Assembly: GCA_002699585.1 (NCBI GenBank)
Contig: PABP01000022.1
Coordinates: forward strand, 62,001-126,000
Direction: 5' to 3'
From: Anaerolineaceae bacterium
GTDB taxonomy: Bacteria; Chloroflexota; Anaerolineae; Aggregatilineales; Phototrophicaceae
DNA length: 64,000 bases
Part shown: in pieces, positions 1-64,000 of the stretch
Position numbering within the stretch: the first letter of the stretch is position 1
Layout of the letters: each line of letters starts with the position of its first letter
The notes under the pieces: generated by a model
What the model saw: only the letters and a program-made list of their open reading frames with translations
Database searches by the model: none
What the model was told of the DNA's origin: nothing
Program-made: the position numbers and the translations under genes

Positions 1-2996
1 TCTGCCATCAGGCCACGCATACCAGCAAGCTGGGTGATCGGGCCGAAACCACCTTTGGTGGAGCCAGACAGCGCCATAACGGCAACCGGACCAAACGGAT
101 CCAGTGTGATTTGCAGCAGCGATTCCAGACGGTTCTTCGCGCCACTCCACTCTTCAATCGTGATCTGATAACGCTCTTCTTCAGTCATCAGGCCACGACG
201 GAAGTCGCGTTCTGCGCGTGTGACGGTCGCATCGGCTTCCGCCAGGATTTCATCGCGCTCATCCGGGATCGTCAGATCGGAAATGGCGATAGTCGTACCG
301 GAAAGGGTAGCGTACTTAAAGCCGTAGTTCTTAATGGCATCAACGATATCCGTCGTGCGATCAGAACCAACTACGGTGTAAGCGCGGGCGACCAGTTTCT
401 TCAGACCGCCTTTGCCCAGTGTTTCTTGAACAAAACGCATTTCATCCGGCAGGATCGTGTTGAAGATCGCGCGGCCAACGGTTGTCGGCTCCGGCTCTTC
501 CTGTGGCTCACGATTGTCATAGACGTTGCCCAGCAGGACCGGCGTATGTAGATCAACCAGGCCCAGGCCATACAGGTAGTCGATTTCATCCATATCAACA
601 ACCAGACGACGCTCGTGCAGGTTGCTGATTTCGAGCGTATCTTCCCAACCGTTCTTGGCGATCAACTTGCGCATCTCGACCGTATTGGCCAACATGCAGT
701 CGACTTCGCCTTCCATCAAGGCACGGATGGTACGCTCAACCGCTGTTTCGACGACTTTCTTACGATCGTTCTCGTCAATTTCGACGACATCGCGGTAGAC
801 CTCAGCATCGGCCACATTGCGATACTGAACGTAGTAGTAACCATTCGAGCGGAATGCGATACCGACTTTTACATCGGAGGATTCCAGCGTATCGAATGAG
901 CGGAATTTGTCAGCATTCTTCTTCAACGTGACGATTTCAACGCTTGGGTCCATCGTCAGGTAGTAAATACCAAGCACCATGTCCTTAGCCGGGGCCACAA
1001 TTGGCTGACCATCGGCTGGTTTCAACAGGTTCTTGGTACTCAGCATCAGCGAACGGGCTTCCTGGACCGCTTTTTCGCTCAGCGGTACATGGACAGCCAT
1101 CTGGTCACCGTCGAAGTCAGCGTTAAACGCCGAGCAGACCAACGGGTGAATCTGGATGGCCTTACCCTCAACCAGGGTCGGCTCAAAGGCCTGGATACCC
1201 AAACGGTGAAGGGTAGGGGCACGGTTCAACAGAACCGGGCGTTCCTTGATGACCTGTTCCAACACTTCCCAGACTTCAGGCTTTTCACGCTCAATGATGC
1301 GCTTGGCACCCTTCACGTTGCTGGCGTAGCTGTACTTTACCAGGCGGCTGATGACGAACGGGCGGTAGAGTTCCAGCGCCATTGTTTTCGGCAGGCCACA
1401 CTGGTGCAGCTTCAGACGCGGGCCAATCACGATCACGGAACGACCGGAGTAGTCCACGCGCTTACCCAGCAAGTTGCGGCGGAAGCGACCCTTCTTACCT
1501 TTGAGCATATCGCTCAGGGACTTCAGTTCGCGACGGCCACGGCGGCTGAGCGCCTTACCACGCTGGCTGTTGTCGATCAGGCTATCAACCGCTTCCTGCA
1601 ACATACGCTTTTCATTGCGCACGATGACATCCGGCGCACCCAGTTCCAACAGGTGCTTCAGACGGTTGTTGCGGTTGATCACACGGCGATACAGGTCGTT
1701 CAAGTCGCTAGTAGCAAAGCGACCACCATCCAACTGCACCATCGGGCGCAGATCGGGCGGGATCACTGGCAGCACGGTCAGGATCATCCACTCAGGACGA
1801 TTGTTGCTGCTGCGCAGGCTTTCCACGACGCCCAGACGGCGAGTGGCTTTCTTGCGACGCTGCTTCGACCGTGTCGTGCGAACTTCTTTCCACAGTTCCT
1901 TCGACATCTGCTCCAGATTAATGGTACGCAGAATGTCGTAGAAGGCTTCCGCGCCCATGCTGGCATGGAACACGTTGCCGTAGCGGCTCTTCAGTTCACG
2001 ATAGCGGTTTTCTGAGAGGAACTGTAAGGAATGCAGTTCTTTCAGTTCATTGATTTGCTTCTCAGCACTCTGGCGAATGTTGGACAGACGGTCGTCCAGC
2101 TCGGTAAGCTGTTCATCCAATGTGCTGTTGACCTCAGCCGAAACGCCTTCGATCTCGCCGCCCAGGCTGTCCAGCTCTTGCTGGCGCATGTCGCCGATTT
2201 CTTTTTGTAGGTCGCCCAGGTAGCGGTTGGTGGCTTCCTGTACGCGGCTGATGTGGTCATTGTTGATCGTTTCGCCCTTGGTAGCGACGACCAGGTCGGC
2301 CATCTCAAAGTTGATGTCTTCAGGAGCATCCTGGCCCATCAACGTTTCGACGCGACCCTGCAAGCGCTGGGCTTCCTTCATGACGTCATCGCTCAGGCGG
2401 TTCAGCTCTGTCTCGAAGTGCGAGTCAATCGCCTTAACGCGATCTTCGTATTGCCCCAGGTATTCATCGTGATTTCCACGAATCTCGTCAATGCGGTCCT
2501 GAATATCACCGCCGAGTTCTTTCTCTTTTAGCGATAGTTCTTTTTCAATACGCTGTATGACGCGATTACGGGCATCTTCATCTACACGGGTGATGACGTA
2601 CTGGGCGAAGTACAAAACACGGTCCAGGTTACGGCGGCTGACATCAAGCAGCAAGCCGAGGTAACTGGGGACGCGGCGCGTATACCACACATGAGCAACC
2701 GGAGCGGCCAGCTCAATATGGCCCATGCGCTCACGACGCACTGAGGACCGCGTGACTTCCACACCGCACTTATCGCAAACGATGCCACGATAGCGGATGT
2801 TCTTATACTTGCCGCAATAGCACTGCCAATCGCGCGTCGGACCGAAGATGGCCTCGCAGAATAAACCATCTTTTTCCGGGCGCAAACGCCGGTAGTTGAT
2901 GGTTTCCGGCTTGGTCACTTCGCCATATGACCATGAGCGAATATGCTCCGGCGAGGCCAAGCTAATACGCAGGGCGCTAAATTCTTTTGCCTCCAA
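1..2996 (-). CDS. rpoC: DNA-directed RNA polymerase subunit beta' (5' part, runs off window)
   Basis: Catalytic clamp subunit of RNA polymerase. About 998 codons are open from a TTG start at 2996 to the window edge; an AGGAGG sits 7 bases upstream of this TTG, and the nearby ATG is in a frame that stops at once. The N-terminal zinc ribbon (CYCGKYKN...CDKC, about residues 70-88) and the Mg-binding [12 protein letters not shown] motif (about residue 625, bases 1086-1124) are both visible. The window ends at [19 protein letters not shown], just before the bridge helix. Compared with E. coli the catalytic motif lies about 165 residues further in: residues about 140-320 are a charged, heptad-rich, coiled-coil-like insert after the zinc ribbon. 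A second, smaller insert lies at about residues 670-790. The gene upstream is prfB, not rpoB, and rpoC has its own promoter. Confidence 0.97.
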
Positions 2997-3135
2997 GGCG
3001 CATCCTCCTATGGGCTAGCTGCATGAGTGGGTAAGTGTACACGATGTATCGAATGAGTGGAGACGATACACGACAAAAACACCGCCAAGTGCCATGCTTG
3101 GACTTGACGATGTCACCATATTGCTAAATTGCGGA

Positions 3136-3151
3136 ATGAGACTTTTCTCAT
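3136..3151 (-). promoter_or_regulatory. 5'-terminal hairpin of the rpoC leader
   Basis: ATGAGA-AAAG-TCTCAT is a perfect 6-bp stem with a 4-nt loop, placed within a few bases of the predicted rpoC transcription start. It could act as a 5' stabiliser stem-loop. The role is inferred from position only. Confidence 0.4.
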
Positions 3152-3160
3152 AGGAAGCAA

Positions 3161-3189
3161 ATTATATCCACCCAGACAAACTATGTCAA
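3161..3189 (-). promoter_or_regulatory. Perfect sigma-70 promoter for rpoC
   Basis: On the minus strand TTGACA (3184-3189) and TATAAT (3161-3166) are separated by exactly 17 bp, a full consensus match. The predicted transcript starts near 3154, giving an rpoC 5' UTR of about 155 nt. Confidence 0.85.
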
Positions 3190-3283
3190 GGAGGATACAT
3201 CAGTGGGCTGTGAGTTTTGGCTATCATAGCCAGATTTCTGACGAATGTCAAACACTTTCAAGGGCGTTCATTTCCGCCCGATA

Positions 3284-4378
3284 TTACTCACTGGGTGCTG
3301 ACGCGATGTTGCTGCGTAAATAATGCTCCATGAATTCATCCAGGCGGCCATCCAGCACCGCACTGACCTGGCCCGTCTCATAATTCGTACGATGATCTTT
3401 GACCATCTGGTACGGATGCATCACATAGGAGCGGATCTGATTGCCCCAACCGGCGTCCACATTTTCGCCCTTGAGCGCTGCCAGCTCTTCTTGCTGCTTC
3501 TGCCGTTCTAGGTCGAACAAACGCGCCTTGAGCACCTGCATCGCCCGGTCTTTGTTCTGCAATTGGCTTTTCTGGTTCTGCGAGCTAACGATGATGCCTG
3601 TCTCCAGGTGGGTAATGCGCACCGCGGAGTCAGTCGTGTTCACGCTTTGGCCGCCCGGCCCACTGCTGCGGAACACATCCACGCGGATGTCGGCTTCTTT
3701 GATGTCAATGTCGATGTCCTCGGCGATGTCCGGCCACAGTTCGACCTTGGCGAAAGATGTATGACGCCGCGCATTGGAATCAAACGGGCTGATGCGCACC
3801 AGCCGATGCACGCCTTGCTCACTCTGTAGATAACCGTAGGCATAATCGCCTTTGGCCGCAATCGTTACGCTCTTGACCCCGGCTTCATCGCCTACACTGC
3901 GGTCGATGACCTCCGCTTTATAGCCAGACTGCTCAATCCAGCGCAAGTACATACGCTCCAGAATTTCGGCCCAGTCCTGCGCATCGACGCCGCCCGCACC
4001 TGCATGGATCGACAAAATGGCGTCTTCGGCATCGTATTCGCCACTCAGCATGGCTTGCAGCGAGAGCTTGTCCAGTTCTACAGCCAGCGCGTCGGCTTCA
4101 GCACTCAGTTCATCCTGCATACTATCATCAAGTTCCGCTAATTCAACGGCATCTTTTAGCCGCTGCTGCATCGTCAGCCATTTCTCGACCTGGGCCTTTA
4201 GACGCGACATCTTCTGCATGAGTTTTTGCGCCGCTGTCGGATCATCCCAGAATGAAGCATCGCTTGCTTGTGTCTCGATGTCTTTAATCTGGGCGACTTT
4301 GTCTTCAATATCAAGCTGTGCCATCAAGTGCGCGACTTCATCACGCATGGCAATCAGGCGAGTAACTAAACCGTCCAT
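3284..4378 (-). CDS. prfB: Peptide chain release factor 2
   Basis: Releases the finished peptide at UGA and UAA stop codons. The 364 residues carry the RF2 stop-recognition tripeptide SPF (residues 197-199) and the catalytic GGQ loop (SSGPGGQSVNTT, residues 238-249), with the N-terminal coiled coil of domain 1 before them. The ATG at 4378 has a GAGGT SD about 9 bases upstream. In many bacteria this gene needs a +1 frameshift at CTT-TGA near codon 25; here the same place reads CAG CTT GAT ATT in one open frame, so the autoregulatory frameshift is absent. The stop codon lies about 95 bases upstream of the rpoC promoter, in the same direction. Confidence 0.97.
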   Translation of the reverse strand: MDGLVTRLIAMRDEVAHLMAQLDIEDKVAQIKDIETQASDASFWDDPTAAQKLMQKMSRLKAQVEKWLTMQQRLKDAVELAELDDSMQDELSAEADALAVELDKLSLQAMLSGEYDAEDAILSIHAGAGGVDAQDWAEILERMYLRWIEQSGYKAEVIDRSVGDEAGVKSVTIAAKGDYAYGYLQSEQGVHRLVRISPFDSNARRHTSFAKVELWPDIAEDIDIDIKEADIRVDVFRSSGPGGQSVNTTDSAVRITHLETGIIVSSQNQKSQLQNKDRAMQVLKARLFDLERQKQQEELAALKGENVDAGWGNQIRSYVMHPYQMVKDHRTNYETGQVSAVLDGRLDEFMEHYLRSNIASAPSE

Positions 4379-4455
4379 AATGGGTCTACCTCAAATGCGA
4401 TCTTTAAAAATATCTGGAAGGGGTGTTTGCGGATCAGGCGATGTGTCCTGTTTTG

Positions 4456-5259
4456 TTATCCGCTGCCGAGGCGTTGGCGCAGGGCTTCGTACATGAAGAC
4501 CGCGCCGGAGACCGACACGTTGAGTGAGTCGGCGACGTGCCCGATCATCGGAATTTTGACGAGGTTGTCACAATGGTTGACCCATAAGTCGTCCAGTCCT
4601 GTATCTTCTGTTCCCAGAATGATAGCTGCGCGCCCAGCCATGTCGATGTCGAAAAGTGACGTGGCACCTTCCAAATGGCTGGCCAACACACGATACGCAT
4701 TTTGCCCAAAAAAGTCAATTGCATCCTGGCTGCTGGCACGGTAGATCGTATTCAGGAAGCAAGTGCCCGTGCTGCTGCGAATAATGTTCGGGTTGTACAG
4801 GTCAAGTGAGGTATCTACCAGCACCGTGACGAACCCCGTCGCATCAGCCGTCCGTAGCAGCGCACCAATATTGCCCGGTTTCTGCAAATTGACTAAGGCC
4901 AGAATACTCGTCGCCTTACTGACGTCCAAAGCGCTGAGGTCTGGCACGGGTGGGGCGACCATCACCGCCAGCAAACCACCGGGATTCTGGCGATAGCTGG
5001 CTTTGGACATCACCTGTTCCGTGACCGGGTACACCAGATGCTCGTCAAGCATCTCAAGCACATCCCGGTCGCCATCACTTGCTAATTCTTCACAGAAAAA
5101 CGCATAGTCGATCTGATAATTCTGTTCCAGTGCGCGTTCCAGGTCGCGGTAGTAGTCAATGACAAAACGCTGGCTCTGTTCCCGGCTGCGCTTGAGCCGC
5201 AGTCCAGATGCCTGCTTGACCTTAGTATTCTGCGTACTACTGATCGCTATGTTTGCCAT
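4456..5259 (-). CDS. TrmH/SpoU-family rRNA 2'-O-methyltransferase
   Basis: A 267-residue S-adenosylmethionine-dependent RNA ribose methyltransferase. The three SPOUT motifs are visible: motif 1 KPGNIGALLRTADATG (about residues 146-161), motif 2 IILGTEDTGLDDLWV (about 213-227) and motif 3 IPMIGHVADSLNVSVSGAVF, which together form the trefoil-knot cofactor site. The N-terminal part (KVKQASGLRLKRSREQ) resembles the substrate-binding domain of 23S rRNA Gm methyltransferases such as RlmB and TsnR. The exact target nucleotide cannot be read from sequence. Its start lies 14 bases downstream of the ftsY stop in the same direction, so the two are probably co-transcribed. Confidence 0.88.
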   Translation of the reverse strand: MANIAISSTQNTKVKQASGLRLKRSREQSQRFVIDYYRDLERALEQNYQIDYAFFCEELASDGDRDVLEMLDEHLVYPVTEQVMSKASYRQNPGGLLAVMVAPPVPDLSALDVSKATSILALVNLQKPGNIGALLRTADATGFVTVLVDTSLDLYNPNIIRSSTGTCFLNTIYRASSQDAIDFFGQNAYRVLASHLEGATSLFDIDMAGRAAIILGTEDTGLDDLWVNHCDNLVKIPMIGHVADSLNVSVSGAVFMYEALRQRLGSG

Positions 5260-5273
5260 GCAGGCTCATCAGA

Positions 5274-6176
5274 CTAAGATTCATCAAAGAGGCTGTTCAC
5301 GAACTGGTTCACGTCGAAGGGCACAAGGTCGTCGATGCCTTCACCCAGCCCGATGAACTGCACTGGCGCGCCAATTTCCGTAAACACAGAGAAGATCATC
5401 CCACCACGCGATGTCCCATCCAGCTTGGTGATGACCAGCCCGGTCACATTGGAGGACTCAGCGAACTTCTGGCCTTGCTTCAAGGCATTTTGGCCCGTTG
5501 TGCCGTCCAGTACCAGCAGAACTTCATGCGGGGCATCCGGCACGGCCTTGCTGATAACCCCTTTGATCTTTTCCAGCTCGCGCATCAGGTTGTAATTGTT
5601 GTGCAGACGGCCCGCTGTATCAATAATCAGCAGATCATGCCCGCGTGACTGCGCAGCCTGGATGGCATCATAGACCACCGCACCCGGGTCTGACCCCTGC
5701 TGATTGGCGATGACGGGCACGCCAGCGCGTTCGCCCCAGCGCTGGAGTTGTTCAATCGCCGCCGCACGGAACGTGTCGCCCGCGGCCAGGATGACATTGC
5801 GGCCCTGTTCTTTGAAGCGATGCGCCAGCTTGGCAATTGAGGTCGTCTTGCCGGAGCCATTCACGCCCACCACCAGAATGATGGATAAATCCCGGCCCGT
5901 GATATTCAGCGGCGGTGGTGGATCAATCAGCGCGGTCAGAGAGGATTTCAATACCTCATTCATCTGGTTCGTCCGCGTGATGCCTTCCCGCGTGACGGTT
6001 TCTTTGACGAAGTCGACGACAGTGTCCGTGGTTTCCAAGCCCAGATCAGCCTGGATTAACGTCGCTTCTAAATCATCCCAGGTATCTTCATCGATTTCGG
6101 TGTTGCCCAAAATTTGACTGATACGCCCGGAGATCGACTGCCGTGTGCGGGATAAACCGCGTTTAAAAATACCCAA
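5274..6176 (-). CDS. ftsY: Signal recognition particle receptor FtsY
   Basis: SRP-GTPase that docks SRP-ribosome complexes at the membrane. The 300-residue form lacks the long acidic A domain of E. coli FtsY. The N domain covers about residues 1-90. The G domain carries G1 GVNGSGKTT (104-112), DTFRAAAIEQL (134-144), G3 DTAGR (186-190), G4 TKLD (250-253) and the closing GLGEGIDDLVPFD. The start is TTG at 6176 with an AGGGAG about 10 bases upstream; no in-frame ATG precedes the conserved N-terminus (GIFKRGLSRTR), which gives a basic amphipathic segment suited to membrane contact. It is divergent from moaC. Confidence 0.96.
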   Translation of the reverse strand: MGIFKRGLSRTRQSISGRISQILGNTEIDEDTWDDLEATLIQADLGLETTDTVVDFVKETVTREGITRTNQMNEVLKSSLTALIDPPPPLNITGRDLSIILVVGVNGSGKTTSIAKLAHRFKEQGRNVILAAGDTFRAAAIEQLQRWGERAGVPVIANQQGSDPGAVVYDAIQAAQSRGHDLLIIDTAGRLHNNYNLMRELEKIKGVISKAVPDAPHEVLLVLDGTTGQNALKQGQKFAESSNVTGLVITKLDGTSRGGMIFSVFTEIGAPVQFIGLGEGIDDLVPFDVNQFVNSLFDES

Positions 6177-6321
6177 CGCTATTTTGCTCCCTGTGTGTTT
6201 TTATCGCTTGTGGTACTGATTTGATGATGATTATTATGCCACATGAATAGCATGTTCGTTTTTCGTAAACGTTTGGCAGTATACAATGTCGTATGCACGT
6301 GCTACAAGCGGCGAGCACGAT

Positions 6322-6327
6322 TATAAT
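6322..6327 (+). promoter_or_regulatory. Candidate -10 element for the moaC-moaX operon
   Basis: TATAAT lies 22 bases upstream of the moaC ATG. No good -35 hexamer is found at 16-18 bp, so the promoter may use an activator or may be a chance match. The resulting leader would be short. Confidence 0.35.
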
Positions 6328-6348
6328 GGATTTCAAATGGAGGCTTCT

Positions 6349-6852
6349 ATGCCCAATGAACTAACCCATCTGGATGCACGCGGTCAAGCAACAATGGTCG
6401 ATGTGGCGGATAAACCCGATAGCGACCGCATGGCTGTGGCCGAGGGATTTGTCTATATGCAACCGCAAACCCTGGCGCTAATTGAGCAGGGCGCACTCAA
6501 AAAGGGCGATGTCATTTCGATAGCCCGCATCGCGGGTATCATGGGGGCCAAAAAGACATCCGACCTGATCCCACTGTGCCACCCCTTGCCCCTGACCAAA
6601 GTCGACGTTGAGCTGGAACTGCTACCGGAAAAATCCGCCGTGCGTATCGTGGCCCGCACCCGTACCCTGGGTAAAACCGGCGTAGAAATGGAAGCGCTGA
6701 CGGCGGTTAGCACCGCAGCCCTCACTATCTATGACATGGGAAAAGCCGTTGATCGCGCCATTCGCATCAGCGATATTCGCTTGCTGGAAAAACGGGGTGG
6801 GGTACACGGAGATTACGTTGCCGATGACCAGGAGCCGACCGATGCAGATTAA
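6349..6852 (+). CDS. moaC: Cyclic pyranopterin monophosphate synthase MoaC
   Basis: Second step of molybdenum cofactor synthesis: converts the MoaA product, 3',8-cyclo-7,8-dihydroGTP, to cyclic pyranopterin monophosphate. The 167 residues show the family blocks [17 protein letters not shown] and [19 protein letters not shown], with the catalytic lysine expected in the DMGKAVD stretch. I start at ATG 6349 because a GGAGG lies 6 bases upstream and the protein then begins at the usual family N-terminus ([17 protein letters not shown]). A longer open frame back to 6286 has no matching family sequence. The gene overlaps the next one by 11 bases, so translation is probably coupled. No moaA is in the window. 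Confidence 0.95.
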
Positions 6853-7564
6853 CATTTTGCTTTTCGCTACCCTGCGTGACCTGGCGGGTGTGCGCAACCT
6901 GAACCTGCATATCGCTGCTGAATCATTGACCGTCGCTGACTTGCGCCGCGACCTGACCGAGCGTTACCCGCACATGGCTGATAACCTGGCGGCGGCTTCC
7001 GTGGCTATCAATGAGGAATTCGCCTTTGATGCTGATGCCATCCACGATGGCGACGAAGTCGCTCTGTTCCCGCCTGTCAGTGGGGGCAGTGGCGAACCGC
7101 CGGAAATCTACCTCTTGCCGACTGAACCCATCGACCATGACGAACTTATCGCCTCGATTACGACGCCTGGGACTGGGGCTGTTTGCCTGTTTAGCGGCTT
7201 TGTTCGTGGGGAAACCCAGCGCGAAGGGCATCTGCCCCAGACCGACTATCTCGAATACGAAGCTTACAAGCCGATGGCCATCGCCAAGATGAAACAGGTC
7301 GCTGCTGAAATCCGTGAGCGTTGGCCATTAATTGAAGGCATCGCCATCGCCCAGCGCATTGGTAAGCTCACTGTTGGCCAGAACACGGTTCTGATCGCCT
7401 GTTCATCACCACACCGTGACGATGGCTGTTTTGAAGCCGCCCGCTATGGCATTGATCGCCTCAAGCAAATCGTCCCTGTCTGGAAAAAAGAAGTCGGCGC
7501 AAATGGCGAAACCTGGATCGAGGGCGAGCATACCCCTTCGGAAGCCGACCGCAGTCATAAATAG
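6842..7564 (+). CDS. Fused molybdopterin synthase MoaD-MoaE (MoaX-like)
   Basis: Both subunits of molybdopterin synthase in one 240-residue chain. Residues 1-82 are a ubiquitin-fold MoaD with the C-terminal VSGG at 79-82. Residues about 88-232 are MoaE ([52 protein letters not shown]). In the two-subunit enzyme the terminal Gly-Gly of MoaD must be free to be adenylated and thiocarboxylated. Here it is followed directly by SGEPPE, so proteolysis after Gly82 is probably required, as reported for mycobacterial MoaX. The ATG at 6842 is 11 bases inside moaC. The MoaE lysine expected at the active site is in the VWKKEV segment. Confidence 0.92.
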
Positions 7565-7701
7565 GCCATATGTCTCAGCCATAAGGTGATAGCTGTGCTA
7601 GAAAAAGCCTGGGCGCTATGGTACAACAGCTTGTATTAGTGACGATCTACTTACGAGAGTGTTCACATACTTAAAGCATTCCATACTACTGAGGAGACAA
7701 T

Positions 7702-8946
7702 ATGAGCCGGCGTGTGGTCATAACGGGCCTGGGTCTTGTGACGCCAGTTGGTAATGATGTCCCTACATCCTGGGAGAACATCGTTAATGGCGTAAGTGGC
7801 GTCGTGCCCATTACCTATTTCGATACCACCAACTATGAGGTCAAAATTGCCGCTCAGGTGAAGGATTTCGACCCTGCTAATTACATGCCGTATAAAGAAG
7901 TCCGGCGGCATGATCCCTACCAACATTATCAAATCGCGGCCGCGACCGAAGCCATTGCTGATTCTGGCTTGGAAATTACAGAAGAAATGGCTGATCGCAG
8001 CAGCGTCATCCTGGGTAGCGCGACGGGCGGCATGCATAGCTTCCAGACCTACAGCACGCTCATCTACGAAACCGACAACCCGCGTAAGATGACGCCCTTT
8101 GCGATCCCCATGCTGGTGGCCAATGGCGGCAGCGATGTTGTCGCCATACAGGTTGGTGCCCGTGGGCCGTCAGCCCCGTTGGTATCGGCTTGCGCGACAG
8201 GCGCGGATACCATTGGTTTTGCTTTCCAGATGATCCAGATGGGCCGTATTGATCGGGCTATCGCTGGCGCGGGTGATTTCCCCATCATCAATCTGGGTAT
8301 TGCCGCCTTCGACCGTGTCGGTGCTTGCTCACGTCATAATGACGATCCGGCTGGCTCTGTTCGTCCCTTTGATTTGAACCGTACTGGCATGGTCTTTGGC
8401 GAAGGCGCGGGCGTCCTGGTCCTAGAAGAGTTGGAATTTGCCAAAGCGCGTGGGGCCAATATTCTGGCTGAACTAGTTGGCTTTGCCTCAACCACGGATG
8501 CCTACCACCGTACGGCGCCGGCCCCGGATGGCCGTGGCGCGGCCCATGCTGTAAATCTGGCCCTGGCCGATGGTGGCATCAACGTGACCGATGTCAGTTA
8601 CATCAACGCACATGGGACGGCCACCTCACTCAATGACCCGACTGAGACAACCGCTATCAAGCTCGCTCTGGGTGACCATGCTTATAAAGTCCCCATGAGT
8701 TCCACCAAATCCATGACCGGCCATGCGATGGGTGCGACTGCCGCAATGGAAGCGGTTTTCTCCACATTGGCGATCCGCGATAACGTGGCGCCGCCTACTA
8801 TCAACTACGAAACGCCCGACCCGGACTGTGACCTGGACTATGTGCCCAACACCGCCCGTGAAATGCCGATTGATGTGGTTGTTAGCAATGCCTTTGGTTT
8901 TGGTGGCCACAACGCATCGCTGGTGATTAAGCGTTTTACGGACTAG
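7702..8946 (+). CDS. fabF: Beta-ketoacyl-ACP synthase II
   Basis: Elongating condensing enzyme of type II fatty acid synthesis, 414 residues. The Cys-His-His set is present: Cys164 in SACATGA, His304 in NAHGTATSLND, and His341 in KSMTGHAMGA with the conserved Lys336. The GFGGHNAS block near the C-terminus is also typical. ATG 7702 has GAGGAG 7 bases upstream. The gene stands alone between moaX and rnc; the usual acpP-fabF-rnc order is kept except that no acpP is seen here. The segment GDFPIINLGIAAFDRVGACS differs from common FabF sequences, so an alternative role as a specialised ketosynthase is possible but less likely. Confidence 0.92.
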   Translation: MSRRVVITGLGLVTPVGNDVPTSWENIVNGVSGVVPITYFDTTNYEVKIAAQVKDFDPANYMPYKEVRRHDPYQHYQIAAATEAIADSGLEITEEMADRSSVILGSATGGMHSFQTYSTLIYETDNPRKMTPFAIPMLVANGGSDVVAIQVGARGPSAPLVSACATGADTIGFAFQMIQMGRIDRAIAGAGDFPIINLGIAAFDRVGACSRHNDDPAGSVRPFDLNRTGMVFGEGAGVLVLEELEFAKARGANILAELVGFASTTDAYHRTAPAPDGRGAAHAVNLALADGGINVTDVSYINAHGTATSLNDPTETTAIKLALGDHAYKVPMSSTKSMTGHAMGATAAMEAVFSTLAIRDNVAPPTINYETPDPDCDLDYVPNTAREMPIDVVVSNAFGFGGHNASLVIKRFTD

Positions 8947-9051
8947 ACAAGCGGATTCGGCATATAGATGGTCTAGAGGATTAGCCGATGGGTATATCGA
9001 TGGTCATAATGGCAAAAAACAACGCTGAAAGGCCTGTAGGGTAGACGACTT

Positions 9052-9888
9052 GTGAATGAACATGCCGCACCTCAGCATCAACTAATCGAAATCATGGATG
9101 TGTCATTTGAGAATGACGCCCTGCTGACCAAGGCATTGACGCATCGCTCTTTTGTCAATGAAGTCGATGGCTATGTACCAGATAACGAACGCCTGGAATT
9201 CCTGGGGGACGCTGTCATTGGCTTCATCACAGCGGAAATGCTGTTTAGTCTCTATCCCGACGAACCCGAAGGTTGGCTGACACAGTTGCGCTCTGCGCTG
9301 GTGCGCACCGAATCGTTGGCCATCTTGGCCGATGAATGCCAGCTTGGGGATTTCCTGCGCATGGGCCGGGGCGAGGTCAACAGTGGCGGGCGTACCCGCG
9401 TGACCAACCTGTGCCGCGGCTTTGAAGCCGTGATGGGCGCGCTCTACATGGATCAGGGCGTGGAGGCTGTCAAAGCATTTGTCCTGCCGCGCATGCATAA
9501 CCTGCTCAAGTACATTCTGGATAACAAGCTGCACCTGGATGCTCGTAGCATGCTGCAAGAACGCAGCCAGGCCGATATGCGCGTCACGCCTGTCTACCGT
9601 GTCGTCGATACCGATGGCCCGGAGCACGAAAAAGAGTTCATCGTGGAAGCTCTGGTAGCCGGGATTGTCGTAGGGCGTGGCAGTGGGGCCAGTAAACGCG
9701 GCGCAGCCCAATCCGCAGCCCGTGATGCCCTCAATCAGATCGAATCCTATGGTTGGTCGGTCGAAGTCGAAGCAGCTAGCATCCTGGCCCAGGCAGAAGC
9801 CGACGCCGCGATTCTCAACAAGCTGGCCAATGACGTGCAATCGCCGGAAGATTTAGAAGACACCGAAGAATCCGACAGCGACGACTAG
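9052..9888 (+). CDS. rnc: Ribonuclease III
   Basis: Double-strand-specific endoribonuclease for rRNA and mRNA processing, 278 residues. The signature NERLEFLGDAVIG carries the Mg-binding acidic residues (about residues 43-55), and the second acidic patch lies in CRGFEAVMGALYMDQG. A double-stranded-RNA-binding domain spans about 160-232 (ARSMLQERSQ to ARDALNQIE). A C-terminal tail of about 45 residues is acidic and alanine-rich (EDLEDTEESDSDD) and is not part of the usual enzyme. The start is GTG at 9052; the next in-frame ATG (9094) would cut into the first conserved helix. Confidence 0.95.
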   Translation: MNEHAAPQHQLIEIMDVSFENDALLTKALTHRSFVNEVDGYVPDNERLEFLGDAVIGFITAEMLFSLYPDEPEGWLTQLRSALVRTESLAILADECQLGDFLRMGRGEVNSGGRTRVTNLCRGFEAVMGALYMDQGVEAVKAFVLPRMHNLLKYILDNKLHLDARSMLQERSQADMRVTPVYRVVDTDGPEHEKEFIVEALVAGIVVGRGSGASKRGAAQSAARDALNQIESYGWSVEVEAASILAQAEADAAILNKLANDVQSPEDLEDTEESDSDD

Positions 9889-9927
9889 ACCCTTATTATT
9901 AGGGCATCAGTCTGAATATTTTGAATC

Positions 9928-9951
9928 GTAGGGACGCAGCACGCTGCGTCC
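9928..9951. repeat. GTAGGG palindromic repeat, copy A
   Basis: GTAGGGACGCAGC-AC-GCTGCGTCC: a 9-bp perfect stem with a 2-nt centre, preceded by GTAG and followed by TTTG. It lies between the convergent ends of rnc and the 9987-12152 gene, so it may also serve as a transcription terminator. It shares layout (GTAGGG plus palindrome) with copies at 28922 and 29950. Confidence 0.6.
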
Positions 9952-9986
9952 TTTGTTGTTCGCTTGTGCCCGTTGGCGCGTTACTT

Positions 9987-12152
9987 TTACTGTTCGCGCC
10001 GCACCTGCACGCCGACCACAGCCAGTCGATGATCGGATGCTGTGCTATCGCTCATTACCACCGTACCCGTTGACCGCAGCGATTGGCTCCAGATCCACAG
10101 GTAGTCCCAGCGGGTGAGTGGCAGGCCAACCCGCCGGATCGTGGCTGATAGTTCCGGGTTGGACCCGGCAAATGGATCGACGAAGCCGGTGCGTGTCAGG
10201 TCTTGCAGCAGGGGCGAATCCGGCACATTGTGGAAAGTGCCACCGAGGATGGCGCGGCCAAGCTGACCATCATAGTCATTCTGAACATGCACAGAAATTG
10301 TATCGAGGATAGCTTCTAGCTGCTGACGCTGGTTGCTCTCTTGCTGCTCAATGCTTTCGCCCTCAATTAGCAAACCCAGCGACGTATTGTAAATCGTGAT
10401 GAACGCATTCGGCTGGTCGCTGATCTGAACGCGCTGCAAGCCCGTTTGCTGGTCGATGCTCGGCAGCAAAACCCCATCGTCGAACACAATCGGCACCCGT
10501 GACAATATCGCCAGACCTTGCAAGCCCTCATTAGTCGCATAGAAGCGCGTATCCATGCCCAGTTCACGCGCTAGCCACAGCGATTCATCCACACCATAGC
10601 TCGTCAAGCGACCGCGCTCGACCTCTTGTAGCAGCATGACATCAGCCCCGCCGCCGCGTATCGTATTGGCGATGGCGGGCATGTTGAATTCATAGAATTC
10701 GCTGTAGCCACCATGAATATTAAACGTGCCGATGCGTAGTTCGCTCTCGTTGGTCGTCGTCAAAATCGCCGGGGGCCGTGACAGGAACGCGCCCACAACA
10801 GCGGCGGCCACCACAAAGACAAACCCGGCTAACGTATGCAACGCCGGCCCATTGCGCCAGGGAATCCGATTGGTCGCTTGGATCATCGGCATCAGCGCGA
10901 ACAGTACCGCTAGCAGAATCACACCCAGGCCCAGGCCACGGAAACCGCGTAAGAGCGGTAATACAATGCTGTTCAATTGATCGAAGGGGGCCGCTAGGGG
11001 TCGCACGAAGGCGTATTCATAGGTGAACAGGTCCGCGCCCACAAATAGCACAAAGATCAGTGTGCCGATCACCAGGCACAACGCACTCAAATTCAGGCCG
11101 CGCGGTGCTTTCGGGCGCACAATCCACCACCACACCAGGCTGATACCCAACTGGGCGATAGTCAGTGCCACTGCGCCCGACGGGAACGACCCCAGGCCAG
11201 CGGGCAAACTAATGCGCGTCAATCGCGTGCCAACCACGACCAGCAGCACCAGGCCAATCAGCCAGATCCATCCGCGCGTCCCAGCTTCAAAGGGTGCGAT
11301 CATGTTGCGGGCCGTCTGCCGCACCCAGGGAATCAAGGGTAGCGCAGTCGCCACGATCAACAGCGGAACAAAAGTGGTGTAATCGGCATCTGCCCGGCCA
11401 GCGACCGCGTTGGGCGTGGCCAGCAAGCTCAATTGTAAGAACAGCATCGCGCCCAGGCCGATCCCTCCCCAGAAGGTCAGGATGCCGTTATTCGGGTCGA
11501 TGTCTCCGGCAGCCATTGCTGTCGTTCTGCGACCGCGTAAGCCATTGACCAGCGCCAGCACCACAAATATGCCCACCAGAATGAACAATATGTGGATGCC
11601 CGCTGTCTGGGTGACGTACAGCATGCCACGCGTCGTCTGCAAGGACCAACTTGGGTCCAGTGTGTTGCCCCACGCGCGTAAAATCTGGTCGCCAACGAAG
11701 CCTAGCACGAAGAAATAAGGCACCTGCGTGCCTCGGTTTCGGATTAGCAGCGCCAGATAGAACAGCCCACCACCAACGGCCAATTCCGCGCCCAGCAATT
11801 GGCTGACGACACTGCCATCACCGCCCATCAGGATGCGGCCAACCGCCAGCACCAGGGCTGCTGGTATCATAAGCACATGGATACGCCCCAGGAACAGCGC
11901 CAGCAGCGGCAGCGCAATGACCAATCCCAACCAGGCGATATCGGCTGTCACAGCCCCTGGCTGGACAAATCCCGGCAAATTAGGGTCGATGTCAAAGCCA
12001 TTAACGGTCAACTGGCTGACCAGGCTGGCACTGGCTGTACGACTGTAGATTTCACCGATGAGGAAGCGCAGTGCAGACACGAAAAGTAAACCTGCTAACC
12101 CGACTTCCGTCAGGGGCAGTAAGGGCGCAGCAGCTTGCAGTCTTTTAAACAT
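9987..12152 (-). CDS. Polytopic membrane protein with degenerate endonuclease/exonuclease/phosphatase domain
   Basis: A 721-residue fusion. Residues 1 to about 455 hold about ten hydrophobic segments separated by short loops. Residues about 470-721 form an EEP (DNase I-like) fold facing the last membrane helix, probably outside the cell. EEP blocks visible are RIGTFNIHGG, LLQEVERG, AILSRVPI, RWDYLW and SDHRLAVVGV. Two catalytic blocks have changed: the usual NTHLG histidine motif is YNTSLGLL, and the usual GDFN motif is GGTFHNVPDSP, so the Asp and Asn are lost. The domain may therefore bind rather than cleave its ligand, or use altered chemistry. The substrate is unknown. It converges on rnc and diverges from the amidohydrolase gene. 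Confidence 0.8.
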   Translation of the reverse strand: MFKRLQAAAPLLPLTEVGLAGLLFVSALRFLIGEIYSRTASASLVSQLTVNGFDIDPNLPGFVQPGAVTADIAWLGLVIALPLLALFLGRIHVLMIPAALVLAVGRILMGGDGSVVSQLLGAELAVGGGLFYLALLIRNRGTQVPYFFVLGFVGDQILRAWGNTLDPSWSLQTTRGMLYVTQTAGIHILFILVGIFVVLALVNGLRGRRTTAMAAGDIDPNNGILTFWGGIGLGAMLFLQLSLLATPNAVAGRADADYTTFVPLLIVATALPLIPWVRQTARNMIAPFEAGTRGWIWLIGLVLLVVVGTRLTRISLPAGLGSFPSGAVALTIAQLGISLVWWWIVRPKAPRGLNLSALCLVIGTLIFVLFVGADLFTYEYAFVRPLAAPFDQLNSIVLPLLRGFRGLGLGVILLAVLFALMPMIQATNRIPWRNGPALHTLAGFVFVVAAAVVGAFLSRPPAILTTTNESELRIGTFNIHGGYSEFYEFNMPAIANTIRGGGADVMLLQEVERGRLTSYGVDESLWLARELGMDTRFYATNEGLQGLAILSRVPIVFDDGVLLPSIDQQTGLQRVQISDQPNAFITIYNTSLGLLIEGESIEQQESNQRQQLEAILDTISVHVQNDYDGQLGRAILGGTFHNVPDSPLLQDLTRTGFVDPFAGSNPELSATIRRVGLPLTRWDYLWIWSQSLRSTGTVVMSDSTASDHRLAVVGVQVRREQ

Positions 12153-12200
12153 AGGATGTCCGTCAGATCGGTAGATCGGGCTAAATCGTTTAAAATAGTC

Positions 12201-12228
12201 TGCACAAACTATACATCAGCGATATAAT
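12201..12228 (+). promoter_or_regulatory. Candidate promoter of the amidohydrolase-CYTH gene with operator-like repeat
   Basis: TGCACA (12201-12206), a 16-bp spacer and TATAAT (12223-12228). The -10 box sits inside an inverted repeat GCGAT-ATA-ATCGC (12220-12232), which could be a repressor site. Transcription would start near 12235, at the edge of a structured leader. Confidence 0.45.
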
Positions 12229-12250
12229 CGCGCAAATTTATCACCAGGAG

Positions 12251-12326
12251 GCGGCTAAAAAATCCGCTTACCGTCGCCCGCAAACAGGGTTTATCCTGAA
12301 CCAACCCTGTAATGCCCTTGTCGGGC
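12251..12326 (+). promoter_or_regulatory. Structured 5' leader, possible cis-regulatory RNA
   Basis: Three hairpins follow each other in the untranslated leader: GCGG/CCGC (12251-12267), a perfect 7-bp stem CAGGGTT/AACCCTG with an 11-nt loop (12285-12309), and GCCC/GGGC (12314-12326). The loop and spacer sequences do not match a riboswitch class that I recognise. The downstream gene is an SAH/MTA-deaminase-like enzyme, so a nucleoside- or SAH-type ligand is a guess only. Confidence 0.35.
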
Positions 12327-12363
12327 TGTTTCAACCATAATCTTATTATTAAGGATACGAGTC

Positions 12364-14355
12364 ATGGAACACGTCACGATCTTACTCACTGGCGGCACGA
12401 TCCTCACCATGAATCATGACCTGGATGTCATCCACGATGGGGCTATCGCCATCAAAGATGAAAAGATCGTCGCGCTTGGCCCCAGCGCCAATATCACAGC
12501 GCGTTACGAGGCAGATACCACCATCGATTGCAGCGGTCAGTATATCTTACCTGGCCTGGTCAATGCCCATACCCATGTGCCGATGACGCTGCTGCGCGGT
12601 CTGGCCGACGACCTGCGTCTCGATGTCTGGCTGATGGGCTATATGATGCCAGTGGAGCGAGAGTTTGTCAGCCCAGAATTTTGCCAGCTTGGCACCCGCC
12701 TGGCCTGTGCGGAAATGATCCGTGCCGGGGTGACGTCCTTCGCTGATATGTACTATTTCGAGTCCGATGTTGCTAAAGTCGTGGACGAAGTCGGCATGCG
12801 TGCTATGCTGTGCGAATCGATTCTCAAATTCCCCACGCCGGATGCCGCTACCTTTGAAGAAAGCCTTTCCTATACCCAGACCTTCATCGAAGAATGGCGC
12901 GATCACCCGCGCATTACGCCAACCGTTGCCCCTCATGCGCCATACTCCAACACCCAGGAAACGCTTGAAAAATCGACTGCTCTGGCCCGTGATAACGACC
13001 TTCCGCTCATGATCCATATCTCGGAAACCCAGCGCGAAGTTGAGGACATGAAAGCCGAAGAGGGTATGCGTGTCGTTAACTGGGTGGCCGATGTCGGCGT
13101 GCTGGATGTGCCGACGATTGCGGCCCACTGTGTCCATATTGATGAAGCTGAAATGCGTATCCTCAAGGCGCATGGTACGTCAGTAGCGCACTGCCCATCA
13201 GCCAACCTCAAGCTGGCCAGTGGCATCGCGCCAGTGTCACAAATGCTTGACCTGGGCCTTAACGTCGCCATTGGCACCGATGGCCCCGCCAGCAACAATG
13301 ACCTGGATATGTTCGAGGAAATGCGTTTGGCCGCACTGGTTGCCAAGGTCAACCCAATTGACCCGACCGCTGTGCCTGCCCATACCGCTTTGACGATGGC
13401 CACCCGCAATGGGGCCAAGGCACTCGGTATGGAAGGTAAGACGGGCGTTCTGGCAGAGGGAATGCTGGCGGATGTCATTGTCGTCGATGCCCAGACAACG
13501 CACAACACACCCCGCTTTGACCACAATCCGCAGGCTGTCTATTCGCAGTTGGTTTATGCCAGCAAGTCACATGATGTCTGCCATACCATCTGCCACGGGC
13601 AATTCCTCATGCGTGACCGCCAATTGACCACGCTGGATGAAGCCGCCATCGCCACAGAGTCTGCTGTTTTCGCTGCCGAAGTTGGTAAATTCCTGTCCGA
13701 GCGCGAAGAGAATACTCTCAGCAAACTGATTGCTGTTGGCATTGATGTCGAACGCTCAGAGAGTTTCGAAGTTCAAATCAAGGCTGTACTCGATGACCCC
13801 AGCATGATCGAAAACCTGCTCAGCCATGAGCATGTCGAAGTCATCCGTGCTGTACATTATCGCCAATACGATACGTATTTCATCTTCAATGATGCCGATG
13901 GTAGCCGCGTCCGCTATCGTGAGGATGACGGCATCGACGGCAGCGGTAACGTCGCCTCAGTCCGTATGCGTTTGACCTATACCAGCGCAGCTAAAGAGCG
14001 TGCATTCCATGATACGATCTTGCTTTCGCACTCGCGCTTTATCGCACCGGCCAGCCATCCACTGCGCTTCTATCAGGAGTACTTCAAAGCCTCCGACGAA
14101 CGCCAGCTCCAAAAAGAGCGCCGCCGCTGGCACATTCACTACCAGGGAACGCTCTTTTACATCAATCTGGATCGTTTAGTCGAACCGAAAATAGGTGATC
14201 TCTTCATCGAGATCAAAGCGCGGACCTGGTCGCAGCGGGATGCTGAACACAAAGCCGATATGATTCGTGAGATGATGGCCGTCATCGGCCTGGAAGTCGC
14301 CGATGTCATTCATCAAGACTATCTCGACATGTCCCCGGATGAAGTCATCAGCTAA
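12364..14355 (+). CDS. Amidohydrolase (MTA/SAH deaminase-like) fused to a C-terminal CYTH-like domain
   Basis: 663 residues in two parts. Residues 1 to about 445 are an ATZ/TRZ-class metal-dependent deaminase. It has the metal site HTH (69-71, in NAHTHVPMTLLRG), the histidine in HCVHIDEAEM and the aspartate in IGTDGPASNNDLDMFEEM. Its best family fit is 5-methylthioadenosine/S-adenosylhomocysteine deaminase. Residues about 464-655 look like a CYTH (triphosphate tunnel) domain: the strand EVQIKA near 468 fits the ExExK signature, RVRYRED supplies basic residues, and FIEIKARTWSQRDAEHKAD supplies the C-terminal acidic/basic strand. Such tunnels bind triphosphates with a metal. The gene stands alone behind its own leader and ends at a strong terminator. 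The substrate of either half is not known. Confidence 0.8.
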   Translation: MEHVTILLTGGTILTMNHDLDVIHDGAIAIKDEKIVALGPSANITARYEADTTIDCSGQYILPGLVNAHTHVPMTLLRGLADDLRLDVWLMGYMMPVEREFVSPEFCQLGTRLACAEMIRAGVTSFADMYYFESDVAKVVDEVGMRAMLCESILKFPTPDAATFEESLSYTQTFIEEWRDHPRITPTVAPHAPYSNTQETLEKSTALARDNDLPLMIHISETQREVEDMKAEEGMRVVNWVADVGVLDVPTIAAHCVHIDEAEMRILKAHGTSVAHCPSANLKLASGIAPVSQMLDLGLNVAIGTDGPASNNDLDMFEEMRLAALVAKVNPIDPTAVPAHTALTMATRNGAKALGMEGKTGVLAEGMLADVIVVDAQTTHNTPRFDHNPQAVYSQLVYASKSHDVCHTICHGQFLMRDRQLTTLDEAAIATESAVFAAEVGKFLSEREENTLSKLIAVGIDVERSESFEVQIKAVLDDPSMIENLLSHEHVEVIRAVHYRQYDTYFIFNDADGSRVRYREDDGIDGSGNVASVRMRLTYTSAAKERAFHDTILLSHSRFIAPASHPLRFYQEYFKASDERQLQKERRRWHIHYQGTLFYINLDRLVEPKIGDLFIEIKARTWSQRDAEHKADMIREMMAVIGLEVADVIHQDYLDMSPDEVIS

Positions 14356-14365
14356 TAAACCTAAA

Positions 14366-14384
14366 GGGCGCGGTTATCGCGCCC
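14366..14384. terminator. Bidirectional terminator hairpin
   Basis: GGGCGCG-GTTAT-CGCGCCC, a 7-bp G+C-rich stem with a 5-nt loop, flanked by CTAAA on the left and TGTGTGTTT on the right. It lies between the convergent amidohydrolase and MOSC genes. Confidence 0.8.
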
Positions 14385-14391
14385 TGTGTGT

Positions 14392-15027
14392 TTACTCTGT
14401 CAGCTTCGCCAACCTGTGCTGGTAATGGTTGCGATCACGGATCGCGATTGGCACACTCAAAAATCGCTTGATGACTGCTTTGTCTTTTGGCTTTTTATAA
14501 AAGGCATCGGCCAATTCGTTGATGCTGATGCGCTCGCCGTCATAGCGCGTTATTCTTACTTGTTCACCTGCTGCGATGGGGCCTGTCTGGATCACGCGGC
14601 AGTAGGCGCCGTATCGACCTGCCTTAGCGAATTTCTTTACAAATTGTGGGTCTTCCATGCGTGTAGCGAACGTCACGCACGGGATGCGCGGCGCAGTCAC
14701 TTCCAGAATAACCTCGTTCATTTGCAGGCGATCCCCCACGGCTAAATCGGCACTTTCCAACTCGGAAATCGTCAAATTCTCCCCGAATAGCCCCGGCGGC
14801 AGGTCACGGTCGAGCTGATCCGACCACCAATCATAATCAGTTGTCCCATAGACATACACCGCCTGGTCAGCGCCACCATGATTCTTCGTATCGATGATGA
14901 CATCGTCTTGCAGACCCTCTGTGCCAACAAAAATGGGCTTGTTGGCCGGGTCTTTAAAAATGCCCGATGTTCCCGACTTACCACTGATGGCTTTTTCCGT
15001 GCCCACATTCACACTGACGATGTGCAT
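14392..15027 (-). CDS. MOSC-domain protein (YiiM-like)
   Basis: A 211-residue protein with the beta-strand-rich MOSC fold. Visible blocks are the N-terminal IVSVNVG, NHGGADQAVYVYG (the usual HGG...YV stretch, about 49-61), GLFGENLTI and PRIPCVTFA, whose Cys is the sulfur- or molybdenum-cofactor-related residue conserved in the family. YiiM-type proteins are linked to molybdenum-dependent reduction of N-hydroxylated compounds. Here it is the last gene of a four-gene operon with two LLM flavoenzymes, 15 bases after the preceding gene. Its precise substrate is unknown. Confidence 0.85.
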   Translation of the reverse strand: MHIVSVNVGTEKAISGKSGTSGIFKDPANKPIFVGTEGLQDDVIIDTKNHGGADQAVYVYGTTDYDWWSDQLDRDLPPGLFGENLTISELESADLAVGDRLQMNEVILEVTAPRIPCVTFATRMEDPQFVKKFAKAGRYGAYCRVIQTGPIAAGEQVRITRYDGERISINELADAFYKKPKDKAVIKRFLSVPIAIRDRNHYQHRLAKLTE

Positions 15028-15042
15028 CGCTTGCTCCTTTGA

Positions 15043-16035
15043 TTATCTAAAATAGGGAAGAACGTCCTGGCTGAGCGTCTGAATCGCGTCGGCGACATCT
15101 GGCCCCAGGGGTGGTCCAAAACTGATGTGCGTGGCCCCCATCTCGATCAGTTTTTCGACACGCATAATGACATCCTGCGCCGTGCCATAGATGCCGATCT
15201 TCAGCATCTGCTCTGTGACCAGGGCCTTGCCTTTTTCAATGTCATTTTCTTGCATCACAGCCCGGTCAATGGCCTCGAAGTCGGCCTGTGTCAGGCCCAA
15301 TTGCGTCAAAATCGTCGGGCTCATTGCATGACCATAATAGGCGATTTTCTCACGCAACACATCTTCCGCCGCCTGCCGATCTTCTGAGATGGACACCCAG
15401 ATGCACGCCGCCACATCGATTGTATCCATAGATCGTCCAGCAGCATCGGCCCCTGCCTGGATATGTGGCATCACGTTTTGGTAGTGCTCCGGTGGGAACA
15501 GCAGCGGCAGGCCCCCATCGGCGTATTGGCCGATGTCATGCAGCATCTTCGGACTCATCGCCCCAATATACACTGGAACCCGACGTAGGGGTTTGAAGCG
15601 CATATAGGCTTCATCGGTCCATTGCAGCGCTTTGCCCTCGAACGCCGCCCGTTCGCCAGAGAGTAGCTTCTTGATGACTTGCACCGTCTCGACGGTTGTA
15701 GTGCGCGGTCGCTTATATTCAACACCGATCCACGCCATGAAGTCCCCGGCACCGGCTGCCAATCCCAGGTTGAACCGTCCGCCGGATAGCTCATCGAGTG
15801 TGGCTGCCATCATGGCCATTTCTGCCGGGTTCAGCGTATACGGATTGACGATGCACGTCCCGATTTCGATAGTCTTGGTCGCAACGGCAACCGCACTTAG
15901 GATGACCGGGGCGCTGCGCAAAAACAGGTCGTCGCTCACCCAGAACTGGTCAAAGCCACCTGCTTCGGCTAGCTTGGCCAGGTCAACATACGTCTGAACA
16001 GGGTGGTCGTTATTAAGTCGTAAACTGAATTTCAC
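15043..16035 (-). CDS. LLM-class flavin-dependent oxidoreductase (F420/FMN type) A
   Basis: 330 residues with the luciferase-like TIM-barrel pattern: KFSLRLNN at strand 1, LAKLAEAGGFDQFWVSDDLF, the family-typical IEIGTCIVNPYTLNPAEMA (about 76-94) and ELSGGRFNLGLAAGAG (about 102-117), then ERAAFEGKALQ. This arrangement resembles 5,10-methylenetetrahydromethanopterin-reductase-like and other F420-dependent members. Whether the cofactor is F420 or FMN cannot be decided from sequence. The start is GTG at 16035, 12 bases after the stop of the preceding LLM gene. The pair probably acts on the same class of small substrate. Confidence 0.85.
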   Translation of the reverse strand: MKFSLRLNNDHPVQTYVDLAKLAEAGGFDQFWVSDDLFLRSAPVILSAVAVATKTIEIGTCIVNPYTLNPAEMAMMAATLDELSGGRFNLGLAAGAGDFMAWIGVEYKRPRTTTVETVQVIKKLLSGERAAFEGKALQWTDEAYMRFKPLRRVPVYIGAMSPKMLHDIGQYADGGLPLLFPPEHYQNVMPHIQAGADAAGRSMDTIDVAACIWVSISEDRQAAEDVLREKIAYYGHAMSPTILTQLGLTQADFEAIDRAVMQENDIEKGKALVTEQMLKIGIYGTAQDVIMRVEKLIEMGATHISFGPPLGPDVADAIQTLSQDVLPYFR

Positions 16036-16047
16036 GTCATGTTCTTT

Positions 16048-17058
16048 CTATTTTTGCTGCCAGTCAGCCAGTGCTGGCAGGACTTGTTCGCCTAATATGC
16101 GGATGCCTTCGGCGGATTGCAGCCCATGTGGTGTGCCGAACTCGACCCGCTTGGCTCCGGCGTCAAACAGCCGTTCGCAGTGGCCGATGATGTCGGCGGC
16201 GTTGCCTGCAAAAGCAAATCGCTCCAACAGATCATCGGATATGAGTGCTGCTGCCGCTTCTAAATCGTTGCGCTCCACCTGTTGCTGAATCCGGTCGAGC
16301 AACTCCCGTTCGACGGGTAGCGTCGGGTCCAGACCAGCGATGACGGGCAAATACATCGCCACGGAGCGTCTTGCGGCAGCTCGCGCCTGCTCACGGTCAT
16401 CATCAATCACACTGACAGCTCCAATCACCACGCCGACCGTGCCCAGGGGTCGCTTGGCTTTTTCCTCACCGACTGCGATATAGCTCTGGATGACAGGCAC
16501 AAGATCCGGGTTCGCTGACCCGCCAACTTTAACCTCATCAGCGATTTCCCCGGCGACGGCACATAGCCGTTTTCCCCATGTGCCGATCAACAGCGGAATG
16601 CGCTCATTCGGCAGCGGGTAGGGGGCTTTGACGTGTTCCGCCACCTGATACACGTCGCCAGCATAGCCGCTTTGGCCACTCAACAATCGGTTAACGACCT
16701 CTGCCGCTTCTTGAATAGCCTGCACAGCCGGTTTCACTTCATGAATGCTGTGATCGTCTAGCCACGCTCCTCGTGCCAGCCCGATGTATGTGCCCGCCTG
16801 GGCGACATCCGCCAGCAGGGCAGCCTGTGCGGCAATATCTATCGGGTGCATCCGTGATGGACTGATTGCCGCCGGACCGAGCCGCGCCCGTTCAATATAA
16901 GGGGCCATCAGCATGAGCGGTCCATAGCTAGGGTGATAGGGTGCGTCGCAATACACCGATACAGTATCAAAGGCATACTGATTGACCAGTTTGGCCAGCG
17001 CCACATACTCTGCCGCGCGTTTGTCAGTCTGGAAGGCGATACTCAGTTCGTGGGTCAT
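16048..17058 (-). CDS. LLM-class flavin-dependent oxidoreductase B
   Basis: 336 residues, a paralogue of the following gene in the operon but clearly diverged. It has the LLM barrel start (LSIAFQTDKRAAEYVALAKLV), ARLGPAAISPSRMHPIDIAA, TYIGLARGAWLDD (about 93-105) and the C-terminal FDAGAKRVEFGTPHG, where family A has GATHISFGPP. The ATG overlaps the stop of the TIGR04076 gene by 4 bases (ATGA), a sign of translational coupling. A heterodimer or sequential pathway with its neighbour is possible. Confidence is high for the superfamily and low for the reaction. Confidence 0.83.
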   Translation of the reverse strand: MTHELSIAFQTDKRAAEYVALAKLVNQYAFDTVSVYCDAPYHPSYGPLMLMAPYIERARLGPAAISPSRMHPIDIAAQAALLADVAQAGTYIGLARGAWLDDHSIHEVKPAVQAIQEAAEVVNRLLSGQSGYAGDVYQVAEHVKAPYPLPNERIPLLIGTWGKRLCAVAGEIADEVKVGGSANPDLVPVIQSYIAVGEEKAKRPLGTVGVVIGAVSVIDDDREQARAAARRSVAMYLPVIAGLDPTLPVERELLDRIQQQVERNDLEAAAALISDDLLERFAFAGNAADIIGHCERLFDAGAKRVEFGTPHGLQSAEGIRILGEQVLPALADWQQK

Positions 17059-17372
17059 GTCAGGTCGTCGCTGTTCATAGTGCGCTTGTGGATACGTTCA
17101 ATCCGCATGATGAGCCGTTCATCCGGGTCCGGGCAAGCCACCAGGGAATCGCGTTCCAGCCAGTCACCTGCGGAAAGTTCCCGTTGTTTAGCGGCCAATA
17201 ACGGCAGCACAGCACTCAGCGCGTAGACGCAAAAATGCTTGTCCGCTGGGATGCGCAGCTTGTTGCTTTCGGTCAGCTCAAAATAGTCGCCAACCTGCAT
17301 ATCACACACCGAGCGACCTTCAATGGCTTCGACGGTGACGCGCAGATCGTACAGTTCAAAAAATGTGCTCAT
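17055..17372 (-). CDS. TIGR04076-family protein
   Basis: A small soluble protein of 105 residues that I recognise as the TIGR04076 type: YDLRVTVEAIEGRSVCDMQVGDYF at the N-terminus and HFCVYALSAVLPLLAAKQREL in the middle, with conserved Cys residues at about 23 and 48, then the tail ACPDPDERLIMRIERI. Members of this family are found beside redox enzymes but have no settled function. It is the first gene of the operon with the two LLM enzymes and the MOSC protein. The ATG at 17372 has no clear SD. Confidence 0.75.
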   Translation of the reverse strand: MSTFFELYDLRVTVEAIEGRSVCDMQVGDYFELTESNKLRIPADKHFCVYALSAVLPLLAAKQRELSAGDWLERDSLVACPDPDERLIMRIERIHKRTMNSDDLT

Positions 17373-17438
17373 GGAATAGGGTCTTTGTGCTTTTTGGGTG
17401 TGATGTCATTCTGTGGACCAACCACAGGAGTATAGACA

Positions 17439-17612
17439 ATGTGCATCGGTCTTTCCAAATGTACGCCTATGACCATCTGGCCACCCCCAGAATTTGGCAC
17501 ATGAGTTATTGCCACCAAGAAGTTCTGGCGCGTACGCTACAGCTTACTTGCATTGCTGATTGCTGTCCTGGCCTGTGCATTGGTTGCTATCTTCTCCCTC
17601 ATGGCTGGCTGA
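17439..17612 (+). pseudogene. Small membrane-protein ORF interrupted by an in-frame TGA
   Basis: ATG 17439 lies 8 bases after a good AGGAG SD. The frame gives 21 residues ending at TGA (17502-17504). The same frame then continues for 35 residues, reading ATKKFWRVRYSLL and then about 20 hydrophobic residues that look like one membrane helix, to a second TGA at 17610. A single TGG-to-TGA change (Trp to stop) would explain the break. A nested hairpin surrounds the stop: CCAGAA (17487-17492) pairs with TTCTGG (17523-17528), and TGGCA (17495-17499) with TGCCA (17510-17514), with the TGA in the loop. It could be a young pseudogene, a sequencing error or recoding; I favour the first two. No homologue is recognised. 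Confidence 0.35.
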
Positions 17613-17616
17613 CGAT

Positions 17617-17799
17617 CTACGGGTAGTAGATCCTGTTCTCTTTCAGCATCTTGATGAACATGCGCATGTTGTCACTCCGCATGCGTACTGTGCTAATCCG
17701 TCGATTGGGGCCTAGTCCCTCCCCTGGGTGGATTGCAATATCGAGCGGAAGATTTTCCTTTTCGAAAAATCCTAACAGCGTATGGGTTTCACCGTACAA
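17617..17799 (-). CDS. Hypothetical small protein
   Basis: 60 codons from a TTG that lies 4 bases after the stop of the 17804-18436 gene. The composition looks protein-like rather than random: a polar core GPNRRISTVRMRSDNMRMF followed by an amphipathic end KMLKENRIYYP. There is no SD, so expression would depend on coupling to the upstream gene. It might alternatively be the shifted C-terminal end of that gene. I do not recognise it. Confidence 0.35.
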   Translation of the reverse strand: MYGETHTLLGFFEKENLPLDIAIHPGEGLGPNRRISTVRMRSDNMRMFIKMLKENRIYYP

Positions 17800-17803
17800 C
17801 CAG

Positions 17804-18436
17804 CTAGCTCAACAGATGATAATGCCAATGAGTACCGTTTATTTCGAAAATGGATTCACACCATGTTTTGATCTCATCCGGCTTGAGATATTTCAGACAG
17901 AAATACATAGCAGATGAGACAATTGGGCTAAAGAAGACTGTACTATAGGCGTCCCATGAAGTACGGTCATGTTCACGTATAAACGGGGATAAGTCACCGT
18001 TGTGCCAGAAATGCGGTCGCATAATTGCCGAGCCAAGTGTATCGAGAATATCTTGGCGAAATTCAGTATATGTATCTGGGATACCTTCGGGGTATAGCAG
18101 CATAAAATAGGTGACTAGATCTTCGAGTAAATAGTATTTGTCATAATGCTGAACAAGATAGGGGAGCAGATAGTGAAACGAGTATCGCCACCGTTGTTGC
18201 GCGAATTCTAAATCTGGAAAGTATTTAATACCGCCACCTGTATCTTGTAGGTATGTTTCGGCAGTACGGTAGTCTACTTCTGTTGGGTCAGTATCGACCA
18301 CCCACGTATAGTAGTTTTGCTTGTTTCCCATGAACCACGCTTCAGGCGGCGGCTCACTAGGCTTTGGAAAATGCTGTTTTAACCGATCTAGCGCGGCTTC
18401 ATCTAAAGGCGTTCCAGGCTTCCATACGAATGACAT
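17804..18436 (-). CDS. Hypothetical protein rich in aromatic residues
   Basis: 210 residues from ATG 18436 (a TTG at 18460 is an alternative start). It is soluble, with many Trp, Tyr and Phe residues: VWKPGTPLDEAALDRLKQHF, EAWFMGNKQNYYTW, RWRYSFHYLLPYLVQHYDKYY, PHFWHNGDLSPF. No catalytic motif or membrane segment stands out. The length and layout recall small cytosolic proteins of toxin-immunity or polymorphic loci, but nothing in the neighbourhood confirms that. The region 17.4-18.5 kb reads lower in G+C than the flanks, which may mean recent acquisition. Function unknown. Confidence 0.65.
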   Translation of the reverse strand: MSFVWKPGTPLDEAALDRLKQHFPKPSEPPPEAWFMGNKQNYYTWVVDTDPTEVDYRTAETYLQDTGGGIKYFPDLEFAQQRWRYSFHYLLPYLVQHYDKYYLLEDLVTYFMLLYPEGIPDTYTEFRQDILDTLGSAIMRPHFWHNGDLSPFIREHDRTSWDAYSTVFFSPIVSSAMYFCLKYLKPDEIKTWCESIFEINGTHWHYHLLS

Positions 18437-18472
18437 AGCTTGTATCTCGCATAGAGTCAATAAAGATTCGCC

Positions 18473-18844
18473 CTAATTCTGGCGATCATAGGTTTCCTGG
18501 GCTTCTGCAACTGCCTCAAGGTGCGTCTCGGCCCAGGCCATCAGCGCGTTGAGCGGCTTGGTCAGCGTTTCGCCCAACGGCGTCAGTGCGTACTCCACGC
18601 GCGGCGGAACCTCCGCATACACCGTCCGCTCGACGAGGCCATCACGCTCCAGATTGCGCAGCGTTTGGGTCAGCATCTTCTGAGAAATGCCGCCAATCTG
18701 TCGCCGCAATTCTGAAAAGCGCATGGTGTGTCCATCCAGCAGGCCGATGACCAGCGTCGTCCACTTGTCACCAATCAAATTGAGAATTTCCCGACTGGGG
18801 CAGTCGCCGACATATGGGTTGGCTTTTAGGTTATTGGTTTCCAT
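18473..18844 (-). CDS. HxlR-family transcriptional regulator
   Basis: A 123-residue winged-helix regulator. The N-terminal Cys in GDCPSREILNLIGDKWT (Cys at about 15) is typical of redox- or aldehyde-sensing HxlR proteins such as HypR and QorR. The recognition helix region is ELRRQIGGISQKMLTQTLRNLERDGLV (about 45-71), followed by the wing YALTPLG. It diverges from an NmrA/QorB-like oxidoreductase, the same arrangement as E. coli ytfH-ytfG (qorR-qorB), so it most likely represses that gene until a thiol or quinone stress signal modifies the Cys. The shared intergenic region holds two palindromes. Confidence 0.9.
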   Translation of the reverse strand: METNNLKANPYVGDCPSREILNLIGDKWTTLVIGLLDGHTMRFSELRRQIGGISQKMLTQTLRNLERDGLVERTVYAEVPPRVEYALTPLGETLTKPLNALMAWAETHLEAVAEAQETYDRQN

Positions 18845-18857
18845 TGGGTAACTACCT

Positions 18858-18869
18858 CACTTTAAAGTG
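18858..18869. promoter_or_regulatory. Palindrome CACTTTAAAGTG, candidate HxlR operator 1
   Basis: A perfect 12-bp palindrome 14 bp upstream of the HxlR start codon, in the divergent intergenic region. Autoregulation is inferred from position. Confidence 0.5.
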
Positions 18870-18884
18870 CCTACTTCCCATTTT

Positions 18885-18895
18885 ATACTAAGTAT
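18885..18895. promoter_or_regulatory. Palindrome ATACTAAGTAT, candidate HxlR operator 2
   Basis: ATACT-A-AGTAT, an 11-bp inverted repeat whose left arm overlaps a possible -10 box TATACT (18884-18889) for the oxidoreductase gene. Its centre is about 26 bp from the first palindrome. Confidence 0.45.
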
Positions 18896-18941
18896 CTTAT
18901 AGTGACTATTGAGAATATTCAATCGTAATGGAGGTACAACA

Positions 18942-19832
18942 GTGACAGACAATCCCACAATTCTAATTACAGGTGCATCCGGCCAATTGGGTCAGATCAT
19001 CCTGGATCAACTGCTGGAAGCCAACGCTCAGAACATCATCGCCACCACCCGCAGCCCGGAAAAACTCGCGGATTATGCTGCTAAAGGCGTCGAGGTCCGC
19101 GCTGCTGATTTCGACGATCCTGAATCCCTGGCGACTGCTTTTGCCGGTGCGGATCGCTTGCTGCTCATCAGTACGGATGCCCTGGGCGTGCCCGGTAAGC
19201 GCCTTAATCAGCACAAAGCAGCCGTTGCTGCCGCCCAGGAAGCTGGTGTCTCGCATATTGCCTACACATCGCTGATGAACGCCGATAATTCACCTGTCAC
19301 CTTCGCGCCCGATCATGACGGCACGGAAAAAGCCATCGCCGCTACCAGCATGAGCTATAACATTCTGCGCGAGAATCTCTACATGGAGCTGCTCATCCAA
19401 GAACTCAACATGGGTCTGAAATCTGGTAGCCTGTACAACGCCCGTGGCGAGGGCAAGGCCGCTTACGTCACCCGCCACGATATCGCCCGCGCCGCTGTCG
19501 CTGATATGACCTCGTCCTTCGATGGCCGTCGCACCCTAGATATTACGGGGCCAGTCGCCTTGTCATCCGCAGAGATCGCCGAACTCGCCAGCACGATTAC
19601 AGGCGAACCCCTGAAACATGTGCCCGTTCCGCTGGAAGGGGTAATACAGGGCATGGTCGATGCTGGCGTACCGCAGCCTGTCGCCGAGGTCTTTGCCTCA
19701 TTTGATACCGCCATCGCCCAGGGTAAGCTATCGCCAGCTTCCTCCGCTGTAGAAGACCTCTCTGGCACGGTGCCAACCAGCATCGCCGACTTCCTGACCG
19801 CCCACAAAGGCGCACTCCTCAACGCAGACTAA
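18942..19832 (+). CDS. NmrA-like NAD(P)-dependent oxidoreductase (QorB-like)
   Basis: 296 residues of the atypical short-chain dehydrogenase group. The dinucleotide-binding loop is ITGASGQLGQIILDQLL (about 7-23). DRLLLISTD and HIAYTSLMNAD follow, and NILRENLYMELL is typical of NmrA/QOR2 enzymes, which lack the full YxxxK triad. The GTG at 18942 has GGAGG 7 bases upstream; a longer frame from 18909 lacks an SD. E. coli QorB reduces quinones with NADPH, and the divergent HxlR regulator supports a similar electrophile-response role. The gene ends in a clear terminator. Confidence 0.88.
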   Translation: MTDNPTILITGASGQLGQIILDQLLEANAQNIIATTRSPEKLADYAAKGVEVRAADFDDPESLATAFAGADRLLLISTDALGVPGKRLNQHKAAVAAAQEAGVSHIAYTSLMNADNSPVTFAPDHDGTEKAIAATSMSYNILRENLYMELLIQELNMGLKSGSLYNARGEGKAAYVTRHDIARAAVADMTSSFDGRRTLDITGPVALSSAEIAELASTITGEPLKHVPVPLEGVIQGMVDAGVPQPVAEVFASFDTAIAQGKLSPASSAVEDLSGTVPTSIADFLTAHKGALLNAD

Positions 19833-19858
19833 GCAAAACGCCATCTTTGTAATTAAAA

Positions 19859-19884
19859 ACAGGGCTGCTCAATAGCGGCCCTGT
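19859..19884. terminator. Bidirectional terminator
   Basis: ACAGGGC (19859-19865) pairs with GCCCTGT (19878-19884), with an inner GCT/AGC stem. It is followed by CGTTTTCTTT on the plus strand and TTTTTAATT on the minus strand, between convergent genes. Confidence 0.8.
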
Positions 19885-19908
19885 CGTTTTCTTTACGTAT
19901 CTAAGTGC

Positions 19909-20586
19909 TCAATCCTGCGGATTATCCAACCGGAACCCGTGTCCACGCACCGTGATGATGTATTGCCAGTCATTGTCCGCTTCTGCCAGCCGATCACGCA
20001 AACGCCGCACCAGCGCATCAATCGCTTGCTCGCTGACGCCTTCGCCCATCGCTTCCGGCCACACGACTTCGACCACTTCCTCGCGCGTGCAAACGCGGTG
20101 GGAATTGGTATAGAGCATCTCCAATAGGCGATATTGGGGCAGGCTCAACGGTGGGTCGAGTTCATCGTTGTTGACGAACACGCGCCGTGCTTCTGTGTCA
20201 ATCTTCAAGCGCCCTCGGAAAGCCGCCGATGGAATCACGTCAGGCAGGTCTTGCGTCACCGGGGCTGTGATGCCGGAGCCGATATAGCGCAGTCGCACCG
20301 ATAGTCCCAGATGGATTTCATCGCCATCATTCAGTTCCCGGCTGCCTTCCAGGCGATTGCCATTGTGCCAGGTCCCGTTTTTGCTCTCCAGGTCTTGGAC
20401 CAGATAGCTGTCATCCGGCAGCCGCTTGAGCGCAATATGCTGCCGAGAGATGCGTCGGTTGGGGATGACAATATCGCAAATGTCATCGCGCCCGACTGTC
20501 GTCATTTCGTTGTCGAGGATGAAGTGCTGCCCGGCCATATCCCCATCGAGGATAACTACTGCCGGATACTCTGATGCTTTAGACAT
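19909..20586 (-). CDS. FHA domain-winged-helix transcriptional regulator
   Basis: 225 residues in two domains. Residues about 15-100 are a forkhead-associated phosphothreonine-binding domain (TTVGRDDICDIVIPNRRIS, SRQHIAL, QDLESKNGTWHNG carrying the conserved GR, S, H and NG). Residues about 125-222 are an OmpR/PhoB-type winged helix (LPQYRLLEMLYTNSHRVCTREEVVEVVW, then RRLRDRL and ITVRGHGFRL). It has no receiver domain, so the signal is presumably a Ser/Thr kinase product rather than phospho-aspartate. No Ser/Thr kinase gene is in the window. It is downstream of the miaA group in the same direction, but 75 bases away. Confidence 0.9.
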   Translation of the reverse strand: MSKASEYPAVVILDGDMAGQHFILDNEMTTVGRDDICDIVIPNRRISRQHIALKRLPDDSYLVQDLESKNGTWHNGNRLEGSRELNDGDEIHLGLSVRLRYIGSGITAPVTQDLPDVIPSAAFRGRLKIDTEARRVFVNNDELDPPLSLPQYRLLEMLYTNSHRVCTREEVVEVVWPEAMGEGVSEQAIDALVRRLRDRLAEADNDWQYIITVRGHGFRLDNPQD

Positions 20587-20661
20587 AGACGCAACACCTT
20601 TCTTTTGAAGTCATGATGGCTATTCAATATGCCGCGAAATACGCCACGCGCGATGCGGGCC

Positions 20662-21423
20662 TTAACCCGCATTCGCATCAGATGACGCTGCACTCGCATT
20701 GACGGGTACAATCACCGCCTCAGAAGTAATGCGCCCACCCTGGATGGTTGCGTCAATCACATCCAATCCCTGATCGCTATAGATCTGGGGGGTATTTGCA
20801 TTCACCGCTGGCGGGACGCCATCTGTTGTAATCCGATAATAAGCAGAAACGATCGCGCCGCCACGTATATTCTGTGGAATTGCGCTATATGGGATTCTTT
20901 CCGTATGAACACAGCGCTGATTTGGCCCCAACAGCCGGATAGCTGTGTCCGGGTAGCTCGTTACACCGATATTCGTTGGGGCATTGCCAGGGATCGAAAA
21001 TTGCACTTCCTGATTGCCATTGTCAAAGATCAGCAGGCCAATGCCACTGCGATTGGTCGCGTCGCCAACAATCACGTCAGTGGGCGTGTAGACAATCGGC
21101 ACCGTGCCGATGGTATTGTTGCTGATGATGATGCGGATGCGCCAGGTCGCGGCGGCATCGCTGGAAGGCGGCGGCACCGGGTCTGGACTCACGCGGATGC
21201 TCAGCGGGTCCACAGCAGAGGTGCCAATCAGCGATTGATGCCGTCCTCGATCATTGGCCATGCGTAAACGTTCGCAGGGAATCGCTTCATCGAAGAATGT
21301 CAGCGATTGCGATAGTGCCCTTGGGATCACCGTCGGACCAACGAACACCAGCAGCATCACCAGCAAGATGATGCCAATCACCGTGTTCGATGTATCGCCA
21401 TCGGTGCGAATAAAAAGACCCAA
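20662..21423 (-). CDS. Membrane-anchored hypothetical protein
   Basis: 253 residues. A single hydrophobic helix at about 13-32 (NTVIGIILLVMLLVFVGPTV) follows a short polar N-terminus. The remaining part is beta-rich and probably outside the membrane (TWRIRIIISNNTIGTVPIVY, PYSAIPQNIRGGAIVSAYYR), with two Cys (about 50 and 166) that could form a disulfide. The start is TTG at 21423, directly adjoining the miaA stop (TAA-TTG) and about 10 bases after GAGGAG, so the two are translationally linked. No known domain is recognised. Confidence 0.7.
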   Translation of the reverse strand: MGLFIRTDGDTSNTVIGIILLVMLLVFVGPTVIPRALSQSLTFFDEAIPCERLRMANDRGRHQSLIGTSAVDPLSIRVSPDPVPPPSSDAAATWRIRIIISNNTIGTVPIVYTPTDVIVGDATNRSGIGLLIFDNGNQEVQFSIPGNAPTNIGVTSYPDTAIRLLGPNQRCVHTERIPYSAIPQNIRGGAIVSAYYRITTDGVPPAVNANTPQIYSDQGLDVIDATIQGGRITSEAVIVPVNASAASSDANAG

Positions 21424-22380
21424 TTAACCTAGCTCCTCGCGCCAGTTTTTTACCATCTGCACGATTGTATCCGAATTTGCATAATCTACATTATGCCACA
21501 GGATGCCATGATCGTGCCCGCGAAACCATATCTCTTGCTTACGAATAAAGTCATGTGTATTGTGCTTGGCTTCGGTTAAGACTTGCTCCAATGGCTCGTC
21601 GTCACATATATGTCGCAGTACCTCAGCGTAACCGACAGCGCTCATAGCTGGCAAATGCCGATCATAGCCCATAGCTAGCAGGCCGCGCACTTCCTCCAAA
21701 AAACCTGCCTCTATCATCATATCCAGTCGATGGTCAGCTCGTGCGTAAAGCTTTTCGCGGTCCATGTGCAGCCCAATCGTTAGTATCTCATAAGGCGGGG
21801 GCTGTTTCTGTTGCAGATTCGTCACCGTATCGCCAGTGGTCAGGCACACCTCCAGCGCCCGTACCACCCGCCGCACATTATTCGGATGGATCTTCTCAGC
21901 ATATAACGGGTCCAGGGCTTGCAGCCGACCATGTAAAGCCAGGTTGCCTTCCTCGGTGGCGACAGCTTCTAGCTCCTCGCGCAGCGCCAGATTGGGCGCA
22001 ACCTTAGGGATCGACCATCCTTCGACGATTGCCGTGACGTACTGGCCTGTACCGCCCACCAGCAGTGGCAGTTTGCCGCGTGCCTGTATCGCTTCGATAG
22101 TCGCGTATGCGGTCTGTTGATACTTCGCCAGCGATAAATGGTCTTTCGGGTCAATATAGTCAACCAGGTGATGCACAGCCGCCTCACGCTCAGCCGTTGT
22201 TGGCTTGGCCGTGCCGATGTCCATATGCTGATAGACTTGTCGGCTGTCCGCCCCGACAATCTCACCATTTAGTGCTTGCGCAATTGCAATGCCGAGCCGG
22301 GTCTTGCCGGTTGCCGTTGCTCCCAGGATGACCACCAGCGGTTTGTTACCCACCAGGGTTTTGTTACCAGTCAAGCGCAT
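21424..22380 (-). CDS. miaA: tRNA dimethylallyltransferase
   Basis: Adds the dimethylallyl group to A37 of tRNAs that read UNN codons. The P-loop GATATGKT is near the N-terminus, followed by EIVGADSRQVYQHMDIGTAKP, LVGGTGQYVTAIVEG and, near the C-terminus, THDFIRKQEIWFRG. The start is uncertain: ATG 22380 overlaps yraN by 17 bases and lies too close to a GGAGG, while a TTG at 22374 has that GGAGG at a better spacing of 6. A longer frame to 22440 has no family match. Just inside the N-terminus GNKTLV/GNKPLV is a small in-frame 18-base duplication. Confidence 0.93.
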   Translation of the reverse strand: MRLTGNKTLVGNKPLVVILGATATGKTRLGIAIAQALNGEIVGADSRQVYQHMDIGTAKPTTAEREAAVHHLVDYIDPKDHLSLAKYQQTAYATIEAIQARGKLPLLVGGTGQYVTAIVEGWSIPKVAPNLALREELEAVATEEGNLALHGRLQALDPLYAEKIHPNNVRRVVRALEVCLTTGDTVTNLQQKQPPPYEILTIGLHMDREKLYARADHRLDMMIEAGFLEEVRGLLAMGYDRHLPAMSAVGYAEVLRHICDDEPLEQVLTEAKHNTHDFIRKQEIWFRGHDHGILWHNVDYANSDTIVQMVKNWREELG

Positions 22381-22729
22381 CCTCCACATGCTCAATCTGT
22401 GGCGCCTGATGCCGACTGAGCGTGATACCAATCGCGTCAATACGCCAATGCGCTTCGTCCAGATTGTTTGCTTCTAAAAAGGCATACACCGCACTGACCA
22501 ACCGTTCCCGCTTTTTCGGCGTGATCGCGGCCAGGGCCGTACTGTGCTGTCGCCGCGTCTTGACTTCGACGAAAATCCACATCGTATCCAACTGTGCCAC
22601 AATATCGATTTCTCCTGTGCGACAGTGCCAGTTCATCGTATGAACATGATAACCTTGCTGCGTCAAATAGTCCGCAGCCAGGGTTTCTCCACGTTTGCCA
22701 AGGGTCATCTTTTGCGTCATATACCGCAT
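22364..22729 (-). CDS. YraN / UPF0102 family protein
   Basis: 121 residues of the restriction-endonuclease-like UPF0102 family: GKRGETLAADYLTQQGYHV, NWHCRTGEIDIVAQ (the Glu and Asp of the nuclease-like core) and FVEVKTRRQ with the E-x-K element. The molecular role is not settled; a DNA-processing or recombination role is suspected for the family. The usual neighbourhood is rnhB-yraN in many bacteria; here it precedes and overlaps miaA. ATG 22720 is an alternative start. Confidence 0.88.
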   Translation of the reverse strand: MRYMTQKMTLGKRGETLAADYLTQQGYHVHTMNWHCRTGEIDIVAQLDTMWIFVEVKTRRQHSTALAAITPKKRERLVSAVYAFLEANNLDEAHWRIDAIGITLSRHQAPQIEHVEDALDW

Positions 22730-22847
22730 AAATCCGTGATTTTTTCCTCAATCACGATGATAGAAGCAAGTTTCTTTAGGCTCAACCCTATCTCTATAGA
22801 CACAAATCGCCTAGGATTCGTTCCGTCGTTAGGTGCATTTTAGGACA

Positions 22848-22892
22848 TGTACACAAAATGACAGTCATTGTGATGACAGAATTTGGTGTACA
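22848..22892. promoter_or_regulatory. Nested inverted repeats upstream of the membrane pyrophosphatase gene
   Basis: TGTACAC (22848-22854) and GTGTACA (22886-22892) form an inverted pair about 31 bp apart. Between them is a perfect palindrome AATGAC-A-GTCATT (22857-22869), followed by a further GATGACAG. This suggests a two-site operator in the region between yraN and hppA. Confidence 0.45.
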
Positions 22893-22980
22893 CAATTCGC
22901 AGGGACTCAGTTAATATTCTCCGGTTGTGCAAGTTCACCATCACACTATAAGCCATCTGAACAATCTATGGAGTGAAGCT

Positions 22981-25287
22981 ATGGATATTACCCTAGCGGG
23001 GGGCATCGGTATTGTCGCCAGCATCATTGGTCTGGCCTTTGCCGTGTACCAGGGCAACTTTGTACTATCACAGCCTGCGGGCAATGAAAAGATGCAGCGC
23101 ATTGCTGCTGCTATTCAACGTGGCGCTCAGGCTTTCTTACGGCGTGAATATACCGCTGTCACCATCTTTGTCATCATTGTCGCTGCCGTGCTCTTTGCAT
23201 TGAGTAACGTCGCCGGTTCTGGCATCACAGTCTGGACCGCAGTTGCTTTCTTGTTAGGCGCACTGGCATCCGGTACTGCGGGCTACATCGGCATGTACAT
23301 TGCTGTCCGTGCCAATGTCCGTACTACCCAGGCCGCTTCTGAAAGCTTGAATAAGGGCCTGCGGGTCGCTTTCTCCGGCGGTACAGTCATGGGGACCACC
23401 GTCGTATCGTTAGCGCTCCTGGGTGTGAGCGCCCTGTTCATCTTGTTTACCAACCAGTTGGACGTAGCCACTGCGGCCAGCGCGCTGGCGGGCTTTGGCT
23501 TCGGCGGTACCTCGATCGCGATCTTCGCTCGTGTGGGTGGCGGTATCTATACCAAGGCCGCTGATGTCGGTGCTGACCTCGTCGGCAAGACCGAAGCAGG
23601 CATCCCGGAAGATGATCCGCGTAACCCGGCTACCATCGCGGACAATGTCGGCGATAACGTCGGTGACGTCGCGGGTATGGGGTCCGACCTCTTCGAGAGC
23701 TACGCTAGCTCGATCATCGCTGCCATCTCGCTGGCGACGTTGGGCGCAGGCGTGGCATCCGATAGCGTTTCGGCCCAGGTTTTCCCGATCCTGGTGGCAG
23801 CGATGGGTATCATCGTCGGTATGGGCGCGACTTTCCTCGTTCAGACTGAAGAAGGTGCAACCCAGGAAATGCTGCTCGGCAGCCTGCGTCGTGGCGTTTA
23901 TACCGCTTCCGGCGTGATCGCAGTCGCCATCTTCCTGCTGACTATCGCCCTGGACCTGCCTGTTGGAGTTGCTGTGGCGACCATCTTCGGTCTGATCGGT
24001 GGTGTAGGTATCGGGTATTTCACCGAGTACTTTACTGCCGATACCTATGGCCCGACCAAGGCCCTCTCACAGAGTGCCCAGGGTGGTGCGGGTATCGTCA
24101 TCATTCGTGGTCTGGCACTGGGTATGATGAGTACCCTGGCCCCGGTGGTTATCGTCGTTATTGTCACGCTGGTTGCGACGACCGCGACGGGCTTGTACGG
24201 TGTGGCTGTTGCCGCCGTTGGTATGCTCTCGACATTGGGTATCACCCTGGCCACCGACGCCTACGGCCCGGTTGCTGATAACGCGGGTGGTATCGCGGAA
24301 ATGTCGGAAATGCCGCACGAAGTTCGTGATCGCACAGACGCCCTCGACAGCCTGGGTAACACCACCGCTGCGACGGGTAAGGGTTTCGCCATCGGTAGCG
24401 CTGCCATGACCGCACTGGCCCTCAGTGCCGCCTTTATCACGGCCCTCGGCCTGGACGCGGGTGGTGATGTCGTCAATATCGCCGAAATCTTGCTGTCCCC
24501 GACCCTGATTACGGGTTTGTTCATTGGTTCGCTGCTGCCCTATATCTTCAGCGCGCTGACGATGGTCGCTGTCGGTAACGCCGCCCAGGACATCGTCATG
24601 GAAGTTCGCCGCCAGTTCAAGGAAATTCCTGGCATCATGGAAGGCACGAGCGATCCTGACTATGAAACCTGCGTGGCCATCAGCACCAATAGCGCCATTC
24701 GCCAGATGCTGCTGCCAGGGATTATTGCTGTTGCCGTACCGGTCGTGCTGGCTGTCTTGACCGTTGCCGGTCGTGGCAACCTGCTCGGCCAGTTCGTCAA
24801 CGAATACACCCTCGTTGGTGTGTTGATGGGTTCCTTGGTTTCCGCCTTTATGTTGGCCGTGATGATGGCCAATGCTGGTGGTGCCTGGGACAATGCCAAG
24901 AAGCACATCGAAGCTGGAAATCACGGTGGCAAGGGGTCTGATGCTCACAAAGCCGCTGTTGTTGGCGATACTGTGGGTGATCCATTCAAGGACACCTCCG
25001 GCCCGTCACTGAACATCCTGCTCAAACTGCTGGCGATTGTGTCGCTGGTGATCGCGCCGATGATTGCCAATCCTGTTGCTGCAACGGTCGATGGCACCAC
25101 CACCGACACTGCTATCGAGCAAACAGTGGACGAAACAACCGACGGCCTTGTTGACGATGCGGAAGCGGTTGACGAAGAACCTGCTGATACTGCTGACGAA
25201 GAAGCAACCACAGACGAATCTGCCGATGAAGAAGCTCCGGCAGATACCGATGCGGATGCGACCGCAGAACCCACCAGCGAGAGCTAA
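22981..25287 (+). CDS. hppA: Membrane-bound proton- or sodium-pumping pyrophosphatase
   Basis: Couples pyrophosphate hydrolysis to ion export. 768 residues with about 15-16 membrane helices. The hydrolytic loops are visible: KAADVGADLVGKTEAGIPED followed by NVGDNVGDVAGMGSDLFESY, and later GDTVGDPFKDTSGPS. At the position that separates the two classes the sequence is GNTTAATGKG with Ala463, not Lys, which fits the potassium-dependent class; this class includes both sodium and proton pumps. The last 60 or so residues (from about 708) are an acidic tail of Asp, Glu, Ala and Thr that the core family lacks. ATG 22981 is chosen over the frame from 22927 because it begins the first helix and follows GGAG. 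Confidence 0.95.
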   Translation: MDITLAGGIGIVASIIGLAFAVYQGNFVLSQPAGNEKMQRIAAAIQRGAQAFLRREYTAVTIFVIIVAAVLFALSNVAGSGITVWTAVAFLLGALASGTAGYIGMYIAVRANVRTTQAASESLNKGLRVAFSGGTVMGTTVVSLALLGVSALFILFTNQLDVATAASALAGFGFGGTSIAIFARVGGGIYTKAADVGADLVGKTEAGIPEDDPRNPATIADNVGDNVGDVAGMGSDLFESYASSIIAAISLATLGAGVASDSVSAQVFPILVAAMGIIVGMGATFLVQTEEGATQEMLLGSLRRGVYTASGVIAVAIFLLTIALDLPVGVAVATIFGLIGGVGIGYFTEYFTADTYGPTKALSQSAQGGAGIVIIRGLALGMMSTLAPVVIVVIVTLVATTATGLYGVAVAAVGMLSTLGITLATDAYGPVADNAGGIAEMSEMPHEVRDRTDALDSLGNTTAATGKGFAIGSAAMTALALSAAFITALGLDAGGDVVNIAEILLSPTLITGLFIGSLLPYIFSALTMVAVGNAAQDIVMEVRRQFKEIPGIMEGTSDPDYETCVAISTNSAIRQMLLPGIIAVAVPVVLAVLTVAGRGNLLGQFVNEYTLVGVLMGSLVSAFMLAVMMANAGGAWDNAKKHIEAGNHGGKGSDAHKAAVVGDTVGDPFKDTSGPSLNILLKLLAIVSLVIAPMIANPVAATVDGTTTDTAIEQTVDETTDGLVDDAEAVDEEPADTADEEATTDESADEEAPADTDADATAEPTSES

Positions 25288-25306
25288 CGCATAAGGCATA
25301 AAACAC

Positions 25307-25337
25307 AAAAACGGCTTGCATGGCGCAGGCCGTTTTT
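25307..25337 (+). terminator. Rho-independent terminator of hppA
   Basis: ACGGCTTGC/GCAGGCCGT stem of about 10 bp with one G-T pair, preceded by a run of A and followed by six T. Confidence 0.85.
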
Positions 25338-25463
25338 TGTTCCTACATAGCCTCTCATGATAGACCCATGACCAGGCGCTGGATGATCGCTCTGGCTTCT
25401 TTGCCTTACTTTTAATGCTTTGCACATAACCCCTTAGTACAATCCCTGGATAGTTGATTCACA

Positions 25464-27422
25464 GTGAGTTTCGCGTCAATTGCAGAAAGCCATGCGCCGA
25501 TGAAGGCCTTCCGAGATGTAGGCATACCTGTAGAAAAACTGCTTTCCGAGGTGGGCAGCCTTGTGTGCGTCTTTGATTGCGATGGCCATATCTTGTTCGC
25601 CAATGCACACTGGCTGGATATGCTGAACTATAGCATTGATGATGTCGATGCCATGAATTTTTTCACGCTCGTCTTCGATCTCAACCCGATGTTGCCTTTT
25701 TCTCAGCATATGCAGCGCTTGCAGCAGGGTGAAACCATCGCCTCGCTGCAATTTGCCGTACGCACAGCAGAAGGCTCACTGCGGGTGGTCGAAGGCAGCT
25801 TTATTCCTCACCATGTGGATGGTCATCTAGAATCGGTCACGGGCATCTGGCAGGATGTCACGGGCCATAAAACCCGTGAAGCCGAACTCAACCGGATATT
25901 TGAGCTATCGTTGGATATGCTCGGCATCACCAGTTTTGATGGCGTTTTCGTCAAAGTCAACCCGGCGGTCCATGCCATTCTCGGTTACGATCCAGACGAA
26001 TTCATTGGCCATAACATCAAGGAATTTCTGCACCCGGATGATGTCCAGCGCACCCTCGATGCGGCGCATCAGGCGAACGCAGGGCGTAATATCCTACAAT
26101 TTGAAAATCGCTACCGTCACAAAGAGGGCAGTTACCGCTGGCTCTCCTGGAAATCGACCTCAGTCGTCGATGAGCAGCGGACTTATTTCATCGCTCGTGA
26201 TATCACGCGCCAGAAGCAAATCGAGATGCAGCTTTTGCTGCGCAACCAGGCTATAGAAGCCAGTCCCTCTGGCATTTCCATTGCCGATGCCCGCCTGCCG
26301 GATATGCCCCTTATTTACGTGAATCCAGCTTTTCAGCGTCTAACGGGCTACTCAGCGATTGACGCTATTGGCCGTAACTGCCGTTTTTTGCAGGGTAATG
26401 ACCGTGAACAGGCTGGCGTCGATGAAATCCGACTGGCCATCAAAGAACAGCGCGGATGTACTGTCGTGATCCGCAATTACCGCCGCAATGGGGAGTTGTT
26501 CTACAACGAGTTGCGTATTGCACCCATCTTCAACGTCGAGGGCGAGCTGACCCATTTCGTGGGCATCAGCACCGATGTTACCGAGCGTGTCACGACCTCA
26601 GAGAAAATCCAGCAGCAGACCGAAGCGCTTTTGCAGATGAACCATTCGTTGTCTGTGGCCCGTAAACAAGCTGAAGAAGCCGTCCGCCTCAAGAGCCAGT
26701 TCCTGGCGACTATGTCCCATGAATTACGCACCCCATTGAATGCCATCATCGGCTACACCGATATTCAACTGGCAGGCATGACTGGCGACCTGACGGAGGA
26801 ACAGACTTATTATCAAGATCGCGTTCTGGTCAATGCCAAGCACCTGCTGGAACTAATCAACGATGTGCTGGACATCTCCAAGATTGAGGCTGGGCGCATG
26901 GAGATCCTCAACAAGCCATTTACGATTCAGGATTGGCTAGATGACATCGTCGCCCAGGTAGAGGGCCTTGCGGAACAAAAAGATTTATCTTTCGAGAGCC
27001 ACCTCGATGACCGCATGCCACAGGAAATTATTGGGGACGCGGCCCGCCTGCGTCAGATTGCCATCAATCTGCTGTCCAATGCCATCAAATTCACGGACAC
27101 AGGTTTTGTCCGTGTGCAGATCCATCGGCATGGCCGCGATGCCTGGAAATTGGCTGTTAGCGATAGCGGCGTGGGCATTCCATCCCATATGCAGGAAACA
27201 GTTTTTGAAGAATTTCGTCAGGTGGACGAGTCATCCCGCCGCAAGCAGGGTGGGTCTGGCTTAGGCTTGGCGATTGTGCGTAAACTATGTTTGATGATGG
27301 GTGGTACTATTCGCGTGCAGAGCCAGGTAGGTAAAGGCACAACTTTTACGGTGATTATGCCGCTCGTCACGGATCACAAGTTCATCACCGATCAAACGCT
27401 AAACAGCGGTTTAAAAGAATAG
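25464..27422 (+). CDS. LOV-domain (blue-light) sensor histidine kinase
   Basis: 652 residues: a PAS domain at about 25-130, a second at about 145-255 (with the PAC end RHKEGSYRWLSWKSTSV), and a third at about 265-385 that is a LOV domain. Its GRNCRFLQG motif carries the photoactive Cys306, with YVNPAFQRLTGYS before and NYRRNGELFYNELRIAPIF after, the usual FMN-binding layout. HisKA follows with His419 (MSHELRTPLNAIIGY), then the ATPase boxes N (NLLSNAIKFTDTG), G1 (DSGVGIP) and G2 (GGSGLGLAIV). There is no membrane helix, so it is cytoplasmic. The start is GTG 25464; ATG 25500 is possible. Two receiver-only proteins follow. Light-controlled signalling is inferred from the LOV motif. Confidence 0.93.
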   Translation: MSFASIAESHAPMKAFRDVGIPVEKLLSEVGSLVCVFDCDGHILFANAHWLDMLNYSIDDVDAMNFFTLVFDLNPMLPFSQHMQRLQQGETIASLQFAVRTAEGSLRVVEGSFIPHHVDGHLESVTGIWQDVTGHKTREAELNRIFELSLDMLGITSFDGVFVKVNPAVHAILGYDPDEFIGHNIKEFLHPDDVQRTLDAAHQANAGRNILQFENRYRHKEGSYRWLSWKSTSVVDEQRTYFIARDITRQKQIEMQLLLRNQAIEASPSGISIADARLPDMPLIYVNPAFQRLTGYSAIDAIGRNCRFLQGNDREQAGVDEIRLAIKEQRGCTVVIRNYRRNGELFYNELRIAPIFNVEGELTHFVGISTDVTERVTTSEKIQQQTEALLQMNHSLSVARKQAEEAVRLKSQFLATMSHELRTPLNAIIGYTDIQLAGMTGDLTEEQTYYQDRVLVNAKHLLELINDVLDISKIEAGRMEILNKPFTIQDWLDDIVAQVEGLAEQKDLSFESHLDDRMPQEIIGDAARLRQIAINLLSNAIKFTDTGFVRVQIHRHGRDAWKLAVSDSGVGIPSHMQETVFEEFRQVDESSRRKQGGSGLGLAIVRKLCLMMGGTIRVQSQVGKGTTFTVIMPLVTDHKFITDQTLNSGLKE

Positions 27423-27476
27423 TTTTGGAGTGTTCTTTCAGTTATTCGCCTTTGCAGGACAGATAGGAACGGACTC

Positions 27477-27878
27477 ATGATTAGCCAGGACATGAAGGAT
27501 TGGGTTGTACTCATCGTAGATGACGAACTCGACAACCTGAATGTGGCCCGTAAAGTGCTCAGCTTCAATGGTGCGGAAGTCCATGTGGCTCGTAATGGGG
27601 TTGAGGGCCTGGACAAACTCGCCGAAATCATACCGACCTTTATTTTGCTGGACCTCTCCATGCCAGAGATGGACGGCTGGGAGATGTTGCGCAAGTTGCG
27701 CCAGCGGCCAGATGCCCAGGATATTCCGGTCATTGCGCTAACAGCCCATGCGATGGCTGGCGACCGTGAAAAAGTATTTGATGCGGGCTTTCATGGTTAT
27801 ATTCCCAAGCCCTTCCGCATTGACTCTTTCCTTGATGAGATACACCGATGCCTGAACGAGTTCAACAGCGCGCCGTAA
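27477..27878 (+). CDS. Single-domain response regulator 1
   Basis: 133 residues that are only a receiver domain: the acid pair DD at 15-16, the phospho-acceptor Asp59 in LLDLSMPEMDGW, Thr89 in ALTAHAM and Lys111 in YIPKPF. With no output domain it must act by protein contact or as a phosphate relay, like CheY or Spo0F. It lies 54 bases after the LOV kinase gene, which is the obvious phosphate donor. Confidence 0.93.
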   Translation: MISQDMKDWVVLIVDDELDNLNVARKVLSFNGAEVHVARNGVEGLDKLAEIIPTFILLDLSMPEMDGWEMLRKLRQRPDAQDIPVIALTAHAMAGDREKVFDAGFHGYIPKPFRIDSFLDEIHRCLNEFNSAP

Positions 27879-27951
27879 GGATCGCTTGCTTTCCAAGCGT
27901 ATGATTGCGTGCTGCGTAAGGATACCTTCGTCCATAGCGAGATAGATTTCT

Positions 27952-28347
27952 ATGTCACTTGATAAAAAAGAATGGCACGTATTGCTGGTAGAAGATGAAT
28001 TTGATAGCCTGCAAATGATCTCCAAGATCATGATGCATCATGGCGTGGACCTGCGGGTCGCTCGTGATGGTCAGGAATGTTTGGCTGTTCTCGATACCTA
28101 TACGCCGACGCTGGTCGTGATGGACCTGGCCTTGCCTGTGATGGATGGCTGGGAAACGCTGACTGCTCTCCGTGCCCACGAAGAATGGTCACAAATCCCT
28201 GTTGTGGCCATCACGGCTTATCATTCTGTCAGCGTCGAAGCCGATGCCTACGAAGCGGGTTTTGATGGTTACATGCCCAAGCCCATTGATACCAATCGTT
28301 TCATGGATCAGCTTGCGTCGGTGATTATGCAACATGACGAGTCCTAG
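27952..28347 (+). CDS. Single-domain response regulator 2
   Basis: 131 residues, a receiver domain with ED at 14-15, Asp58 in VMDLALPVMDGW, Thr88 in AITAYHS and Lys110 in YMPKPID. It is similar to, but not a copy of, regulator 1, with many differences over the whole length. It follows regulator 1 by 73 bases in the same direction, so the three genes probably form one signalling unit with a branched output or a phosphate sink. Confidence 0.93.
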   Translation: MSLDKKEWHVLLVEDEFDSLQMISKIMMHHGVDLRVARDGQECLAVLDTYTPTLVVMDLALPVMDGWETLTALRAHEEWSQIPVVAITAYHSVSVEADAYEAGFDGYMPKPIDTNRFMDQLASVIMQHDES

Positions 28348-28410
28348 GGTGTTTCATGTTAAGATAGCACTCTCTTGCGATACATAGCCATCCCAATAGG
28401 AGCTAAAGGC

Positions 28411-28890
28411 ATGTCAGACGAAGTACAAGCCCCACGCGGACTTTATTTTGAAGAGTTTGAAGTCGGTGCAAAGATGCGCACCCGTGGGCGCACCATCACA
28501 GAAGCTGACTTGGTGCAATTTGCTGCCCTCACGGGTGATTTTAACCCCATGCATACTGACGCCGAATACTGCAAAACCTCGTTTATGGGCCAGCGCGTCG
28601 CTCACGGTATGCTGACGATTAGCTATGCCGTCGGTCAAGCTTACCAGCTCGGTATCCTGGAGCGCACCGTTCTCGGTTTCCGTGGCCTGGAGATGAAATT
28701 TAGCGCGCCGGTATTCATTGGCGACACGATCCACGTAGACATCGAAGTGACCAATACCAAAGCCGCCCGTCGTCTCGGTGGTGGGGTCGTGGAGCTTAGT
28801 ATTCGCATAATCAAGCAAGATGGGGCAGTCGTCCAGAAGGGCACCCTCACCCTGCTGATGGCCTCCAAGCCAGAAGAAGAAACCGCCTAA
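28411..28890 (+). CDS. MaoC-like hotdog-fold hydratase
   Basis: 159 residues of a single hotdog domain with the R-hydratase signature GDFNPMHTDAEYCKTS (Asp and His of the catalytic pair, about residues 45-60), then GQRVAHGMLTISYAVG. Members hydrate enoyl-CoA or related thioesters. ATG 28411 has AGGAG 8 bases upstream; an upstream in-frame ATG at 28375 has none. It stands alone between the second response regulator and a palindromic repeat, so its pathway cannot be deduced from neighbours. Confidence 0.88.
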   Translation: MSDEVQAPRGLYFEEFEVGAKMRTRGRTITEADLVQFAALTGDFNPMHTDAEYCKTSFMGQRVAHGMLTISYAVGQAYQLGILERTVLGFRGLEMKFSAPVFIGDTIHVDIEVTNTKAARRLGGGVVELSIRIIKQDGAVVQKGTLTLLMASKPEEETA

Positions 28891-28921
28891 GGATCACCCT
28901 GGTAACAGGTTATAATGGGCC

Positions 28922-28945
28922 GTAGGGGCACGACATGTCGTGCCC
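28922..28945. repeat. GTAGGG palindromic repeat, copy B
   Basis: GTAG followed by GGGCACGACATGTCGTGCCC, a perfect 20-bp palindrome (28926-28945). It lies between the convergent MaoC and histone-deacetylase-family genes and closely matches copy C at 29950. Confidence 0.7.
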
Positions 28946-28964
28946 TTCAACGCATACTATCGCG

Positions 28965-29918
28965 CTATGCCATCACTGAACAAAACGACTTCGCAATCCG
29001 TATCGTCTCAAAGTGAATATCGACCACATCATCGACATTTTGCGCATAACCGCCACCCATTGTCACGGCTACTGGGATGTCTTCGTTGCGCAGCATGCTC
29101 AGCACCAACCGATCCCGTTTAGCCAGCCCCGCCTTGCTTAAAGCGAGCTTGCCTAGCTTGTCATCCACAAACGGGTCCGCTCCTGATTGGTAAATCGCCA
29201 GATCAGGGTCAAATACGCTCAGCACACGTTCGAGTGCCGTTTCCAGTGTGCTTAGATAATCCGCGTCACCTGTGCCCTCTACCAGCCCAATGTCCAGATC
29301 GCCGTTGATCTTCCTGAATGGGAAGTTCCTTTCCCCATGCAGCGAGAACGTGAATATCGTTGGGTCATCGCGGCAGACATCCGCTGTGCCATTCCCCTGA
29401 TGCACATCACAATCGATCACCAGTACTTTTTCGACAAGGCCCCGGTGTTGCAGTGCTCGCGCGGCAATCGCTGCATCGCAAAACACGGAAAATCCCGCGC
29501 CGAAGTCACGCCCCGCGTGGTGCGTGCCCCCTGCGAGATTCGCTGACGTGCCCTCGGTCAAGGCGCTTATGGCTGCTCGTATCGTTGCGCCCGATGACCG
29601 CCGTGACCGTTCGACCATTTCCAGCGTCCAGGGGAAGCCAATGCGCACTTCTTCTTTGCGGCTGAGCGTACCCGTCATCAGCTTATGTAGATACTCCGGC
29701 GTGTGGCAGCGCAGAATATCCTCGTCAGTGGCGGCCTCCGGCACAATCAGATCATCTGGCTCCATCACGCCGCTGCTGATGAGTCGTTCTCGCAGTAGCT
29801 TGTACTTCACCATCGGGAAGCGGTGGCCGGGCGGCAAGGGCAGCACAAAAATATCAGTGTAGTACGCTTTCATATCTTTCGCATAGTCAATCAGTGAATG
29901 TGGTTTAAGTATTGTCAT
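28965..29918 (-). CDS. Histone deacetylase family (AcuC/HDAC11-like) zinc hydrolase
   Basis: 317 residues (302 if it starts at the second ATG, 29873, where the conserved domain begins at YYTDIFVLPLPPGHRFP). The arginase-deacetylase fold shows the tandem histidines in GGTHHAGRDFGAGFSVFCD, zinc ligands in VIDCDVHQGNGT and SGADPFVDDKLG, and the glycine motif GGGYAQN. Bacterial members remove acetyl groups from proteins (acetoin utilisation AcuC), polyamines or small amides; the substrate cannot be assigned. It is flanked on both sides by near-identical palindromic repeats. Confidence 0.9.
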   Translation of the reverse strand: MTILKPHSLIDYAKDMKAYYTDIFVLPLPPGHRFPMVKYKLLRERLISSGVMEPDDLIVPEAATDEDILRCHTPEYLHKLMTGTLSRKEEVRIGFPWTLEMVERSRRSSGATIRAAISALTEGTSANLAGGTHHAGRDFGAGFSVFCDAAIAARALQHRGLVEKVLVIDCDVHQGNGTADVCRDDPTIFTFSLHGERNFPFRKINGDLDIGLVEGTGDADYLSTLETALERVLSVFDPDLAIYQSGADPFVDDKLGKLALSKAGLAKRDRLVLSMLRNEDIPVAVTMGGGYAQNVDDVVDIHFETIRIAKSFCSVMA

Positions 29919-29949
29919 CTGCCGGATAGATTGTTAGAGAACGCACACT

Positions 29950-29973
29950 GTAGGGGCACAACATGTCGTGCCC
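29950..29973. repeat. GTAGGG palindromic repeat, copy C
   Basis: GTAG followed by GGGCACAACATGTCGTGCCC, the same as copy B except for one base, which makes the palindrome imperfect. It is in the same orientation as copy B, with the HDAC-family gene lying between the two. Confidence 0.7.
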
Positions 29974-29996
29974 AAGTTATAGCTTACTCGTGGCAA

Positions 29997-31478
29997 TCAA
30001 ACTCCATCTTCCAAAATCATCTCGGCAGCGACCTTGCCCGATAATGTCACCATCGGGACGCCGCCGCCAGGGTGGGTTGTTCCGCCAGCGAAGTACAGCC
30101 GTTTAATGTGCTGACTGCGATTATGCGGTCGCAAAAAGGCCGTGAACTTCTTGTTTGCTGATGGGCCATACAGTGCCCCGCGCCACGCCCCGGACATATC
30201 CTGTAAATCAAGCGGTGTCAAAATATGCTCGCTGATAATCTGCTCCCGAACATCAAAACCACGTTCAGCCAACACCTGCAAAATGCGATCCCGATAAGTG
30301 GCTTTTTCTTGTTCCCAGTCGATGCCATCGGATAGGGCCGGCGCATTCACCAGCACGAACCAGTTTTCCATGCCGTCTGGCGCATGCTGCACGTCCGTCT
30401 TTGAGGTGATCGCTACATAAATTGTGGGGTCCTCTGCGTGAATTTGCCGTTTGAAGATAGCCTCAAATTCAGCCCGGTAATCGTCGCTGAAGAAGATATT
30501 ATGGTGCGCCAGTTCGGGATGTTGCTTGTTGATGCCTAACATCAGCACAAACCCGGAGCAGGACGGTTCGTAATTGCTCAGTCGGGCAAGCTGCTGACGA
30601 TCAATGATGCCCGGTTCGACCAGATGGTTGTAGGTGGTCGTCACATCAGCATTAGCGATCACCGCTCGCGCCGCGACTTCTTGGCCATCTTGCAGCCTGA
30701 CGCCCATCGCCTGCCCATCCTCGACCCTGATCTTCTCAATAGGCGCGTTGCACGCGATGACCACGCCTAATTCCTCAGCCAATCGGCGCATGGCCTCAGC
30801 AATCTGGTAGATGCCCCCCTGTGGGTACCATACCCCGCCCGTTAGCTCCACATGCGCAATGACGTTGAGCGTCGCCGGGGCCTGATATGGACTACCGCCC
30901 ACATAGGTCGCAAAACGGCCTAGCAATTGCCGCAAATAGGGCGATCTAACATGGTTGTTGATCGCCTGCTGCATCGTCCGCAGCGGATCAGCATGCAGCC
31001 ATTCACCCATAGAAACGCGCAAAAAACTTGCTGGGGTGGGCGGCTTGTCATAGATGAATACCGGCCCCGTCACGCGATGGATACGCGCCGCATAAGCCAG
31101 GTAGCTCAAATAGCCCTCGACATCGCGCGGCTCAATGGCCTCAATCGCGTTGGCCATCTGGCTCAAATCACTGACTACATCCAGTTGTGTGCCATCGGCG
31201 TAAAAATAGCGCGTCAGCGGGTCCAGTGGCAGCAGCGTCAGATAGTCATCCAGTTGACGACCTGCCGCCGCGAACAAGTCCTCGAATACGTGGCGCATGG
31301 TGATAACCGAGGGGCCCGTATCCCAACGAAAGCCATCGGCCTCGTATTGGCTCATCTTCCCGCCGACCTGGGCGTTTTTCTCGTAGATATGCACATCGTA
31401 GCCAGCCACTCGCAGCCGGATCGCAGCCGCCAGCCCGCCGATGCCTGCGCCAATGATGACAATTGGAGCCTCAGCCAT
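29997..31478 (-). CDS. CrtI/CrtD-family carotenoid oxidoreductase
   Basis: 493 residues of an FAD-dependent carotenoid desaturase-type enzyme. The dinucleotide fold is VIIGAGIGGLAAAIRLRVAGYDVHIYEKN, given here as two parts: VIIGAGIGGLAAAIRL and DVHIYEKN. RWDTGPSVITM follows, and the C-terminal FAD block is RLYFAGGTTHPGGGVPMV. It is one of three CrtI-family paralogues in the island and is the last gene of the CruF-containing operon, so a modification of the hydroxylated end (desaturation or oxidation) is more likely than phytoene desaturation. ATG 31478 has GGGGAG 8 bases upstream and overlaps the glycosyltransferase gene by 8 bases. Confidence 0.85.
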   Translation of the reverse strand: MAEAPIVIIGAGIGGLAAAIRLRVAGYDVHIYEKNAQVGGKMSQYEADGFRWDTGPSVITMRHVFEDLFAAAGRQLDDYLTLLPLDPLTRYFYADGTQLDVVSDLSQMANAIEAIEPRDVEGYLSYLAYAARIHRVTGPVFIYDKPPTPASFLRVSMGEWLHADPLRTMQQAINNHVRSPYLRQLLGRFATYVGGSPYQAPATLNVIAHVELTGGVWYPQGGIYQIAEAMRRLAEELGVVIACNAPIEKIRVEDGQAMGVRLQDGQEVAARAVIANADVTTTYNHLVEPGIIDRQQLARLSNYEPSCSGFVLMLGINKQHPELAHHNIFFSDDYRAEFEAIFKRQIHAEDPTIYVAITSKTDVQHAPDGMENWFVLVNAPALSDGIDWEQEKATYRDRILQVLAERGFDVREQIISEHILTPLDLQDMSGAWRGALYGPSANKKFTAFLRPHNRSQHIKRLYFAGGTTHPGGGVPMVTLSGKVAAEMILEDGV

Positions 31479-32595
31479 GATGTGCGCTCCCCGTTTGCTG
31501 TTGAATAACGCGGCCTTTCCAGCGTGGACCGCCGCTGACATGCCACCGTAATGCCTGTACGCTGATGCGCGTCATTAGTAGCACGGAAACGGGCATGAGC
31601 AAGCTATCTCTGATCCGCTGATGGGTCGCCGCCGCCGAAAGCGCCCGAATGCCGAATGCCAATCCAATTGCCAGCAGACCGTATAAACGTAAGTTGGCAT
31701 CAAACAGCCACACATAGGGCAGTAAAAACACAGCCCAATGGAAGATCGTCGCTAATACCAACGCCACAGCGCTCCCATACCCCGCCAGGATATTCTTGGC
31801 GAAGCCATCGCGCACAGCAGGCCAGCTATCGTACATTCGGCATGTCACCAGCCCGTTGCCATCGGCCATGCGCAGTCGCAGACCCGCTTGCTTAACCAAT
31901 CGTGCCTGACTGACATCATCCAGCACGTTGTTGGCGACCGCCTCGTGTCCACCGATTTTGTCGTATGCTGACCGTCGCCAAAGCATACATTGGCCATTCG
32001 CCGCCCCGAAAATGGCCAGCGGTGCATAGTGCGTCATCACAATCGGCAGATAGCCCATAATGACCATCGCAATGAGTGGCACAGTTAGCCGCTCGCCCCA
32101 TGTGACCGTCTGCTGCGTTGGCCACACCGACAGCAAATCGGCCTCCGTTTGCTGCATCATGCCCATGACCGCCGCCAATCCCTGCGGCTGCCAATGAACG
32201 TCTGAATCTGTGAAGAGCAAAAAATCGCCCTCAGCCTGCTGTGCCAATTGATGACAAGCCCAGCTTTTGCCCATCCAGCCTGCGGGTAAATCGGACCCTT
32301 TGATGATCGTCAGACGCGCATCGCCTTTAGCGGCCTTTTGCGCTATATCGGCTGTCCCATCCTCAGAATGGTCATCGAGTAGGGTCACGCTGTAGTTGGG
32401 GTAGGTCTGTTGGAGCAGGGCACTGATTGTTTGGCTGATAATCGCTGCTTCGTTGCGAGCTGGAACGAGCACATGGACGTGTGGCGTCTTTGCGGTCATT
32501 TCAGGCTGTAGCCGCTTGAATAGCAGCACATTGCTGATCGTTGTCAGCGCGATGATGCACAGCGCGACCAGGACGAATACAACGAAAGCCATCAT
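31471..32595 (-). CDS. Membrane glycosyltransferase family 2 (CruG-like)
   Basis: 374 residues. A membrane helix at about 3-25 is followed by a GT-A domain: VHVLVPARNEAAIISQTISAL, LLDDHSEDGT, LLFTDSDVHW (DXD-type metal site) and, near 230, NNVLDDVSQARLVKQAG. Then come about three C-terminal membrane helices and LRWHVSGGPRWKGR, a motif usual for carotenoid and hopanoid glycosyltransferases. The position in an operon with CruF fits CruG, the 2'-O-glycosyltransferase of the myxol pathway. It overlaps the acyltransferase gene by 4 bases (ATGA) and the CrtI-like gene by 8. Confidence 0.85.
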   Translation of the reverse strand: MMAFVVFVLVALCIIALTTISNVLLFKRLQPEMTAKTPHVHVLVPARNEAAIISQTISALLQQTYPNYSVTLLDDHSEDGTADIAQKAAKGDARLTIIKGSDLPAGWMGKSWACHQLAQQAEGDFLLFTDSDVHWQPQGLAAVMGMMQQTEADLLSVWPTQQTVTWGERLTVPLIAMVIMGYLPIVMTHYAPLAIFGAANGQCMLWRRSAYDKIGGHEAVANNVLDDVSQARLVKQAGLRLRMADGNGLVTCRMYDSWPAVRDGFAKNILAGYGSAVALVLATIFHWAVFLLPYVWLFDANLRLYGLLAIGLAFGIRALSAAATHQRIRDSLLMPVSVLLMTRISVQALRWHVSGGPRWKGRVIQQQTGSAHHG

Positions 32596-33209
32596 GCCGC
32601 TGCGGTCCGTTCTTTAGGCAGGAAGGGTAGCCAGCGTTTGATGGTCGGTAGCCGATTCAGCCCCTGCCGATGCCGAAATAGCACAATGGCGAAGTTCCCC
32701 AGCCAGATCGCTAAAAACGGCAGATTGTCAGGCCGTGTCAGCAGCAAATAGAGCAGGGCATATAGCATGACCATGACCACAACCCAATTGCTTTCTTTCA
32801 GCGACCGGAACCAGTAAACAAGCATCAGGCCCATCACAATCGGCATCTCGAAAATCGTCAGCCCGATCCATGTGCCGAACGTAACCGCCACCGCTTTGCC
32901 GCCATTGAAGCCTAAAAACAGGCTGAAAGCATGTCCGGCGATGGCCGCCAACGCAATCGGCACAATGCCCATATCGCGGATGCCCACAATCCAATAGGCA
33001 ATGCCCACCGGGAACAGGCCCTTGGCCCCATCCAGGCACACCGCCACAATCAGCCACAACTTGCTGCCACTCGCCCGGTAGACGTTGGTCGCGCCGGGGT
33101 TGCCATCACCATAGTCGCGTATATCCACGCCAAAGAACCATTTGCCCAGCAAGACCGAATAGGGCACGCTGGCGATGAGATACGTTGCGACGGTCCATAG
33201 AGCGATCAT
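32592..33209 (-). CDS. PlsY-family acyltransferase
   Basis: 205 residues with about five membrane helices. PlsY motifs are clear: GDGNPGATNVYRASG (motif 1), KGLFPV, and AGHAFSLFLGFNGGKAVAVTFG (motif 2/3). The canonical enzyme transfers acyl from acyl-phosphate to glycerol 3-phosphate. This copy sits inside a carotenoid operon, between cruF and a carotenoid glycosyltransferase, overlapping the latter by 4 bases. It may therefore acylate the carotenoid sugar, the step done by CruD in green phototrophs, or it may simply be the cell's phospholipid enzyme. The choice cannot be made from this window. Confidence 0.88.
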   Translation of the reverse strand: MIALWTVATYLIASVPYSVLLGKWFFGVDIRDYGDGNPGATNVYRASGSKLWLIVAVCLDGAKGLFPVGIAYWIVGIRDMGIVPIALAAIAGHAFSLFLGFNGGKAVAVTFGTWIGLTIFEMPIVMGLMLVYWFRSLKESNWVVVMVMLYALLYLLLTRPDNLPFLAIWLGNFAIVLFRHRQGLNRLPTIKRWLPFLPKERTAAA

Positions 33210-33219
33210 GGCATGGCCT

Positions 33220-33999
33220 TCATCGCTGTCGCCAATAAGCGATCAGCATGATGCCACCCATCGCCACGCTGCCGACCACTGCCGGACCAATCTGCCCCCA
33301 GAACACGCCCAGGCCGACAGTCTGCAAAAACCAAACCAGCCCATAGACCGCTGCCAGCGGCATCGTCGGTAGTTCGCTTGGCCGCGCGATGACTGTAATC
33401 ACGGCGCTGACGAGCAGCCAGCCGCCGTAATTCACCAACGGAATGCCGAAATAGGCTCCCGGCTGGTCCCATATCCAGAAGCCCCAACCGTCCATCTGTG
33501 GATCAAGGAACAGATCCCAGGCGGTTAGGGCCACCGCACTGACTCCGACGAAAGCAGCTTTTTTAGCGAGCGTGTCTTGTCTGCCAACGATCAATTGCGC
33601 CATCACCCAGGCTGAGGGTAGCAGCATAAACCATGCCACCGGGATCAACAGCGGAACGCCGCCAATTTGCGGTTGCAGCGCATCCGTATAGTGATAATTG
33701 CCAAAGGGGATGCCCGTCTGATGCCCCATGAACTCGGCTGCCCAGCCAATCCCGCTAACGATGGCGAAGGTCACGAGTGTTTTGGACCATCCCCAGGCGG
33801 CTTGTACGGCCACAGCGACAGCGACTGCCTGCACAATAGCTGCCATCGTCACCCAACCGGGAATAATGGCATCGCCAGCGACCCAGCGGGCAATCGGCAG
33901 CGCAATCATCACTAAGGCCCATAAAGCAATCAGCCCATACTGAACGCGATTTTCGTGCAGTTGGGCTGGTTGACGTAAAAAACGTGCGAATACAGTCAT
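33220..33999 (-). CDS. cruF: Carotenoid 1',2'-hydratase CruF
   Basis: Adds water to the psi end group of gamma-carotene or lycopene derivatives. 259 residues with about seven membrane helices. The family (DUF422) blocks are AEFMGHQTGIPFGNYHYTD (about 88-106), GGVPLLIPVAWFMLLPSAWV, and AWDLFLDPQMDGWGFW (about 161-176), followed by YFGIPLVNYGGWLLVS. It lies 9 bases after the tocopherol-cyclase-like gene and 10 bases before the PlsY-like gene, so it is in the middle of the operon. Confidence 0.92.
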   Translation of the reverse strand: MTVFARFLRQPAQLHENRVQYGLIALWALVMIALPIARWVAGDAIIPGWVTMAAIVQAVAVAVAVQAAWGWSKTLVTFAIVSGIGWAAEFMGHQTGIPFGNYHYTDALQPQIGGVPLLIPVAWFMLLPSAWVMAQLIVGRQDTLAKKAAFVGVSAVALTAWDLFLDPQMDGWGFWIWDQPGAYFGIPLVNYGGWLLVSAVITVIARPSELPTMPLAAVYGLVWFLQTVGLGVFWGQIGPAVVGSVAMGGIMLIAYWRQR

Positions 34000-34008
34000 G
34001 TGCAGGGG

Positions 34009-35007
34009 TTACTCTGTAGGCAGGCGCTTTATTAAGGCAGCCAGTTGATCGATTTGTAGCGCGCCCAGGGTGCCTTTGCCACTGAACAAGGGCATATTGC
34101 GCACGCCGTCGAGCGCATTTATCTGGAATTCGTACTCAGCTTGCAATGACAATCCAACTTCGCGGTCCATGTCGTCGCTGCCTGCAACCGTTATCAGACC
34201 CGTGTCTGGGCGGGTGGCCTTGATGGTGAGTTCATGTTTGTTTGTATACAGCACCCAATCTACCGAACTATCGGTCACATCAAACCGGGCGACTTTCGCG
34301 CCATTATAGTTGCCAAATGTGAATAGCTGGTTATCGTGCCGCAGCCCGACGCTAAAGGCCGCAAATTCGCTGTCGAACGGCGTCGGTGCCACATACGCGA
34401 CACCCGACAAACTGGTCTCCGGCATATCAAAGTTGTTGCACTGCATCCAAACGGATGCCTTGGGATAGGTGACCCCCCACTCATTCTTGAGATAGCCGTG
34501 ACCGCCGCTGAAGTCGACCGTTTTGCCATTCAGCGTCAGTTCGCCATCGATAATATGGTCGAAGCTTAGTACCGAGTGGCGATACTTCATATTTGGGAGC
34601 CAGCCTGTTTTACCCATAGCACCTGGCGAGAACAATGTGGTCGGCCACGGCTTGAGGTTACCAAAGCTCAAGTTGCCCTGTGCGCTCCCGAACTCATTAT
34701 CGATGTTGAGGCTGAGCGCGTCGGCGCTGAAGCTGCATTTGTCCATCCGTAAGTCGAAGCCATTCGGTTCGGCTTCAAACGACCCCATACGGAAATAGGT
34801 CGATTCCCCAGTGATGCCGTCCAAAACTTGAACATAAGCATGGTTGTTGCTGCCACCGACGTTCATAAAAACGCCAGGGATGATGGCGTAAACAGCATCT
34901 TGGTTGGCGCTAACCAGTTTGTAAGTCCAGCTTTCAAAAAATGGTGCGGAATGTGTGTGACCGTGATACCACTCTGGATTCATCACACTCTGGAAAAAGT
35001 TAAGCAT
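34009..35007 (-). CDS. Tocopherol cyclase-like (calycin) protein
   Basis: 332 residues without signal peptide or membrane helix. The N-terminal WYHGHTHSAPFFESWTYKLV and the central DFSGGHGYLKNEWGVTYPKA, with WMQCNNF after it, match the tocopherol cyclase / CrtC-AttH type of lipocalin-like double barrel. These domains bind prenylated lipids; plant VTE1 cyclises prenylquinols and CrtC hydrates carotenoids. In this operon a second hydratase, a prenylquinol cyclase or a carotenoid-binding role are all possible. Its start overlaps the hydrolase gene by 8 bases. Confidence 0.78.
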   Translation of the reverse strand: MLNFFQSVMNPEWYHGHTHSAPFFESWTYKLVSANQDAVYAIIPGVFMNVGGSNNHAYVQVLDGITGESTYFRMGSFEAEPNGFDLRMDKCSFSADALSLNIDNEFGSAQGNLSFGNLKPWPTTLFSPGAMGKTGWLPNMKYRHSVLSFDHIIDGELTLNGKTVDFSGGHGYLKNEWGVTYPKASVWMQCNNFDMPETSLSGVAYVAPTPFDSEFAAFSVGLRHDNQLFTFGNYNGAKVARFDVTDSSVDWVLYTNKHELTIKATRPDTGLITVAGSDDMDREVGLSLQAEYEFQINALDGVRNMPLFSGKGTLGALQIDQLAALIKRLPTE

Positions 35008-35842
35008 AGGCTGCCCCTAGGCGGTTATCTTGAATAAAAGCATCCACGGCGTCGGCAACGGCAGGCCAGCCGGGTTGGTCAGGTTCGATCAACGAGTGAT
35101 CGCTATCGACTTCAACATAGGTCACAGGCCCGGGTATACGCTCAGCGACCTGGCGCGTTAGATGCGGCAGCACCAGTTCGTCGCGTGTTCCCTGGACAAT
35201 GAGTGTGGGCACTTGGATTGTCGGCGCATGACTGAACCCATTTTGCCCTGCGATGCGCACCTGGTCAATGACCCGTGTTGGCATTTTGAAATCTTGTAAT
35301 GCCTTGATCGTTTCCGGGTCATCGAGATCAAGCGTTGGCATGATCTCATGGATATTCGAGCGCATCATCGGTGATTCCAGATTCACATCCAGCAGCTTGA
35401 TAGGTCGGAACGATGGGATCAGCCACTTGAGCGCCGGTAGCGTTTTCCACAGAACATGGTCGATCTTCCAGAACGGGGCCAGCAAGATCAGCGCATCAAT
35501 GGGATACTTGGCTGCCAGTGCCAGCGCAATCGCACCGCCCATGGAGTACCCCACGAAGATAGCCGGCTTATGCGCGGTCACTAGCCGCTGCAATCGTGAT
35601 TGTATGGCAACACACCAATCGGCATAGCAGGTTTCCGGCAGGTTGTCGATCTGACTGCCAAAACCCGGCAGCAGCGGGACATCCAGCGTCCAGCCTTGTG
35701 GCCTCAGATGTGTGGCCAGTGTCCGCATATCGCCTGGATGGCCTGGGAACCCATGAACCAGTAACATCCCCCCGCCGTTGGTGCCTTCCCACTTAAACGG
35801 CTGGTAATGCTCACCCTGGTATGCCGCGCCAAAATTGAACAT
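35000..35842 (-). CDS. Alpha/beta hydrolase, monoacylglycerol-lipase/esterase-like
   Basis: 280 residues with the fold start LLVHGFPGHPGDM, the nucleophile elbow GYSMGG (Ser100), Asp in VQGTRDELV (about 218) and His in DSDHSLIE (about 246). It is cytoplasmic, with no leader. Overall it resembles carboxylesterase Est30 and bacterial monoacylglycerol lipases. It is the first gene of the minus-strand carotenoid operon and overlaps the next by 8 bases; it might remove or transfer acyl groups from carotenoid esters, which is inference from position only. Confidence 0.85.
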   Translation of the reverse strand: MFNFGAAYQGEHYQPFKWEGTNGGGMLLVHGFPGHPGDMRTLATHLRPQGWTLDVPLLPGFGSQIDNLPETCYADWCVAIQSRLQRLVTAHKPAIFVGYSMGGAIALALAAKYPIDALILLAPFWKIDHVLWKTLPALKWLIPSFRPIKLLDVNLESPMMRSNIHEIMPTLDLDDPETIKALQDFKMPTRVIDQVRIAGQNGFSHAPTIQVPTLIVQGTRDELVLPHLTRQVAERIPGPVTYVEVDSDHSLIEPDQPGWPAVADAVDAFIQDNRLGAAYA

Positions 35843-35900
35843 GAGACATCATCCCTGGATAATCTTCAAACCAGATTAACTTGAATATAGCGCGAAAACA

Positions 35901-35911
35901 TGAGGTTTGCT
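35901..35911 (+). promoter_or_regulatory. Direct repeat TGAGGTTTGCT, copy 1, in the divergent carotenoid control region
   Basis: An exact 11-mer that recurs at 36004, 103 bp away on the same strand, both between the two divergent carotenoid operons. Copy 1 overlaps the likely -35 region of the minus-strand operon (candidate -10 TATATT at 35884-35889 on the minus strand). Confidence 0.4.
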
Positions 35912-36003
35912 TTAAAAGTCCGTGGGACGGGGTATAAGTGGGTAGAGGTGGCAATTGCCTAATGGCATTTTTGACTTTACGAAAATGGGTATCTGCTTAA
36001 CGT

Positions 36004-36014
36004 TGAGGTTTGCT
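36004..36014 (+). promoter_or_regulatory. Direct repeat TGAGGTTTGCT, copy 2
   Basis: Second exact copy, about 55 bp upstream of a weak -10-like TATAGT (36070-36075) for crtI. The pair may be binding sites for a shared light or redox regulator of both operons. Confidence 0.4.
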
Positions 36015-36098
36015 CATTCCTTTCTTAGCTTGATTTCATCCTGTGCTATGACCTAAGAGCGATAACAGATATAGTCTAATTTTCACGAAAGTTTGAAC

Positions 36099-37634
36099 AT
36101 GTCGAAAGTTGTAACCATTGGTAGTGGCTTTGGCGGTCTTGGTGCGGCGATTCGCCTCGCAGCCCAAGGTCATGATGTAGAAATATTCGAAAAGCGCGAT
36201 AAACCCGGTGGTCGGGCTTACACGTACGAGATGGACGGATTCAAGTTCGATGGTGGCCCGACGGTTCTCACAGCCCCTTTCATGTTTGATGACCTGTGGG
36301 AAGTCGCTGGCAAGCGTCGTGAGGACTATTTTGAGATGGTCCCCTGCGATCCCTACTATCGCATCTTCGACGCCAACAAAAATCACTTTGACTATAACGG
36401 CGACGAGGACTTCATCCTCGATCAAATCGCCAAATTCAACCCGGCGGACCGTGAAGGCTACCAGCGCTTTATGGGCACGACCCAGGCTATCTTCGAGAAG
36501 GGTTTTATCGAACTGGCGGATAAGCCCTTCCTGCACTTCACCGATATGCTCAAAGTCGCGCCCGACCTCATCAAGATGCAGTCCTACCTGAGTGTATATC
36601 GGTACGTGTCGCAGTTCGTTAGCAACGAATTCCTGCGCCGCGTTTTCTCATTCCATCCGTTGCTGATCGGTGGCAATCCCTTCGATGCACCTTCGATTTA
36701 TGCAATGATTCACTATCTGGAACGCGAATGGGGCATCTGGTACGCCAAAGGCGGTACGGGCGCGCTGGTGAACGCGATGGTACGCCTGTTTGAAGACCTC
36801 GGTGGTAAGCTGCACCTCAACACCGAAGTTGACGAGATCGTCGTTGGTAACAAACGGGCTACGGGCATTCGTCTGGGGGATGGCACCTTTATCCCTGCCG
36901 ATCATGTCGTCGCCAATGCGGATGTGGGTTTTGTCTACAACAACATGATCGACAAGAACCAGCAAAGTCTGTATCTGCGCAGCAAGATGCGCCTGATGAA
37001 ATACAGTATGTCGCTTTTCGTTATCTATTTTGGCACCAAGCGCCAGTATCGTGATGTCGGCCTGCGCCATCACAACATCATCCTGGGGCAGCGTTATAAG
37101 CATTTGCTAGAGGATATCTTCCAGAAGAAGCTGCTCTCAGACGATTTCTCGTTGTATCTGCACATGCCGACCATGACAGATTCCTCGCTTGCGCCGGAAG
37201 GTCATGAGAATTTCTATGTGCTTTCGCCTGTGCCGCACCTCGGTTCCGGCATCGACTGGACCAAAGCTGCTAAACCCTACCGCGATGCCATCATGCAATT
37301 CTTAGAAGACAACTATCTGCCGGATTTGCAGGAAAACATCGTCACGGAGCACACTATCGACCCGCTGCACTTCAAAGACACGCTCAATAGCCGCATGGGG
37401 GCCGCCTTCTCGGTACAGCCCATTCTGGCGCAGTCAGCCTGGTTCCGACCGCACAATCGCTCGGAAGACTTTGAGAATCTCTATTTCGTTGGCGCGGGCA
37501 CCCATCCCGGGGCAGGTCTGCCCGGTGTGTTATCTTCTTCAATCATCGTTCAGGATCTCATCGGCCCGGCCCACAGCACGGTTAAAGCGCCGCGCTCGAT
37601 GACGACCTCACAACCCATAAAGGCGACTTCATGA
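36099..37634 (+). CDS. crtI: Phytoene desaturase
   Basis: Converts phytoene to lycopene or neurosporene. 511 residues: FAD fold at the N-terminus ([37 protein letters not shown]), [13 protein letters not shown], the middle [20 protein letters not shown], and the C-terminal CrtI signature [19 protein letters not shown]. Of the three CrtI paralogues this one has the most typical sequence and is directly coupled to crtB by a 4-base ATGA overlap, so it is the likely desaturase of the core pathway. ATG 36099 is preferred over TTG 36093. Confidence 0.93.
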
Positions 37635-38593
37635 GTTTGTTGCAACCACCTCCCTGGGAAATCCGGCTGTTGACGGCAGCGACAGAAGCCCTCGACAGTC
37701 AGAAGCTCACGCTGCATCATCCGGTCGATAGCCCGGAGTTGAGTGATGCTTATGCTTATTGTGAGCAGTTGACGCGCCGTCATAGCCGGACGTTTTTCCT
37801 CGCATCGGAACTGCTGCCCAGGGAAAAGCGGCGTGCGGCGCGTGCTCTGTATGCTTTCTGTCGTATCACCGATGACATCGTCGATGCGCCGGGGCGTACC
37901 AATCAGGAGCGCGAAAGTGATTTATGCGCCTGGGAGGACATGAGCATGTCCACGCTGCCGGTGCAGAGTTCGCAGGTCAGCCTGGCCTGGAATGATGCCC
38001 AGCGTCGTTTTCGGATTCCGCGCGGTTATGCCCATCAACTCATTGAGGGCTGTGCCCGCGACATCGGCCATACTCGCTACGAAACGTTCGCTGACTTGGC
38101 CGAATATTCCTATGGCGTAGCATCTACCGTAGGCTTGATGGCTATGCATATTATCGGCTTTGAAGGTGAAGAAGCGCTGCCTTATGCTGTACGGCTGGGT
38201 GTTGCCCTCCAAATGACTAACATCCTGCGCGATGTCGGCGAAGATTGGCGCAATGGTCGCGTTTACTTGCCCCAGGACGAAATGCGCCAGTTCGGCGTGA
38301 CAGAAGATCAGATCGCGGCTGGCCACGTTAACGACCAGTGGCGGCGCTTTATGGCTTTCCAGATTGAGCGCAATCGTCGCCTGTATCAGCAATCGCTCCC
38401 TGGGATTGGGTTGTTAGTTCGTGATGGCCGTTTTGCCATTGCCGCTGCTGCCCGGCTTTATGAATCCGTCCTTACCGATATTGAGTCCTCCGATTATGAT
38501 GTGTTCTCACGTCGGGCACATATCAGCGCTGTGGGTAAGCTGGTACGTCTACCACGCATCTGGTGGCAGGCCCGGACAGCCCAAGTAAGCTAA
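37631..38593 (+). CDS. crtB: Phytoene synthase
   Basis: Joins two geranylgeranyl diphosphates to phytoene, the committed step. 320 residues: [13 protein letters not shown], the first aspartate-rich motif [16 protein letters not shown] (about 75-90) and the second [18 protein letters not shown] (about 197-214). The N-terminal 35 residues before the conserved domain are extra. It overlaps crtI and precedes a lactate dehydrogenase gene by 24 bases. A squalene-synthase function is less likely because of the partner crtI. Confidence 0.95.
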
Positions 38594-38617
38594 CGGACAT
38601 CATACCCAGGGGGAACT

Positions 38618-39571
38618 ATGAAAATAGGCATTGTTGGTAGTGGATTGGTCGGTGCAACCGCCGCTTATGCGATGGTCATGGGCGGGGTCGGTCGCGAAAT
38701 TGTCCTCGTTGACCTCAACCGTGAGCGTTCGCAGGCAGAAGCCGATGACCTGTACCATGCCGTACCCTTCGCATCGCCCTTAGAAATCACGGCTGGTTCC
38801 TACGAAGACCTCAAAGGCTGCAAAGTCGTCATCATCGCTGCTGGCGTTGGCCAGAAGCCCGGAGAAACACGTCTGCAACTGTTAGGACGCAATGCGGCTG
38901 TCTTTAAGCAAGTTGTGCCCGCTGTGGTCAACGCTGCGCCAGATGCCATCCTCGTCGTAGCGACCAACCCCGTCGATGTCATGACCCATTTAACGGCCCG
39001 CTATGCCGCTGAACTCGGCGTGAGTTCACAGCGCGTACTCGGCAGTGGTACCACCCTGGATACGGCCCGTTTCCGGGCGTTATTGGCCCGTCATGTCGGC
39101 GTCGATTCGCGTCATGTGCATGCTTACGTCATTGGCGAACACGGTGACAGCGAAGTGCTGGCGTGGTCGCAAGCGGCTGTGGGTGGCGTGCCGCTGCTGC
39201 AATTCTGTGATGATCGCAGCATTCCCTGGAACGAGAACATCAAGCAGGGCATTGAAGACGGTGTGCGTAATGCTGCCTATCACATCATCAATGGCAAAGG
39301 CGCAACCTACTATGGTATCGGCAGCGCCCTCGCACGCATTACCGACATCATCCTGCACGATCAACGCTCGATTTTGACCATCTGCAACCCAGAATCCAAT
39401 ATCGCAGGCATTGAAGATGTCACGGTGGCTATGCCGCATTTGCTGGGTGGCGAGGGCGTCATTGGCGAGCATCACCCCCTGAACCTGACTGATGGTGAGC
39501 AGCAAGCCCTGCATGATAGTGCTGCCCTCATCAAAAACCTTATCACTGACCTGATTGAACAAGGTGCATAG
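38618..39571 (+). CDS. ldh: L-lactate dehydrogenase
   Basis: 317 residues of the NAD-dependent lactate/malate dehydrogenase family: [14 protein letters not shown] (NAD fold), [16 protein letters not shown] with Gln before Lys (the lactate-type specificity residue, where malate enzymes have Arg), [10 protein letters not shown], and [13 protein letters not shown] with the catalytic His. GGGGA (SD) lies about 5 bases before the ATG. It lies inside the carotenoid operon, between crtB and the lycopene cyclase, with 24- and 5-base gaps, so it is probably co-transcribed although its reaction is unrelated. Confidence 0.93.
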
Positions 39572-39576
39572 GCCCT

Positions 39577-40425
39577 ATGACCTACTTTGCATTCCTGGCA
39601 ATCTTCCTGGGTATCCCGCTTGTCGTGCTCAGCCTGCGCACCATCGCAGACTATCATCGCGGCCACTGGATGCCGACAGCGCTAAATGCCTTCAAGCCCT
39701 GGGTTGTGCTGCTGGGTCTGTGTATTGTGGCGCTTATCTACACCACGCCCTGGGACAACTACCTCGTGGCGACGGGTGTTTGGTGGTATGACCCGCTGTT
39801 GGTGAATGGCCTTGTCCTGGGTTACGTGCCCATCGAAGAATATACCTTCTTCCTGGTCCAGCCTGTGATGACGGGCTTGTTCACGCTCTGGCTGATGCGC
39901 AGCCTGCCCTTGAACCCGCAGCCCGCTGACCAACTCACAATCCGCAAATGGGCGACAGTCATCGTCGGCCTGATATGGCTGGCCAGCGTGATACTGCTGG
40001 GCCTTTCGCTCAGCACTGAGGCATTCCGCCCCGGCACCTATCTGGCCCTGGAGTTGTCCTGGGCGCTCATTCCTGTTCTGATTCAATTGGCCTTTGGCGC
40101 GGATATTCTATTGCGCCATTGGCGTATTGTCTTTGCAGGCATTGCCATTCCGACGCTTTACCTCAGCTTTGCCGATGCCATCGCCATCAATGCCGGGACC
40201 TGGACCATCGACCCGGCACAATCGACGCATATTTTGCTAGGCGGCATCTTGCCGATTGAGGAATTCGTCTTTTTCCTGCTGACCAATACGCTGGTTGTCT
40301 TTGGCCTGACACTCGTCCTGGCAGAGGAAAGCCAGTCACGGGCGCGTCGTTTGCAGCAGTTGCCCCTCGTGGGCCGATTTTTTAGTCTCTTGTTACCAGG
40401 CCCCGATGTGGCCTTAGAAAGATAG
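39577..40425 (+). CDS. Lycopene cyclase, CrtYc-CrtYd fused type
   Basis: 282 residues, a tandem duplication with about seven membrane helices. Repeat 1 has PWDNYLVATGVWWYD and GYVPIEEYTFFLVQPVMTGL; repeat 2 has DAIAINAGTWTIDP and GILPIEEFVFFLLTNTLVVF. The PIEE/PxEE glutamates are the proposed catalytic acids. This is the actinobacterial heterodimeric (CrtYc/CrtYd) and archaeal/fungal type joined into one chain, not CruA or CrtL. Together with the CruF hydratase it suggests that only one end of lycopene is closed. The gene lies 5 bases after ldh and 4 before the next. Confidence 0.92.
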   Translation: MTYFAFLAIFLGIPLVVLSLRTIADYHRGHWMPTALNAFKPWVVLLGLCIVALIYTTPWDNYLVATGVWWYDPLLVNGLVLGYVPIEEYTFFLVQPVMTGLFTLWLMRSLPLNPQPADQLTIRKWATVIVGLIWLASVILLGLSLSTEAFRPGTYLALELSWALIPVLIQLAFGADILLRHWRIVFAGIAIPTLYLSFADAIAINAGTWTIDPAQSTHILLGGILPIEEFVFFLLTNTLVVFGLTLVLAEESQSRARRLQQLPLVGRFFSLLLPGPDVALER

Positions 40426-40429
40426 TTCC

Positions 40430-40864
40430 ATGAATATCTGGCAGTTCCAACATATGCTCTCGCGTCGTTTACAAAAATGGGCCATTGTTAGCATCGGCAG
40501 CGGCCTCCTGATGCGCTTCGGTAGCCCATTCTATAAGGGCATCGGCGCTCAATTTATTGGCTGGGGCGCGATCAATGCGGCGATTGCCTTATTTGGTCGC
40601 AATAGCGCCGATAATCGTGCCGCTGACATACCCAATCCCGGCCTGCTCAGCGTCAAAGAAAAAGAAACCAGTAATCTGCGTAAGCTGCTGATGGTCAATG
40701 CTGGCCTGGATGTCTTATACGTGCTGTTTGGTCTGCGCATGGCCCGCCGCGATAAAGGCGACGGTGTTCGCCGTGGTAACGGCCTCGGCATCGTGATTCA
40801 GGGGGCATTCCTGCTCATCTTCGACTTGCTGCATGCCAGTGGTCTACCCGATCCTGAAGACTAG
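40430..40864 (+). CDS. Small integral membrane protein, DUF6992-like
   Basis: 144 residues with three hydrophobic segments (about 18-34, 40-58 and 85-103) plus a C-terminal one near 120-135. Segments such as GLLMRFGSPFYKGIGAQFIGWGAINAAIALFG and LMVNAGLDVLYVLFGLRMARR are typical of a small family often seen near carotenoid genes (given here as separate motifs: FYKGIGAQFIGWGAI; NAGLDVLYVLFGL). Function unknown; perhaps an accessory protein for the cyclase. It is the last gene of the plus-strand carotenoid operon. Confidence 0.7.
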   Translation: MNIWQFQHMLSRRLQKWAIVSIGSGLLMRFGSPFYKGIGAQFIGWGAINAAIALFGRNSADNRAADIPNPGLLSVKEKETSNLRKLLMVNAGLDVLYVLFGLRMARRDKGDGVRRGNGLGIVIQGAFLLIFDLLHASGLPDPED

Positions 40865-40949
40865 ATTTTGCGGCTATTTTCAACGGGTATTTTGTTATGG
40901 GATCATTTTTATCTATATCCTATGGCAAAAGGTGACAAAATAAATCTAA

Positions 40950-42368
40950 CTAGTCATCGCCTCTGGCTGCTTTGAAAGCGGCCAGGGTGGTTTCTCTAGC
41001 CGCGCTGTGATCCACAATCGGCGCGGGATAGTCGGCTGGGGGAGGGTCCATTTTCCAGGGTGCGTGAATGTGTTTATCGGGTACATCAGCTAACTCTGGG
41101 ACCCAGTGCCGCAAATACCCTGGTGAAGCGTACTTCTCCGACTGCGAAACCGGATTAAAAATGCGGAAATAGGGCTGGGCGTCGGTGCCTGTACCCGCCG
41201 CCCACTGCCAGCCGCCGTTGTTCGCTGCCGGGTCACCGTCGATCAAAAGCTGCATGAAGTGTACATCCCCATGCTTCCAGTAGATCAGCAAATCCTTGGT
41301 CAAAAAGCTGGCGACAATCATACGTGCTCGGTTGGGCATCCAACCCATGGCTTTAAGCTGCCGCATGGGTGCATCGACCACTGGGTAGCCCGTCTGCCCA
41401 TCTTTCCAGGCTTGCAAGTGATCCTCGTCATCGACCCACGCCAGCGAAGCATAGGTATCGACAAAATCGCGTGCCATCACATGCGGATAGTGATACAAAA
41501 TGTGCATATAGAACTCGCGCCAAGTCAATTCACTGACCCACGTCGCAATCGAGTCCTTATAGTCCTCGTTACGCGCCCGTGAATAGGTGTCGCGGGCGGT
41601 CCAGTAAGCTTTCCTGGGCGAGAGCAGCCCCAGGCGCAAATACGGCGATAGGTACGATGTCCCTGTAGGCCGATCCGCTGCAAACGGATCGATAACCAGC
41701 GCATTGCGCGTTTCACTATACGCTTTGATGTCGGCGTCGATAAACTGCTCTAATAGCGCCTGTGCCCGTGCTTCTGAGGCTTCCGGCATGTCAATCGTTT
41801 CATCGAATCCCAGGTCGCTGAGTGTAGGCATCTCATCTGATAGCTGCGCCAGCCCATCCGCAAATGCCGACTTTTTGAACACTGTTTTCACGCACTCCGG
41901 TTTGTCGATGCCGTTCCACGTCTTTTTGAAAGGCGTAAAAACGCGATATGGATTGCCATCGTCCTTGAGCACGCTCCCCGGCGGCAGCAAAATCGCATCA
42001 TCGAAAGTCTGCATATCGACTTTGAGTGCCTTAGCTATGGCCTCATCACGCTGCCTTGCATACGGTGAATAATCCTTGTTGAAATAGACCGCTTCCGCGC
42101 CCGTTTTTTCGACCAGTTCCGATAGCACACTCACCGGGTCCCCGCGCCGGATGACCAACTGGGCGTCATACTTGGCAAGGGCATCATTCAGCGAGTGCAG
42201 GGCTTTCAGCATAAACTTGACGCGCGGCGCACCCACTCGTGGACTGGTTAGCAGCCTGTCATCGAAGATAAACACCGGAATGACTGCCTGACCGCTGTCG
42301 ATGGCATGGTGCAGGGCGATGTTGTCTTGCAGTCGCAGGTCGCGCCGGAACCAGTGAATCACAGTCAT
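40950..42368 (-). CDS. Deoxyribodipyrimidine photolyase (class I CPD type)
   Basis: Repairs UV-induced pyrimidine dimers with blue light. 472 residues: N-terminal antenna Rossmann domain (HWFRRDLRLQDNIAL), then the FAD domain with ELTWREFYMHILYHYP, GYPVVDAPMRQLKAMGWMPN, RARMIVASFLTKDL, and the DGDPAANNGGWQWAAGTG stretch including the Asn that distinguishes photolyases from many cryptochromes. It diverges in orientation from the preceding cyclase operon and is 12 bases downstream of the CrtD gene, so it may share that transcript. Placement in the pigment island supports a common light-stress response. Confidence 0.93.
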   Translation of the reverse strand: MTVIHWFRRDLRLQDNIALHHAIDSGQAVIPVFIFDDRLLTSPRVGAPRVKFMLKALHSLNDALAKYDAQLVIRRGDPVSVLSELVEKTGAEAVYFNKDYSPYARQRDEAIAKALKVDMQTFDDAILLPPGSVLKDDGNPYRVFTPFKKTWNGIDKPECVKTVFKKSAFADGLAQLSDEMPTLSDLGFDETIDMPEASEARAQALLEQFIDADIKAYSETRNALVIDPFAADRPTGTSYLSPYLRLGLLSPRKAYWTARDTYSRARNEDYKDSIATWVSELTWREFYMHILYHYPHVMARDFVDTYASLAWVDDEDHLQAWKDGQTGYPVVDAPMRQLKAMGWMPNRARMIVASFLTKDLLIYWKHGDVHFMQLLIDGDPAANNGGWQWAAGTGTDAQPYFRIFNPVSQSEKYASPGYLRHWVPELADVPDKHIHAPWKMDPPPADYPAPIVDHSAARETTLAAFKAARGDD

Positions 42369-42380
42369 AGCTGTTATCCT

Positions 42381-43892
42381 CTAATTGAACTGTCGCATGA
42401 CGTCTTTGGCCACACGTATACCGCCGAGCGTCACGCCTGCGGTCGATTGCCCCGGAAAGATGCTGTCACCGACCAATCGCAGGTTGGGGATGCCTGTTCG
42501 TGGGCCTCTAGCGCGGAACAGCGACGTCTGCGGAAAGCCACCGACCATGCCATCCTGCCGCAGCGTGTAAAATTCATAGGTGACAGGCGTTCCCGGCAGC
42601 ACCAACTCAGTAGCTGACCTAAAGCCCGGTATCACGGCATCAATCCGGCTGATGATCGTGTCGGCCATTTGCTGCTTGGTCGCTTGATAGGCTTGATGGT
42701 CGTTTTCGAGCAAATCCCACCAGCGGTCGATGCGCGTATGGGTGCTGACTGTCACAGCGCGCATACCTTGTGGCGCACGGCTTGTATCCCATTCTGGCGA
42801 CATGGATACAAACAGTGTTTCACCTTCGCCCATTGGACCATCCAGCGTTCGCACAATCTGATGGTGATCGGCGGTGTTTGGTGGCAGTCTGTCGGATCGA
42901 ATGCCCAGGTGCAGCACGAACGCGCCATAGGTCGCTTCTCTTTGCTGAACCTCGCGTTTGAGCGCAGGTGGTGCATCCTCGCTCAGTAGGCTTTCCAGCG
43001 ACCAGGGGGTCGTATTGGCCACCACAAAATCCGCTTGGAATAACATTTCTTGTGTCGTTCGGCGTCCTTTTTTTGCATAGACGCCTATCGCACGGCCATT
43101 TTCGACGGCGATGCGCGTCACGAAATGCCGATAATGAATCTGCCCGCCCAGCTCACACACTTTATCGGCCAGCGTCTGTGCGATATTGCCGATGCCACCC
43201 TCAACGTGATACACACCCTGGCGCGTTAGGTCGAGGGCGGTGGCACCATACAGTGCATTGACCTGCTTACTGGTTGCCTGCGCGGAAATCAGCAGGGAGG
43301 CATCCAGAAAGCGCACAAAGGCTCGGTCATTGTGCAGGCCCAAGCGCTTGAGCCATTGATGCACCGAGGACAGGGCAAACGGCGCCAGCCGTATATCCTG
43401 CGGGAAGTGCCGTAAGCCCACTTTGATGAGCTGTCCCAGTTCGGCTATGTCTTGCGGTGGCCAGGGCAGTCCCTCAGCGGACATCTGCCATGCTAAATCG
43501 GCAACACGTCGCTGCTGTTCCCAGAAGCGGCCACTATTGGGGAATTTGGCCAGCACGTCTTGGTGATCCTGGCACATCTGGATTGTGCGATCTGGCAGGT
43601 GCACAACCCAGGCGGGGTCATGCTGATGAACGGGCCAGTTGATGTCTAGCATGCGTCCAGCAACCGCATGGGGTCCATTAGGCTGGAACCCGCCCGCCAC
43701 CGTCGCGCCGGAGTCAAAGCGATAGCCCTTATGGATAAACGTGCTGGCACTGCCGCCAGGGTAGGTCTGGGCTTCGTACACGCTGACGCGATAGCCTGCC
43801 TGGGCCAGTAGGGCGGCTGTCGTCAGGCCGCCAACGCCTGCGCCAATGATCGCAATATGGGGTGTCTTGCTCATGAGGATGGCTTCACTCAC
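42381..43892 (-). CDS. crtD: Carotenoid 3',4'-desaturase, cyanobacterial CrtD type
   Basis: 503 residues (497 from ATG 43874). FAD fold IAIIGAGVGGLTTAALLAQ, then PGGSASTFIHKGYRFDSGAT and VAGGFQPNGPHAVAGRM. The block WPVHQHDPAWVVHLPD plus FWEQQRRVADLAW is characteristic of the cyanobacterial CrtD group rather than of CrtI. The C-terminal FAD motif is LVGDSIFPGQSTAGVTLGG. With CruF and a CruG-like enzyme this completes the end-group chemistry of a myxol-type carotenoid. The GTG at 43892 overlaps the stop of the SRPBCC gene by 4 bases. Confidence 0.85.
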   Translation of the reverse strand: MSEAILMSKTPHIAIIGAGVGGLTTAALLAQAGYRVSVYEAQTYPGGSASTFIHKGYRFDSGATVAGGFQPNGPHAVAGRMLDINWPVHQHDPAWVVHLPDRTIQMCQDHQDVLAKFPNSGRFWEQQRRVADLAWQMSAEGLPWPPQDIAELGQLIKVGLRHFPQDIRLAPFALSSVHQWLKRLGLHNDRAFVRFLDASLLISAQATSKQVNALYGATALDLTRQGVYHVEGGIGNIAQTLADKVCELGGQIHYRHFVTRIAVENGRAIGVYAKKGRRTTQEMLFQADFVVANTTPWSLESLLSEDAPPALKREVQQREATYGAFVLHLGIRSDRLPPNTADHHQIVRTLDGPMGEGETLFVSMSPEWDTSRAPQGMRAVTVSTHTRIDRWWDLLENDHQAYQATKQQMADTIISRIDAVIPGFRSATELVLPGTPVTYEFYTLRQDGMVGGFPQTSLFRARGPRTGIPNLRLVGDSIFPGQSTAGVTLGGIRVAKDVMRQFN

Positions 43893-44380
43893 GTATCTTG
43901 CTTGCCGCTGAGTGCCCAGCGCGTCCGCAGATGGCGGTAAAAGAACAGCATTTGCAGCGGAATCGGCCCAAATACGAGCCGCGTCAGTAGGCCAGCGATG
44001 CCCGGTTTATGGGCATAGGTGATGCGGTCTGTCAGCCGTGTGCCGCCATCGACTGCCTCAAAAATATGCTCATGTCGCCAGTAGGCCATAGGCCCTGCTA
44101 GCATCCGGTCAGCGAATGACGTTTCAATCGGCCCTGGCTCATGGCGAACATGCCACTTTACCGGGAACGGACCAAACCACAGCGTAAACGTCAATTCGCC
44201 CTCGCGCAGGGAGGTGCGTGTATCGCTATGTAATTGCATAAAAATGGGTGGGGGCGTGAGCTTGCCCAATGCCGAAGGCTGCTCATGGAATGCCGTCATC
44301 GCCTCAACAGAAGTATCTATGACGGACTGCTGCTGGAAGAGCTGGGCGTTATCTGGGACGGACTGGCTTTGTACGGTCAT
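43889..44380 (-). CDS. SRPBCC-fold ligand-binding protein
   Basis: 163 residues of the START/Bet v1-like fold: TRTSLREGELTFTLWFGPFPVKW in the first half, given as LTFTLWFGPFPVKW, then DRMLAGPMAYWRHEHIFEAVDGGTRLTDRITY (key part WRHEHIFEAVDGGTRLTD) and a C-terminal helix RLVFGPIPLQMLFFYRHLRTR. Such domains bind hydrophobic molecules. Its coupling to crtD (4-base overlap) suggests a carotenoid or intermediate carrier, but this is not proven. First gene of the SRPBCC-crtD-photolyase group; no clear SD before the ATG. Confidence 0.75.
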   Translation of the reverse strand: MTVQSQSVPDNAQLFQQQSVIDTSVEAMTAFHEQPSALGKLTPPPIFMQLHSDTRTSLREGELTFTLWFGPFPVKWHVRHEPGPIETSFADRMLAGPMAYWRHEHIFEAVDGGTRLTDRITYAHKPGIAGLLTRLVFGPIPLQMLFFYRHLRTRWALSGKQDT

Positions 44381-44622
44381 GGTCGCTTATTCGTCTATTT
44401 TGTCAGGGATACAACCAGTCTGCCACAGCCAGCCTAATACCAGATAATCTACGACTAAGTGCCGCGTGAATATGCCGCGCTGTGAGCCAATATCGACATG
44501 TTGAGAACGTATGTTGAAGGCTCGCGTGTCATTGTAAGAAGTTCTCTAAAACGCCGCTGGCAATTCGCTACGGTAGCCGTCACAATATGCCCTTATCCAG
44601 TGCAGATGATCGTGAGGGTGTT

Positions 44623-46023
44623 ATGTCGCAATTTTCCTTTGATACCTACCTCAGCCCCTTTACCTGGCGCTATGGCTCCGATGAGATGCGTCGCAATTGG
44701 TCGCTGGCCAACAAGCGCCGACTATGGCGGCGGGTGTGGATCGCTTTGGCAACTGCCCAACAGGAAGCAGGTCTGGTAACTGCCGAGCAGGTCGAGGATT
44801 TGCGTGCCCATCAGGATACCATTGATATTACTCGCTCACATGAGTTCGAGAAGGACTTGCATCATGACCTCATGGCGGAAATACGCACTTTTGCCGAGCA
44901 AGCGCCCGTTGGCGGCGGCATTATTCACCTGGGCGCGACCAGCATGGACATCGAAGATAATGCCGATGCACTACGCCTGCGCGATGGACTCGACATTATT
45001 CTCACCAAAACTCAAGCGGCACTCAGTGCGCTGGCTGATGTCATCGACCGTGAAGCCGACAATGTGTGCATGGCCTTCACGCACATTCAACCCGCGGAGC
45101 CGACTACGATAGGCTATAGGCTGGCCTTCATCGCCCAGGATTTGCTGGCAGATTATCAAGCCGTCCAGCGTGTTCGTGAGGCGCTCAAAGGCAAGGGCAT
45201 CAAAGGGGCTGTTGGGACATCCGCTTCATATACTGAGCTTCTTCACGATACCTCATTCACGCCGCGCCAGCTAGAAGGCCGCGTCATGGAACTGCTAGGC
45301 TTACCCGCCTTTGAAATCACCCACCAGACCTATCCCCGTCGTCAGGATTGGGAGGTGCTCAATGCCGTGGCTGGCCTGGGCATGACACTCTACAAATTCG
45401 CTCTTGATCTGCGCCTGCTGCAATCGCCGCCTGTCGGGGAGTGGAACGAGCCATTTGGCCGTCATCAGGTCGGTTCGTCGGCGATGCCCTTTAAGCGCAA
45501 TCCCATCAACGCGGAGAACATGAACAGCCTCGCGCGTTACCTGGCGGCGCTGCCCGGTGTCGCCTGGGATAATGCCGCTCACAGCATGTTGGAGCGCACC
45601 CTTGATGACAGCGGCAATCGCCGTCTGCTGCTGCCGGATGCTTTCCTCATCGCCGACGAACTGCTCAAGCGTTTCCAACGTCTGATTACAGGCTTGCAGA
45701 TCAATCAGCCGGCCATCGAGCGCAACCTGGCGACTTATGGCATCTTCGCCGCTACCGAGCGCCTGCTAATGGAAGCTGCCCGTAACGGTGGTGACCGCCA
45801 GGAACTCCACGAGGCTATCCGCGAGCACAGCATGACTGCTTGGGGACAAATCATGTCCGGTGCGCCCAATAATCTGGCCGATCTGCTGGCCAATGACGTG
45901 CGTGTCACACAGTACGTTGCCGCTGAGAGTGTAGCTGCGCTGCTGGATGCGTCCAGTCATATTGGTGATGCACCCGAACGTGCTCGCAACATGGCCCAGA
46001 CGATTCGCCAGCAATTGGCCTAA
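44623..46023 (+). CDS. purB: Adenylosuccinate lyase
   Basis: Two steps of purine synthesis: cleaves SAICAR and adenylosuccinate with release of fumarate. 466 residues: YLSPFTWRYGSDEMRRNWS at the N-terminus, HLGATSMDIEDNADAL, THIQPAEPTTIGYR, and the flexible signature loop GSSAMPFKRNPINAENM (about 285-301). I start at ATG 44623 with GAGGG 5 bases upstream; the frame continues back to 44587 but adds no family sequence. The length is near that of the shorter bacterial PurB group. It is followed 2 bases later by a small kinase gene. Confidence 0.94.
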   Translation: MSQFSFDTYLSPFTWRYGSDEMRRNWSLANKRRLWRRVWIALATAQQEAGLVTAEQVEDLRAHQDTIDITRSHEFEKDLHHDLMAEIRTFAEQAPVGGGIIHLGATSMDIEDNADALRLRDGLDIILTKTQAALSALADVIDREADNVCMAFTHIQPAEPTTIGYRLAFIAQDLLADYQAVQRVREALKGKGIKGAVGTSASYTELLHDTSFTPRQLEGRVMELLGLPAFEITHQTYPRRQDWEVLNAVAGLGMTLYKFALDLRLLQSPPVGEWNEPFGRHQVGSSAMPFKRNPINAENMNSLARYLAALPGVAWDNAAHSMLERTLDDSGNRRLLLPDAFLIADELLKRFQRLITGLQINQPAIERNLATYGIFAATERLLMEAARNGGDRQELHEAIREHSMTAWGQIMSGAPNNLADLLANDVRVTQYVAAESVAALLDASSHIGDAPERARNMAQTIRQQLA

Positions 46024-46025
46024 GG

Positions 46026-46577
46026 ATGACCACACTCGCAGACCTTGGCACCCGTATCGTTATTGTCGGCTCGACCGGGTCGGGTAAATCGACGCTGGCG
46101 GGGCAACTTGCCAGCCAGCTCGACCTGCCTCATATCGAGTTGGATGGCTTATTCTGGGGACCGAACTGGACCGAGACCTCGCCGGAGGTCTTCATCCCCA
46201 AAGTCGAAGCGGCCCTGGCAGGGGATCGCTGGGTGGTGGATGGCAATTACAGTCGGGTGCGGCATATCGTTTGGCCGGCTGCTGAGACGATTATCTGGTT
46301 GGACTACTCGCTGCCGATTATCTACTGGCGGCTTTGGAAGCGCACACTCCGCCGGACGCTGGGCCGCGAGCAGCTCTGGGAAGCCCAAAACGTCGAGCGC
46401 TTTTGGGTGCAGTTTGTAACCAAAGATTCATTGTTCCTATGGGCTTTGAAGAAGCACAAAGAACGTCGTATCTTATATCCCCAGGTGTTGGGTCAGCCGG
46501 AACATGCCCATTTGCAGGTTTTGCACTTCCATCACCCAAGCCAGACGCGCGACTGGCTTACTCATCTAACGTCCTGA
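46026..46577 (+). CDS. Small P-loop kinase (adenylate-kinase-like, FlaR/topology-modulation type)
   Basis: 183 residues with Walker A IVGSTGSGKSTLAGQL (residues about 12-27), IELDGLFWGPNWTE after it, VVDGNYSRVRHIVW, and a positively charged lid RLWKRTLRRTLGRE. This pattern is that of the DNA-topology-modulation FlaR/YqaC group of nucleotide-kinase-like proteins, whose substrates are mostly unknown. It starts 2 bases after the purB stop, so the two are co-transcribed. Confidence 0.82.
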   Translation: MTTLADLGTRIVIVGSTGSGKSTLAGQLASQLDLPHIELDGLFWGPNWTETSPEVFIPKVEAALAGDRWVVDGNYSRVRHIVWPAAETIIWLDYSLPIIYWRLWKRTLRRTLGREQLWEAQNVERFWVQFVTKDSLFLWALKKHKERRILYPQVLGQPEHAHLQVLHFHHPSQTRDWLTHLTS

Positions 46578-46914
46578 TTTGCCCTGAAATACGCAATCGT
46601 TTTGTTTGGAAATATAAACGCAAATTCAGGCAAAATTGGGGTTTTATTGCACTCACTGCCGTATGATGCTGCATCGGGATAAAAAACCTGGTTTGCGTTG
46701 GTTTATGGTTAGTAACGTCGGCAGTTGTGGAAGGGCAGTAGCAAGCGTTTTCTGGGAGTGAGATAAGGTCCGTCATGGGGGCAGCATAGCACAAAACGCA
46801 CCTCAAAAGCGTTCCACATGGTATGTTTTTGACGCTTGTTTGTAGGATCAAAAAAGGCGCGGAATATCGCGCCTTTATAAACGTCCTTATAAACGTTCTT
46901 GCAACAGAAAAATA
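46578..46914. other. Intergenic region, no gene seen
   Basis: 337 bases between the kinase gene and the convergent EcsC-like gene. An open frame on the minus strand (46558-46851) has no SD and an unlikely composition. The only clear element is the terminator at 46853-46876, followed by a short tandem repeat TTATAAACGT (46874-46898). Confidence 0.6.
46853..46876. terminator. Bidirectional terminator
   Basis: AAAGGCGCG-GAATAT-CGCGCCTTT, a symmetrical 9-bp stem preceded by further A residues and followed by ATAAA, lying upstream of the EcsC-like gene's 3' end. Confidence 0.75.
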
Positions 46915-47550
46915 TTAAACTGCGTCACCTGTGGGGATCATCGGGTCTGAGTTTTCATCTTTGCGTTGATACCAGAGCTTAGCGACTGAGCCAGTCGAGC
47001 GAGCCATGAAGTAGTTGAAGGCGAACCCAACGAATGCGCCAATAAATGGAATGGCTTTGGACAGCGTTTTGCCAATCATCCTGCGGGCGACGTAGCGCAT
47101 AATCACCGCGCTGCCCGTTTGGGTGATTTGACCACTGCCGGTCATGACCATATAGGTAGCCACGCGCGTGTCGCGGTCCTCGTAATGGCCATAGGCGCTG
47201 GCGATGAATTGGGTCAACGCGGCTTGCAGCCGGATCGACAGCAGGACATCAATCGGTAGGGCAATCGGCAGCGTAAAGAAGCCGCCAATGCCTGCAATCG
47301 CGCCGATAACGCCACACTTGAAGGCCTGCTCGTTGATGATATTCTGGATCAGGACATCTTTGTCCTCACGCGGGTTTTGGGTGACCATGTGCTGAAATTG
47401 TTGAAACAGCACTTCTGCATTGGGGGATACCAGCCGATTCAGCTCGCGCCTGCCCAGTGAAAAGAGAACCACCGCCATGAACCCCATCGTAATGACAGGT
47501 AGCACACAGACCAACAAGATAATGATAAAGATATTTGGATTGTCCATCAT
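46915..47550 (-). CDS. EcsC-like membrane protein
   Basis: 211 residues. An N-terminal membrane helix (about 7-31) and two further hydrophobic parts: GVIGAIAGIGGFFTLPIALPIDVLLSIRLQ (key part GGFFTLPIALPIDVLL, about 80-95) and IPFIGAFVGFAFNYFMA (about 167-183). These match the EcsC family, whose members are linked to transport or secretion without a clear biochemical role. 38 bases separate its start from the pyrF stop, in the same direction, so it could be the last member of the pyr transcript. Confidence 0.7.
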   Translation of the reverse strand: MMDNPNIFIIILLVCVLPVITMGFMAVVLFSLGRRELNRLVSPNAEVLFQQFQHMVTQNPREDKDVLIQNIINEQAFKCGVIGAIAGIGGFFTLPIALPIDVLLSIRLQAALTQFIASAYGHYEDRDTRVATYMVMTGSGQITQTGSAVIMRYVARRMIGKTLSKAIPFIGAFVGFAFNYFMARSTGSVAKLWYQRKDENSDPMIPTGDAV

Positions 47551-47588
47551 GTGCTCCTGGCGGTGTGTTTGTAAGTTGCTGTATATGT

Positions 47589-48386
47589 TTAACGATACTG
47601 ATTAATCGCATCGCGCAGTTCGCGGGCGGCTGCACCTGGCTCATCAGCGAAAATGATGCTGCGTGAGGCACTGATCATCAGCCCCTTGCCAGCACTGTTC
47701 AGTCCATTGACCACAGTCGTTTCCAGGTCGCCGCCTTGTGCGCCCACGCCTGGGACCAGGAACGTCATTTCGCCAACAATCTCGCGCAGGGCTTTCATAG
47801 TTTGGGGGGCGGTCGCGCCCACAACCAGCATACAATTGCCGTTGCTGTTCCACTGGCTACTGACGACCGCCGCGACGTGCTGATACATAGGCTTTCCGTC
47901 GATCATCAGCTCCTGCAATTCGCCCGCGCCGGAATTACTCGTACGGCATAAGATAATACAGCCTTTATCGTCTCGTGACAAAAAAGGTTCCAGGGCATCG
48001 CTGCCCAGGTAGGGGTGCAAAGTCACGGCATCGAAGCCCAATTGATCGAAAATCGAGCGGGCATAGGCATCGCTAGTGTTGCCGATGTCGGCGCGTTTGG
48101 CATCGCAGATGGTCACGATGCTGGGGTAGTTGGCTTTAAGATAGGCGACCGTTTCGCGCATGGCTTGCCAGCCTTTTTTGCCCTGAACTTCGTAGAAGGC
48201 GCTGTTGAGCTTATAGACGCTGGTGTATTCATGCGTGGCCCGAATAATATCCAGATTGAAAGCCAACTGGGGATTGTGCGCCTGTTGATACTTTTCGGGT
48301 ATTTTCGGCAGGTCGCTATCCAAGCCGACGCAGACCAGTGAATTGACCTCATCTACACGCTGGTTGAATTTCTCCATGATGCTCAT
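47589..48386 (-). CDS. pyrF: Orotidine 5'-phosphate decarboxylase (type 2)
   Basis: Last step to UMP. 265 residues, the longer type-2 form. The catalytic DAKRADIGNTSDAYA (about 93-107) supplies the Asp-Lys-Asp network; the phosphate-binding end is LVPGVGAQGGDLETTV and ISASRSIIFA. The ATG at 48386 overlaps the pyrE stop by 4 bases. Last enzyme gene of pyrBCDEF. Confidence 0.95.
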   Translation of the reverse strand: MSIMEKFNQRVDEVNSLVCVGLDSDLPKIPEKYQQAHNPQLAFNLDIIRATHEYTSVYKLNSAFYEVQGKKGWQAMRETVAYLKANYPSIVTICDAKRADIGNTSDAYARSIFDQLGFDAVTLHPYLGSDALEPFLSRDDKGCIILCRTSNSGAGELQELMIDGKPMYQHVAAVVSSQWNSNGNCMLVVGATAPQTMKALREIVGEMTFLVPGVGAQGGDLETTVVNGLNSAGKGLMISASRSIIFADEPGAAARELRDAINQYR

Positions 48387-49033
48387 GCAAACCCATGTCT
48401 TTCTGCCCAGGTGTTGGGCTTACCAAACCAATCTCGGATCACGGTACCTTGTTCCGCCGTGAAGATGCCATCGGCCTCAGCTATGGTCAGGATGGTGGCG
48501 AAGTTCGTCAGCGCGTGGAACTGGATGCCTGCGTCGGCAAGCGCTGTTTTCGAGGTGGCGAATTCATAACTGACGATAGCGACCATGTCAGTCACGATAG
48601 CGCCCTCATCCCGCAGGGCAGTGACGCCACTTAAGCTGCTGCCACCCGTTGTCACCAGGTCTTCGACCAGCAGCACCGTCTTTTGCTGGACATCGCCGCC
48701 TTCGACGCGCTGCATCTTGCCATGCTCTTTGGCTTCCTTGCGCACAAAGATGCTCGGCTGCTGCATGTGATAGGCCAGCGCGGAACTATGCGGTACGCCG
48801 CCGACGGCAATCCCGCCGATGACATCAAACGCGAGCGCTTTCTCGGTGATGACATCCGCGAAGCCCTGGATAACGGTATGCCACTGCTGCGGATGATAGG
48901 GCAGCCTGCGGTTATCGACATATACTGGGGACACCAGTCCCGATTTGAACGTAACGGGCGACTCTGGTGAGAATCCGACTGCGCCGATCTCGATCAGTGC
49001 CCGCGCGACAGCTTCCTGTGTTGTTATGCTCAT
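48383..49033 (-). CDS. pyrE: Orotate phosphoribosyltransferase
   Basis: Transfers the phosphoribosyl group of PRPP to orotate. 216 residues: FKSGLVSPVYVDNR (substrate loop), GGIAVGGVPHSSALAYHM, VRKEAKEHGKMQRVEG (catalytic loop) and the PRPP motif VLLVEDLVTTGGSSL. I start at ATG 49033; the frame runs back to 49126 but those 31 residues are low-complexity and unlike the family. The gap to pyrD is 55 bases, the only real gap in the operon. Confidence 0.93.
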   Translation of the reverse strand: MSITTQEAVARALIEIGAVGFSPESPVTFKSGLVSPVYVDNRRLPYHPQQWHTVIQGFADVITEKALAFDVIGGIAVGGVPHSSALAYHMQQPSIFVRKEAKEHGKMQRVEGGDVQQKTVLLVEDLVTTGGSSLSGVTALRDEGAIVTDMVAIVSYEFATSKTALADAGIQFHALTNFATILTIAEADGIFTAEQGTVIRDWFGKPNTWAERHGFA

Positions 49034-49088
49034 GGACAGTTTCTCATCATGTTTTTTGTTGTCGTTGTCAAAATAGGGTGATGCCGGA

Positions 49089-50222
49089 CTAAGGTTTATA
49101 TTCGCTCTGGATGATAGCTGCTGCAAATGGCCCTCGGAAGATCAACGCAGACCAGTATTGGACGGCGGCGACATCCAGGTTTTTGAAGCTGCTATAAGAA
49201 TCGCCGTTGAGCAGGCCGCCGCAGCCGATCAGGTCCACATTGTAGCCATGCTCGATACTGGCGTTGCGCAGAAGTGTCAGGGCGGTAGTGGCCTCTTTAT
49301 GTAGCAGTCCCCCACCGACGCCTGCCGTCAGTGTATCATCTTCTGGACTGGGCATGCCGAGCGTATTGGTGGCGATCACGGCTTTGATGCCCAACTCGTG
49401 GAACACTTTCAGCATGGTCGCGTACTGCTCTGGGGCCAGCCGGGGGCTAATTTTGACCCACAGCGGCACATCGACCTGATTTTTGTTCAGGAACTGCATG
49501 ACATAGCCACACATATTGCGTGCTGAGCTTTCCGTTTGTGCGCCAGTGGGGTCATCTTCGGTATTCGGGCAGCTCAGGTTGAGCGTGAACCAGGTCGGCA
49601 GCACCTCGCGCTTGATGAACACGCCCATCGCTTCGATGACCTGTTTGATGGACTCGCGTTCGTTGTCCACACCGGGCGAGGGGGCAATGTTGATGCCGAA
49701 TTGTTTGGGCAACTGGTCTTTGCGCTCGCTCAGGAAGTGCGCCGCCGCTACTGCCCCCGGGTTTTTGAGGCCGACGCGGTTCTGTGTCGATAGTTGGCGT
49801 CGGTCGCGCCACATAACTGTGCCCGTATTGCCGATGCGCGGATAGCGCGTGAAGGAACCAAATTCTACTGGGCCAACCAACCGGGGCACAATACGCCATC
49901 CAGGGATGATGTTTTGCCCCGCCTTGACCGCTTGTAGGGCCATGCTTTCGTTGGCGTAGCCATGCCCCTTGACGAACCCTGCCGCCAGCATCATGGGGTA
50001 ATCCAGCGTGATGCCCCCGACAGGCGTCGGCAACTTGGGGTAGAGCAGGTTGTGTGCGGTCGTTGTAGCTGCCAACCAGAACGGTGAATCTTCAATGCTC
50101 TCTAGCCAGTCGATGAGCATGGCATGCGATTGCTGGGCATCAAACTTATAGATAAATCGCTCGGCATATGACTGATAGCTGACTTCGGCAGCTTTGGCCA
50201 GGACGCGCCGTAAGGGGTTCAT
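49089..50222 (-). CDS. pyrD: Dihydroorotate dehydrogenase
   Basis: Oxidises dihydroorotate to orotate with FMN. 377 residues. The N-terminus AERFIYKFDAQQSHAMLIDWL resembles the helical quinone-docking part of class 2 (membrane-bound) enzymes. The catalytic block, however, is FTLNLSCPNTEDD, with Cys where class 2 enzymes have Ser; a Cys base is usual in class 1. Other FMN contacts are PLWVKISPRL, ATNTLG and IGCGGLLNGD. ATG 50222 overlaps the pyrC stop by 4 bases. The electron acceptor is uncertain. Confidence 0.9.
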   Translation of the reverse strand: MNPLRRVLAKAAEVSYQSYAERFIYKFDAQQSHAMLIDWLESIEDSPFWLAATTTAHNLLYPKLPTPVGGITLDYPMMLAAGFVKGHGYANESMALQAVKAGQNIIPGWRIVPRLVGPVEFGSFTRYPRIGNTGTVMWRDRRQLSTQNRVGLKNPGAVAAAHFLSERKDQLPKQFGINIAPSPGVDNERESIKQVIEAMGVFIKREVLPTWFTLNLSCPNTEDDPTGAQTESSARNMCGYVMQFLNKNQVDVPLWVKISPRLAPEQYATMLKVFHELGIKAVIATNTLGMPSPEDDTLTAGVGGGLLHKEATTALTLLRNASIEHGYNVDLIGCGGLLNGDSYSSFKNLDVAAVQYWSALIFRGPFAAAIIQSEYKP

Positions 50223-51298
50223 GCGCCTTCCCCGAATAAGTTGCGCCCGAACCCGCTTTCGACCAGCACGGATTCGCCATCGAACACCTTTGTGCCGCGT
50301 ATCCACGTTTCGACGACGCGGCCTTGAACGGCCATGCCAGCAAAGGGCGACCAGCCGCAGGCGGTATGTAGCTTGCTGTTGTCGATGGTGTAAGTAGCGT
50401 CCAGATCAACCAGGGCATAGGTTTCGTCGGGGCAATCCAGGCCCCAGATTTGCTGGGGGTTTGTAGAAACCATATCGATAACCCGTTCCAGTGACACGCG
50501 GCCTTCTTGGGCAGCGGTCAGCATCAACGGCAGGGTCGTTTCCAGTCCAGGAACGCCTGATGGCGGCGGGTCGCTCTCTTTTTCAGCGATGGTGTGCGGC
50601 GCATGGTCGGATTCGATGACATCGACCACGCCATTGGCGATGGCCTGCCACAGCATATCGACATCGTGCTGCGTCTTGAGTTCCGGCTTCATGCGGCCAT
50701 ACGCGCCCAGGGTAGCCACATCGTCTTCGGTCAAAAACAGGTGATGCGGACACACGCCGATGGTTACGGGCAGGCCTTCTTCTTTGGCTGCCTGTAAATC
50801 AGCGATTTCCTGTGCGGTGGAAATATGCAAAAAGTGCGTGTGCTTGCCGAACTGCCGCACCAGCGCCAGGATGTCGCGTACCGTTTCACCCTCAGCATGG
50901 ACAGCTATCAGACGATTGTCGGGCCAAGCGGCATAATGTTTAGCGCGTTCGCCCTGGTCGCTGATGAGCAGATTGCCCGTCGTGGCGTTGTTGAAAATTT
51001 TCAGGCCGCAGCAATCATCGGCCATGCTGGCGTATTCCGCTGTGTTGTCCGTTTGCCATGCGCCAGCATAGACGCCCCAATCGCAAACGGCCTGTGCGCT
51101 GATCGCGGTCAACTTGGTATCTAGCGCGTCACGGGTGACGGTATTGGGTGGCGTATTGGGCATATCGAAAACAGCCCAGTAACCGCCAGCGACCGCCGCC
51201 GCTGTTTCACTATGGAACGTCGCTTTATGCGCCCAATCCAGGTCACGCATATGCGTATGCGGATCGACCATGCCCGGTATGCGGATCAGCTTAGACAT
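50219..51298 (-). CDS. pyrC: Dihydroorotase
   Basis: Cyclises carbamoyl-aspartate. 359 residues: metal site DPHTHMRDLDWAHK (His14, His16) at the N-terminus, the substrate loop FDMPNTPPNTVTRDAL, later CPHHLFLTEDD and the Asp ligand in ESDHAPHTIAEKE. The usual carboxylated lysine is not in the common place; the GLKIFNNATTGNL segment probably supplies it (Lys at about 99). It overlaps pyrB by 8 bases and pyrD by 4. Confidence 0.93.
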   Translation of the reverse strand: MSKLIRIPGMVDPHTHMRDLDWAHKATFHSETAAAVAGGYWAVFDMPNTPPNTVTRDALDTKLTAISAQAVCDWGVYAGAWQTDNTAEYASMADDCCGLKIFNNATTGNLLISDQGERAKHYAAWPDNRLIAVHAEGETVRDILALVRQFGKHTHFLHISTAQEIADLQAAKEEGLPVTIGVCPHHLFLTEDDVATLGAYGRMKPELKTQHDVDMLWQAIANGVVDVIESDHAPHTIAEKESDPPPSGVPGLETTLPLMLTAAQEGRVSLERVIDMVSTNPQQIWGLDCPDETYALVDLDATYTIDNSKLHTACGWSPFAGMAVQGRVVETWIRGTKVFDGESVLVESGFGRNLFGEGA

Positions 51299-52355
51299 AC
51301 GCTTCCCGCAGGACTTTGGCCAGCAGCGCCATTCTTACGAACATGCCGTTTTCCATCTGCTCGAAGTAAATCGAGCGCGGGTCGGCATCCAGACCTTCAT
51401 GATCTTCAACTGTGCCCATCTCATGCTTGCGAGGCAGGGGATGCATCAGAACGGCGTTTTTGGGCGCCTGGTCCAGCAGTTCCGGGACCATGATGAAGTG
51501 GTCTTTGATGGCGTCGTAGGCTTCTTTGTTGGCGAAGCGTTCTTCCTGAATGCGCGTCCAGTAGAGTACGTCACTTTCACCGAGTACATCGTCTAGCGCT
51601 TCCGTCTCGTGGATTTCCACGTCGAGGTCGGTCAGCATGGCGATGATGCTCTCCGGCATACGCAGCGTCTCCGGTGCAACCATATTCAGGCGCGTGCCTT
51701 TGGGTCGATAGTAGGCGATCAGCTTGGATAACGAATGCACTGTGCGGCCATTCTTGAGATCACCAACTAGCGTGATGCTCTGATGATCCAGCGCGCCCTT
51801 GCTGTCGATGATGGTGAACAGGTCCAGTAGGGCCTGCGTCGGATGCTCACCGACGCCATCGCCGCCGCTGACGACGACCGTGCGCTTGTCGATGCGCTGG
51901 TTAAGCTTGTCCAAGAAGTAAGCCGCTTCGTAGGATGAACCGACTTGCGGGTGGCGCAGCACGATCACATCGGCATAGCAACCCGCCGCACGGACCGTAT
52001 CGGCTAAATTCTCACCTTTATACACCGATGAGAAGCGAACGCCGTTGCTGGCCGCAATGACATCGCCACCTAAGCGCCGCATGGCTGCCTGGAAGGACAT
52101 ATCAGTACGGGTGCTGGACTCATAAAAAAGCGAGGCCATAACGCGCCCCGCTGCGATTTCCGTCAGACCTCGGTCATGCTGGCGACTGCGCTTGCGTATG
52201 GATTTGGTGGCGTCGAATAGGATTTCTAAATCGTCTTTGGCGAACTGATCAACGGAGATGATGTGCTTGCCCTGGAATTTCCCTGCGATTTTGGCAGGGG
52301 CAAATGTGTGACGGTGCGGGCTGGGTCCTGCCGTCACAGTGGCATCTTCAGTCAT
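51291..52355 (-). CDS. pyrB: Aspartate carbamoyltransferase catalytic subunit
   Basis: First committed step of pyrimidine synthesis. 354 residues: the carbamoyl-phosphate loop FYESSTRTDMSFQAAMRRLGG (key part SSTRTDMSF), VIVLRHPQVGS, VVVSGGDGVGEHPTQALLDL, LVGDLKNGRTVHSL and VLMHPLPRKHEMG. About 35 residues precede the usual start. ATG 52355 has AGGAG about 5 bases upstream; the frame runs further to 52433 without family sequence. No pyrI subunit and no carbamoyl-phosphate synthase gene are near. First gene of pyrBCDEF. Confidence 0.95.
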   Translation of the reverse strand: MTEDATVTAGPSPHRHTFAPAKIAGKFQGKHIISVDQFAKDDLEILFDATKSIRKRSRQHDRGLTEIAAGRVMASLFYESSTRTDMSFQAAMRRLGGDVIAASNGVRFSSVYKGENLADTVRAAGCYADVIVLRHPQVGSSYEAAYFLDKLNQRIDKRTVVVSGGDGVGEHPTQALLDLFTIIDSKGALDHQSITLVGDLKNGRTVHSLSKLIAYYRPKGTRLNMVAPETLRMPESIIAMLTDLDVEIHETEALDDVLGESDVLYWTRIQEERFANKEAYDAIKDHFIMVPELLDQAPKNAVLMHPLPRKHEMGTVEDHEGLDADPRSIYFEQMENGMFVRMALLAKVLREAYV

Positions 52356-52677
52356 GCCTACTCCTGAGCTAAAAAAGTGGATGTCCGGCACATTATAACA
52401 AGGGACAGCGTTGTGCTGTAGGCCATTTATCATATCTTAGGGTATGGCTTGTCATCCGATGGCATTCCGCTATACTGGCTTGCGAATGCAATCAGATGAC
52501 GTTGGGCAGTTTTTATCTCCACGCGGCTTTGCCACTTCATAACCCTTTTTCAGCATCCGTTGACTATTTCGGTTGGTTGATGCGGGGCGCTCTAGCGAGC
52601 GGTCGGCTGTTTTTGCGTGCCTGCCTGCTGATATTTGATTGCAAACAAATAACACAATCATAGGTGAAACAAACATC
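52356..52677. other. Divergent pyrB-asnB intergenic region
   Basis: 322 bases. On the minus strand a TATAAT (plus 52392-52397) is the likely -10 of the pyr operon, without a good -35. I see no PyrR-type anti-antiterminator or leader terminator, so the usual attenuation control is not evident. On the plus strand no strong promoter is found for asnB. Confidence 0.4.
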
Positions 52678-54174
52678 ATGTGCGGTATTTTTGGCGTCTT
52701 TGGCAAATCGGGCTTCTCTGTGGAACAGCATCTCAAGTTACTTGACCATCGCGGGCCGGATCACAATGAAGCCGTAGCGATCAAACAGACCATTCTGGGG
52801 CATACGCGCCTCTCAATTGTTGATGTGGATGGCGGCGACCAACCCCTGCATTCCACAGACAGCCGCTATCATCTCATTAGCAATGGGGAAATCTACAATC
52901 ACGAAGATATTCGTCAGCAACTTGCAGACTATCCGTTCCAGACTGACAGCGACAGCGAAGCGATTTTAGCTGCCTACGAGCACTATGGCCCGGATGCTAT
53001 CTATCATCTGGATGGCATGTTCGCCTTTGCGCTATACGACCAGCAGGAGAATACGATTTTCCTGGCGCGTGATCCGATTGGCATCAAGCCGCTGTATTAT
53101 GGCTGGCAGGGGGATACGCTCTATTTTGCGTCTGAGATCAAGAGCCTGCACGACCTGGTTGATGAGCTCCATGAGTTCCCGCCGGGGCATTATTACTATC
53201 AGGGCGAGTTCGTGCGCTACTATGACCTGCACCAACTCCCGACCCATTCGGATGCCGTAACCGCACCCTCCATTGCCGATATTCGCCAGTCGCTAACGGA
53301 GGCGGTACACAAGCGCCTGATGTCGGATGTGCCTCTGGGTGTTTACCTCAGTGGCGGGCTGGACAGCACCATCGTCGCGTCGATTGTTGCCCAGGTGAAG
53401 CCTGATGTACATTCGTTCGCGGTGGGCATCGAGGGCAGCCAGGACATCGAGAATGCGCGTCAGGCCGCGAAGACGCTGGCCACCCAGCACCATGAATATA
53501 TCTACACCGCCGATGAAATCCGCGAAGCGCTGCCAAACGTCATTTACTACCTGGAATCGTTCGATCCGTCGCTGGTGCGCAGCGCCATTCCCAATTACTT
53601 TCTGGCTCGTATGACGCGCCAGCATGTGGTGGTCGTACTAACAGGCGAGGGCGCTGATGAACTGTACGCGGGTTATCATTACCTCAAGGAAGTTGATGAA
53701 GACCATCTGGGCGACGAACTCGTTGAGCTGATTGCGACCCTGTATAACTGCAATCTCCAGCGCTGCGACCGCATGACGATGGCCCACAGCATTGAAGCCC
53801 GTGTGCCATTCCTCGATACGGACTTCATTAAGTTGTCGCTGCAAGTATCCAAAGCCTACAAAATTCACCCGCAGACGCAGGTCGAAAAGTGGGCACTGCG
53901 AGAAGCCTTCGCCGACATCCTGCCGGAGAACGTCACCTGGCGCAAAAAAGAGCAGTTCTCGCATGGGGCCGGGTCGAACCACTTGCTGGTCGATATGGCG
54001 GAAGCGCAATACAGCGATACGGATTATCTGATTAAGAAGGGTGCTATTTACCATCAAACGGGCATCGACATCACCTCAAAGGAGATGCTGATGTACTACG
54101 ACATATTTGATGGCTTCTTCTCGGACAAGGCCAAGTCGCTGGTCAAGCTGTGGCGCGGCCATGATGTCGCCTGA
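52678..54174 (+). CDS. asnB: Glutamine-dependent asparagine synthase
   Basis: 498 residues. The N-terminal glutaminase starts with the nucleophile Cys2 (CGIFGVFGKSG) and has DHRGPDHNE, HTRLSIVD, SNGEIYNH and RDPIGIKPLYYG. The C-terminal synthetase has the PP-loop LSGGLDST (about 224-231), LTGEGADELYAGYHY and HSIEARVPFLD. ATG 52678 must be the start because Cys has to follow the initiator Met; an AGGTGA SD lies about 10 bases upstream. Compact length fits the shorter AsnB form. It converges on pgl with a 12-base gap. Confidence 0.95.
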   Translation: MCGIFGVFGKSGFSVEQHLKLLDHRGPDHNEAVAIKQTILGHTRLSIVDVDGGDQPLHSTDSRYHLISNGEIYNHEDIRQQLADYPFQTDSDSEAILAAYEHYGPDAIYHLDGMFAFALYDQQENTIFLARDPIGIKPLYYGWQGDTLYFASEIKSLHDLVDELHEFPPGHYYYQGEFVRYYDLHQLPTHSDAVTAPSIADIRQSLTEAVHKRLMSDVPLGVYLSGGLDSTIVASIVAQVKPDVHSFAVGIEGSQDIENARQAAKTLATQHHEYIYTADEIREALPNVIYYLESFDPSLVRSAIPNYFLARMTRQHVVVVLTGEGADELYAGYHYLKEVDEDHLGDELVELIATLYNCNLQRCDRMTMAHSIEARVPFLDTDFIKLSLQVSKAYKIHPQTQVEKWALREAFADILPENVTWRKKEQFSHGAGSNHLLVDMAEAQYSDTDYLIKKGAIYHQTGIDITSKEMLMYYDIFDGFFSDKAKSLVKLWRGHDVA

Positions 54175-54186
54175 TGAGATAATTCG

Positions 54187-54921
54187 CTAGATTTCTTCGT
54201 CAACCTCGTCTAACAAGGCCCCGGCAGCCTGGTCAACTAACCATGTGACCATGTTGTTCTGGGGCTGGATAAGCTGGGCCGGATAGGTCGCGGGTGGGGC
54301 GGTGTCGATAACTTCTTTGAGGCGCTCGGTTTTGCCATCGCCTGCGACCAGGAACATGACATTCTCGCTGATGTTGAGCAGTGGCAGGGTCATGGTCAGG
54401 CGCGTTGTGTCGTGCTGCGGGACGACGTTGGCTACCACCCACTTTTCTTTTTCGTTGAGGGCGGCTGTTCCAGGGAAAAGAGACGCCGTATGACCATCAT
54501 CGCCCATGCCCAGGATGACCATATCAAAACCGAGGTCGTCCTTCATGTAGCCGCGAATCTCGGCTTCGTACAGGGCAGCCGCCTGCGTCGGATCGACTTC
54601 GCCGCGCATGCGATAGATATTCGGTTCTGGGATGGGTACGCGGTCGAACAGGTCGGCTTTGGCCATGCCGTAGTTGCTATCGGGATGATCCGGTGGGACG
54701 GTGCGTTCATCACCAAAGAAGATATACACGCGCTCCCAGTCGATGGCATCGGCATAGGCCGGGTCGGCCAGCCGTTCGTAGACCGGGCGTGGGGTCGAGC
54801 CGCCCGCCAGCACCAGGCTAAAACGATCATTGTGTTCCAGTGTCGCGTTGATGATGCGCGTCAACCGCAGGGCTGCGAATTCAATCAATCTGTCTTTGCT
54901 TGATGCTCGTATGATACGCAT
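54187..54921 (-). CDS. pgl: 6-Phosphogluconolactonase
   Basis: Hydrolyses 6-phosphogluconolactone. 244 residues of the DevB/SOL type: FSLVLAGGSTPRPVYERL, VYIFFGDERTVPPDHPDSN, MRGEVDPTQAAALYE, LGMGDDGHTASLFPGT with the conserved His. It is the last gene of the gnd-zwf-pgl operon, 45 bases after zwf. Confidence 0.95.
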   Translation of the reverse strand: MRIIRASSKDRLIEFAALRLTRIINATLEHNDRFSLVLAGGSTPRPVYERLADPAYADAIDWERVYIFFGDERTVPPDHPDSNYGMAKADLFDRVPIPEPNIYRMRGEVDPTQAAALYEAEIRGYMKDDLGFDMVILGMGDDGHTASLFPGTAALNEKEKWVVANVVPQHDTTRLTMTLPLLNISENVMFLVAGDGKTERLKEVIDTAPPATYPAQLIQPQNNMVTWLVDQAAGALLDEVDEEI

Positions 54922-54966
54922 ATCTGCCTTCTTTGCCGTTTTTATACTAGCTGCGTTGTCGTGACC

Positions 54967-56415
54967 CTAATGATCCTCATGGATGCAGCCACTGGGCTGC
55001 CACTGACGACCATCCTGCTCCATAAATTCTTCGGCGTCCAATGGCCCCATGCTGCCAGGTTGGTACGTGATGCGCGGGCTGTCCGTTTTGCGCTCGGAGT
55101 ACCCAATGATCGGGTCGAACAGGGACCAGGCAGCTTCGATCTCGTCGCTGCGAGTGAACAGCGAGGCATCGCCTTCGAGGGCGTCCAGCAGCAGCCGTTC
55201 ATAAGCATCACCGGTAGGCTCTTCAAACGAATCCGCATAGTGGAACTGCAACTGGGCCGTACGGAAAGCTTGCTGACCCGGAATTTTGGCTTCAAATTGC
55301 AGGTGGATGCCTTCATCGGGTTGGATGCACAGCGACAGCACGTTATGGCTGCCTTTCTTGCTACCAACCGCCTGCTGGAACATCATATGCGGCGGAGACT
55401 TGAATTCGACCAGGATTTTGGTCACCTTGTGCTTGAGGGCTTTGCCGGACCGCAGGTAGAAAGGCACGCCTTTCCAGCGCCAATTGTCGATCTGTAACTT
55501 GACGGCGGCGTAGGTCGGCGTCCGTGAATCAGGGTCGACGCCTTTGGTTTTCCTATAGTCATTGTACTGTGCGAACAGGACTTCACTGTATTTCACAGGT
55601 CGGATCGAATTGAGCACCTTGACCTTCTCATTACGCAGGGCAGTGGCGTCAAATGACGTGGGGGGTTCCATTGCTACCAGCATCAGCAGTTGCAGAATAT
55701 GGTTCTGGAACATATCGCGCAGGACACCAGCGCTATCATAATAATCGCCACGCGTACCGACATCGACTGTTTCTGCGACGGTTATCTGCACATTATCGAT
55801 GTAGTTGCGGTTCCAGATTGGCTCAAAAATCGTATTGGCAAAACGGAAGAACAGGATGTTCTGGGCTGTTTCTTTCCCCAGATAATGGTCAATACGATAG
55901 ACTTGATTTTCCTGGAAATTCTGGTGAACGACCTCATTCAGCTTTTGTGCTGATGCCAGATCGGTACCGAACGGCTTTTCAATGATGATCCGTCGCCAGC
56001 CGCCATTTTCCTGGTTCAAGCCGCTCTCGCCCAGATTGGTGATAATCGGCTCATACAGGAAGGGCGCCACCGAAAGATAGTAGAGACGGTTGGCATCGCC
56101 ACCCCCCTCAATTTCTTTCAGATCTTTTTCCAGTACTTCATAGACCTCAAGTTTAGAGGCATCCGAGGGCAGATAATACAGATGCGGCGCGAACTGCTCC
56201 CATGTGTCTTCGTCAAAGTTGCCGTTGAACTCTTTGACAGCTTCTTTCATGCTATCTCGGAATTCATGATGCTCGTATTTGGTACGCGACACGCCAATGA
56301 TGTTGAGGTCATCGGGCAAACGTTTACTCTTGAATTGATGGTATAGCGCCGGGATCAGCTTGCGATGGGTCAGGTCGCCCGATGCGCCAAAGATGACAAT
56401 ACTGGTTGCGGTCAT
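54967..56415 (-). CDS. zwf: Glucose-6-phosphate 1-dehydrogenase
   Basis: 482 residues: NADP fold [15 protein letters not shown] (residues 6-20), substrate/catalytic motif [10 protein letters not shown] (about 174-183), and [11 protein letters not shown] before it. The C-terminal half carries [15 protein letters not shown]. The standard family length suggests a normal enzyme. ATG overlaps the gnd stop by 4 bases. Confidence 0.97.
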
Positions 56416-57323
56416 TCGTCACCTACTTTCTTAATTTTGTGCCCCCCGAACTGGTTGCGCATCACAGCTAGCAGCTTATCCGTGTAGCCATCTTCCCGGC
56501 TGCGGATGCGCCGCAGCAGCGATTCAGTTATGACCGGGGCCGACACATTCAAATCAATGGCCTCTAAGACTGTCCAATGGCCTTCGCCGGAATCATTGAC
56601 ATACGCTGAAACGTTGTCAAAGTCCTGGTCGTTTTCGAAGGCATCTTTAATCAGGTCCAGCAGCCAGGAACGAATGACACTCCCGACCTGCCAGATGCGC
56701 GATACCTCGACCAGATCGAGGTCAAAAGCTTCTTTTTTCTTGAGGATGGCAAAGCCTTCTGCGTAGGCTTGCATCATGCCATATTCGATGCCGTTGTGGA
56801 CCATCTTGACGAAGTGGCCCGCGCCGCTCGGCCCGACGTAGCCCCAACCTTGATCGGGTGCCGGGGCCAGCGTTTCAAAAATGGGGCGCAGATGCTCGAC
56901 GATGTCTTTCTCGCCGCCGATCATCATGCTGTAGCCTTCATCGATGCCCCATACGCCGCCGCTGGTGCCGACATCGACGAAGTGAATGTCTTTCCTGGCC
57001 AGGTCTTGCGCATGGCGCATGGCGTTCTTGTAATAGGAATTGCCGCCGTCGATGATGATGTCACCGGGGTCGAGCAGTTCGGAGAGTTTGCTAATGGTGC
57101 TTTCGGTCGGGGAACCTGATGGGACCATGACCCACACAGCGCGTGGCGCGTCTAGTTTGCTCACCAGTGCGCTCAGGTCTTTTGCGCCAGTCGCGCCATC
57201 AATTTCTGCCTTTTTGATGGCATTCGCATTCAAATCGGTCACGACCAATTCGTGGCCACCTTTTAAGAGGCGTTCCGACATGAACGCACCCATCTTCCCC
57301 AGACCAACCATACCTAATTGCAT
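56412..57323 (-). CDS. gnd: 6-Phosphogluconate dehydrogenase, short decarboxylating type
   Basis: 303 residues, the short (about 300-residue) form often found with NAD preference (GntZ/YqeC-like), rather than the about 470-residue NADP form. N-terminal fold [56 protein letters not shown] (key residues GTSGG) and the catalytic Lys in [19 protein letters not shown]. First gene of the oxidative pentose phosphate operon; GGGAG lies 8 bases before the ATG. Confidence 0.94.
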
Positions 57324-57465
57324 GTTGTTCTCCCGATGTTTTTCTAGTTAATCGGGGCGCTTGTTCCCAAGCGGCCACTGTACTCTGACGAGACGGATCT
57401 GGTCGGACTTTCGCTTTACTTATCGTTTATTGATTTTGCAGACATCACTCTAACAAAGTTGCCGC

Positions 57466-58392
57466 TTAGTCGCTGGTGGGGCCATTATCGCGATACATCA
57501 TCAAGAAATCGGCTACATCGACCCAATTGCCGTGGGCGATCATCTCGATGTGGGCGTGGGCACTGCTGCTGCGTCCCGTGCTGCCGACGCGGCCCAGTCG
57601 CTGTCCAGCATAAATTTGTTGACCTTGCGTCACGAATACGACCGACATATGGGCATAGCCGCTGTAGATGCCCCTGCCGTGGTCGATCAGCACGTAGTTG
57701 CCGCGAATTGGCAAATGCCCCGCGAAGACCACGCGCCCACTGGCGATGCTATGGGTGGATTCCCCGGTCGAGGCTTGATAATCCCAGCCGGTGTGCAGCG
57801 TGTTGTACGTGCCATTGAAGAGACGCACAGCCCCAAACGGCGATGTAAATTCGCGATTCACTCCCAGGTTGAAGCCGTTCTCATCCCAGAGCACATCTTC
57901 GGTAATCTGGCTGGCGATGTCGAAAATGCTACCCAGTTCATTGGCCTCGATTTCCGGGTTGAGGATGCTTTCATCAATGCCGGGGATATCGACGCTTTGC
58001 TGAATAAACCCGCCGCTGCTGACTTCCAGGGGGAAGGAGACTGTCTTTTCGTCACCATCTTCATAGATGAACTGCGCCTGAGCTTCGTAGGTGCGGATGG
58101 CCTGTTCCATCGGCACACTGACGAAAGCATAACGCGCGTCGTCAATAACGAATGTTGGGTAGGTTGCACCAAAGACGAGGATCTGCCCATCTGCCAGATT
58201 CGCGTCGATCAGGCGTACCAGCCCGACCCGACCCTGTTTGAGGTCACTGAAGAAGACATCGATCAATGCTGCCCCGTCATCATATGTGGATATGGGTTCT
58301 GCATCCGGGACCGCCTCGGCCTGAATGCGAAGTGCGGCCAGCAAGCACAAAATCAGGCTGACAGACACATGGACGAAAACACTACGACGCAT
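57466..58392 (-). CDS. Secreted M23 (LytM-type) metallopeptidase
   Basis: 308 residues with a signal peptide (about 1-25, VSLILCLLAALRIQAEA). Residues about 30-175 form a beta-rich unknown part. The M23 domain at about 180-300 shows TSPFGAVRLFNGTYNTLHTGWDYQA (key part LHTGWDY, with His and Asp zinc ligands), GNYVLIDHGRGIYSGYAHM and the HAHIEM element giving the catalytic and third-ligand histidines. It probably cuts peptidoglycan crosslinks outside the cell. ATG 58392 has AGGAG 6 bases upstream. Confidence 0.9.
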   Translation of the reverse strand: MRRSVFVHVSVSLILCLLAALRIQAEAVPDAEPISTYDDGAALIDVFFSDLKQGRVGLVRLIDANLADGQILVFGATYPTFVIDDARYAFVSVPMEQAIRTYEAQAQFIYEDGDEKTVSFPLEVSSGGFIQQSVDIPGIDESILNPEIEANELGSIFDIASQITEDVLWDENGFNLGVNREFTSPFGAVRLFNGTYNTLHTGWDYQASTGESTHSIASGRVVFAGHLPIRGNYVLIDHGRGIYSGYAHMSVVFVTQGQQIYAGQRLGRVGSTGRSSSAHAHIEMIAHGNWVDVADFLMMYRDNGPTSD

Positions 58393-58464
58393 GGTTGCTC
58401 CTGCGATGATTAGATGTGGCTATGTAACTGATGGCAGAGTATAAAGCCTGTTGCGCGTCAGTGG

Positions 58465-60666
58465 CTAGCGCTGCTTTTTGAGCAGCACAATGCTCAAGGG
58501 TGGCAGGGTCAGGCTCATACTATTCTCGAAGTTATGCCAGTGCCAGGGTTCGGCATGGCGACCGCCTTCGTTACCGACGTTGGTGCCGCCGTAGAACTCT
58601 GCATCGCTGTTGAGCAACTCTTCATAGAAGCCGCTTTCCGGCACGCCAATGCGATAATTCTCGCGTACCATCGGCGTGAAGTTGCATATCACAACGATGA
58701 AGTCCTCGCGATCATGCGCATAACGAATGTATGAGAAGGCGCTGTTTTCGGCGTCGTTGGCTTCAATCCACTCAAAGCCTTCGGGTTCGACATCCAGCTC
58801 GTATAGGGCTGGTTCTGACTTATAGAGCTTGTTCAGGTCGCGTACCCAGGTTTGTAATTCCTTGTGTGTTTCAAAGTCCAGCAGATGCCAATCGAGACTC
58901 CGGGTTTCGCTCCACTCCGCCCATTGGGCGATTTCCGCGCCCATGAAGTTGAGCTTCTTGCCCGGATGCGTGTACTGATAGCCGAATAGCAGCCGCAATG
59001 AGGCAAATTTCTGCCACCAGTCTCCCGGCATCTTGCCCATGAGCGAGCCTTTGCCATGTACGACTTCGTCATGCGACAGCGACAGCACGAAGTTTTCGCT
59101 GAAGGCATACATCAGCGAGAAGGTCAGCTTGTTATGATCATATCGCCGATAGACCGGGTCTTTTTGCACATAAAAGAGCGTGTCGTGCATCCAGCCCATA
59201 TTCCACTTGAAGGTGAAACCCAGGCCACCGAGGTAAGTTGGGCGCGAAACCATCGGCCATGCGGTGGATTCTTCTGCAATCGTGACCGCACCCGGGGCCT
59301 CAGCATGAATGATGGCGTTGGCTTCCTTCAAGAAGTCGATAGCTGCTAGGTTTTCGTTGCTGCCGTACTCATTGGGGATCCACTGACCTTCTTCTCTGGA
59401 AAAATCTAGGTAGATCATGGATGACACGGCATCGACGCGCAGGCCATCAATGTGGAACTCTTTTAGCCAGTAGACCGCATTGGAAATCAGGAAGTTGCGC
59501 ACTTCGTTGCGGCTGTAGTTGAATATGTAGGTGCCCCAATCGGGGTGCTCGCCCTGACGTGGGTCTTCGTGGCTGTACAGATGGGTGCCATCGAAGTAAC
59601 TGAGCGCCCAACCATCTTTGGGGAAGTGGGCCGGAACCCAGTCAAGGATGACGCCGATATTGTTCTGGTGGCATTTGTCGACCAGATACATGAAATCCTG
59701 CGGTGAGCCATAGCGGCTAGTGGCAGCGAAGTAGCCTGTCACCTGATAACCCCAACTGCCGTCAAAGGGATGCTCGGCAACGGGCATGAGTTCGATGTGC
59801 GTGTAGCCCATATCGACCACATATTTCACGAGGTCATCAGCCAACTCGCGGTACGTCAGCCATTCGTTGTCTTCATCGCGCTTCCACGATCCCAGATGTA
59901 CTTCATAGGTGGCCATCGGTTGTTCAAGCGGGTCGGCGTCTGCGCGTTGGGTCATCCACTCGTCGTCTTGCCATTCATAGGTGCTGAGGTCGACCACGAC
60001 TGCGCCGGTCTTGGGCCGCATCTCAAAGTGGAAGCCATACGGATCGGTTTTTTCCGCAGTGTAGCCGCGATGGTGTGATTTGATATGGAACTTATAAATC
60101 GTCCATTCTTCTAATTCCGGGATGAACAGCTCCCAGACGCCGCTGTTCTCCTGGCGGGTCATGGGGTGCATGCGTTCGTCCCACTGGTTGAAGGGGCCTG
60201 TCACGCTGACGCGCTGGGCGTTGGGTGCCCAAACAGCAAAATTGACACCTTTGACGTCATCAACCTCGCGCAGATGTGCGCCCAGTTTTTCATAGACGTT
60301 CAGGTGCTTGCCTTCAGAGAACAAATACAGGTCGTACTCGCTGAGCAGCGGCTCGTACGCATAGGGATCGTGCTGTTCGTAAATGTCGCCGTTTTCGTGC
60401 GTGACCTTGTAATGATAGGCGACCGGATAGCTGGTTTTGAGGCGGGCTTCATAAAGACCTGCATCATGAATGCGCGTCATTGATGTCGCGCGCGATTTGC
60501 CCTCTACTCGGACTTTGACATCGGTCGCGTAGGGTTGGAAGGTACGGAAAATTGTATAGTCATCGCCATCGGCATGCGGTCCAAGTATTTCACTCGCTTG
60601 GCCGTGGTTGCCATGAACCAGGGCGTTAATGGCGTCCTGATGGAGCGTGTCAGTCGATTGTGGCAT
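58465..60666 (-). CDS. glgB: 1,4-alpha-Glucan branching enzyme
   Basis: Forms alpha-1,6 branches in glycogen. 733 residues: an N-terminal GlgB N1 domain, a CBM48 domain (NFAVWAPNAQRVSVTGPFNQW), then the GH13 barrel with GVILDWVPAHFPKD, the nucleophile Asp in DGLRVDAVSSMIY (about 408), the acid Glu in TIAEESTAWP (about 464) and the third Asp in LSLSHDEVVHGKGS (about 532). The C-terminal domain ends in LPPLSIVLLKK. No other glycogen gene is in the window. It lies upstream of the M23 gene on the same strand, 72 bases away. Confidence 0.97.
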   Translation of the reverse strand: MPQSTDTLHQDAINALVHGNHGQASEILGPHADGDDYTIFRTFQPYATDVKVRVEGKSRATSMTRIHDAGLYEARLKTSYPVAYHYKVTHENGDIYEQHDPYAYEPLLSEYDLYLFSEGKHLNVYEKLGAHLREVDDVKGVNFAVWAPNAQRVSVTGPFNQWDERMHPMTRQENSGVWELFIPELEEWTIYKFHIKSHHRGYTAEKTDPYGFHFEMRPKTGAVVVDLSTYEWQDDEWMTQRADADPLEQPMATYEVHLGSWKRDEDNEWLTYRELADDLVKYVVDMGYTHIELMPVAEHPFDGSWGYQVTGYFAATSRYGSPQDFMYLVDKCHQNNIGVILDWVPAHFPKDGWALSYFDGTHLYSHEDPRQGEHPDWGTYIFNYSRNEVRNFLISNAVYWLKEFHIDGLRVDAVSSMIYLDFSREEGQWIPNEYGSNENLAAIDFLKEANAIIHAEAPGAVTIAEESTAWPMVSRPTYLGGLGFTFKWNMGWMHDTLFYVQKDPVYRRYDHNKLTFSLMYAFSENFVLSLSHDEVVHGKGSLMGKMPGDWWQKFASLRLLFGYQYTHPGKKLNFMGAEIAQWAEWSETRSLDWHLLDFETHKELQTWVRDLNKLYKSEPALYELDVEPEGFEWIEANDAENSAFSYIRYAHDREDFIVVICNFTPMVRENYRIGVPESGFYEELLNSDAEFYGGTNVGNEGGRHAEPWHWHNFENSMSLTLPPLSIVLLKKQR

Positions 60667-60710
60667 ATGCGCAGTCCCGCGTCACTATGAGCAAGTATAA
60701 GTCTATATTG

Positions 60711-61628
60711 CTAGTCTACCGCGATCAGTGCAATGCTTGATGTCAATTGGCGGAAGAATGTGCCAGCAGATGTGCCGGATGGTACTTCTGCACGGATGGT
60801 CCATATCCTATCGTCCTGACGACGCAGATACAAGCGACCCTGCCAAGTCTCATCATTTACTTCAAGAATGTAGACGAGTATCAACCAGCGGTAGTTGCCG
60901 ATGTAGCGTGTGCTGCTAGTGGATACGGCCCCGTCATCCAGTTCGTCGAGTAAGTCCTGGCACGTGTCGATGAGCGAAAGCGGCGCACAATTATCCGGGT
61001 AGGCAAAACTGCTATACTCGACTGTGCCGCTTTGGCCCTCATAGCGCAGCCAGCCATTCTCGTCGCTGGCATCATCGCTGGCTTCCCAATCCGCAGGCAG
61101 GGTCCAAAACCAGCCATCAGCACTGCTGCTGATGTACGAGGTCGCATCCAGATTGCTGATGACGTCTTTGTTTGTTAGCAAGGTCGCCAGCAGCGTATCG
61201 ATGCCCTCAGCCTGAGTATGCACGCTAATCAAGTAGGGCGTATCCTCTGCCAGGAAGATGTAGCCATATTGTGTCGCGTCGTAACTTTCTGGGTCCAGGA
61301 TGCCCACGCGCAGCAGCCAGTCCCGACCCATGCGCACGGGCGTAAAGATGCGGTCCAGCAGCATATTCTGGGTATCACCAACGCGCAGGGCGGCATCGGC
61401 CAAAGCCTGTGCTTTAGCGTCAGCTTGTGCCGGATAGATGGCCCATTCTGTGGACGTCAATGCGGCATCCAACAGGGCATTGACGCGCTCACAGCTTGCT
61501 GTGTCGCCATCAGGTGTGCTGCTCTCTTGCGCACCCGTTAACGATGGCTGCGTCAGGGAAAGAAGCAGCAGGCCCGCACAGGCCGCTGTACTCCATATTC
61601 GGATGATCTGCTTGCGATCAGGAAACAT
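60711..61628 (-). CDS. Secreted hypothetical protein
   Basis: 305 residues with a signal peptide (about 10-33, ending LTQPSLTGAQES). The mature part is acidic and has four Cys (about 45, 221, 229 and near 230) that could form disulfides. Trp-rich stretches stand out, such as GWFWTLPADWEASDD, and NYRWLILVYILEVNDETWQG is beta-like. No enzyme motif is seen. It is upstream of glgB in the same direction but likely independent. Confidence 0.65.
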   Translation of the reverse strand: MFPDRKQIIRIWSTAACAGLLLLSLTQPSLTGAQESSTPDGDTASCERVNALLDAALTSTEWAIYPAQADAKAQALADAALRVGDTQNMLLDRIFTPVRMGRDWLLRVGILDPESYDATQYGYIFLAEDTPYLISVHTQAEGIDTLLATLLTNKDVISNLDATSYISSSADGWFWTLPADWEASDDASDENGWLRYEGQSGTVEYSSFAYPDNCAPLSLIDTCQDLLDELDDGAVSTSSTRYIGNYRWLILVYILEVNDETWQGRLYLRRQDDRIWTIRAEVPSGTSAGTFFRQLTSSIALIAVD

Positions 61629-61859
61629 TGCATACCGTAAGAATTGTATTTTGATTCTCTCATTCTAACGCAAAATTTTGCCCCACGCTGCAATTCATGA
61701 TGCATTGCCTAAGTAAATTGTCAACCAAATTGTAATGTTGAACCTCAATAGCTGAGGTTGGCTTTTTCTAGCGCAATGGATGGCCTCTCGGATTGCAAAA
61801 CTGGGGCGCGCGATAGATACTTAGGCTGGTAATCACTCAGCAATGGAAGCCAATCTATC

Positions 61860-62390
61860 TTGACGACACAGGGCCGTTTTATCGCCATTGAAACGGTGGC
61901 GCATACGCCGCAGCAAATCCAACACGCCTTGCAACGTGACCTCCATCGGGCGGATGTCCATATCGTGACGACACCATCACTGGGCGATCTTGGTCGCCTG
62001 CAGGCTGAGCGTGCCGCTGAGCAGCCCAATTGGCTGGAACGTATTTACGGCGGCCTTGCCGATTTGCATGATTTTGTCGAATGCGAAGGCGGCATCCTGT
62101 CACTGATTCAGCAGGGCCAGCATGTGATTTGCATTGGCTATCGGCTGAGCCTGGGTGCGGCCAATCTGCACAGTGATAATCAGTTTGGCTGGTATCAGGT
62201 GACGAGTCAGCAGCTACTCGTGCCGGATGTCTCCCTTATAGTAGGGGGCGATGATGCGCAATCGCTGCGGTTGAGCCATCTTTCCGAGGCTGACCCGCAG
62301 GCCGAAATCCTCAACGGGATCAGTGAAGATTGGCAGCCCCTCATCGACAAAATCGCCTCGCTGCTGACGACGGATGGAGGTGCGAATTGA
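61860..62390 (+). CDS. Thymidylate-kinase-like protein lacking the P-loop
   Basis: 176 residues that follow the layout of the adjoining Tmk but have lost its active-site motifs. RFIAIETVAHTPQQIQ replaces the FVVLEGLDGAGTTTQ P-loop strand, and HVICIGYRLSLGAA replaces the LIVSDRYLFSYLAY stretch (DRY becomes IGY). VPDVSLIVGGDD matches LPDLTIYIDVPA. The start is TTG 61860, and its stop overlaps the TTG start of tmk (TTGA). Probably a pseudokinase or regulatory partner of Tmk that arose by duplication. The family assignment is my own alignment by eye. Confidence 0.55.
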   Translation: MTTQGRFIAIETVAHTPQQIQHALQRDLHRADVHIVTTPSLGDLGRLQAERAAEQPNWLERIYGGLADLHDFVECEGGILSLIQQGQHVICIGYRLSLGAANLHSDNQFGWYQVTSQQLLVPDVSLIVGGDDAQSLRLSHLSEADPQAEILNGISEDWQPLIDKIASLLTTDGGAN

Positions 62391-63025
62391 CCACTCAACT
62401 GACCATTCCCGGTAAATTCGTCGTGCTGGAAGGGCTAGATGGGGCCGGAACGACCACCCAATGTGAGCGACTTTGCACCTGGGGACAGCAAAATGACTTC
62501 CATACCATCGCCACCCGTGAACCCACTGACAATGGCTGGGGACGTCAGGCACGGCGGGCCTTGCGTGGCGAGCTGCCCCTGTCGCCGCTGGCGCTGGCCT
62601 TCACTTTTATGGCCGACCGCGCCCATCATGTCGGCTTGCTCGCGGAACAATCCCAACCCGTAAACAGCCTGATCGTCTCCGACCGTTACCTGTTTTCGTA
62701 TCTGGCGTATCAGCAAACTGACGCCGCCAAGCCCCTGGACTGGTTCATTGAAACGGCCCAACCGCTGCCGCTGCCCGACCTGACCATCTATATTGATGTC
62801 CCTGCCGAGCGCTGTGTGGAGCGTATGCAGTCCGGTCGCAGCCAGGTGGAGCGTTTTGAACGGCTGGCGACGTTGCAGCAGGTCGAAGCGGCTTATGCGC
62901 GCGTCATCGATGCTTATGAATCACGCTGTGCCATCGCCTGGATCAATGGTGACCGCCCCATGGATGCTGTCGAAGCCGACGTCATCCAGGCCGTTCAGCA
63001 CATGCTTGCTGCTGCCGATAAATAG
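62387..63025 (+). CDS. tmk: Thymidylate kinase
   Basis: Phosphorylates dTMP to dTDP. 212 residues: P-loop LEGLDGAGTTTQ (about 13-24), TREPTDNGWGRQARRAL, VSDRYLFSYLAYQQ with the DRY motif, LPDLTIYIDVPAERCVERM. The P-loop has Thr where the usual Walker A Lys stands. The start TTG 62387 lies 6 bases after GGAGG and overlaps the previous stop (TTGA). The frame runs further upstream to 62330 inside the previous gene. Confidence 0.9.
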   Translation: MTTQLTIPGKFVVLEGLDGAGTTTQCERLCTWGQQNDFHTIATREPTDNGWGRQARRALRGELPLSPLALAFTFMADRAHHVGLLAEQSQPVNSLIVSDRYLFSYLAYQQTDAAKPLDWFIETAQPLPLPDLTIYIDVPAERCVERMQSGRSQVERFERLATLQQVEAAYARVIDAYESRCAIAWINGDRPMDAVEADVIQAVQHMLAAADK

Positions 63026-63146
63026 CTCTTGATGCCATAGTCTCCTAAATAGGGGACGTTATCCTTGTTTTTTGCCTGTTGTTTGGCAGCAACCATCAGC
63101 CCTGACTTTTGTTAAAATAGAGATAAACCCAAAGAAGGTTGCAACC

Positions 63147-64000
63147 ATGCCCCTGACTTTTGACGAATTTGCAGTACCCACGTTTGAGGAATGGCGCAAA
63201 GTGGCAGTCGCCTCTTTGAAGGGTAAACCCTTCGATGCGCTCATCACGGAAACGCTGGAGGGCATTGACCTGCAACCGCTTTATCAAGAAAGTCACATTG
63301 AATTGCTCTCGCAGCGGTTGGCCATGCCGTATGCAGATGCCAAATCACGTTCCTGGTATGTCGCCCAGACCCTCGCACCTGGCTTGGATGCCACAGTATA
63401 CAATCAACGTCTGTTGCACGCGCTGAACAGCGGCCAAACCGCAGTCGCCATTGATTACGATCCGGCAGTTCCCTGGCATAACGAGCTAAGCGACCTCGAA
63501 GCGGCCCTGGCGGATGTCGATTGGTCACATGTGCCACTCTATATCCGTACCCATGTCAACGGTTTGCCGATACAGGCCCTCATTCAGGCATCGCGCAAGA
63601 TTAAAGCCAAAACAGGCTACGTCGGCGATGACCCCTATGCGCTGCAAACCCGTTACAGCGATCCCTTGCCGCTGGCTGCTGCGCTTGATTTTATCGCTGA
63701 GGCGACAAATGCTGTTGCTAGGAGTAAATTGGGTACGCTTCTCGTTCGTGGTGATATTTATCAGGACAGCGCGGCACATGCCGTACAGGAATTGGCCTTT
63801 GTCATGGCATCGGCTGTGCAGCAAATTCGTGATATGCAGGCGCGTGATGTGCCTGTTGAAGTGGCTATCTCCAAAATGCATTTGCTCATGGCGATTGGGC
63901 CGCATTTCTTTATGGAAATTGCCAAGCTGCGTGCGCTCCGCTGGCTGTGGTCGCAAATCGTAACGGCTTTCGGGCTGGACCCGGCTGATTATCCGGCCCG
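63147..64000 (+). CDS. Methylmalonyl-CoA mutase subunit (5' part, runs off window)
   Basis: 284 codons are open to the window edge. The N-terminus FDEFAVPTFEEWRKVAVASL and PFDALITETLEGIDLQPLY fit the start of the methylmalonyl-CoA mutase barrel (usual form: EEW...LKG...T.EGI...PLY). The following part lacks the long conserved stretches of the catalytic large subunit, so it is probably the small (beta, MutA) chain. SD AAGG precedes ATG 63147. The enzyme links propionyl-CoA and succinyl-CoA metabolism; a large subunit is expected just beyond the window. Confidence 0.85.
   Translation, partial: MPLTFDEFAVPTFEEWRKVAVASLKGKPFDALITETLEGIDLQPLYQESHIELLSQRLAMPYADAKSRSWYVAQTLAPGLDATVYNQRLLHALNSGQTAVAIDYDPAVPWHNELSDLEAALADVDWSHVPLYIRTHVNGLPIQALIQASRKIKAKTGYVGDDPYALQTRYSDPLPLAAALDFIAEATNAVARSKLGTLLVRGDIYQDSAAHAVQELAFVMASAVQQIRDMQARDVPVEVAISKMHLLMAIGPHFFMEIAKLRALRWLWSQIVTAFGLDPADYPA

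Follow-up and report, generated by a model that had tools for sequence, protein, structure and literature searches.

A PlsY-family protein with an altered glycerol-3-phosphate clamp as a candidate carotenoid-glycoside acyltransferase in Anaerolineae-type Chloroflexota

In a carotenoid gene cluster of an Anaerolineaceae bacterium, a protein of the PlsY family of acyltransferases is encoded between the carotenoid 1',2'-hydratase gene cruF and a GT2 glycosyltransferase gene, and the question raised by this locus is whether that protein acylates glycerol-3-phosphate (G3P), as PlsY does, or the sugar of a carotenoid glycoside. In Chloroflexus, Herpetosiphon, Rhodothermus, and Thermus, the enzyme named as carotenoid glycoside acyltransferase is CruD (PMC4155588, PMC3368417, PMC5822342, PMC4021367). 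The initial annotation, in which the PlsY-like protein was proposed to act in place of CruD, had CruD as a member of a different family, and this is borne out: CruD is a PlsC-type protein (PF01553) and not a PF02660 protein. That proposal drew the role from gene position alone; among the evidence collected here, the residue changes in the active site are the strongest. All positions given below are those of the window, i.e., the whole stretch of 64,000 nucleotides that was analysed, which corresponds to bases 62001-126000 of contig C36.

The plsY-like open reading frame runs on the minus strand from an ATG at 33209 to 32592 and encodes 205 aa. Its placement between cruF and the glycosyltransferase gene, including the 4-base overlap with the latter, was confirmed: cruF (33220..33999, minus strand; PF04240, 146.5 bits) lies upstream with a gap of 10 bases, and the downstream GT2 gene (31471..32595, minus strand; PF00535/PF13506/PF13641) shares its first 4 bases with the end of plsY (ATGA). 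The hydratase matches all three NCBIfam CruF models, each under its own cut-off. The GT2 protein, the presumed partner of the PlsY-like protein, is HpnB/CruG-like, with 178 bits to HpnB and 130 bits to CruG, both under cut-off; its single-sequence structure model is poor (pLDDT 49). These genes belong to a tight minus-strand run extending from 35842 to 29997, in the order alpha/beta hydrolase (35000..35842; PF12146, 68.7 bits), tocopherol-cyclase-like gene (34009..35007; PF14249, 36 bits), cruF, plsY-like gene, GT2 gene, and a crtD-like 1-hydroxycarotenoid 3,4-desaturase gene (29997..31541). The last scores 475 bits to crtI_fam, over cut-off, and 435 bits to the CrtD model, under cut-off, and its true start is likely an internal ATG near 31478. 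The divergent plus-strand run contains the phytoene desaturase gene crtI (36093..37634; crtI_fam, 591.6 bits), the phytoene synthase gene crtB (37631..38593; PF00494, 259.9 bits), a lactate dehydrogenase gene, the lycopene cyclase gene crtYcd (39577..40425; TIGR03462, 118 bits, over cut-off), and a DUF6992 gene. From the combination of crtB, crtI, crtYcd, cruF, crtD, and the GT2 gene, a monocyclic carotenoid with a 1'-hydroxyl is expected as the aglycone, as in Roseiflexus and Herpetosiphon, whose carotenoid glycosides have been reported as fatty acyl esters (PMC3368417).

The window protein is a member of the PlsY fold family. PF02660 is its sole Pfam domain (128.3 bits; cut-off, 24.1), and the PlsC-type domain PF01553 with its HX4D motif is not present. 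A structure model was obtained with pLDDT 93 and pTM 0.87; at E≤1e-3 in the PDB it hits PlsY entries only in Foldseek, with TM values of 0.78-0.83 against 5xj5-5xj8. Its score to the NCBIfam PlsY equivalog TIGR00023 is 105.8 bits, below the 137.2 bits required.

In crystal structures of Aquifex PlsY, the phosphate of G3P is clamped by S35, R45, K104, and N180, its 2-hydroxyl is contacted by S142 and H177, and the acyl phosphate is held by H92, T41, and the backbone of the 104-107 loop (PMC5700162). When the window protein was aligned with Aquifex PlsY, two of the four clamp residues were found to be lost (S35D and N180G), and R45, K104, H92, T41, N37, H177, and the GGK loop were all kept. Motif 1 reads GDGNPGATN in place of GSGNVGATN, and motif 3 HRQG in place of HREN. 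The Asp35 codon is located at 33105..33107 on the minus strand, with Asp also in 27/27 rows of the relatives, and the codon of Gly183, which takes the place of Asn180 in the pairwise alignment of HRQG with HREN, at 32661..32663 on the same strand. The protein had been described as a full-motif PlsY; with these two substitutions and a score under the equivalog cut-off, that description has to be withdrawn. As judged from the alignment, the acyl-phosphate residues are intact and the clamp for the G3P phosphate is altered. In Aquifex PlsY the mutants S35A, N180A, and N180D retain 4.8%, 4.6%, and 3.3% activity and raise the Km for G3P about 10-fold, 19-fold, and 22-fold, respectively, and the N180D loss is ascribed to repulsion of the G3P phosphate (PMC5700162). 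S35D was not among the mutants made there; by analogy, the negative charge of Asp35 should repel the G3P phosphate as N180D does. The G3P pocket is described there as invariable, yet Asp35 occurs in 2.7% of 7,288 homologues (Table 2 of PMC5700162), which the available part of the text leaves unexplained. According to the same source the PlsY mechanism needs no protein base, the proton being accepted by the acyl phosphate, so that another hydroxyl could in principle replace that of G3P.

To what extent this arrangement is conserved was examined in 61 genomes of the family and order, the source genome included. CruF is present in 29 of them. PlsY was found at 27 of the 28 other cruF loci, and it follows cruF directly on the same strand, at 9-128 bases, in 26 of the 27 loci that could be judged; locus L089, whose contig ends 4 bases after cruF, was left out of the linkage counts. 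The exception is L077, with the PlsY-GT2 pair 4.7 kb away on the opposite strand. A GT2 gene is next after PlsY in 26/26 loci with a continuing contig (L068, with a contig end, is not in this count). In the same genus, genome G400 carries the same cluster with a PlsY 77% identical to the window protein (L062). The tocopherol-cyclase-like gene was matched at 17/28 related loci. All 27 cluster PlsYs of the relatives have D35 and none has N180, that place being held by G, D, or E; among them L086, a misaligned row whose residues were assigned by eye, has D35, A at 45, and D at 180. Since the cruF-plsY-GT2 linkage is common to several genera and families, it does not stem from one chance insertion, and a chance entry of plsY into the operon is ruled out by the linkage at 26 of the 27 judgeable loci.

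The D35 PlsYs make up a subfamily of their own, often accompanied by a glycosyltransferase. In a FastTree tree of 184 PlsY proteins, computed with columns 35 and 180 masked and without rows shorter than 150 aa and near-identical rows (including the misaligned row L058/L086/L192), one branch parts 117 D35 proteins from 67 S35 proteins, i.e., a single S/D change with a local support of 100; the deep order of the tree is unsure because of the long branches L012, L018, L019, and L148, for which the program gave a warning. Sites were tabulated for the 103 D35 proteins with K104, the 14 D35 proteins without K104 being in the tree and left out of the table. P38 is found in 103/103, and 97/103 have Trp at residue 142 of the window protein, a place that lies two positions away from Aquifex S142; N is at 180 in only one, R45 is replaced by K in 19, and no more than 60 retain T41. 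The corresponding counts in the S35 proteins (n=66, without Aquifex) are 63 for N180, 66 for R45, 58 for K104, and 60 for L at the Trp place. Eleven variant D35 proteins (L007, L010, L013-L017, L020, L147, L150, and L151) have R at 104, with I or L at 177 where aligned; a GT2 gene is nearby in 11/11 and crtB in 7/11. An acceptor site lined by Asp, Trp, and Asp or Glu would suit a sugar. Sequence evidence of several kinds supports a change of acceptor away from G3P.

For the wider spread of the subfamily, the cluster-PlsY alignment was scanned against the genomes of 84,980 species, yielding 346 stretches with relatives, the best 80 of which were examined. All 80 come from metagenome-assembled or uncultured genomes, mostly Anaerolineae; a few carry other phylum labels, possibly binning errors. 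Within these best 80 of 346, cruF is directly upstream of PlsY in 49 and a GT2 gene directly downstream in 64. N180 does not occur in any of their 82 PlsY ORFs, and D35 is found in 81 (with one misaligned row), the D35 count not being independent evidence because one of the two search patterns includes D35. A plasmid search for D35 relatives gave weak matches, with 27-43% identity among the 20 of 55 records listed. Fusions of PlsY with CruF, GT2, cyclase, or a PlsC-type domain were not found in three ORF sets. The steadiest partner of D35 PlsY is therefore a GT2 gene, and the carotenoid context is frequent and not universal.

In some other Chloroflexota, CruF is accompanied by a PlsC-type acyltransferase domain, either fused or nearby. 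In Thermomicrobium roseum, trd_1162 has an acyltransferase domain fused to CruF, and its authors propose acylation of glycosyl groups (PMC2615216). On Thermus pTT27 a PF01553 gene is found between a lycopene cyclase gene and a GT2 gene; by gene order it is taken as TT_P0061, which has been named CruD (PMC4021367). The H and D of HX4D are invariant in the CruD-type PF01553 proteins. PF04240 was detected at E≤1e-10 in 138/400 genomes of the phylum, and from the CruF stretches listed 79 were sampled at about one per genus (L325 stands outside the 79). Of the 79, 28 have a PlsC-type acyltransferase, either as a CruF fusion or elsewhere in the stretch, 2 have D35 PlsY (L250 and L303), 49 have neither, and none has both. 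CruF is fused to the PlsC-type domain in 11 of the 79 loci, ten detected by Pfam (PF04240 plus PF01553 in 10/10 of the fusions scanned) and L300 by a home-made profile; 13 loci have a separate PlsC-type gene in the stretch (3.9 kb away in L261), and 4 have the fusion-type acyltransferase as a standalone gene. No PlsC-type gene was found with either profile in the stretches of the 28 relatives, nor was one found at the best 80 of 346 PlsY loci. Two CruD profiles detected no close CruD in the source genome and the 28 relatives (≤33.8 and ≤31.6 bits), the positive controls, two genomes per profile that had supplied rows to it, scoring 414-429 and 353-356 bits. The source genome has three PF01553 genes, on contigs C35, C28, and C3, none of them in the carotenoid cluster, and its top CruD-profile score is 21.7 bits, at the best of the three. 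The main text of Klassen 2010 does not contain the words acyltransferase, acylation, or CruD (PMC2889829).

Taken together, the conserved linkage, the altered clamp, a second and clamp-intact plsY in the genome (see below), and the PlsC-type domain at CruF elsewhere lend indirect support to the role put forward in the initial annotation: the window protein is probably an acyltransferase with acyl phosphate as its donor, which replaces CruD and esterifies the sugar attached by the adjacent GT2 enzyme. We hold our confidence in this full reading at that level mainly because the carotenoid context of D35 PlsY is frequent and not universal. Counting against it, too, are the 49 of 79 phylum CruF loci with neither kind of acyltransferase, the cruF-plsY loci that lack an adjoining GT2 gene, and the variation at R45 and T41 among the D35 proteins. 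Of the other readings, the strongest is that D35 PlsY and GT2 make a non-carotenoid acylated glycolipid and owe their place in the carotenoid operon to shared regulation alone. Among the best 80 of 346 stretches, 22 are without a carotenoid gene (some of these stretches are short), and a GT2 gene still follows PlsY in 18 of the 22. A CrtI-like protein above 200 bits is encoded elsewhere in 7 of the 22 genomes, and none above 65 bits was found in the other 15, which are metagenome-assembled and maybe incomplete. Tandem repeats of PlsY and GT2 genes in L171 and L181 point the same way. Since D35 PlsY is also encoded where carotenoid genes are lacking, a carotenoid need not be the acceptor, and the scope of the subfamily may be glycolipids in general. 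In the lineage of the window, however, PlsY is tied at 26 of 27 loci to cruF, the gene for the enzyme that makes the glycosylated hydroxyl, with the 10-base gap in the window itself, and elsewhere in the phylum CruF is fused to a PlsC-type acyltransferase; we thus regard a non-carotenoid product of the window genes as unlikely.

An ordinary G3P acyltransferase caught in the operon appears improbable, although the protein belongs to PF02660 and keeps K104, R45, H92, T41, and H177. Its distinguishing residues, D35 and the lack of N180, recur in all 27 cluster copies of the relatives, and the linkage is kept across families. The initial annotation had reasoned that a second plsY near plsX elsewhere in the genome would free the cluster copy for another role, and that the proposal would fall if the cluster copy were the only one. 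The source genome (6.7 Mb, 96% complete) contains two PF02660 genes, so the cluster copy is not the only one; the non-cluster copy, on contig C7, scores 148.6 bits and has an intact clamp (S35, R45, K104, N180), but it does not lie beside plsX, the single copy of which is on contig C27. The C7 copy passes the TIGR00023 equivalog cut-off barely (137.4 against 137.2 bits) and has F in place of H177 and V in place of S142. With F at H177, Aquifex PlsY has only 0.3% activity left (PMC5700162), and because of this residue the housekeeping role of the C7 copy can only be presumed, which is a caveat on the view, otherwise based on residues and copy number, that the cluster PlsY is unlikely to have the housekeeping role. 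The equivalog cut-off was passed by 0/6 cluster copies tested (five of them slightly shortened pieces) and by 3/5 clamp-intact copies. At least two PF02660 genes are found in 26/29 genomes with CruF as against 3/32 without CruF (Fisher p 9e-11, a value inflated by genome relatedness). A single copy together with CruF was seen in G432 (63% complete), G435 (92% complete), and G451; in G432 and G435, both incomplete, the sole copy seen is the cluster copy, as the ordinary role would have it, and in G451 the cluster is broken off by a contig end. The genomes with at least two copies and no CruF (G408, G452, and G457) each have a D35 variant beside a GT2 gene, those of G452 and G457 near crtB, crtI, and crtYcd.

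Direct acylation of the carotenoid or of another polyol, with no sugar between, would account for the cruF-plsY loci without an adjoining GT2 gene (L197, L200, L203, and L207) and for a crtYcd-plsY pair beside a P450 gene in L172. This we consider very improbable: GT2 is the commonest neighbour, in 64 of the best 80 of 346 loci and in 26/26 of the lineage, and the 1'-hydroxyl formed by CruF is tertiary and poorly acylated. That the acylation falls to another cluster gene, for example the alpha/beta hydrolase gene (35000-35842), with PlsY only feeding or regulating it, is the least credible reading, for the hydrolase, in spite of a faint ornithine-lipid O-acyltransferase match (19.6 bits, under cut-off), has plain hydrolases as its best families and is absent more often than PlsY (present at 21/28 against 27/28 related loci).

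For the carotenoid-sugar acyltransferase, the following pathway can be proposed. CruF would hydrate a monocyclic carotenoid at its psi end, and the neighbouring GT2 would glycosylate the resulting hydroxyl. PlsX would make the acyl phosphate that serves as donor, from which D35 PlsY, as an O-acyltransferase that would have given up G3P as acceptor, would move the fatty acyl group onto a sugar hydroxyl, yielding a membrane carotenoid glycoside fatty acid ester and standing in for the PlsC-type CruD. We infer that the acceptor is a sugar, that this sugar is on a carotenoid, and that the site is shaped by Asp35, Gly183 (Asp or Glu in the majority of relatives), and Trp142. For the window protein, a carotenoid sugar would be the most economical choice of acceptor. 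For the D35 subfamily as a whole, a switch of acceptor from G3P to a glycolipid sugar, the glycolipid being the product of the partner GT2, seems somewhat favoured.

Compared with known systems, the window protein shares with PlsY (YgiH/YneS; 5xj5-5xj9) the fold, size, H92, T41, the K104 loop, and N37, and differs from it in D35 for S35 and G for N180; Pro38 and Trp142 mark the D35 proteins further. With CruD it has in common the proposed reaction and the gene position beside a GT2 gene and cruF or a cyclase gene in a carotenoid cluster, but the families are unrelated (PF02660 vs PF01553), and the donor of CruD is an acyl-thioester as against the acyl-phosphate of the PlsY type. T. roseum trd_1162 is similar in having an acyltransferase directly after CruF, whereas the second domain of the CruF fusions is PF01553 in 10/10 scanned from other genomes of the phylum (trd_1162 was not among these). 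CrtO (PF18927), the glycosyl-4,4'-diaponeurosporenoate acyltransferase of staphyloxanthin synthesis, has a product of the kind proposed here, a carotenoid sugar bearing an acyl group, and belongs to a family different from that of the window protein. A search of the source genome for CrtO (PF18927), run without a positive control, gave no match, a result of little weight.

We know of no earlier case of a PlsY-fold enzyme with a non-G3P acceptor or of acyl-phosphate-dependent esterification of a carotenoid glycoside. Among the matches listed in the open-licence PMC literature, a scope that leaves most subscription journals outside, none concerned a PlsY with a carotenoid or glycolipid as its substrate. 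The "additional roles" of PlsX and PlsY discussed for E. coli are, in the available part of that source, the balance of G3P and lipids, with no new acceptor (PMC11633183). If the proposed role is correct, the D35 protein would be a PlsY-fold enzyme with a non-G3P acceptor, providing an acyl-phosphate route to carotenoid glycoside esters as an independent replacement of CruD, and PlsX-derived acyl phosphate would have a second biosynthetic use. Genes named plsY in such clusters would then be misannotated, and acylated carotenoid glycosides would be predictable for many Anaerolineae-type Chloroflexota.

In the window, the run of cruF, the D35-type PlsY-family gene (Asp in place of the glycerol 3-phosphate (G3P)-clamp Ser35, Aquifex PlsY numbering), GT2 glycosyltransferase and crtD-like gene is flanked just upstream of cruF by a tocopherol-cyclase-like gene (34009-35007; a weak match of 36 bits), a counterpart of which is found in 17 of the 28 related cruF loci of the family and order. 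After crtD lies a histone-deacetylase-family gene (28965-29918, PF00850) that is present in 11 of these 28 loci and adjoins crtD in nine of the 11. In the divergent crt run, a lactate dehydrogenase gene (38618-39571; TIGR01771, 339 bits) located between crtB and crtYcd is matched in 5/28 related loci, and a gene encoding a DUF6992 protein (40430-40864, PF22503), directly after crtYcd, recurs in 17/28. We propose the DUF6992 protein as a candidate carotenoid-pathway protein.

D35 PlsY-GT2 pairs are also found in other settings. In locus L240, a heliorhodopsin gene (6663-7463; PF18761, 336 bits) lies a short way upstream of the pair, with a single small ORF intervening. Two loci from Dehalococcoidia MAGs (L171:6244-10978 and L181:6191-11013) carry the gene order PlsY-GT2-PlsY-GT2-GT2, the first PlsY in both rows having M104, Y180 and R177, and no carotenoid genes were found in the stretches around these repeated rows.

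Fusion of CruF to a PlsC-type (CruD-type) acyltransferase domain (PF01553) is recurrent in Chloroflexota, being present in all ten long CruF ORFs scanned (L268, L269, L281, L285, L291, L309, L314, L315, L319 and L323). These fusions extend beyond the earlier T. roseum case described in PMC2615216.

The clamp-intact PlsY of the window's own genome (L001, contig C7:398546-399127) has Phe in place of His177, a replacement that nearly abolishes activity in Aquifex PlsY according to PMC5700162. L001 may not be fully active on G3P, and Phe177 is common to 29 of the 66 Ser35 proteins.
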